From positions 1-27,499 of the forward strand of contig CAMLGG010000042.1 in NCBI GenBank assembly GCA_946479475.1: a stretch of DNA of 27,499 nucleotides, given 5' to 3'. Position 1 is the first letter of the stretch, and each line of letters starts with the position of its first letter. This document shows positions 1-27,499 of the stretch, piece after piece. The notes below the pieces were generated by a model. It ran no database searches. It saw nothing but the letters and a program-made list of their open reading frames with translations, and was not told the DNA's origin. Origin of the DNA: an uncultured Ideonella sp. GTDB taxonomy: Bacteria > Pseudomonadota > Gammaproteobacteria > Burkholderiales > Burkholderiaceae. The translations under genes were made by a program, and so were the position numbers.

Positions 1-639
1 CTGTTCGGAGCGGGGAACTGCGGCGAGCATGCACGCGTCGTGGCCGACGCGCGGTTGCGCCTTCCCGGCACCCCCGTGCCGCAGCGCATCGCGCGCTCCG
101 AAGGCATAGACCATGCGTGGGCCGAGGCGCTGTCATCGGCGAACCAGCTTCGCGACGACGACGTGATCATGGACGCCTGGATGAGGACGCCGGCCCACCT
201 GCGCGAGGACTCGCATTGCGCCAGTGCCGCCACCGAGACACGCGCCGAGTTGCCCAACGGTCCGGCCACGGCGTGGATGCGAGACGTGATCGCCCATCTT
301 GTCGAGACGGCGGATCGAACAGGCGCCTTGGCCGCACTCACGAGGCCGGCCGAAGCGATCACGCGCGACCACTTCGAGAGGCACGGAGCGACGGGCGCGG
401 AAGACTCCGTGCCCGTGAACCTGAGGCCGGAGTTCCTGGCCGAAGCCATGGATCGAAGCGCAAGCGAGTCAGCGCTGACCAGGGACATCCACGCGGCTGG
501 CGTGGCCCGGTCGCTGGGCCTGTCGGTAGCCGCATCGACGAATCCGGCCTTGCTCGACGCTGTCCGGCAGCCGCGCGCGGAGTTGCTCGGGCGCGAGGCG
601 CCCCCGGCGGAGGGCTGGACGACCAGGCCGGTCTTGTGA
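1..639 (+). CDS. Candidate type III effector with transglutaminase-like Cys-His-Asp triad (5' partial)
   Basis: The frame is open from the first base, so the N-terminus lies outside the window; 212 residues are visible, ending in TGA. The first visible residues hold a GNCGEHA motif (Cys at bases 19-21), followed by DHAWAE and VIMDAW. This spacing of Cys, His and Asp is the layout of transglutaminase-fold cysteine enzymes, a fold to which the plant effectors HopX/AvrPphE, XopE and RipE1 belong. The rest is soluble, Ala- and Arg-rich, with no membrane segment. It converges on aquaporin Z, 31 bases away. The nearby Hrp-type secretion genes make a secreted effector plausible, but the triad is my reading of motifs only. 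It could equally be a housekeeping transglutaminase-like protein. A PIP box could not be looked for because the upstream region is missing. Confidence 0.6.
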   Translation: MFGAGNCGEHARVVADARLRLPGTPVPQRIARSEGIDHAWAEALSSANQLRDDDVIMDAWMRTPAHLREDSHCASAATETRAELPNGPATAWMRDVIAHLVETADRTGALAALTRPAEAITRDHFERHGATGAEDSVPVNLRPEFLAEAMDRSASESALTRDIHAAGVARSLGLSVAASTNPALLDAVRQPRAELLGREAPPAEGWTTRPVL

Positions 640-670
640 GACGGGGCGCGCAGCCGATCGACGGGCGCCG

Positions 671-1360
671 TCAGCGATCGTCGCTGCCGATGACCCGGTA
701 AGCCGCCGCTCCGAGAAGCGCGCCGGCAATGGGAGCAAGCCAGAACAGCCACAGCTGGCCCACGGCCCAATCACCGACGAAGACGGCGACCCCGGTGCTG
801 CGCGCGGGGTTGACCGAGGTGTTGGTCACCGGGATGCTGATGAGGTGAATCAGCGTCAGCGCCAGGCCGATGGCGATGGGGGCGAAGCCAGCGGGCGCGC
901 GCTTGTCGGTGGCACCCAGGATGACCAGGAGGAAGAACATGGTCATGACCACCTCGGTGACCAGGGCAGCCAGCAAGGAATAGCCACCAGGCGAGTGCGC
1001 CCCGTAGCCATTCGAGGCGAAGCCCTTCGAAACGTCGAACCCGGGCGCCCCGCTGGCGATCACGTACAGGACCCCACCCGCCGCCACGGCGCCGAGCACC
1101 TGGGCCAGGATGTAGGGAGCGAGCTTCGAGGCCGGGAAGCGACCGCCGGCCCAGAGCCCCACGGAGACTGCCGGATTGAGATGGCAGCCCGAGATGTGCC
1201 CGATGGCGAACGCCATCGTCAGGACAGTCAACCCGAAGGCCAGCGAGACGCCCAGCAGGCCGATGCCGACGTCGGGAAAGGCGGCCGCCAGCACGGCACT
1301 GCCGCAACCGCCAAGAACGAGCCAGAACGTTCCCAGGAACTCAGCACCGTATGCCTTCAT
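671..1360 (-). CDS. aqpZ: Aquaporin Z (MIP family water channel)
   Basis: The 229-residue length matches AqpZ. It forms a water-selective channel in the inner membrane. Six hydrophobic segments are visible together with both half-helix NPA boxes, HLNPAVS at about residues 60-66 and VNPARS in the second half. The stretch [19 protein letters not shown] carries the His, Thr and Arg of the aromatic/arginine selectivity filter typical of AqpZ, which argues against an aquaglyceroporin. The start is the ATG at the beginning of [12 protein letters not shown], the usual AqpZ N-terminus. It converges on the candidate effector gene and lies downstream of the hydrolase gene on the same strand, about 100 bases away, so it may be read alone. 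No link to secretion is implied. Confidence 0.95.
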
Positions 1361-1464
1361 CGTGTCCTCCGTGCGTGTGCGTGGAACCGCCGATTCTGGA
1401 GCAGATGCAGCCCGTTAGCCAGGGCCCGTCGCCTCGTGGCGGCTGGGCAGGCTTGGCCGAGTCT

Positions 1465-2079
1465 TCAGCCTTCATCCCTGCGAAAGCCGATCTCGATGCC
1501 CGAGGCCTTCAGCAGGGCCACGCAGACCGGATGAGCGATGGCCTCCTCGGAGACGAAGTGGCCTGCACCGGGCAGTGTCACGCTTCGCGCCTCGCCGCCG
1601 AGCGCATTGACGCTGGCGACGAGCCCATCGGTGCGAGGCCAACAGTCGAGCTCGCCCTGGATGGCCAGGAACTGCACGCCCTGCTGAGGAGCGCTCGCGC
1701 GCTCCGGGGCTTGCCCGGCAATCGCGATGTGCAGGCGCGCCACCGCTCCACGCTGGGCCACCACCTGGCACACACCCGAGGCGCCCAGGCTGTAGCCGAT
1801 GAGAGCGACGTTCGAGAAGCGTTGGCGGGCACTGCCCACGAACGACGCGACGCGCGCCACATCCCATTCGGCCTCGGCCTCCAGCTGAGGACAGAGGACG
1901 GGGCAGCTGACCCAGGCTCGCCCTTGCTGAACGGCCGCGGGCAGCCCGTAGCGGGTCACCATCTCGAGATCGCCCCCGCGCTCCCCGCTGCCGTGCAGGT
2001 GGACGATCGCCACGTTCGGCGAGGCGTTGGCAGCAGGAGCGAGCTCCTTGAAGTGAAAGCCGCTGAGGGGTTCGAACAA
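1465..2079 (-). CDS. Alpha/beta hydrolase (serine esterase-like)
   Basis: This is a soluble hydrolase of the alpha/beta fold. Counting from a TTG start at 2079, the nucleophile elbow GYSLGA places Ser at about residue 97, the acid is probably the Asp of GELDCW near 145, and the His lies in GAGHF near 174. An HLHGSGERGGD stretch near the N-terminus fits the oxyanion loop. Substrate unknown; dienelactone-hydrolase or small-ester activity is possible. The start is uncertain. TTG at 2079 has a GGAG six bases upstream. An ATG at 2128 overlaps the stop of the upstream zinc-ribbon gene but is one base out of frame; removing one base from the run of six C at 2104-2109 (minus strand) would join it to the hydrolase frame. 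A sequencing error or recent frameshift is therefore possible. The first strong homology is only downstream of 2079. Confidence 0.8.
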   Translation of the reverse strand: MFEPLSGFHFKELAPAANASPNVAIVHLHGSGERGGDLEMVTRYGLPAAVQQGRAWVSCPVLCPQLEAEAEWDVARVASFVGSARQRFSNVALIGYSLGASGVCQVVAQRGAVARLHIAIAGQAPERASAPQQGVQFLAIQGELDCWPRTDGLVASVNALGGEARSVTLPGAGHFVSEEAIAHPVCVALLKASGIEIGFRRDEG

Positions 2080-2120
2080 GACGGGCTCCGTGCGCCTGGT
2101 ACCGGGGGGTGAAGGCCTCG

Positions 2121-2372
2121 TCAGGCATCGAGATGCGCGGGTGCCTCCACGGGCGTGAGTTTCTCCCTCACCAATGCCAGATGCTCCTTCGAGACGAACC
2201 ACTCGGTGTGGCCGCATTGGCCGCAAATGACGTTCTCGTACCTGGGCCCGTGCAATGCGCCAACGGGCAGGAGGCTTCCACCCGAGCCGCCGGCCTGGAC
2301 ACTGGCGGTATAGAAGCTGGTCGATCCGCAGTGCCTGCAGGGTTGGTGGGTTCTCATCCTTGGGGTCTCCAT
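2121..2372 (-). CDS. Small zinc-ribbon protein
   Basis: This is an 83-residue protein with two CxxC knuckles, CRHCG at residues 12-16 and CGQCG at 50-54, which together would hold one zinc ion as in zinc-ribbon proteins. Between them lies a Gly/Ser-rich loop. The second knuckle is followed by HTEWFVSKE, as in small nucleic-acid-binding-like zinc ribbons of unknown role. A methionine at residue 6 is an alternative start; neither start has a strong Shine-Dalgarno sequence. The stop overlaps an out-of-frame ATG for the hydrolase region downstream, suggesting the two were translationally coupled. Function unknown. Confidence 0.7.
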   Translation of the reverse strand: METPRMRTHQPCRHCGSTSFYTASVQAGGSGGSLLPVGALHGPRYENVICGQCGHTEWFVSKEHLALVREKLTPVEAPAHLDA

Positions 2373-2461
2373 GTTGGGGTGCGAGGTCTCATCGCACTTT
2401 GCCAGTATGCGTTTCCGGCTTCGTCTGACCTGAACACGTCAATGTGGGACTTGACGATGCA

Positions 2462-2664
2462 ACCTGTACCGGGATTTGACTGCTGGCGCCAGCCAGCGAA
2501 GAGCTTCACCAGGCCAAGCGCGCCTTGAATGTCCTGCGAAGGATCGACGCCGAACCACCTCATGTGCTCGGCATCGGCGCAAATGGCGAACAGGGCCGGT
2601 GCATCGGACTCTGTGATTTCGCGAAGCTGGAGACGCGCGTCTCAAGGGTTGGGAAGTCAGGCAT
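2462..2664 (-). pseudogene. Frameshifted, truncated GNAT acetyltransferase remnant
   Basis: The ATG at 2664 opens MPDFPTLET, then the protein-like signal jumps frame: the next frame reads ARLQLREITESDAP and on to AEHMRWFGVDPS, which is the classic N-terminal half of a GNAT acetyltransferase. Adding one base near 2638 would fuse the two into one GNAT-type N-terminus. The similarity ends after GWRQQSNPGTG at about 2462; the frame then runs on to a stop at 2354-2356 without the acetyl-CoA-binding motif, and neither other frame restores it. It sits 22 bases behind the stop of the CPBP-like gene. I see at least two lesions, a frameshift and loss of the C-terminal half, so it is unlikely to be active. 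Confidence 0.65.
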
Positions 2665-2686
2665 GGGCTTCCTGCCGCCTTCGGGC

Positions 2687-3235
2687 CTATCCGAAGCGCG
2701 CCACATGGAGTAGTACTGCGGCAGCCGCGAGATTGATGAGTGAGTGGAAGAAGGCGGCAGCCCAGAACGCGCTCGATGTCGAGCGAAGCGAGAACCGCTT
2801 GAACACACAGGCTATGAATGTGCCGGTGACCAGGGGATACAGCCCCCACAGGGAGGTGACGTCGATGGGGTGCACTGCAACCATGAGCAGGGCGGACACC
2901 AGCGGAAAGACGGCACCGAGCCGAGCATGCGGCCAGATTCGACCGAAAAGCATATGCGGCAGGAGACATTCAACGAGCGTTTCCACGACCGGCGCCACGA
3001 GAACGACCACCAAGGCGGGAATGATTGCAGCGTAGATTGAATGGAAGCTCGGACCGTCGCCCGCAGAGGCGGCGGGAAGCACGGCGTTGACGACCAGAAC
3101 GATGCCCCCAAGAAGGATCCATCGGAAGGCGTAGAGAGCGAAGAAGAACTGCCAGTCGGACAAACCTTCGAGTGAAGAGATCACCCGCACGCCTTGCCGC
3201 TTCATGACGCTTGTCAGATGCATCGACGAGTCCAT
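2687..3235 (-). CDS. Membrane protein with degenerate CPBP/CAAX protease-like signature
   Basis: About 182 residues from the ATG at 3235, or 192 if a TTG at 3265 is used; neither has a convincing ribosome site. Four to five hydrophobic stretches are visible, so it is an inner-membrane protein. The segment VVETLVECLLPHML sits where CPBP intramembrane proteases carry the EExxxR motif, and AFFHSLIN near the C-terminus resembles their HxxxN motif; an HP pair lies between. The second Glu and the Arg of motif one are missing, so catalytic activity is doubtful. It could be an inactive CPBP relative or an unrelated membrane protein. The GNAT remnant follows directly on the same strand. Confidence 0.6.
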   Translation of the reverse strand: MDSSMHLTSVMKRQGVRVISSLEGLSDWQFFFALYAFRWILLGGIVLVVNAVLPAASAGDGPSFHSIYAAIIPALVVVLVAPVVETLVECLLPHMLFGRIWPHARLGAVFPLVSALLMVAVHPIDVTSLWGLYPLVTGTFIACVFKRFSLRSTSSAFWAAAFFHSLINLAAAAVLLHVARFG

Positions 3236-3425
3236 CGCTTTCACCACGGTCGTGTCGCTCGCCAAACAATGCTCGGGGTCTGCCAGGGTGGGTTCCTGGC
3301 AGCGAGCTGCAGCTGAGTCGGCGGTCCGCCGAGCCTAGCGCCGCAAAGCATGTGACGCTACCAGAATGCAGCCAGTCCAGAGGTCCGATGCCGCCACCAT
3401 GGCGTTGCCGCGAGGACGAAAGCAG

Positions 3426-3449
3426 ACCGGGGCCCCTCGAGGCCCCGGT
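3426..3449 (-). terminator. Likely terminator after the harpin operon
   Basis: A perfect 9-base-pair inverted repeat, arms ACCGGGGCC and GGCCCCGGT, encloses a 6-base loop some 25 bases downstream of the hrpW stop. The minus-strand 3' flank holds only a short T-rich stretch (tctgcttt); the plus-strand flank has ttt. It may act in both directions. The rest of 3236-3473 shows no gene I can support. Confidence 0.6.
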
Positions 3450-3473
3450 TTCGTTCGAGCCGCGCCTGCGGCG

Positions 3474-4715
3474 TCAACCCGTGTAGTCCTTCCACCCCCG
3501 CTGGTGCGCCCCCTCGACCTGGGCCGCCTTCGGCGCGATCACGTCGAACTGGGTGTCCTCGATGGTGTTGCCGGAGAGCTTGATCTTCGCCTGCGTCGCA
3601 TCGCTGCGGACCACTGCCTCCTCGCCGTTGCGGAAGGTGGAGTTGTTCACGCTGATGTCGATCGGGAAGTCCTTGCCGCCATTGGTGCGGATGGCCTTGC
3701 CGAAGGTGTCGGCGGTGAAGTTGTTGAGCGTGAACGAGCCGCCGTGGTTGAGCTGGAAGATCTTGTCGCTGGCGTTGAAGGCGCCGCCGCCGTTGATCGT
3801 CACCTTGCCCTCGCCCTTCATGGTGAAGGCGTCCTCGCCGACGTCGCGCCACCAGACGTTGTCCAGCGTCGCGTCGCCCTTGGCGTGGACGCCGTCGGCG
3901 CCTGAGAGCTGCACGTTCTTCAGTTTCGCACCAGGCTCCAGCTCGAAGACCGGCTTCTGGCTCTCGCCCTGGCCGCCGTCGCCCAGCGCAGGGCCGGCCT
4001 TGAAGTGCATGCCCTTGCCGTCGAAGGTCTCGCCGGCCTTGACCACGATGGTCTGGTTGACGATCTTCTCCCCGTTCATCGGCGGCGGGCCGTCGACCTT
4101 GGACGAAGGCTTGCCGCTGCCGGTCGTCGGCGTGGCGTCGGGTTCTTCGGGCTTGTCGGTCGGCTTGGTGGCGCCGGCGCCGCTTCCTGCGGTGGGCTTG
4201 TCGGGTGAAACGCCGTGGTCCGAATCCGGACTGCCGCTCGTGCCGACCGTGCCGACCGTGCCGCCCGTGCGGCCCGTCCCATCCGGCCCGCCGACACCGC
4301 CCGAACCGCCTCCGCCGTAGGAGCCCTTCTTCGGCTCCTCGATCTGGTCGAGCGTATTGCCGCCGCCGCCCAGGTTGCCGGCAAGCTGTTGGGCCGAGTG
4401 CTTGCACTGGTGCTGGCCGTCGCCGCCGCCGCTCAGCTGGCTGAGCAGTTGCAGCAGCTGCGAGAACTCCTGCAGCAGGCCCTGGGCCTTGCCGGCGCCG
4501 CCCCTGTCGCCGGCTCCGCCGGCCCCGCCGGCGCCCTTCGGGCCCTGCGGTTCCTGGCCCTGGGCGAGCGCCTGCATCAGCTGCATGACGATGGCCGCCA
4601 CGAGGGCGCGGACCGCCTCGGCCTGGGCATGCCGGGCCAGCATGTCGCCGAGGCCTTGACTCTCCTGCGCCGGCCGATGGTGCTGCGGAAGGTGGATGTG
4701 CAGATCGATGGACAT
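3474..4715 (-). CDS. hrpW: HrpW-like harpin with C-terminal pectate lyase domain
   Basis: This 413-residue protein has two parts. Residues 1-210 are harpin-like: an MSIDLHIHL start, helices rich in Gln and Leu (about 34-52 and 78-96), then long Gly/Pro/Ser/Thr-rich linkers. Residues 214-405 form a pectate lyase family 3 domain: a right-handed beta-helix pattern with NVWWRDVGEDAFTMKG and GGGAFNASDKIFQLNHGG, the signature segments of that family. HrpW proteins of Pseudomonas, Erwinia and Ralstonia are type III-secreted helper proteins that bind pectate in the plant cell wall; I infer the same here. No Sec signal peptide is present. An AGGAGG lies 6 bases before the ATG. The gene starts 16 bases after the second harpin gene and is the last of the operon driven by the PIP box at 6849-6873. 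Confidence 0.88.
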   Translation of the reverse strand: MSIDLHIHLPQHHRPAQESQGLGDMLARHAQAEAVRALVAAIVMQLMQALAQGQEPQGPKGAGGAGGAGDRGGAGKAQGLLQEFSQLLQLLSQLSGGGDGQHQCKHSAQQLAGNLGGGGNTLDQIEEPKKGSYGGGGSGGVGGPDGTGRTGGTVGTVGTSGSPDSDHGVSPDKPTAGSGAGATKPTDKPEEPDATPTTGSGKPSSKVDGPPPMNGEKIVNQTIVVKAGETFDGKGMHFKAGPALGDGGQGESQKPVFELEPGAKLKNVQLSGADGVHAKGDATLDNVWWRDVGEDAFTMKGEGKVTINGGGAFNASDKIFQLNHGGSFTLNNFTADTFGKAIRTNGGKDFPIDISVNNSTFRNGEEAVVRSDATQAKIKLSGNTIEDTQFDVIAPKAAQVEGAHQRGWKDYTG

Positions 4716-4731
4716 GCTGGCCTCCTCGCCG

Positions 4732-6027
4732 TCAGGCCTTCATCTGGCCGAGCGCCTGGATCACCTGCTTGATCAGCTGCGCCACGTCCTGCAGGCCCTT
4801 GTTGCCGTTGTCGGGCTGCTTGTTGCCGTTGTCGCCGGAGGCCTGGCTTTCCTGCAGCGCCTTCACCAGCTGCTTCAGGGCATCGCCGATGGCGTCCTTC
4901 TGCTTGTCCTTGGCATCGGCCTTGTCGCCGCGCAGGGCTTCGAGGATCTCCTTCAGCAGCTTGACGACCTGGTCGAGCGAGGCGTCCTGCGACTTGCCGG
5001 CGTCGTCCGTCTTGCCCGTCTCCTCGGTGTTGCCCGTTTCCTCGGTCTTGCCAGTCTCGTCCGTGCCACCGGTTTCGTCGGTGCCGCCCGTCTGGTCGGT
5101 GCCACCGGTTTCGTCCGTGCCGCCGGTCTGGTCCGTGCCGCCGGCCTCGTCGGCGCCGCCGGTCTGGTCGGTGCCACCCGCGTCGCCGGAACCCGAAGCG
5201 CCGTCGGCCTGGCCGCCGCCGCCCAGGGCCTCGATGAGCTTCTCGAGGATCTTGAGGATCTGCGTCAGCATGTCGCCGCCCTGGTCCTTGCCGTCGACGC
5301 CATCGCTGCCCTCCGTGCCACCCGGGCCACCGGGACCTTCCGTGCCGCCGGGGCCGCCAGGACCCTCGGTACCGCCAGGGCCACCGTTGCCGCCCGCGCC
5401 GTCGCTGCCGTCGGCCTTGCCGCCGCCCAGCGCCTGGATCAGCTGCATCAGCAGCTCGATGATCTGCTGCAGCGAGCCGTCGCCGCCGGCCTTCTTGTCG
5501 CCGTTCACGCCGCTGCTGCCGTCGGTGCCCTGCGTGCCGTTGGGGTTCATCAGCGCCTCGGCCACCTGGCGCGCGAACTGGCCCATCAGGCCTTGCGACA
5601 GGTCCTGGTTGCCGTCCTGGCCGAGCTTGTCGAGCGTGTTCTGCCCGCCGCCGCCGAGCGTCTCGGCCAGTTGCTGGGCCAGGTCGTTCGCCTGGTTCTT
5701 CTTGCCGTGGCCGAGCACCTGGTTGAGCATCTGAAGCAGCTCGATGAACTGCTGCAGCAGGCCCTCGATGCCCTGGCCCTTGCCGACGCCCTTCTGGCTG
5801 TCGGCGCCGTTGGCACCGCCAGGGCCGCCGGCGCCGCCCGGGCCACCTGGGCCCTGGACCTGGTCCTGCGACTTGTCCTTGGACAGCGCCTGCATGAGCT
5901 GCTGCAGCATCACCGCGACGAGCATCTTGACGATGTCGTTGCGCAGGTCCTGCGAGTGTTGGTGATCGTGCCGGACCTTGCCGAGCTGGGACAGTGCCCC
6001 GAGGTTGATGTGCAGATTGATGGACAT
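4732..6027 (-). CDS. Harpin-like glycine-rich secreted protein with tandem repeats
   Basis: This 431-residue protein has no Sec signal, almost no Cys and heavy Gly, Gln, Asp and Thr content, as in harpins (heat-stable type III helper proteins). The start at 6027 has AAGGAG eight bases upstream; upstream extension of the frame is not supported. It opens with MSINLHINL, shared with its two neighbours. Short amphipathic Leu/Gln helices recur at about residues 88-105, 186-201, 254-269, 350-366, 384-391 and 414-427, separated by flexible Gly-rich stretches. Residues 215-241 are three 9-residue GGPGGTEGP repeats, and 284-349 are eleven 6-residue GGTD(Q/E)T-type repeats. The segment with LGGGGQNTLDKL is paralogous to LGGGGNTLDQI in HrpW. 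Likely secreted by the local T3SS as HrpZ/PopA-type harpin or translocator helper; the exact role is inferred. Confidence 0.75.
   Translation of the reverse strand: MSINLHINLGALSQLGKVRHDHQHSQDLRNDIVKMLVAVMLQQLMQALSKDKSQDQVQGPGGPGGAGGPGGANGADSQKGVGKGQGIEGLLQQFIELLQMLNQVLGHGKKNQANDLAQQLAETLGGGGQNTLDKLGQDGNQDLSQGLMGQFARQVAEALMNPNGTQGTDGSSGVNGDKKAGGDGSLQQIIELLMQLIQALGGGKADGSDGAGGNGGPGGTEGPGGPGGTEGPGGPGGTEGSDGVDGKDQGGDMLTQILKILEKLIEALGGGGQADGASGSGDAGGTDQTGGADEAGGTDQTGGTDETGGTDQTGGTDETGGTDETGKTEETGNTEETGKTDDAGKSQDASLDQVVKLLKEILEALRGDKADAKDKQKDAIGDALKQLVKALQESQASGDNGNKQPDNGNKGLQDVAQLIKQVIQALGQMKA
4981..5178 (-). repeat. Eleven 18-base tandem repeats inside the harpin gene
   Basis: The minus strand encodes eleven back-to-back hexapeptides of the type GGTDQT/GGTDET, decaying to GKTEET, GNTEET, GKTDDA and GKSQDA at the 3' end. 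The frame is kept throughout. Alternation of Q and E types suggests duplication of 12-residue double units. Confidence 0.9.
5305..5385 (-). repeat. Three 27-base tandem repeats inside the harpin gene
   Basis: Three consecutive nonapeptides GGPGGTEGP are encoded on the minus strand, the third ending GSD instead. They form a flexible linker between two amphipathic helices of the harpin. Confidence 0.85.
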
Positions 6028-6062
6028 GCAAAGCGCTCCTTGTGTTGCTTGAGGACGAAGAG

Positions 6063-6089
6063 AAAGGCCACCCACGGGATGGCCTCGGG
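6063..6089 (-). terminator. Possible terminator or attenuator between harpin genes
   Basis: On the minus strand, GGCCATCC and GGTGGCC form a stem of about 7 pairs with one bulged T and a short loop, followed by TTTCTCTT. It sits just after the stop of the first harpin gene (6098) and before the ribosome site of the second. It could lower expression of the downstream harpins or be a processing hairpin. Confidence 0.4.
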
Positions 6090-6097
6090 GTGGGGGA

Positions 6098-6763
6098 TCA
6101 GTCGGGTTCGCTCGGCCGGTTCGCGTCGTCGGCAGGCGCTGCGGGCTCGTCTTCGTCCGGCGTCTCGGGCTCGGGCTTGAGGTCTTCGCGCAGGTCGTTC
6201 GACATCTGGCTGAGCTCCTTCTCGAAGGCCTTGTCGCCCTTGCCGCCCAGCAGCGACTCCTTGCGGCCCTCACGCATCGCGCTGACCATCATCGAGACGG
6301 CGTCCTCCATGGCGTTGCCGTCGTCGCCGGTGTCGTTGCCGTCCTGAGCCAGGCCCTGCGGCGCGTTGCCGTCGTCGAGCTGGCCGGCCACCTTGTCGGC
6401 CACCGGATTGGCACCGCCCTTGTGCCCGTGCTGGGGCTTGCACAGCAGGGCCAGCAACAGCAGCAGTTCGAGGAAGGGCTTGAGCACGCCGAGCGCCTTG
6501 TCGCCGGCGCTCGACGCGGCATCGCTGCCATGCGTCCTGTCGACCGGGTTGCCGCTGTCGACCGGGCCGCCACCGTGGGCCGGAGCGTGCCCGGCCTTGT
6601 CGCCGCCCTGCTTCGCGGCCTGCAGCAGGCGCTCCAGGTTGGCCAGGACGATGAGGGCCGCCAGGTCCTGGCGCAGGTTCTTCTCGGCGTTCGAGCGGTT
6701 CGCGGCCGGCTCGTGCATGTGGCACGAAGGCTGGCTGTGGATGTAGAGATGAATCGACGACAT
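6098..6763 (-). CDS. Harpin-like secreted protein, first gene of the harpin operon
   Basis: This is a 221-residue hydrophilic protein, Gly-, Asp- and His-rich, without a Sec signal peptide. It starts MSSIHLYIHSQ, matching the MSI(D/N)LHI(H/N)L start of the two downstream genes. A Leu-rich segment, LGVLKPFLELLLLLALLC near residues 90-107, occupies the place of the LLQQFxELLQML helix of the other harpins, and VAGQLDDGNAPQG corresponds to their QLAxxLGGGGxNTLDxL block. The C-terminus is strongly acidic (PEPETPDEDE). A GGAGA lies about 9 bases before the ATG. The PIP-box promoter at 6849-6873 lies directly upstream with a leader of about 40 bases, which makes it an HrpX/HrpB-type target. I infer a type III-secreted helper or translocator-like protein; no known family is recognised with certainty. 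Confidence 0.65.
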   Translation of the reverse strand: MSSIHLYIHSQPSCHMHEPAANRSNAEKNLRQDLAALIVLANLERLLQAAKQGGDKAGHAPAHGGGPVDSGNPVDRTHGSDAASSAGDKALGVLKPFLELLLLLALLCKPQHGHKGGANPVADKVAGQLDDGNAPQGLAQDGNDTGDDGNAMEDAVSMMVSAMREGRKESLLGGKGDKAFEKELSQMSNDLREDLKPEPETPDEDEPAAPADDANRPSEPD

Positions 6764-6811
6764 GCGTGCGGTCTCCGAAGGGTCATGAAGGGGCTTGTTC
6801 AGGGGTGCCCC

Positions 6812-6873
6812 ACCTTAGGTCCGGCCCTTCGCGCGGCACCCGCGCACCGCGAAGCGCGATGCGCTCAGGCGAA
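6812..6873 (-). promoter_or_regulatory. PIP box and -10 for the harpin operon
   Basis: On the minus strand a perfect TTCGC (6873-6869), 15 bases, TTCGC (6853-6849) is followed after 31 bases by TAAGGT (6817-6812), fitting the YANNNT -10. This is exactly the architecture of HrpX/HrpB-activated promoters in Xanthomonas and Ralstonia. It would start transcription near 6805, about 40 bases before the first harpin ATG. Confidence 0.92.
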
Positions 6874-6875
6874 GT

Positions 6876-7736
6876 TCACTGCCAGGCGCCCGAGGCCGCC
6901 GATGCGGCACCGCCCGGATGGGCGAGCTGCTCCAGGCGCCTGGCCACCGGCCTGATCGAAAGCTCGGGACGCGCCTGGTTGAAGAAGATGCTGACCAGCA
7001 TCACCAGCATCAGCATCGCCGTGGCGCCCTTGATGGGCTGGCCCAGGCTGTTGGGCTCGAGCTTCTCGGCGGCCTTGCCGAGCAGGCCGATGCCGAGGTC
7101 GATGAGCATCAGCGTCACGATCACCGGGCCGGCGATCTTCAGCGTCGCCTCGGCATAGCTCTGGATCTGATCCGGCAGGAAGCGCTCGAGCAGCGTGGGC
7201 CAGCTCGGCAGCGTGCCCTTGAGCGGCCACCACTCGTAGGAGTCGAGCAGCAGGCCGACGAAGACCATCATGCCGCCCAGCATGTAGAAGGCCACGATGG
7301 ACAGCTGCGAAAGCAGGTTGCCCACCGGCGTGCTCTGCTGGCCGCTCAAGGGGTTCTGCTGCTGGACGTTGTTGTAGCCGGCCTGGTTGTCGATGAGCAT
7401 GCCCACGCCCTCGGCCATCCAGAAGACCGAGCTCACGGCGAAGCCGATCAGCATGCCGATCAGCCCCTCCTTGGCGGTCAGGGTGACGATCTCGATCACG
7501 CTGAAGTGGGTCAGCAGGTCGGGCGGCTGGCCCCAGGCCACGAAGATGCCGAAGCCCAGCGCCACCGCGTTGCGCGTCTGGCCATGCAGGATCTGGTCGT
7601 TCGTCGCCGGCAGCACGAGCATCGCCGCGTAGATGCGCACCGTGCACAGCGCGAGGATGCCCAGCAGGCCCTTGAGGTCGGCCCCGAACTCGAAGATCGC
7701 CAGGCCGTTCTTGACGACGTCGTCGCTGACGATCAT
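6876..7736 (-). CDS. sctT: T3SS export apparatus protein SctT (HrcT)
   Basis: This 286-residue inner-membrane protein matches SctT/HrcT/YscT (FliR-like) in length and in its pattern of about six hydrophobic segments. Family-like stretches include RIYAAMLVLPATND near the N-terminus, the QxGYNNVQQQNPLSG loop around residues 118-132 and a polar C-terminal tail. SctT joins SctR and SctS in the helical export gate through which substrates cross the inner membrane. The start codon overlaps the stop of sctO as ATGA, so the two are translationally coupled. The stop lies 3 bases from the PIP box of the harpin operon. The C-terminal AS-rich tail is unremarkable. Confidence 0.92.
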   Translation of the reverse strand: MIVSDDVVKNGLAIFEFGADLKGLLGILALCTVRIYAAMLVLPATNDQILHGQTRNAVALGFGIFVAWGQPPDLLTHFSVIEIVTLTAKEGLIGMLIGFAVSSVFWMAEGVGMLIDNQAGYNNVQQQNPLSGQQSTPVGNLLSQLSIVAFYMLGGMMVFVGLLLDSYEWWPLKGTLPSWPTLLERFLPDQIQSYAEATLKIAGPVIVTLMLIDLGIGLLGKAAEKLEPNSLGQPIKGATAMLMLVMLVSIFFNQARPELSIRPVARRLEQLAHPGGAASAASGAWQ

Positions 7737-8278
7737 CGCGCGCCCTCCCGGACGGTCCGGCCAACCCGGGCCGCGACCCGCGCCTTCTCGCGCACCTGGG
7801 CCAGCATGCGGGCCACGGCGGTCTCCTCGGCCTCCTCGTCCTGTGCGTCTTCCGACGCGCGCTCGGCCTCGGCGATGGCGGCGTCCAGTCGCGCCTGCAC
7901 CGCCTCGACCTGCTGCCTGGCCTTGCGCAGGGCGGCGTCGCGCTTCGCCACCTCGGCCTCGGCAGCCTGGACCTGCGACAGCGCCGCCTGCGTCTGCTTG
8001 ACTGCACCGGCCGTCGCCTGCTCGGCCTCCTTGACCAGCATCTGGTAGGTCACCACCTCCTCGGCCCGAAAGCCCTCGGCGCGTGAGGTGGTGGCCTGCA
8101 GCCGCCGGCGCACGGCCTGCTCGGCGGCCCGGGTCGACTCCTCGTGCGACACCGCCGCCTGGTGGCCGGCCCGCTGCTGCTGCAGTTGATGGCGGGCCTG
8201 CTGCAGGGCGGACTCGTGCTGCTCGACGCGGCGCTTCTTCAGCCGAACGAGGTTGCGCAGGCCCTTGATGCTGCTCAT
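7733..8278 (-). CDS. sctO: T3SS stalk protein SctO (HrpB7/YscO-like)
   Basis: The 181 residues are almost wholly charged Ala/Gln/Glu/Arg heptads, a long coiled coil, starting with a basic MSSIKGLRNLVRLKKRR. SctO proteins are the FliJ-like stalk that links the ATPase SctN to the export gate SctV; sequence is poorly conserved, so the call rests on size, coiled coil and position directly before sctT, as hrpB7-hrcT in Xanthomonas. There is no clear Shine-Dalgarno sequence before the ATG, and the leader from the PIP promoter would be only about 24 bases. Unlike Xanthomonas, no hrpB1-hrcN block precedes it; the gene is first in its operon. Confidence 0.82.
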   Translation of the reverse strand: MSSIKGLRNLVRLKKRRVEQHESALQQARHQLQQQRAGHQAAVSHEESTRAAEQAVRRRLQATTSRAEGFRAEEVVTYQMLVKEAEQATAGAVKQTQAALSQVQAAEAEVAKRDAALRKARQQVEAVQARLDAAIAEAERASEDAQDEEAEETAVARMLAQVREKARVAARVGRTVREGAR

Positions 8279-8308
8279 GCCGGGAGGTGGGAAACGTTCA
8301 CCGGCTGC

Positions 8309-8370
8309 AGCCTAGGGACGGCGCCGCGCATGGCCCCCCGGGCGGACGAAGGCCCGCATGGCGATGCGAA
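8309..8370 (-). promoter_or_regulatory. PIP box and -10 for sctO-sctT
   Basis: Minus strand TTCGC (8370-8366), 15 bases, TTCGT (8350-8346), then 31 bases and TAGGCT (8314-8309) as -10. One base departs from the consensus in the second half-site, a change tolerated in known PIP boxes. It lies back to back with the sctU-side box, 14 bases apart. Confidence 0.85.
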
Positions 8371-8384
8371 GCGCGAACGGCCGG

Positions 8385-8446
8385 TTCGCATGCGCGCCCT
8401 CGGCTTCGCCTGCGCCGCCATCGCCGCGGCAGGCGGCTTCTAGATT
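8385..8446 (+). promoter_or_regulatory. PIP box and -10 for the sctU operon
   Basis: Plus strand TTCGC (8385-8389), exactly 15 bases, TTCGC (8405-8409), then 31 bases and TAGATT (8441-8446), a YANNNT -10. Predicted start of transcription is near 8453, giving a leader of about 47 bases before sctU. This is the canonical HrpX/HrpB-dependent arrangement. Confidence 0.92.
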
Positions 8447-8499
8447 CGCGGCACCGCATGTCAGACCGACGCGCGGCGCGAATCTCAACCGGGGCGCCC

Positions 8500-9552
8500 A
8501 TGTCCGAGAAGACCGAAGAGCCAACCCACAAGAAGCTGCAGGACGCCAAGCGCAAGGGCCAGAGCCCGAAGAGCCAGGACGCGGTGGCCACGGGCATCCT
8601 GGCCGTCTCGCTGCTGGTGCTGATGGGCGCCGGCCCGGGGATGCTGGAGCGGCTCACCTCGGTGATCCAGCACGCGCTCGGCCAGGGCATGCAGGCCGCC
8701 ACCACGCAGGAGATGTTCGCCCTGATGACCGACATGCTGCTGGACGCGCTCATCGCCGCCTTGCCGATGGCCATCGTGTCGATGCTCATCGCGGCCATCG
8801 TGCTGCTGGCGCAGGTCGGCGTGGTGTTCTCGTTCGAGGCGATCTCGCCCAAGTTCGACAAGCTCAACCCGGCCGAGGGGCTGAAGAAGATGTTCAACGC
8901 CCGCTCGCTGATCGAGTTCGCCAAGTCGCTGGTCAAGGCGGTGGCGCTCGGCGCCGTGGTGTGGGTGATCGTGCGCGGCCTGGTGCCGTTGCTGGTGGGG
9001 GCCGCCTATCTCTCGCCCGAGGGCGAGGCCCAGGTGGCCTGGAGCTCGCTCTTGCACCTGCTGGCCGCGGCCGTGCTCGTCTTCGCGGTGATCTCGCCGC
9101 TGGACTACGGCCTGCAGCGCTGGCTGTTCATCCGCGACCAGCGCATGAGCAAGGACGAGGTCAAGCGCGAGCACAAGGATTCGGACGGCGACCCTCACGT
9201 CAAGGGCCAGCAGCGCCAGCTGCGCGAGGAGCTCGCCAACAGCGCCCCGCAGGAGCGCGTGCCCGGCGCGACGGTCGTCGTCACCAACCCCACCCACTAC
9301 GCCGTCGCGCTGCGCTACGACGCCAGCGAGGCCCCCATCCCCATCGTCGTCGCCAAGGGCGTGGACGAACACGCCGCCACCATCCGCGCCATCGCGGCCC
9401 TCCACCGCGTGCCGATGATCGCCAACCCGCCGCTCGCGCGGGCGCTGCACAAGCTGCCGCTGGACCAGCCCATCCCCGACGAGCTGTTCGAGGCCGTCGC
9501 CGTGGTGCTGCGCTGGGTGGCCGACCTCGACCGGCTCGGCGGCAAGCGCTGA
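8500..9552 (+). CDS. sctU: T3SS export apparatus switch protein SctU (HrcU)
   Basis: The 350-residue length is typical of SctU/HrcU (FlhB-like). MSEKTEEPTHKKLQDAKRKGQ is the standard N-terminus, which fixes the start at 8500 rather than at earlier in-frame codons. Four hydrophobic segments span about residues 30-210, followed by a charged cytoplasmic linker and the autocleavage motif NPTH at residues 263-266. Self-cleavage between Asn and Pro switches secretion from early pilus/needle subunits to later substrates. It is the first gene of a plus-strand operon running to hpaB, under the PIP box at 8385-8409. All motif residues are present, so the protein looks functional. Confidence 0.96.
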   Translation: MSEKTEEPTHKKLQDAKRKGQSPKSQDAVATGILAVSLLVLMGAGPGMLERLTSVIQHALGQGMQAATTQEMFALMTDMLLDALIAALPMAIVSMLIAAIVLLAQVGVVFSFEAISPKFDKLNPAEGLKKMFNARSLIEFAKSLVKAVALGAVVWVIVRGLVPLLVGAAYLSPEGEAQVAWSSLLHLLAAAVLVFAVISPLDYGLQRWLFIRDQRMSKDEVKREHKDSDGDPHVKGQQRQLREELANSAPQERVPGATVVVTNPTHYAVALRYDASEAPIPIVVAKGVDEHAATIRAIAALHRVPMIANPPLARALHKLPLDQPIPDELFEAVAVVLRWVADLDRLGGKR

Positions 9553-9585
9553 GCCGCGACCTCACTCCTGGACCCCCACCTCCCC

Positions 9586-10797
9586 ATGGCCAAGCGTCTC
9601 GACTCCAAGCTCATCAACGACCTGTCGATGGCGGGTTTCCTGGTCGGCGTGCTCGCGCTGATGATCCTGCCGCTGCCCACGCTGCTCATCGACACGCTGC
9701 TGGCGATCAACCTCAGCATCAGCGTGCTGCTGCTGATGACGACGCTGTTCATCCCGGATGCGGTGGCGCTGTCGACCTTCCCTTCGCTGCTGCTGTTCAC
9801 CACGCTTTTCCGGCTGTCGCTGAACATCGCCTCCACCAAGGCGATCCTGCTGCACGCCGACGCCGGCCACCTGATCGAGAGCTTCGGCCAGCTGGTGGTG
9901 GGCGGCAACCTGGTGGTGGGCATCGTGGTGTTCCTGGTCATCACGATCGTGCAGTTCATCGTGATCGCCAAGGGCTCCGAGCGGGTGGCCGAGGTCGGCG
10001 CGCGCTTCACGCTGGACGCGATGCCCGGCAAGCAGATGAGCATAGACGCCGACCTGCGCGCCGGCCTGCTCACCGCCGACGAGGCCAAGCGCAAGCGCGC
10101 GCTGCTGAGCATGGAGAGCATGCTGCACGGCGGCATGGACGGCGCGATGAAGTTCGTCAAGGGCGACTCCATCGCCGGCCTGATCATCACCATGGTCAAC
10201 ATCCTGGCCGGCGTCGTCGTGGGCATCATGTACCACGGCATGACGGCCGGCGAGGCCGCCAACCGCTTCGCCGTGCTGTCGATCGGCGATGCGATGGTCT
10301 CGCAGATCCCGGCGCTGTTCATCTGCATGTCCGCCGGCATCCTGACCACGCGGGTGTCGGACGACCACAAGAAGACGCCCACCTCGCTCGGCCAGGACAT
10401 GACCGAGCAGCTGACGCGCAATCCGCGCTCGATGTACCTCGCCGCGGGGCTGACCGCGGGCTTCGCGGCCATCCCGGGCTTCCCGATGATCCCGTTCGCC
10501 CTGCTGGCCGCCGGCCTGGCAGCCGGTGGCTGGCAGCTGGCCAAGAAGCGCGCCAAGGGCGGCAGCAACGCGATCTCCAAGCCCATCGCCGCACTGCTGC
10601 GCGAAGGCGGCAAGGGGGATGCTCCTTCCATCCAGCAGCGGGCGCCGGAGTTCGCCAAGCCGCTGTCGATCCGCCTCTCGTCGGGGCTGGCCGCCGTGAT
10701 CCACGCCGAGCGGCTGGACGATGCCCTGGTGAGCGAACGCGAGGCGCTGCAGGCCCGGGTCGGCCTGCCCTTACCCGGCGCGGCGATGTGGGTCTAA
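9586..10797 (+). CDS. sctV: T3SS export gate SctV (HrcV), N-terminal part ended by in-frame TAA
   Basis: These 403 residues are the membrane half and start of the cytoplasmic domain of SctV/HrcV (FlhA-like). The FHIPEP-type signature lies at about residues 140-160 (RFTLDAMPGKQMSIDADLRAG region), surrounded by roughly eight hydrophobic segments. SctV forms the nonameric export gate that docks chaperone-substrate complexes. The frame stops at TAA 10795-10797 inside subdomain 1 of the cytoplasmic part, just after LPGAAMWV. The missing remainder continues in the same frame from 10798 (next entry); together they would make about 683 residues, the normal family length. So this is either a nonsense-mutated gene, a sequence error, or an unusual split gene. 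The Shine-Dalgarno sequence before its ATG is weak. Confidence 0.9.
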   Translation: MAKRLDSKLINDLSMAGFLVGVLALMILPLPTLLIDTLLAINLSISVLLLMTTLFIPDAVALSTFPSLLLFTTLFRLSLNIASTKAILLHADAGHLIESFGQLVVGGNLVVGIVVFLVITIVQFIVIAKGSERVAEVGARFTLDAMPGKQMSIDADLRAGLLTADEAKRKRALLSMESMLHGGMDGAMKFVKGDSIAGLIITMVNILAGVVVGIMYHGMTAGEAANRFAVLSIGDAMVSQIPALFICMSAGILTTRVSDDHKKTPTSLGQDMTEQLTRNPRSMYLAAGLTAGFAAIPGFPMIPFALLAAGLAAGGWQLAKKRAKGGSNAISKPIAALLREGGKGDAPSIQQRAPEFAKPLSIRLSSGLAAVIHAERLDDALVSEREALQARVGLPLPGAAMWV

Positions 10798-11637
10798 AAG
10801 GAGGTGGAAGGCCTGCGCTTCGAGGTGCTGATCAACGACGTGCCCACGGCCCTGGCCGAGCTGCCCGGCCGGCTGCTGCTGCTGACCGATCCGGAATCGC
10901 CGCTGGCGGCCAAGGCCCAGAAACACGGGCCTGCGCTGGGCCAGGCCGAGTCCCTCTGGCTGGCGCCCGAGGTCGTGCCCGCCGACCAGCGCAAGGGCTG
11001 CCTGGAGCTTGAGCAGGTCGTGGCGCGCGAGGTGATGGTGGTGCTGCAGCGCCATGCCCACCTCTTCATGGGCGTGCAGGAGGTGCAATGGGTCATCGAG
11101 CGGGCCACGCCCGAGTACCCCGGCCTGGTGGCCGAGGTGCAGAAGGTGATGCCGCTGCAGCGCATGGCCGAGGTGCTGCGCCGGCTGCTGGAGGAGCAGG
11201 TGCCCATCCGCAACATCCGCAGCATCTTCGAGAGCCTGATCATGTGGGGCCCGAAGGAGAAGGACCTGCTGCTGCTGACCGAGTACGTGCGCTCGGACCT
11301 GGGCCGCTACCTGGCCCACGAGGCCGCGGGCGGCCAGCGCCAGCTCTCGGCCATCCTGCTGGATCCGGGCATAGAGCAGGCCATCCGCGGCTGCATCAAG
11401 CCGACGCCGGCCGGCAACTACCTCGCCATGTCGCCCGAGGACGCGCGCGACCTCACCGAGCGCATCGCCCGCGTGGCCGGCACCAGCCGCCAGGCCGGCG
11501 TGGCCCTGGTCACCTCGATGGACATCCGGCGCTACGTGAAGAAGATGATCGAGAGCCGGCTGGACTGGCTGCGCGTCTACTCCTTCCAGGAGCTGGGCAA
11601 CCTCGTCGAGCTGCGGCCCATCGGCCGCGTGTCCTGA
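10798..11637 (+). CDS. sctV: T3SS SctV (HrcV), C-terminal cytoplasmic part, same frame after the stop
   Basis: The frame reads on directly behind the TAA: KEVEGLRFEVLINDVP and then 270 more residues that match the SctV cytoplasmic domain, including LxVxxREVMVVLQRHA-type, PLQRMAEVLRRLLEEQVPIRN and SDLGRYLAHE segments in the expected order. Behind the stop lies AAGGAGGTG (10798-10806), a near-ideal Shine-Dalgarno sequence. Possible restart codons are CTG at 10813 (8 bases after AAGGAGG) or GTG at 10825; the GTG at 10804 is inside the Shine-Dalgarno itself. No ATG lies in the first part, which makes restart awkward. The domain itself is intact to its C-terminus at VSELRPIGRVS-like end, followed by hpaP. 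Confidence 0.88.
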   Translation, partial: KEVEGLRFEVLINDVPTALAELPGRLLLLTDPESPLAAKAQKHGPALGQAESLWLAPEVVPADQRKGCLELEQVVAREVMVVLQRHAHLFMGVQEVQWVIERATPEYPGLVAEVQKVMPLQRMAEVLRRLLEEQVPIRNIRSIFESLIMWGPKEKDLLLLTEYVRSDLGRYLAHEAAGGQRQLSAILLDPGIEQAIRGCIKPTPAGNYLAMSPEDARDLTERIARVAGTSRQAGVALVTSMDIRRYVKKMIESRLDWLRVYSFQELGNLVELRPIGRVS

Positions 11638-11650
11638 TCGCGAGGCGACC

Positions 11651-12340
11651 ATGCAGGCCCCGCAAAGAACCCGGGCGCCGGCGCGGCCGGTGACGCCCGC
11701 TGCGCCGGCCGCTCCGGTGGACGCGGCACGGCAGGATCGCTTCCTGCGCCAGTTGGTGCCTCCGGCCTGGGACGAGGTCGACGAACCGGACGACCGCGAG
11801 GCCTCGGACGCCTCGTGGTTCGACGCCCCCGTCGACCCCGTGGACGACGGACGCGGCGACGGCTCCTCGCCGCAGGGCGACGAAGGTCGACACGACGACG
11901 AGCAGCCTTCCGAGTCGCCTGCGCCACCGCCGGCGGATTGCGCTCCCCTGGACCACGCCTCCTGGGCATGGCTTCGAACGGCCGGCCTCGCCTCGCACGA
12001 CGACGCCCACGAGGACGCCGGGCCGCATGCGTCGCGCGTTGGCGCCACCTCTTCGCCCCAGGACGCCGCCTGGCTCGGCGACATCGTCGAGCAGGTCGGC
12101 CAGCTCACGGCCGGCGGCGACGCGCGCTTCCAGCACTGGTCCGTCACCGTGCCGCTGGACCCGCAGAGCCTTCCCGATTGCGAGCTGCGCATCACGCTTT
12201 CGCCTGGATCGATGGTCCTTCGGTTCCGCACCGGCTCGGCCGAATCCGCGCGCCTAGTCTCACGGCATCGCGACACCCTGAGGGCGCGGCTCGAAGCCCT
12301 GCCCTCGTCGCCCTCGGCGATCGACATCGACCTCGAATGA
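11651..12340 (+). CDS. sctP: T3SS substrate-specificity switch protein SctP (HpaP/HrpP)
   Basis: This 229-residue protein has a variable, Pro-, Ala- and Asp-rich first 130 residues and a conserved-looking C-terminal domain, WSVTVPLDPQSLPDCELRI followed by LRFRTGS and a final helix, which fits the T3S4 domain of SctP proteins (YscP, HpaP, HrpP). SctP measures or controls pilus length and helps SctU switch substrates. Position between sctV and sctQ is where Xanthomonas and Ralstonia carry hpaP. GAGGCG lies shortly before the ATG. Its stop overlaps the sctQ start as ATGA, so translation is coupled. Confidence 0.82.
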   Translation: MQAPQRTRAPARPVTPAAPAAPVDAARQDRFLRQLVPPAWDEVDEPDDREASDASWFDAPVDPVDDGRGDGSSPQGDEGRHDDEQPSESPAPPPADCAPLDHASWAWLRTAGLASHDDAHEDAGPHASRVGATSSPQDAAWLGDIVEQVGQLTAGGDARFQHWSVTVPLDPQSLPDCELRITLSPGSMVLRFRTGSAESARLVSRHRDTLRARLEALPSSPSAIDIDLE

Positions 12341-13359
12341 ACTCCACCCCCGTCGCCCCTGTCTCGCTCAGCGGCCGCCTGCCGGCCGTCAGTGCCGCCG
12401 AGGCCCGCCTGGCCCGCACGGTGTTCGATCGCCGGTTCACGCGCTGGATCGAGCAGTTGCTCGCCCAGGCCGCGCCGGCGGCGGCGCCCGCCCGCCTGCG
12501 CGCGACGCAGGGCAGCGCGGGCCTCGCCGTCCAGCTCGCCAGCCGACACGGCGAGATCGAGCTCACCACCGCGCCATCCACCTGGCCGGCCCTGGAGCTG
12601 GCCGCCGGCCTGCCCGATGCGGCCCTGGCCCGCGACGTGGCCGATGCACTGCTGGCCGAGCCCCTGTCGGCGCTCGCGCGGTGCATGCCCGGACTCACGC
12701 TGAAGGCGCTGCGCCCACGAAGCCCGCAGGCCTCGGTCGAGCTTTGCATCGGCGATTGGAACGTGGGCCTGAAGTCGCTCGACGACGGCGCGGCTCGGCA
12801 ACTCGGCGCGCAGATGCGCCGCGCGGTGGCGGCCGACCTGTCGCCCCTGCGCGGCCTGCGCCTGCCGGCCCGGCTGCGCCTGGGCCGGCGCAACTTCGAG
12901 CTCGACGACCTGCGATCGCTCGCCGCCGGCGACGTGCTCGCCTGCACCGCGCGGCGGGCCGACGCCCCGCTGCGCTGCCAACTCTTGATTGGACTGGGAA
13001 TCTTCATGCAAGCCACCGCCGACATCGACCTGGACAGCCCCGACGCCACGCTGACGGAGGCGCCGCAGCTCGAAAGCGAGCCGCACGAGGCGGCGCCCCT
13101 GGAGGCGCCGTCGATAGGCGCCCTGAACGTGCCTGTCTCCTTCGAGATCGACACGGCCCGCGTCTCGCTGGACGAACTCGCCGCCTTCGATGCCGGCTCC
13201 ATCGTCACGCTCGATGCGCCGGTGCAGGACGCGCAGGTGCGGCTGGTGTGCTTCGGCCAGGTCGTCGGCGTCGGCCGGCTGGTGGCCGTGGGCGACTGCC
13301 TGGGCGTGCGCATCGAGCGCATGGGCCTGCCGGACGCCATCGCCGCCGGAGAGGCCTGA
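12337..13359 (+). CDS. sctQ: T3SS cytoplasmic ring protein SctQ (HrcQ)
   Basis: This is a 340-residue protein in the correct operon place. The N-terminal half is Ala/Arg-rich and variable; residues about 260-335 form the SPOA (FliN-like) surface-presentation domain with NVPVSFEIDTARVSLDELAAF and GxVxLDAPVQ-type strands ending GRLVAVGDCLGVRI. SctQ builds the cytoplasmic sorting platform with SctK, SctL and SctN. It is a single full-length gene, unlike the split hrcQA/hrcQB of Pseudomonas syringae. An in-frame ATG at 13006 with GGGA 7 bases upstream could give a separate 117-residue SctQ-C form. The start at 12337 overlaps the hpaP stop. Confidence 0.9.
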   Translation: MNSTPVAPVSLSGRLPAVSAAEARLARTVFDRRFTRWIEQLLAQAAPAAAPARLRATQGSAGLAVQLASRHGEIELTTAPSTWPALELAAGLPDAALARDVADALLAEPLSALARCMPGLTLKALRPRSPQASVELCIGDWNVGLKSLDDGAARQLGAQMRRAVAADLSPLRGLRLPARLRLGRRNFELDDLRSLAAGDVLACTARRADAPLRCQLLIGLGIFMQATADIDLDSPDATLTEAPQLESEPHEAAPLEAPSIGALNVPVSFEIDTARVSLDELAAFDAGSIVTLDAPVQDAQVRLVCFGQVVGVGRLVAVGDCLGVRIERMGLPDAIAAGEA

Positions 13360-13361
13360 CC

Positions 13362-14039
13362 ATGGGCGCGTCGCCGATCGGCATCGACCCGGTATCGCTC
13401 TTCCTCGCCCTGATGGCGCTGGCCATCCTGCCCTTCGTGGCGATGGTGGTCACCTCCTACACCAAGGTCGTCGTCGTGCTGGGCCTGCTGCGCAATGCCC
13501 TGGGCGTCCAGCAGGTGCCGCCCAACATGGTGCTCAACGGCATCGCCATCATCATCTCGGCCTACGTGCTGGCGCCTGTGGCGATGGACGCTGCCGACCG
13601 CATGCAGCGCTCGCCGGGCGCGGCGAACACGATCGAGCAGAGCTCCAACACCCAGCAGCTCATGTCGGCCGTCGGCTCGGCGCGCGAGCCCTTCAGGGCC
13701 TTCCTCGTCAAGCACGCCCAGCCGGCCGAGAAGGCCTTCTTCCTGAAGTCGGCCCGGGCCGTGTGGCCGCCCGAGCGCGCCGCCGCCCTGCAGCCGGACG
13801 ACTTCATCGTGGTCGCGCCGGCCTTCCTGCTCACCGAGCTCACCGAGGCGTTCCGCATCGGCTTCCTGCTTTACCTCGCCTTCATCATCGTCGACCTCGT
13901 GGTGGCCAACGTGCTGCTGGCGATGGGCCTGTCGCAGGTCTCGCCGACCAACGTGGCGATTCCGTTCAAGCTGCTGCTGTTCGTGGTGCTCGACGGCTGG
14001 TCGCAGGTCATGCACGGCCTGGTGCTGACGTACCGCTGA
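13362..14039 (+). CDS. sctR: T3SS export apparatus protein SctR (HrcR)
   Basis: This 225-residue membrane protein carries all hallmarks of SctR/HrcR (FliP-like): TSYTKVVVVLGLLRNALGVQQVPPNMVLNG early on, then a polar loop, and PAFLLTELTEAFRIGFLLYLAF with the terminal MSPTNVAxPFKLLLF-type block. SctR forms, with SctS and SctT, the helical export gate. Four hydrophobic segments are visible. The ATG at 13362 lies 2 bases after the sctQ stop. Nothing is missing. Confidence 0.97.
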   Translation: MGASPIGIDPVSLFLALMALAILPFVAMVVTSYTKVVVVLGLLRNALGVQQVPPNMVLNGIAIIISAYVLAPVAMDAADRMQRSPGAANTIEQSSNTQQLMSAVGSAREPFRAFLVKHAQPAEKAFFLKSARAVWPPERAAALQPDDFIVVAPAFLLTELTEAFRIGFLLYLAFIIVDLVVANVLLAMGLSQVSPTNVAIPFKLLLFVVLDGWSQVMHGLVLTYR

Positions 14040-14049
14040 GGAGCCGGCC

Positions 14050-14313
14050 GTGACACATGAGTCCATCGTCCAGCTCACCTCCGAGGCGCTGATGTTGTGC
14101 CTGCTGCTGTCGCTGCCCGCGGTGGCGGTGGCGGCCATCGTGGGCCTGCTGGTCGCCCTGGTGCAGGCGGTGACCTCGCTGCAGGACCAGGCCATCTCCC
14201 AGGGCGTGAAGCTGATCGCCGTGACGATCGCGGTGGCGGTGAGCGCGCCCTGGATAGGCGGCACCATCGTCCGCTTCTCCGAACGCCTGCTGGGCGCGAT
14301 GTTCGCCGGATGA
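14050..14313 (+). CDS. sctS: T3SS export apparatus protein SctS (HrcS)
   Basis: This is an 87-residue protein with two hydrophobic hairpins joined by a short polar turn, the standard SctS/HrcS (FliQ-like) form. LVQAVTSLQDQAISQGVK in the loop is the family signature. The start is GTG at 14050, with GAGGAG shortly upstream; the ATG at 14057 is out of frame. Its last bases overlap the ATG of the next gene (14310). Acts in the export gate with SctR and SctT. Confidence 0.96.
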   Translation: MTHESIVQLTSEALMLCLLLSLPAVAVAAIVGLLVALVQAVTSLQDQAISQGVKLIAVTIAVAVSAPWIGGTIVRFSERLLGAMFAG

Positions 14314-15335
14314 ACTCGAACTTCAACGCCAGCCGCCAGCACCAGCAGCTGCTGCAGAAGCAGACGCTGCTGCGGCGCCACAACCAGGAGGTGGCGCACG
14401 CCCGCGAGGCGGCGCACGAGGCCCAGCAGGAGCGCGCCGAGCAGGCCCACGAGCAGGCGCAGGGGCGCTATGGCGACACGATGTTCCGCACCGTGCCGCT
14501 GCCACCGGCGCCACCGCCGCGCCAGAACCGCGCGGCGCCCCACCGGGGCGAGGTCCGGCCGGCGCGCGCGGACGGCAAGGAGGAGGAGCGCGACGATCCC
14601 GCCGCGCCCGAGGCCGCCGAACGGCGGGAGATGCCCGGCCACGAGCCGGTGGAAGCCACCGACAAGGATGGCGAAGGGCAGCAGCACCACCATCACGGCG
14701 GCTCTCATGGCGGCAGCGACCAGGCCGGCGGCTTCGGCGGGCAGTCGGGCGGAGGCCATTCCGGCGGGCACTCCGGTGGCGGACACTCCAGCGGCGGCCA
14801 GTCCGGCAGCCAGGGCGGCGGCCATCAAGGTGGCGGCAACCAGGGCGGCCACTCGCATCCAGGCGCGGCCACCCGCTTCGCCACGCCTGCCGCCGCCCGC
14901 GCCGCCGCCCTGCCCTCCTCGCTCGCCGCCGGACAGGCCCTCGAGCTGCAAGCCTTTCGCAGCACCCTGGCCACGATCGACCTGCCAGAGCGACGCGCGC
15001 GGCATCTCGCCCAGGCCATGGTCGCGCTCAGCCGGCCCGGCCCCGCCGGCTTGAACAACGACGCGATGATGATGTCGCTGATGGCGGCCTACATCGAGAG
15101 CACCCACGAACCCGGCGCCTTGTCCACCCTGGCGCGCGTGAAGCAGGTGCTGCTCGAGCTGGGCCCGACGCTCACCGGCGCGCTTCCGCCCGGCCCCCGC
15201 GAGCGCGGGCGGTTGGCCCTGCTGCCCTTGAAGCTGCTGGCCTGCGACCGGCAGCGCACCGAAGCGCAGCGTCGCATCGCGGTCGAACGCCTGCAGGCCG
15301 GCCAGCGCTGGCCGGCCGACACGATAGAGGCCTGA
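14310..15335 (+). CDS. HpaA-position protein with His/Gly-rich insert
   Basis: This 341-residue hydrophilic protein occupies the place of hpaA, between sctS and the chaperone gene, and overlaps sctS by 4 bases. HpaA of Xanthomonas is itself secreted and controls effector export by binding HpaB. Residues 1-55 are a Gln/Glu/His-rich helix; 60-120 are Pro/Arg/Glu-rich; 126-185 are a low-complexity His-Gly-Ser stretch with HHHH and many GGH units; 190-341 are a helical domain (LPERRARHLAQAMVALS, LMAAYIESTHEP). I do not recognise a family by sequence. The call is by position and by having the secreted-control-protein look; it might instead be an unrelated export regulator. Export through the nearby T3SS is inferred. 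Confidence 0.55.
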   Translation: MNSNFNASRQHQQLLQKQTLLRRHNQEVAHAREAAHEAQQERAEQAHEQAQGRYGDTMFRTVPLPPAPPPRQNRAAPHRGEVRPARADGKEEERDDPAAPEAAERREMPGHEPVEATDKDGEGQQHHHHGGSHGGSDQAGGFGGQSGGGHSGGHSGGGHSSGGQSGSQGGGHQGGGNQGGHSHPGAATRFATPAAARAAALPSSLAAGQALELQAFRSTLATIDLPERRARHLAQAMVALSRPGPAGLNNDAMMMSLMAAYIESTHEPGALSTLARVKQVLLELGPTLTGALPPGPRERGRLALLPLKLLACDRQRTEAQRRIAVERLQAGQRWPADTIEA

Positions 15336-15336
15336 G

Positions 15337-15792
15337 ATGAGCGTCGAGCGATACGAGGAGCTGGTCACCCAGCTCTGCGAGGCGATCCAGCTGCCGGATC
15401 CCCGCGCCGTACTCCAGCGCGGCTGGGTCGAGGTCGAGGGCTTCGAAGTGCTTCTTGCGCACTACCAGAACGACCCGTCGGCGATGTACCTGAACTTCCA
15501 CTTCGGCATCGTGACGCCGGGGCGGGCGCTGACGGTGTTCCGCCTGCTGCTGGAGTCGAACCTGACCGTGTATGCGCAGGACCAGGCGCAGGTCGGCGTG
15601 AACCCCGACACCGGCGGCATCATCCTCATCGTCCGGGTGCCCATGACGCCCGACATCAGCGGACAGTGGATGGCCGAGACGCTCACCCACTACGCCGAGC
15701 ACGGCCGCTACTGGAACGACAACATCCTCGCCGCGGCCGAGCAGGCCTTCGAGGGCCTGTGCTCCGGCGAGTACCTGTGGATGAAGGCTTGA
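15337..15792 (+). CDS. hpaB: HpaB-like CesT-family type III chaperone
   Basis: This 151-residue protein is acidic, with the alpha-beta-beta-beta-alpha-beta-beta-alpha pattern of CesT/Tir-type class I chaperones: an N-terminal helix (YEELVTQLCEAIQLPD), strands such as GWVEVEGFEVLLAH and MYLNFHFGIV, and a long C-terminal helix from WMAETLTHYAEH. HpaB of Xanthomonas and its Ralstonia homologue are of this size and act as broad export chaperones for effectors, together with HpaA. Its ATG is one base after the stop of the hpaA-position gene. It is the last gene of the sctU operon. Direct contact with SctN and effectors is known for the family and inferred here. Confidence 0.82.
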   Translation: MSVERYEELVTQLCEAIQLPDPRAVLQRGWVEVEGFEVLLAHYQNDPSAMYLNFHFGIVTPGRALTVFRLLLESNLTVYAQDQAQVGVNPDTGGIILIVRVPMTPDISGQWMAETLTHYAEHGRYWNDNILAAAEQAFEGLCSGEYLWMKA

Positions 15793-15796
15793 CGGG

Positions 15797-15824
15797 CTTC
15801 GCGCGCCGCCGGGCGTGAGCGAAG
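15797..15824. terminator. Possible two-way terminator between hpaB and the hrpG-like gene
   Basis: CTTCGC (15797-15802) and GCGAAG (15819-15824) flank an inner CGCC/GGCG hairpin in the 33-base gap between two converging genes. No T run follows on either strand, so termination would be weak or Rho-assisted. Confidence 0.35.
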
Positions 15825-15825
15825 T

Positions 15826-16569
15826 TCAGGAGGCGTGGAAGTGCTGGGGCCAGGCGGCAGCGACACGGACTTCACGCTCCTCGCGCGGCTCGAGGCTGTC
15901 GGCGCCGGTGAGGAGCTGGTAGCCGCGCCCGTAGACGGCGTTGATGCGCAGCGGGCAGCCGATGCGGGCCAGCTTGGCGCGCAGCTTGTAGATGTGCTGC
16001 TCCAGGGTTCGCTTGTTGAGGTCGGCCGAACGGCCCCAGACGCGCGAGACGATGGTCGCGTTGGTGACGACCTGCTCCGGGCGCGAGAACAGCAGCCAGG
16101 CCAGCTCGAACTCGCGATGGGTGACCTGCACCGCCTGGTCGCCGCAGCAAAAGCGCAGGCGCGCCGGGTCCAGCAGGCAGCCGCCCACGCGGACCTCTCT
16201 TCGAGCCTGGCGGCCCAGGGCCTCGACATGGCCGCGCAGCCTCACCTGCAGCTCGTCGTGCGCCGCGCGGGAGAGCGCGATGTAGTCGGCCGCGCCGCAG
16301 GCCAGCGCGGTGCTGAAGCCGTCGCGCATTTCCTCGCCGACGACGACCACGGGCACCTCCTGGTCCACGCAGCTCCTGATGAGGCTCAGGTCCTCCGCCA
16401 GCGTGGAGCCGCGATCCTGCAGCACGACGGCGTCGAAATCGTCGCACCTGGCCTGCTGGCGGAAGGCCGTGATGCTGACGTTGAGCCTGGCCTCGATACC
16501 ACATCGAGACAACAGTTCGATGACAAGCTGGCCAACGGGCGAGGTGTGCGAAAGAAGGGCGACTTTCAT
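15826..16569 (-). CDS. HrpG-like OmpR-family regulator with degenerate receiver
   Basis: This 247-residue protein has an N-terminal receiver-like domain (1-115) and a C-terminal OmpR/PhoB winged helix (about 125-225) with VTHREFELAWLLFSRPEQVVT, then VWGRSADLNKRTLEQHIYKLRAKL and the VYGRGYQL wing. In Xanthomonas and Ralstonia, HrpG of this type acts above HrpX/HrpB in switching on the hrp genes; position supports the same job. The receiver is unusual: the acidic pair near residues 7-9 is absent (LSH), the phosphorylation place reads VVLQD with Gln51 and Asp52, the conserved Lys is replaced (DYIALSR) and the switch Ser/Thr is Gly (VVVVGEE). No sensor kinase gene is adjacent. Phosphate control is therefore doubtful. 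Confidence 0.82.
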   Translation of the reverse strand: MKVALLSHTSPVGQLVIELLSRCGIEARLNVSITAFRQQARCDDFDAVVLQDRGSTLAEDLSLIRSCVDQEVPVVVVGEEMRDGFSTALACGAADYIALSRAAHDELQVRLRGHVEALGRQARREVRVGGCLLDPARLRFCCGDQAVQVTHREFELAWLLFSRPEQVVTNATIVSRVWGRSADLNKRTLEQHIYKLRAKLARIGCPLRINAVYGRGYQLLTGADSLEPREEREVRVAAAWPQHFHAS

Positions 16570-16898
16570 GCGGTCCGACAGGTCTGCGTGAAGCTGTTGC
16601 CCGTATGTTGCGCAACCAAAACCTAGGGTTGCTACGGATATGCCCCAGGCGCCCTATCGCCCGTCGAACGCCCGCGCGGCCCAGCTGTCGCCTTTTGACC
16701 ATGGCGCGCCCGAAAGTGTCGGCACTTCGCCTTTCGTTGAATATTGCATGAACATCGTGTGGCCTCCGCCCGGGCGCGGGCAGCGCCGCAACGCTTGCGC
16801 TTGCAGTCAAGACATCGCGTTGTGCACAGGCCACGATCGGGTTCGACCACGCCCCGGATGCGATGCCGGCGCGACACCAATCATCATCGGGAGAATGG
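16570..16898. promoter_or_regulatory. Divergent regulatory region between hrpG-like and double-Crp genes
   Basis: The 329 bases hold no gene I can support. They contain a perfect palindrome GTTGCGCAAC (16607-16616), whose right arm also pairs as GCAACC with GGTTGC (16612-16632), an AAGTG-TCGG-CACTT inverted repeat (16714-16727) and TGTGCACA (16821-16828). No PIP box with correct spacing was found; TTCGC at 16726 has no partner 20 bases on. These dyads are candidate operators for the adjoining regulators. No convincing sigma-70 promoter is visible. Confidence 0.45.
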
Positions 16899-18524
16899 AT
16901 GCCAGAGACGCAAGCGCCCTCGGGGCGCGTTCGTGCAAGGGAACATCTCGACTGTTCGACGGGCCTGAGCTGCGAAGAGCGGCGCGCCGTGGAGCAGGGC
17001 CGGCTCTTCCGCCGCCTGCCGGCGGCGCTGCAGGACTCCATCATGGGCCGCGCCTACGTGTGGCGGCTGAAGGACGGCGAGCAGGTCATGTCGGCCGAAG
17101 GCACGCCCGAACACTGGATCGGCGTGGCCTCCGGCGAGCTGCTGGGACGCAGCCGTTCGATGGAGAACGGCCAGACCATCGCCACCCACGTCCTCGCGCC
17201 GGGGGTCTGGCTGAATCTCTACAGCCCGCTTTGCGACGTGCGCCGGCGCGGCATCGAGTTCGTCGCGAGCGGACCCACCTGCGTGCTCGCCCTGAGCCGG
17301 GCCGACATGCTCGACCTTCGCGACCGCTGGCCGGAGCTCGTGGCCGCGATGCTGAGCCTGTCTGCCATCAACCTGCGCTTCGCGCACCTGATGCTGCAGG
17401 AGGCCCAGAGCAGCACGCTCGAGCAGAAGCTGCTGCGCTGGCTCGATTCGGCCGTGCGTTTCGAGCATGCCGACCGCGACGACTCCGGCTGGCTTTATCG
17501 CAGCGTCGTGGCGCAGTCCGCGCTGGCCTGCGCGGCGGGCGTCTCGCGCCAGAGCTGGAACGCAGGCATGGCCCGGCTGGAGGCCGCGGGCGTGATCCAG
17601 CGCGTGAAGGACGGCCTGAAGGTGCCCGACCTGGCCCGCCTGAAGACGGCCCTGAGGGAGCACGGCCTGCACGAGACGGCCCAGTACCTGCAGGCCGATG
17701 CCCAGCCGGTGCGACCGCCGGCGTCGCTGACGGCCGAACTGCTCCCCGCGTCCTCGCTGCGCGGCGACGAACGCGAGGTGCTGGGCACGCTGCGCTGGTT
17801 CGCCCGGCTGGGCGAGCCGCTGCGCGAGACCCTGCTGTCGCAGATGCACGTGCTGCGCCTGCCAGACAAGGCGCCGGTGGCCTTCGCCGACCGCCAGCCG
17901 CCTGGATGGGTAGCCCTGGTGCGCGGTGGCCTGCGGCTGATCTCCTGTCCGGTCGCACCGGCTGTCGCCGAGGGGTCGACGGGCGCCGGGCAGCGGCGCC
18001 GGCCCTCGCGGGCCATTCTGGCGCAGCTGCAAGCGGGTGCAACCGTCTTCGAGCACGCGCTCGTGGACCACGGCAACTGCGGCGTGGATGTCTGCTGCGA
18101 AGGCGACAGCACCTTGCTGCTGATGCCGGCAGAGGCCTACCGAGCGGCCCTCGCCGCGCATCCCGAATTCAGCCTGGGCGCTCTGAAGTGGCTGACGATC
18201 AGCCACCACCATGCGGGCCTGTTCAAGGTGATCCTCACGCTGCCCATGCCCTTGCGCCTGCGCGCCTGGCTGGACTTCCTCGTCCGCCAGCGAGGCCAGC
18301 CCGACGGCCCCTGGGTGACGCTCTCCATGACGCTGAGCCAGCAGGAGATCGCGGCCTGGCTGAGCACCACGCGGCAGTACGTGGCGAAGGCCCTGAACGA
18401 GCTCGATGCCAGCGGGGTGCTGCAGCGCCAAAGGGATGCCTTTCGCCTGAGCCGGGATGCCCTGCCCCTGGCCGGTCCCGTCCCGCCGCTGCGCATTGTT
18501 GAGGAAGCCGCCGAGCGTTCTTGA
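16899..18524 (+). CDS. Regulator made of two fused Crp/Fnr-like units (first copy)
   Basis: This 541-residue protein has two complete Crp-like units in one chain. Unit one: a cupin-like sensor domain (about 30-190, with VWRLKDGEQV and APGVWLNLYSP) and a helix-turn-helix near 202-232 (SALACAAGVSRQSWNAGM). Unit two: a sensor domain about 280-440 and a helix-turn-helix near 478-507 (SQQEIAAWLSTTRQYVAKAL). The Gly-Glu and Arg-Ser residues that bind cyclic nucleotide in Crp are not recognisable. The start at 16899 is preceded by GGGAGA at good spacing; an in-frame ATG at 16863 would add 12 residues. It is divergent from the hrpG-like gene and 72 bases before the hrpX-like gene. The Crp dimer may here be made within one chain. 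Ligand and targets are unknown; control of the T3SS genes is inferred from location. Confidence 0.8.
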   Translation: MPETQAPSGRVRAREHLDCSTGLSCEERRAVEQGRLFRRLPAALQDSIMGRAYVWRLKDGEQVMSAEGTPEHWIGVASGELLGRSRSMENGQTIATHVLAPGVWLNLYSPLCDVRRRGIEFVASGPTCVLALSRADMLDLRDRWPELVAAMLSLSAINLRFAHLMLQEAQSSTLEQKLLRWLDSAVRFEHADRDDSGWLYRSVVAQSALACAAGVSRQSWNAGMARLEAAGVIQRVKDGLKVPDLARLKTALREHGLHETAQYLQADAQPVRPPASLTAELLPASSLRGDEREVLGTLRWFARLGEPLRETLLSQMHVLRLPDKAPVAFADRQPPGWVALVRGGLRLISCPVAPAVAEGSTGAGQRRRPSRAILAQLQAGATVFEHALVDHGNCGVDVCCEGDSTLLLMPAEAYRAALAAHPEFSLGALKWLTISHHHAGLFKVILTLPMPLRLRAWLDFLVRQRGQPDGPWVTLSMTLSQQEIAAWLSTTRQYVAKALNELDASGVLQRQRDAFRLSRDALPLAGPVPPLRIVEEAAERS

Positions 18525-18596
18525 GCTTTGGAAAGGGGTCGATTTCTAGCATGAACTCGTCATCGATTCACAGGCGCTGCACCAGCGCGACGACCC

Positions 18597-20033
18597 ATGC
18601 TGCTGACCCTGCTCTCGCTCTCGTGCGAACGTATCTCCGCCCAGGCCCCCCAGCTGTCCCGGCTGATCCGCGAAGCCCGGCTGAAGGACGCCGTGAAGAT
18701 CGGCCGCCAGCGCTTCGAACGCATGGCGGGCCGCGACGAAACCAGCGCCGAGGAAGGCGCCCTGCTCGGCCGCGCGATGCTCGTCATCGGCCTGGCCGAG
18801 GCGGCCAGCGAAGTCTTCCACCAGCAGCTCAAGGCCTACGACCAGGTTTCGCGCGGCATGGTTCGCTGGCATTCGGCACTCGACCAGGCCTGGCTGTTCC
18901 AGCACCTGAACCGCGCTTCGCGCGCCGTCGAGTGCTGGAACATCGTGGCCAGGGATGCAGACGCACCGGCAGCGCTGCGCGTGGAGGGCTTCTGCGGCGC
19001 CGCCTTGTCGCTGCAGGCCCTCGGCCAGCACGCCCATGCCTTGTCCGCGGCCGAGCATGCCCTGGCCCTGTGCGCCGAACCCGCCACCGAGCCCTTGCGT
19101 GACTGCGCAGAGGCGATCAGGCTGGAGGTGCTGGCGCGCCTGCGCCTTCTCGACTGCGAGGACCTGTCGGACCACGCGTTCGCCCAGCGCACGATCGATG
19201 CGCTGCGCGACGCCCCGTGCCGCGAGAAGCTGGCAGCGATCGCGTCCACCCTGCTGGCCCGGTCGCAGGTACCGCCTCTGCTCGCCGCCCGCGTCTCGTT
19301 CCTGCGGGGCGGACTGCTGGGTGACCACCAGGGGGCGCGCCTGGAGGCGGTCTCGGCCTTCATCCGCTGGCTGCGCGAGCACGAGCTCGGCGGCGTGGAT
19401 GCCACTTCCCGCATCGAGGCCTGCCTGGCGCTGCTCTCGGCCCAGGCAGTCGGCGTGGCGCGCGAGATGATCCAGCCCCTGGCCGGCAGCGAGCGCGACA
19501 TCGAAGCCAACCCCCATGCCATGGACATCCAGTACTGCCTGTCCAAGATCCATCTCGGCGACGGCCGCTTCGGCGACTCGATGAGGCAGTACAAGCGCCA
19601 CGTGGCGCAGGCCATGCGGGTCGTGCACGGCACGGTCATGTCGCGGATGGACATGCCGGTGCCCGGCCTGGCCACGCCTTCGCAGGACACGACGGGCCTT
19701 CGCCTGCCCCCGCGCTACCGGGCCGCCTACCGCTACATCATCGAGCACCTTCATGACAACGAGCTGTCGGTGCGCGAGGTGGCGGGCCGCCTGGGCGTGA
19801 CCGAACGCGCCCTGCAGCTGGCTTTCCGCAGCCACCTCGGCATCACGCCGGCCGAACTCATCCGCAGCGAGCGCATGAAGCGCATCCGCAGCGAGCTCGA
19901 AGAGGTCAGCGACACCGGCGGCCGCGCCCGCGTGCTCGACGTGGCCAATCGCTGGGGCATCAGCAACCGGTCCACGCTGGCCAATGCGCTCAAGCGCGCC
20001 CAGCCCATGGCCGCGCAGCCGACGCTCGCCTGA
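18597..20033 (+). CDS. hrpX: HrpX/HrpB-like AraC-family activator of hrp genes
   Basis: The 478-residue length equals HrpX of Xanthomonas and HrpB of Ralstonia (about 476-477). The N-terminus MLLTLLSLSCERISAQ matches their start, followed by about 350 residues of helical, repeat-like sensor region with Ala/Leu-rich pairs of helices. The C-terminal AraC domain (about 371-468) shows NELSVREVAGRLGVTERALQLAFRSHLGITPAELI and a second helix-turn-helix at VANRWGISNRSTLANALK. These proteins bind the PIP box, and three such boxes are present in this window at the correct promoters. The ATG lacks a clear Shine-Dalgarno sequence. An out-of-frame ATG at 18551, better placed behind AAGGGG, lies upstream. 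Between the two double-Crp genes it probably forms part of one plus-strand transcript. Confidence 0.9.
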   Translation: MLLTLLSLSCERISAQAPQLSRLIREARLKDAVKIGRQRFERMAGRDETSAEEGALLGRAMLVIGLAEAASEVFHQQLKAYDQVSRGMVRWHSALDQAWLFQHLNRASRAVECWNIVARDADAPAALRVEGFCGAALSLQALGQHAHALSAAEHALALCAEPATEPLRDCAEAIRLEVLARLRLLDCEDLSDHAFAQRTIDALRDAPCREKLAAIASTLLARSQVPPLLAARVSFLRGGLLGDHQGARLEAVSAFIRWLREHELGGVDATSRIEACLALLSAQAVGVAREMIQPLAGSERDIEANPHAMDIQYCLSKIHLGDGRFGDSMRQYKRHVAQAMRVVHGTVMSRMDMPVPGLATPSQDTTGLRLPPRYRAAYRYIIEHLHDNELSVREVAGRLGVTERALQLAFRSHLGITPAELIRSERMKRIRSELEEVSDTGGRARVLDVANRWGISNRSTLANALKRAQPMAAQPTLA

Positions 20034-20067
20034 GGTCGAAACGAAACCTTGACAAGGGGCCGTTAGC

Positions 20068-21618
20068 ATGGCGCAAGCCATGCCTTCGCCCCTTTCGTCT
20101 TCCGACCCCTCGCACCCTCCGACCCGGCACGACGGCCCTTTGAGCGCGGCCGAGCGTGACACGCTGGCCCAGGGCAGCTTCCTGTCCCGCCTGCCGGCAC
20201 CCCTCGTCGATGCCATCCTGGCCCGCGTACGCGTCTGGCGGCTGTCCGATGGCGAACCGCTGCTGCAAGTCGGCCAGGCCGTCGAGCACTGGATCGGCAT
20301 CGCCGGCGGCAGCGCCCTGGTGTTCATGCCCGTGCCGCACCTGGAGGAGCCCCAGTGCACGAACTGGGTCCCGCCAGGCGTCTGGCTGAACCTCTACAAC
20401 CCCGTGGCGCTCGCGGTCAGCGACTTCGACGTGCGCGCGCAGGGGCCGACAGTCGTCGCGGCCGTGGACGCCCAGGACCTGCAGGCGCTATGCCAACGCT
20501 TTCCCGAATTCAGCCGCGAGCTGGCGGTCGCCAACGCCGGCAATCTGCGGCGGACCCTGCAGGTGATGATCGCGTCGCAGCGTGCCACGCTGCGACAGAA
20601 GCAACTGTTCTGGCTCGCCGAGACCTTGCAGGGCTGCAGTGCCGGCAGCGACGCGGCTGAGGCCACCTTGCGCCTCAGCCACACGGCCCTGGCGCGTTGG
20701 CATGGCGTGTCGCGGCAAGCCTGGTGGGAGGGCATGAAGGCGCTCGAGCGCGACGGACTCATCCGGCGGGCAGCCGACGGCGGCATCACTGCGGACATCG
20801 TTCAGCTCCAAGCCGCCCTGGAAGAGGGCAACCGGGCGGCCGCCGTCGAGCAGCCCTACGCCACCGGGACGGCGCCCTGGCCCCCCACGCCGCACGACAG
20901 CGTGGCGCCCGGCCGGCCGGCAATGCTCGCGCTGAGAACCGCCGAGCACGAGCGCGTCCGGTGCAACCGGTGGTTCGCCAGCCTCCCGCTCGACGTTCAG
21001 CACGAGATCCTGGAGTGCAGCCTGGTGCGGCGCTTCTCGCCCGGCGAGACCGTGCTGCAGGCCAACCAGGCTCCGACCGGTGCGTGGCTGGTGGTCGATG
21101 GCTGCGTCCGGCTCGACAACCCGGTGACGCCACCTCCCCTGCGCACGATAGCTCTGCTGCCGCCGGGGGCCTGGTATGCCTTCCATGACATGGCCTACCG
21201 CGGGCCGGCCTCCTTCGACGGTGCGGCGCTGGGGCACACCACCCTGCTGTGGCTGCCGCCGGAGGCATTCGACCGGCTGTTCGACCAGTCCCTGGACTTC
21301 CGCCTCGCCCTGGCGCGGCTGCTGGCCCTGCAGCAGTCGCACGCTGCCCGCTGCGCCGCCTTGTACTTCTGGCCCGTCGATACCCGCGTGCTCCTGTGGC
21401 TGGACATGATGCATCGCTACTTCGGCCTCGGCTCCGGCCCCGGCCCGGAGGTCGCGGGCGCCTTCACGCTGGAAGACGTCGCCCAGTGGCTGGGAACGAC
21501 GCGCCAGGTGGTCTCGCGCGAGCTCCGGTCGCTGGAGCAGCGAGGTGTGATCCGCCGCACGCGTCAGCGCCTGGAACTGCTCGACCCTGCTCAGCTCCCT
21601 CGGCTGGCGATGGCTTGA
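20068..21618 (+). CDS. Regulator made of two fused Crp/Fnr-like units (second copy)
   Basis: This 516-residue paralogue of the gene at 16899 has the same plan. Unit one has VWRLSDGEPL and PPGVWLNLYNP, nearly the same as in the first copy, and a helix-turn-helix near 203-232 (TALARWHGVSRQAWWEGMKAL). Unit two has a Crp-like sensor with FSPGETVLQANQ and PPGAWYAFHDM and a helix-turn-helix near 467-495 (LEDVAQWLGTTRQVVSREL). The classical cyclic-AMP pocket residues are not visible. The start at 20068 has AAGGGG 9 bases upstream; a Met four codons on is an alternative. It follows hrpX by 34 bases. Function is inferred to be control of secretion genes or of neighbouring regulators; the effector molecule is unknown. 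Confidence 0.8.
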   Translation: MAQAMPSPLSSSDPSHPPTRHDGPLSAAERDTLAQGSFLSRLPAPLVDAILARVRVWRLSDGEPLLQVGQAVEHWIGIAGGSALVFMPVPHLEEPQCTNWVPPGVWLNLYNPVALAVSDFDVRAQGPTVVAAVDAQDLQALCQRFPEFSRELAVANAGNLRRTLQVMIASQRATLRQKQLFWLAETLQGCSAGSDAAEATLRLSHTALARWHGVSRQAWWEGMKALERDGLIRRAADGGITADIVQLQAALEEGNRAAAVEQPYATGTAPWPPTPHDSVAPGRPAMLALRTAEHERVRCNRWFASLPLDVQHEILECSLVRRFSPGETVLQANQAPTGAWLVVDGCVRLDNPVTPPPLRTIALLPPGAWYAFHDMAYRGPASFDGAALGHTTLLWLPPEAFDRLFDQSLDFRLALARLLALQQSHAARCAALYFWPVDTRVLLWLDMMHRYFGLGSGPGPEVAGAFTLEDVAQWLGTTRQVVSRELRSLEQRGVIRRTRQRLELLDPAQLPRLAMA

Positions 21619-21623
21619 GCCAG

Positions 21624-21644
21624 GGGCCGGGCGATGCCCGGCCC
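21624..21644. terminator. Bidirectional hairpin between converging genes
   Basis: A perfect 9-base-pair inverted repeat (arms GGGCCGGGC and GCCCGGCCC, loop GAT) lies in the 31-base gap between the second double-Crp gene and the converging hypothetical gene. No T run follows, so it may need Rho. Confidence 0.5.
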
Positions 21645-21649
21645 GGCGC

Positions 21650-22054
21650 TCACTTCCACTCGAAGAGCTGCCCCCGCGTCTGGCCCTGCGCGTCCACTTC
21701 GTACTCGAACAGTGCCGCGATGCTGGTCAGGCGCGACCAGTTCGGCGACTTGCTTTCGAAGTAGATGGCGCCGCGGTACCTGATGCTGCCGTCCTTCTGC
21801 AGCAGGCCCACCCCGTGGCCCGTCCAGGTGGCAGATTCGCCCTGCGGCCCCATCACGATGCCCTGCCCCTCGCCGAACAAGGTGCCGTCCGGCCGCAGCG
21901 CCGCGACGTAGGTGCCGGTTTCCTGGCTCGCCAGGCCCAGCAGCTTGCCTGAGCCCTGGAACGATGTCTCCATCTTCGGCGGGCCGCCGAGGCCGGGCAG
22001 CACGCGCTGCGAGATCACCTTGCCGGAGCCTTCGCCAATCTTTTCACCAAGCAT
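21650..22054 (-). CDS. Small hypothetical protein, Gly-rich beta-type
   Basis: This is a 134-residue protein from the ATG at 22054, which has GGAGG six bases upstream; the frame is open further 5' but that extension is Pro/Arg-rich and lacks support. It is soluble, without signal peptide or membrane segment. Repeated short strands with Gly turns (LGEKIGEGSGKVISQRV, GQGIVMGPQGESATWTGHGVGLL, YRGAIYFESKS) suggest a small beta-barrel or lipocalin-like fold. I do not recognise the family. It converges on the double-Crp gene. The 275 bases upstream (22055-22329) show no gene or clear promoter. Confidence 0.65.
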   Translation of the reverse strand: MLGEKIGEGSGKVISQRVLPGLGGPPKMETSFQGSGKLLGLASQETGTYVAALRPDGTLFGEGQGIVMGPQGESATWTGHGVGLLQKDGSIRYRGAIYFESKSPNWSRLTSIAALFEYEVDAQGQTRGQLFEWK

Positions 22055-22329
22055 GTCGACCTCCGTGCCGCTCGTGGCGAGGTGGTCGGCGGGGCACGCA
22101 GGCAGCCCCGCGGCGGGCGGCGGATGGCGACCTTCGGGTCGCCGGGTCAAGACCCGCCCGGGGCAAGCGCGCGGATGCGTCACGGCCGCCTCGGGCACCG
22201 CGCGGCGGGCGGGCTGCCGGCCACCGGCCGCCGGCCCTGCCTCGCCACGTGAGCGGCACGTTAGACCTGACGCGCGGCTCGCACAAGCCGTCTGCCGGTG
22301 CCAGCGTGGTTATTGCAGCAAGACGCGGC

Positions 22330-23718
22330 TCACGCCCGGCCGGCGACGATGCGCGGGATCTTGCCGCTGCGCCCGCGTTGGCCCGGCTGGCCGCTGCGGC
22401 AGTGGATCTGCACCGGCGCGGCCCCCTGGTCGGCCAGGAACCCGGCCAGCACGCTGCGTGCGTGGCGCAGCTGCCGGGTCGCCGAGGCGCCGTGCTGGCC
22501 GGTGCTCAGCAGCAATTCGCTGGGACCCTGCTGCCGCAACTGGAAGTCGAACAGGCCCGCGTCGTCCTCGAGCACGGTGCTGATCGCCAGCGGCAGGACG
22601 GGCACCGCGCGACGGCGCCGTCCGGCCAGGCGCAGGGTGTCGTCTCGCCGGCCCTGCACCTCGACCACCGGCAGGCAGGATCCGCACGGGCAAGGCTCGG
22701 CAGACAGCGTGACCCGGTCGCCGAGGTCGTAGCGGATCACCGGTTGCACGAGGTTGGCGAGGTTGGTCAGCAGGGTCGTCGCACTCGGCTGGCCTGCGGG
22801 GACCGGGCGGCCCTTCTCGTCGACCGGCTCGAGCACGAACCAGTCGGTGTTCAGGTGCAGGTGGCCGTGGGCACAATCGCTCGCCATGGCGAGGAACTCG
22901 GAGGCGCCGTAGCTGTTGAGCACGCGGCAGCCGAAGCCCTCCTCGATGTGGCGGCGCATGGTCGGCGTGAGCGTCTCGCCGCCGGTCCAGACCTGCCGCA
23001 GGTCCAGCTGCAGCCTGCCGGCTCGCTGCTCCTGGGCCAGCATCAACGCAGCGCTGGGATAAGTGGCCAGCACGCTGGGCTCCCAGGCCTGCAGCTCCTC
23101 GGCGAGCCGCTCCATGGCCTGCAGGAACGAGATGCTGCGCACCCGGCGCGCCAGCGAGGGGTTGAGGCGGCGAAGGCGCTCGACCGACACCACGCTGGCA
23201 AAGTGCCCGCTGGTCGCCCCGACGAAGGCGATCCGTTCCCCGAGGAGCCACGGGTCGTACACGCCGCGGCCATGGGCCATGGGAGCGCGGCGCAGCGCCT
23301 CGAGCGCGTCGTAGACCGCCATCGCGGCCGCGTCCTCGATGAACACGCCCGGCTCGCCCGTGCTGCCGGAGCTCTCCCAGACCATGTACCGGCCGCGGTA
23401 CGCCTGGCCTATCTGCGCGGGATCGCGCAGGAAGCTCCGCAGCCCTGCCAACTCGAGCGACGGGTCGGTGACCCAGTCCTCGAAGTGCCGCATCAGCTCG
23501 GCCTTGCGTGCGACCGGCAGCGACTGCAGCCGGGCGCCCGCCGGATCGCCGCGGCCAAGCAACCCGCGGTAGAGCCGGGAGCCTTTCGCTGCCGCCGCGA
23601 GCAAGGTGCGCAGCCGATGAGCCTGGCGCGATGCCAGTGCCTCGCACGAACTGCGAGAGGCAACCCAGACATCAGCGGCCACCGAACTGGCGAGCCAGGG
23701 ATCGAAAGGCGGCAGCAT
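22330..23718 (-). CDS. PaaK/CoF-synthetase-like AMP-forming ligase
   Basis: This 462-residue protein belongs to the ANL adenylate-forming superfamily, closest in look to phenylacetate-CoA ligase and coenzyme F390 synthetase-like proteins. The phosphate-loop motif SSGSTGEPG is at residues 116-124, YGASE at 270-274, RYDLGDRV with its Asp near 331, RRDDTL near 357 and the catalytic Lys in GRSGKIPRI at about 453. A CPCGSC zinc-like cluster at 343-348 is typical of the PaaK side. It probably activates an aryl or other acid with ATP, but no partner genes are near, so the substrate is unknown. No strong ribosome site precedes the ATG. It is a single gene. Confidence 0.8.
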   Translation of the reverse strand: MLPPFDPWLASSVAADVWVASRSSCEALASRQAHRLRTLLAAAAKGSRLYRGLLGRGDPAGARLQSLPVARKAELMRHFEDWVTDPSLELAGLRSFLRDPAQIGQAYRGRYMVWESSGSTGEPGVFIEDAAAMAVYDALEALRRAPMAHGRGVYDPWLLGERIAFVGATSGHFASVVSVERLRRLNPSLARRVRSISFLQAMERLAEELQAWEPSVLATYPSAALMLAQEQRAGRLQLDLRQVWTGGETLTPTMRRHIEEGFGCRVLNSYGASEFLAMASDCAHGHLHLNTDWFVLEPVDEKGRPVPAGQPSATTLLTNLANLVQPVIRYDLGDRVTLSAEPCPCGSCLPVVEVQGRRDDTLRLAGRRRRAVPVLPLAISTVLEDDAGLFDFQLRQQGPSELLLSTGQHGASATRQLRHARSVLAGFLADQGAAPVQIHCRSGQPGQRGRSGKIPRIVAGRA

Positions 23719-23804
23719 GGGCGGGATGGAAGGGACGCCCCCCGCGGGCGCCTCGCTTTCCAGGACGATTCTGTCCGCTTCGCTGCCACCACGCCAGCCG
23801 ACGC

Positions 23805-23834
23805 GAAACGAAAAGGCCCCGCCGGGCGGGGCCT
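23805..23834 (-). terminator. Rho-independent terminator of the secreted protein gene
   Basis: On the minus strand, AGGCCCCG and CGGGGCCT form an 8-base-pair stem with a 5-base loop, followed by TTTTCGTTT. It lies about 20 bases after the stop at 23856. Confidence 0.8.
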
Positions 23835-23855
23835 GTTGCGAGACCGGGGACGGTC

Positions 23856-24530
23856 TTACTGCTTCTTGCCGTAGACGCCGAAAGCGCTCAAGGTGCCCGA
23901 AGTGGCTTGCCAGCCCGTTCCGGTGTTGAAGGCGAACGGGCCCGAGGCGCCGGTGTTGTTCACGTTCCAGGCGTCCCAGGTGTCGGACGACTTCTTGTCC
24001 GTCTTGACGACCACCCAGTACTGCGTTCCGGCACTGATCAGCGTGCCCTTGCCGCCGATGGTGGCGGTCACGCAGCAGGTGCCGAAGGTCGGCAGGCCGG
24101 TCACCGTGGCCTTCCTCAGGACGGCGCCCGGCAGGCCGCCGGCATCCTCGTTCAGCGTGATGGTGACGGCGTTCGTGCCCGCGACGTAGCCGACCGCGGC
24201 CGAGATGGTCTTGACGGCGTAGTTGTTGTTCGGCGTGAAAGGCATCGCCACGTCCTGGCGGGCTCCGACGATCGAGCCTTCGGCCGAGATCGTCCAGCCG
24301 CTGCAGCAGTCGTACAGGTTGTTGGTGTCGCTGTTGTAGGTGCTGTAGATCGTCTTGCCCCCGCCCGTCGGGACCTGGCCGGGCACGATCGGGCCGGCGA
24401 AGGCCCCTGCGCTGATGGTGGTCCGGCCGTCCGCATGGGCCACGGCGCCGTTCGGGCCGGCGGCAAACGCCGAAGCGCTCAGGAGGGAGATGGCGGCCAG
24501 TCCACTCAGGGCTGCAAATGCTTCTTTCAC
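23856..24530 (-). CDS. Secreted choice-of-anchor-like protein (GTG start)
   Basis: This is a 224-residue protein from a GTG at 24530, chosen because GAGGAG lies 6 bases upstream and because it opens directly into a Sec signal peptide: KEAFAALSGLAAISLLSASAFA, cleaved before AGPNG. The mature part is beta-rich with LNEDAGGLPGAVL, a pattern seen in choice-of-anchor R-type domains, and two Cys pairs (YDCCSGW, GTCCV) that could form disulfides. No PEP-CTERM or other C-terminal anchor is visible; it ends FGVYGKKQ. It is likely an exported or extracellular adhesin-like protein; function unknown. The gene stands alone, with its own terminator. Confidence 0.72.
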   Translation of the reverse strand: MKEAFAALSGLAAISLLSASAFAAGPNGAVAHADGRTTISAGAFAGPIVPGQVPTGGGKTIYSTYNSDTNNLYDCCSGWTISAEGSIVGARQDVAMPFTPNNNYAVKTISAAVGYVAGTNAVTITLNEDAGGLPGAVLRKATVTGLPTFGTCCVTATIGGKGTLISAGTQYWVVVKTDKKSSDTWDAWNVNNTGASGPFAFNTGTGWQATSGTLSAFGVYGKKQ

Positions 24531-24698
24531 GACTTGCTCCTCGCTCGAAAAGTTAAGGGAAGGTGAAGGCATGGCTCCTGGTCCACGCGGCTCGTGGCCA
24601 CGTCGGATCAAGGAGGGTGCGATCCTAAGGTTGGGGATTGGCCACGCAAGATGTCCCCCCTAAGTCAAGCGAGGGGGTGCGGCGTGCGGCCCGGAAAA

Positions 24699-24724
24699 GC
24701 AAAACGGGCCGCGAGGGCCCGTTT
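24699..24724 (-). terminator. Terminator downstream of tRNA-Ser and lysC
   Basis: AAACGGGCC and GGCCCGTTT pair over 9 bases with a 5-base loop, and the minus strand then reads TTTTGCTTTT. It lies about 10 bases past the tRNA 3' end and would end a lysC-tRNA transcript. Confidence 0.8.
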
Positions 24725-24734
24725 GCAGGTTGGT

Positions 24735-24827
24735 TGGCGGAGACGGAGGGATTCGAACCCTCGATGGAGCTTTTGACCCCATACTCCCTTAGCAGGGGAG
24801 CACCTTCGGCCACTCGGTCACGTCTCC
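24735..24827 (-). tRNA. tRNA-Ser (anticodon GCU)
   Basis: The minus strand folds as a 93-base class II tRNA with encoded CCA. The acceptor arms GGAGACG and CGTCTCC pair, the anticodon loop reads CTGCTAA with anticodon GCT, a long variable arm follows, and the T arm holds GGTTCGAATCC. It decodes AGC/AGU serine codons. It lies 22 bases behind the lysC stop on the same strand. Confidence 0.97.
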
Positions 24828-24849
24828 AGCCGAAGCCGGCATTCTAACC

Positions 24850-26154
24850 TCAAGAAGCGGCCTGTTCCTCTTCGCCGCTGCCACTCTTCGCATTCGGGTC
24901 GTCGAGCTCGAAGACCTTGTGCAGCGCGCGCACGGCGAGCTCCATGTACTTCTCGTCGATCACGACCGAGGTCTTGATCTCGCTGGTGGAGATCATCTGG
25001 ATGTTGATGCCCTCCTCGCTCAGCGCACGGAACATCTTGCTGGCCACGCCCACGTGGCTGCGCATGCCGATCCCGACGATCGAGACCTTGCAGATCTTCG
25101 GGTCGCCCAGCACCGTGGCCGCGCCCGTCGCCGGCTGGACCTTGTTCTTCAGCAGGTCCATCGTGCGCTGGTAGTCGTTGCGGTGCACGGTGAAAGAGAA
25201 ATCGGTCTTCCCGTCGTGAGAGACGTTCTGGATGATCACGTCGACGTCGATGTTGGCGTCGGCCACGGCGCCGAGGATCGAGTACGCGATGCCCGGCTTG
25301 TCGGGCACGCCCATCACGGTGACCTTGGCTTCATCGCGGTTGAAGGCGATGCCCGAGACAACGGCTTGTTCCATCTTTTCGTCTTCCTCGAAGGTGATCA
25401 GGGTGCCCGACTTGGCTTCCTCGTTGATGTCGATGTCCCAGGGCGTGAAGCTGGACAGCACGCGCAGCGGCACACGGTACTTGCCCGCGAACTCGACCGA
25501 GCGGATCTGCAGCACCTTGGAGCCGAGGCTGGCCATCTCCAGCATCTCCTCGAAGGTGATCGTGTGCAGGCGGCGGGCCTCCGGCACCACGCGCGGGTCG
25601 GTGGTGTAGACGCCGTCCACGTCGGTGTAGATCAGGCACTCGTCGGCCTTCATCGCAGCAGCCACCGCCACCGCGGAGGTGTCGGAGCCGCCGCGGCCGA
25701 GCGTGGTGACGTTCAGGGCCTCGTCGACGCCCTGGAAGCCGGTGATGATGACGACCTTGCCCTGGGCCAGGTCAGCACGCACGCGAGCATCGTCGATGCT
25801 CTGGATGCGCGCCTTGGTGAACGCGGAATCGGTCTTGATCGGCACCTGCCAGCCGTTGTAGCTCACGGCCTCCATGCCCTCGGCCTGCAACGCCAGGGAG
25901 AGCAGGCCCACGGACACCTGCTCGCCGGTGCAGGCGATCATGTCCATCTCGCGCAGCACCGAGGGACTGTGGCTGGCCGGCGCGACCTCCTTCGCCAAGC
26001 CCAGCAGGCGGTTGGTCTCGCCGCTCATCGCCGAGGGGACAACGATCATCTGGTGGCCGGCGCGCGCCCATTTGGCGACCCGCTTGGCCACGTTGCGAAT
26101 GCGCTCGGTGGTCCCCATCGAGGTGCCGCCGTACTTGTGAACGATGAGTGCCAT
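24850..26154 (-). CDS. lysC: Aspartate kinase (lysine-sensitive type)
   Basis: This 434-residue enzyme phosphorylates aspartate in the first step towards lysine, methionine and threonine. MALIVHKYGGTSMG is the standard N-terminus, fixing the start at 26154 although the frame is open further upstream. The kinase domain (about 1-245) holds KYGGTSM, SGETNRLL and TLGRGGSDTSAVA; two ACT domains follow (about 260-410) with VSGIAFNRDEAKVTV and CKVSIVGIGMRSHVGV, the feedback-binding part of the single-chain lysine/threonine-controlled aspartokinases. The acidic tail is variable. It lies 86 bases behind tilS and directly before tRNA-Ser. Confidence 0.96.
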   Translation of the reverse strand: MALIVHKYGGTSMGTTERIRNVAKRVAKWARAGHQMIVVPSAMSGETNRLLGLAKEVAPASHSPSVLREMDMIACTGEQVSVGLLSLALQAEGMEAVSYNGWQVPIKTDSAFTKARIQSIDDARVRADLAQGKVVIITGFQGVDEALNVTTLGRGGSDTSAVAVAAAMKADECLIYTDVDGVYTTDPRVVPEARRLHTITFEEMLEMASLGSKVLQIRSVEFAGKYRVPLRVLSSFTPWDIDINEEAKSGTLITFEEDEKMEQAVVSGIAFNRDEAKVTVMGVPDKPGIAYSILGAVADANIDVDVIIQNVSHDGKTDFSFTVHRNDYQRTMDLLKNKVQPATGAATVLGDPKICKVSIVGIGMRSHVGVASKMFRALSEEGINIQMISTSEIKTSVVIDEKYMELAVRALHKVFELDDPNAKSGSGEEEQAAS

Positions 26155-26192
26155 GGGCTTGGGTGATACGAAAGTGGATCGCAAACCGATCA

Positions 26193-26231
26193 ATTTTAAC
26201 TGCTGCGCTGCAGCACGACCCAACACCACCT
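26193..26231 (-). promoter_or_regulatory. Weak sigma-70-like promoter before lysC
   Basis: On the minus strand TAAAAT (26198-26193) could be a -10 in an unusually AT-rich spot, with a poorer TTGGGT some 19 bases upstream as -35. It is about 40 bases before the lysC ATG. Confidence 0.3.
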
Positions 26232-26240
26232 GACACGCGT

Positions 26241-27499
26241 TCAGCGCTCGGGCAGCCAGCGGATCTCGAACTGCGGCTCGCCCGCAGCCGCCCGCACGCG
26301 GGCGTCGATGCCGAGTCCCGGCACGAAGATGATCCGCTCGCCGGCCGCGACGATGGGTCCCGAGCGTTCCCACGCCGGCACCGCCCTGTCCTGGTACTGC
26401 TTCTTCAGCGAGCGCGCGGCGCTTCGCGGCGCGAACTGGAATCGGTCGCCGGGGCGGCGCGCGCGCAGGCACGCCGACTCGAGCACCGCGGTGGAGACGC
26501 CGCCTTGCGCAACGCGGGTGATCTCGAGAACGCCGCCCCATGCCGGCAGCATGTGCCGACCTGCCGCAATCGGCGCGCGCTCTTCTCCTGTCGCCGAAGC
26601 GGCGAGCGCCACCGCCCGATGTTCGACCAGCGCCAGGCGACCGCGGTACAGCCGCACCTGACGCATCGCATCGACCGGCCATTGCGCTGCCGCAACCGCG
26701 CCCATCTCTTGCGCCAGGCGCTCGACGATAGCGTCAAGGCCGTGCGTGACACCGCCCTCACCCAGCCAGCGCCGCAACGCAGCGATCCGGCGCGCCTTCG
26801 TCAGCGCCAGCAGTGCTCCGGCGTCCAGGGCGCCCCCAGAGGGAACGAGCGCCGCCGCCACGTCGGCCCGCGCGACTTCATCGATCAGCTGGCGCGCCCA
26901 TTGCGCCTGTTCGGCCAGGTGCAGGAACGCGGATTCGGCTCGCGGAAAGGCCGCCACCAAGGCGGGCCAGACGTCGTGGCGCAGGCGATTCCTGTCGAAG
27001 CTCCGGTCGAGGTTGCTGTCGTCCTCGACATGGCTCAGTCGATGCCGCTTGACGTAGGCGGCGATCGCCTCGGCCGAGTTCTCCAGCCACGGGCGGCACC
27101 AACGGATGCCATCGCGAACGGCCTCCCGCGGCATGGCCGACAGCCCGGCCGGGCCGGCACCACGCAAGGCCTGCAGCAGGACCGTCTCGGCCTGGTCGCG
27201 CCGGTGATGCGCGAGAAGAATGATGCCGGCCCCCGCTTCGCGCGCCATCGAGGCCAGTGCGAGATACCGCTCGCGCCGGGCCCAGGCCTCGATGCTTTCA
27301 CCGGCAGCCGGGGCGCCCTGCAACCTGGTGGCACGCAGCTCGACAGGCAGGCCGGCCCGCGACCAGCGCCTGCATTGGGCGTCCAGGTGCGCCAGCCACT
27401 GGTCGGCGGCCGGGTTCAGGCCATGGTGCACGTGCAATGCCACCACTCGCAGCCGTGGGCCGGCAGGTCGTCCGGAAAGTAGGTCTCGCCGGCGGCGTA
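26241..27499 (-). CDS. tilS: tRNA(Ile)-lysidine synthetase TilS (5' partial)
   Basis: The frame is open to the end of the window, so the N-terminus with the SGGxDS ATP motif is missing; about 419 residues remain. LHVHHGLNPAADQW and LAHHRRDQAETVLLQALRGAG are signature segments of TilS, followed by the RNRLRHDVWPAL stretch and a C-terminal TilS domain with ARRPGDRFQ and LKKQYQDRAVPAWER. TilS converts C34 of tRNA-Ile(CAU) to lysidine, so AUA is read as Ile; the gene is essential in most bacteria. The lysC gene follows on the same strand. Confidence 0.93.
   Translation of the reverse strand, partial: RRRRDLLSGRPAGPRLRVVALHVHHGLNPAADQWLAHLDAQCRRWSRAGLPVELRATRLQGAPAAGESIEAWARRERYLALASMAREAGAGIILLAHHRRDQAETVLLQALRGAGPAGLSAMPREAVRDGIRWCRPWLENSAEAIAAYVKRHRLSHVEDDSNLDRSFDRNRLRHDVWPALVAAFPRAESAFLHLAEQAQWARQLIDEVARADVAAALVPSGGALDAGALLALTKARRIAALRRWLGEGGVTHGLDAIVERLAQEMGAVAAAQWPVDAMRQVRLYRGRLALVEHRAVALAASATGEERAPIAAGRHMLPAWGGVLEITRVAQGGVSTAVLESACLRARRPGDRFQFAPRSAARSLKKQYQDRAVPAWERSGPIVAAGERIIFVPGLGIDARVRAAAGEPQFEIRWLPER

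What the first reader, a model, noticed from the sequence alone, without database searches (positions are those of the whole stretch)
10780..10830. In-frame TAA, followed by a near-ideal Shine-Dalgarno, splits sctV
sctV stops at 10795-10797, but the same frame then continues for 279 codons as a perfect SctV cytoplasmic domain. The two pieces make normal length (about 683). Right behind the stop is AAGGAGGTG, which could help ribosomes restart, yet the only start codons at good spacing are CTG 10813 and, further on, GTG 10825. The break is inside subdomain 1, in a loop between beta strands. Three readings: a nonsense mutation or sequence error that kills secretion; a real two-piece SctV made by stop-restart; or stop readthrough. 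No other core gene here is damaged, which argues against general decay.
Basis: partly seen in the sequence, partly recalled or inferred. Interest (0 to 1): 0.78.

Follow-up and report, generated by a model that had tools for sequence, protein, structure and literature searches.

The report
Lone stop codon breaking sctV gene
A gene for a key part of a bacterial protein-injection machine carries one stop codon in its middle; comparison with relatives points to a sequence error or a very recent ordinary break, not to a working two-piece protein.

Summary
The stop is there: TAA at 10795-10797 cuts sctV into 403 codons (9586-10794) and 279 codons of the same frame (10798-11634), with AGGAGG at 10799-10804. 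The two-piece reading is not supported. The frame runs through the site in 22 of 22 related loci, and 118 of 118 aligned near-full-length relatives have a residue there; the nearest is 98%/96% identical to the two pieces. The stop sits in a tight cluster of odd codons: the only two of 682 residues never seen in those relatives are codons 392 and 396, within 12 codons of the stop, and codon 396 is the only TTA among 7,533 codons examined. The downstream piece deviates at no conserved column, so the break is very recent or not in the organism. It falls inside subdomain 1, between two strands. The Shine-Dalgarno-like run is formed by Lys-Glu codons that near relatives share; no in-frame ATG, GTG or TTG lies at usable spacing. 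Best reading: a local cluster of wrong bases in this record (0.52); next, a real, very recent nonsense mutation (0.38); stop-restart 0.03, readthrough 0.04. Reads across 10740-10830 would decide; none are available here.

The parts
9586..10797 (+). Upstream piece of sctV: membrane part, linker and the first part of subdomain 1; 403 codons and the TAA
   Evidence: TIGR01399 positions 3-390 of 677, 538.3 bits; FHIPEP 473 bits
10795..10797 (+). In-frame TAA
   Evidence: Direct reading; 21 of the 22 other CDS ends examined are TGA, 1 is TAA
10759..10797 (+). Cluster of odd codons: 392 (10759-10761), 396 (10771-10773, TTA) and the stop 404
   Evidence: Residues 392 and 396 not seen in 118 relatives; the only TTA among 7,533 codons
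10799..10804 (+). Shine-Dalgarno-like AGGAGG, formed by sense codons of sctV
   Evidence: Lys-Glu at the same place in P0121 and P0122, AAG GAG in L014
10804..10827 (+). Candidate restart codons GTG 10804 (overlaps AGGAGG), CTG 10813 (spacer 8), GTG 10825 (spacer 20)
10798..11637 (+). Downstream piece of sctV: rest of subdomain 1 and subdomains 2-4; 279 codons and TGA
   Evidence: TIGR01399 positions 398-677 of 677, 253.8 bits; FHIPEP 170.1 bits
8500..9552 (+). sctU, intact neighbour
   Evidence: TIGR01404 1-340 of 341, above cut-off
11651..14313 (+). sctP, sctQ, sctR, sctS, neighbours downstream
   Evidence: sctP below the NCBIfam cut-off, above the Pfam one

Best explanation
The organism most likely has an ordinary one-piece sctV, and the stop belongs to a short stretch (about 10759-10797) in which this one record carries several wrong bases. 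Shown: the stop, its being private among the relatives examined, the cluster of odd codons around it, and full constraint on the downstream piece. Inferred: that the cluster comes from sequencing or assembly and not from mutation. On this reading the protein is made whole and works as the usual export gate, and there is no special mechanism to explain.
For: Frame open through the site in 22 of 22 related loci; 61 of 61 listed matches in 53 of 399 genomes without a stop inside (flagellar FlhA included); residue present at the site in 118 of 118 near-full-length relatives. Only two of 682 residues are unseen in those 118, both within 12 codons of the stop; of 296 columns conserved at 90% or more the window deviates at exactly these two, and 8 of the 296 lie that near (chance about 6e-4, computed after seeing the pattern). 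Only TTA codon of 7,533 lies 8 codons before the stop. Downstream piece: 0 deviations at columns conserved at 90% or more, dN to L003 0.118 against 0.119-0.187 for the nine other loci, relative-rate counts against P0121 even.
Against: No reads were seen; the evidence for error is indirect. The number of unseen residues (2) is below the control median of 3, so only the clustering is odd. The codons just before the stop are also rather variable between relatives (reading). With 16-17 loci as the yardstick the window also deviates at invariant sctV codons 260 and 371, and in neighbours, for example 12 of 139 in sctT. In the upstream piece two of four outgroups give more window-specific than P0121-specific changes (4 to 1 and 5 to 1; the others 3 to 2 and 1 to 5). 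Five other genes judged by profile are whole, so the record is not generally poor. A real multi-base mutation would look the same.
Confidence: 0.52

Rival explanations
1. A real, very recent nonsense mutation, perhaps one multi-base event that also changed codons 392 and 396. Translation ends inside subdomain 1, the export gate lacks most of its cytoplasmic ring, and this type III system does not secrete in this strain.
For: The stop reads cleanly in the record and is private. The downstream piece shows no decay, as expected if the event is young. Shortened proteins of this family do occur on long contigs: 12 of the 120 listed hits to the downstream piece have a longest contig above 20 kb (start points of most not examined).
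Against: Changes after loss of function should be spread over the gene, yet the two unseen residues lie within 12 codons of the stop. No copy of a repeat was found that would explain a clustered event by template switching: one 11-base direct match only. Other core genes judged by profile are whole.
Confidence: 0.38
2. A working two-piece SctV: ribosomes stop at TAA and restart just behind it with the help of AGGAGG, most plausibly at CTG 10813, and the two chains assemble.
For: AGGAGG at 10799-10804 with CTG at a spacer of 8, 15 bases behind the stop; downstream piece under full constraint; start and end of both pieces fit the family. Restart over short distances occurs in E. coli, with pair-specific efficiency (section 6 of PMC10666635).
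Against: No relative examined has the split. The run is made of Lys-Glu codons shared by P0121 and P0122 and, as AAG GAG, by L014 (1 of 16 loci). No in-frame ATG, GTG or TTG at usable spacing. The cut parts the small sheet of subdomain 1. The abstract of PMC10666635 says that about 20 nt between genes almost abolishes coupling. A YscV fragment of subdomains 3-4 alone was insoluble (passage of PMC9163089), a comparable but not identical cut. Five downstream-part proteins that begin near here (P0001, P0003, P0004, P0006, P0008) all carry a residue at the stop's column, so they do not share this stop.
Confidence: 0.03
3. Stop readthrough or suppression: some ribosomes insert an amino acid at the TAA and make full-length SctV.
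For: The same frame continues for exactly the missing length and the downstream piece is constrained.
Against: The stop is not conserved in any relative examined. RNA around it folds no better than shuffled sequence (z 0.79, 1.72 and 0.22 for three spans). TAA is used for neither selenocysteine nor pyrrolysine (recalled). One other CDS examined ends in TAA, which speaks weakly against reassignment. No tRNA search was run.
Confidence: 0.04

Closest known systems
One-piece SctV (HrcV, TIGR01399) of Burkholderiales type III systems: P0121 (metagenome), P0122 (Ideonella sp. YS5), loci of Acidovorax sp. SUPP3334, Paracidovorax species and Rhizobacter sp. Root1221
   Same: Both pieces belong to this family; 98%/96% identity to P0121; same gene order around sctV in L001-L009
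   Different: The relatives have one open frame through the site; the window has a TAA there
Recent pseudogene by nonsense mutation
   Same: In-frame stop in an otherwise whole gene, private to one sequence
   Different: No spread of further changes; the odd codons are bunched at the stop
Gene pairs coupled by termination and restart (PMC10666635; abstract and one section seen)
   Same: Stop followed closely by a Shine-Dalgarno-like run and possible start codons
   Different: Common pairs overlap by 4 or 1 nt (abstract); here the only well-spaced codon is CTG, 15 bases behind the stop, and no relative examined has such a pair

Membership tests
SctV (TIGR01399) / FHIPEP (PF00771) | Membrane part present | tested here: met
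   Upstream piece matches profile 3-390
SctV (TIGR01399) / FHIPEP (PF00771) | Cytoplasmic domain present | tested here: met
   Downstream piece matches 398-677, with the first strands of subdomain 1 on the upstream piece
SctV (TIGR01399) / FHIPEP (PF00771) | One protein above the curated cut-off of 692.25 bits | tested here: not met
   Pieces score 538.3 and 253.8 bits apart; they were not joined
Functional split gene by stop-restart | Start codon at usable spacing behind a Shine-Dalgarno run | tested here: inconclusive
   Only CTG 10813 (spacer 8); GTG 10804 overlaps, GTG 10825 has a spacer of 20
Functional split gene by stop-restart | Split conserved in relatives | tested here: not met
   0 of 22 loci; 0 of 61 listed matches with a stop inside; 118 of 118 relatives have a residue at the site (chosen by length, so they could not have been split)
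Functional split gene by stop-restart | Break between folding units | tested here: not met
   Inside subdomain 1, between strands 399-403 and 411-416
Stop readthrough / recoding | Conserved stop with a conserved signal | tested here: not met
   Stop private; no unusual RNA fold
Stop readthrough / recoding | Suppressor tRNA or reassigned TAA | not tested
   No whole genome held; no tRNA search was run
Established pseudogene | Relaxed constraint behind the stop | tested here: not met
   0 deviations at conserved columns and ordinary dN; a young pseudogene is not excluded
Sequencing or assembly error | Anomalies bunched locally with sound sequence around | tested here: met
   also fits a clustered mutation
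Sequencing or assembly error | Reads do not support the bases | not testable with these tools
   No reads available

The most novel reading that the evidence does not exclude
A naturally two-piece SctV: the membrane piece ends with the first strands of subdomain 1, and the rest of the export-gate ring is a separate chain started at CTG 10813 behind AGGAGG, so that the ring is completed by strand exchange between two chains made in step.
Probability: 0.03. Interest if true: 0.75.

Novelty: not a real feature. Interest (0 to 1): 0.12.

Why it matters
If the split worked, it would show that the SctV ring can be built from two chains, which bears on how the ring is coupled to the membrane gate. 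As it stands the value is in avoiding a false claim: a strong-looking ribosome-binding run behind an in-frame stop can be plain Lys-Glu codons of a gene that is whole in its relatives. If the stop is real, it marks a strain with a silenced type III system.

Tried and rejected
Decay of the whole cluster was considered, because genes that stand between hrpB7 and hrcU and behind hpaA in other hrp clusters (recalled) are missing here. Rejected: L001-L009 have the same layout.

A natural class of split SctV was looked for with the downstream piece, a search whose length limits keep full-length relatives out. 121 hits, 120 listed. 25 of the 120 are 255-305 aa long and 24 of these have a longest contig under 8 kb (the other, P0097, 18,250). 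Five (P0001, P0003, P0004, P0006, P0008) begin within a few residues of the site, on contigs of 0.9-2.5 kb, but all five carry a residue at the stop's column.

Closer DNA relatives were sought by lysC similarity and genus and in 379 relatives of G061; the 5 genomes with a match there were already.

Template switching as source of the cluster: no support. RNA structure: none unusual. Papers, listings only: 6 papers; 1, unrelated; 3; 4; 8; 17, 10 listed; 0; none of the listed titles announces a split SctV, which is a weak negative. Not run: tRNA search, Rfam search, fold search against structure libraries.

Full report
What is there. sctV starts at ATG 9586 and stops at TAA 10795-10797 after 403 codons; the same frame stays open from 10798 to TGA 11635-11637. 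Searched apart, the pieces match the SctV profile TIGR01399 at positions 3-390 and 398-677 of 677, and both match FHIPEP. AGGAGG lies at 10799-10804. In-frame candidates behind it are GTG 10804 (overlapping the run), CTG 10813 (spacer 8) and GTG 10825 (spacer 20); the first in-frame ATG is 11035.

Surroundings. sctU lies upstream; sctP, sctQ, sctR, sctS, an unassigned ORF at 14310 and a 151-residue ORF at 15337 lie downstream; sctT and an hrpB7-like gene run the other way. L001-L009 (Acidovorax, Paracidovorax, Rhizobacter, one MAG) have the same layout, so the absence of the remaining core genes from this stretch is normal for the lineage and no sign of decay.

Is the stop shared? Not in anything examined. 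In 22 of 22 loci fetched with the downstream piece the frame runs through the site; two of them (L016, L017) begin at a contig end but include it. The second draw, 379 genomes, gave 5 genomes with a match, all seen before. Of the 120 listed relatives of the upstream piece (8,000 scored), 118 are 640-700 aa long and all 118 have a residue at the stop's position, 11 different residues in all. Being chosen by length they could not show a split, but the two left out, P0161 (479 aa) and P0225 (384 aa), do not end at this site. The nearest relative, P0121, is 98% and 96% identical to the two pieces.

A cluster of odd codons. Of 682 residues only two, codons 392 and 396, are unseen in the 118 relatives, and both lie within 12 codons of the stop. 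296 columns are conserved at 90% or more, 8 of them that near; the window deviates at exactly two of the 296, both among the 8. Two random columns would do so with a probability of about 6e-4, a figure computed after seeing the pattern. Codon 396 is TTA, the only one among 859 Leu codons and 7,533 codons in the 23 CDS pieces examined, which are not every ORF of the window. Of the 22 other CDS ends 21 are TGA and 1 is TAA. Against this: two unseen residues is fewer than the control median of 3, so the bunching and not the number is the signal; with 16-17 loci as yardstick the window also deviates at sctV codons 260 and 371 and in neighbouring genes; and the codons before the stop are rather variable in relatives (reading).

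No decay behind the stop. The downstream piece deviates at 0 columns conserved at 90% or more. Relative-rate counts against P0121 with four outgroups are 3, 4, 4, 2 window-specific to 3, 2, 3, 2 P0121-specific changes; for the upstream piece 3, 1, 4, 5 to 2, 5, 1, 1. dN to L003 is 0.118, against 0.119-0.187 for the nine other loci; the window's mean dN to ten loci (0.127) is slightly above the mean among those loci (0.118), several of which are close sisters. So the break is very young, or absent from the organism, or tolerated because the piece is still made, which is the split reading.

Why not a working split. Both pieces place the site at about YscV residue 417, inside subdomain 1 as given in PMC9163089 (passage). 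In a model of the intact relative P0121 (mean pLDDT 74.6, pTM 0.51, 81-87 in this stretch) it lies between strand 399-403 and strand 411-416, so a split would part one small sheet. PMC9163089 reports that a fragment of subdomains 3-4 alone was insoluble (passage), a comparable but not identical cut. The Shine-Dalgarno-like run is made by Lys-Glu codons: P0121 and P0122 have Lys-Glu there, and L014, 1 of 16 loci, has AAG GAG. AGGAGG occurs 15 times in 22,599 coding bases. PMC10666635 finds coupling to fall with distance: its abstract says that about 20 nt almost abolishes it, while its E. coli section gives 80-90% loss or complete loss at 38 nt and varied results at shorter distances, so weak restart at CTG 10813, 15 nt behind the stop, is not excluded. 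RNA folds of three spans around the stop have z-scores of 0.79, 1.72 and 0.22, no better than shuffles.

Evidence that leans the other way. Five downstream-part proteins begin within a few residues of the site (P0001, P0003, P0004, P0006, P0008). They lie on contigs of 0.9-2.5 kb and all carry a residue at the stop's column, so they do not share this stop; truncated contig ends are the simple explanation, but their DNA was not read. Shortened family members on long contigs exist (12 of 120 listed hits on contigs above 20 kb, none of them 255-305 aa long), so real breaks in this family are plausible. Five neighbouring genes judged by profile are whole, so the record is not generally poor.

Verdict. 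An isolated private stop: local error cluster 0.52, real recent nonsense mutation 0.38, working stop-restart split 0.03, readthrough 0.04. The first rests on indirect evidence; reads would settle it. Origin: the closest named relative by sctV is Ideonella sp. YS5 (P0122); no genome is held for the window, and an identical SctQ is listed with a longest contig of 3,401 bases, which fits, but does not prove, a metagenome origin.

Noticed in passing
16863-18524 and 20068-21618, plus strand: Two long Crp/Fnr-like proteins (553 and 516 aa), each with two HTH_Crp_2 stretches, flank an AraC-type regulator at 18597-20033; they look like tandem Crp fusions beside the type III genes.
   Followed up: no
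3474-6763, minus strand: A pectate-lyase-domain protein (PF03211) and two Gly/Gln-rich ORFs without family match behind sctT; a similar pectate-lyase ORF lies in 7 of the first 15 related loci. They resemble HrpW- and harpin-type secreted proteins (recalled).
   Followed up: no
14310-15335, plus strand: A 341-aa ORF between sctS and the 15337 ORF has no family match and only weak matches in 3 of the first 15 related loci, while its neighbours are well conserved.
   Followed up: no
P0119 (protein hit, Scopulibacillus darangshiensis): A 364-aa FHIPEP protein on a 151-kb contig that begins at the linker and holds the cytoplasmic domain without a membrane part; a possible natural membrane/cytoplasm split at another site.
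   Followed up: no
P0097-P0099, P0103, P0104 (protein hits): FHIPEP proteins of 262-271 aa that begin inside the cytoplasmic domain, one cluster with 79 members; probably fragments, not checked.
   Followed up: no
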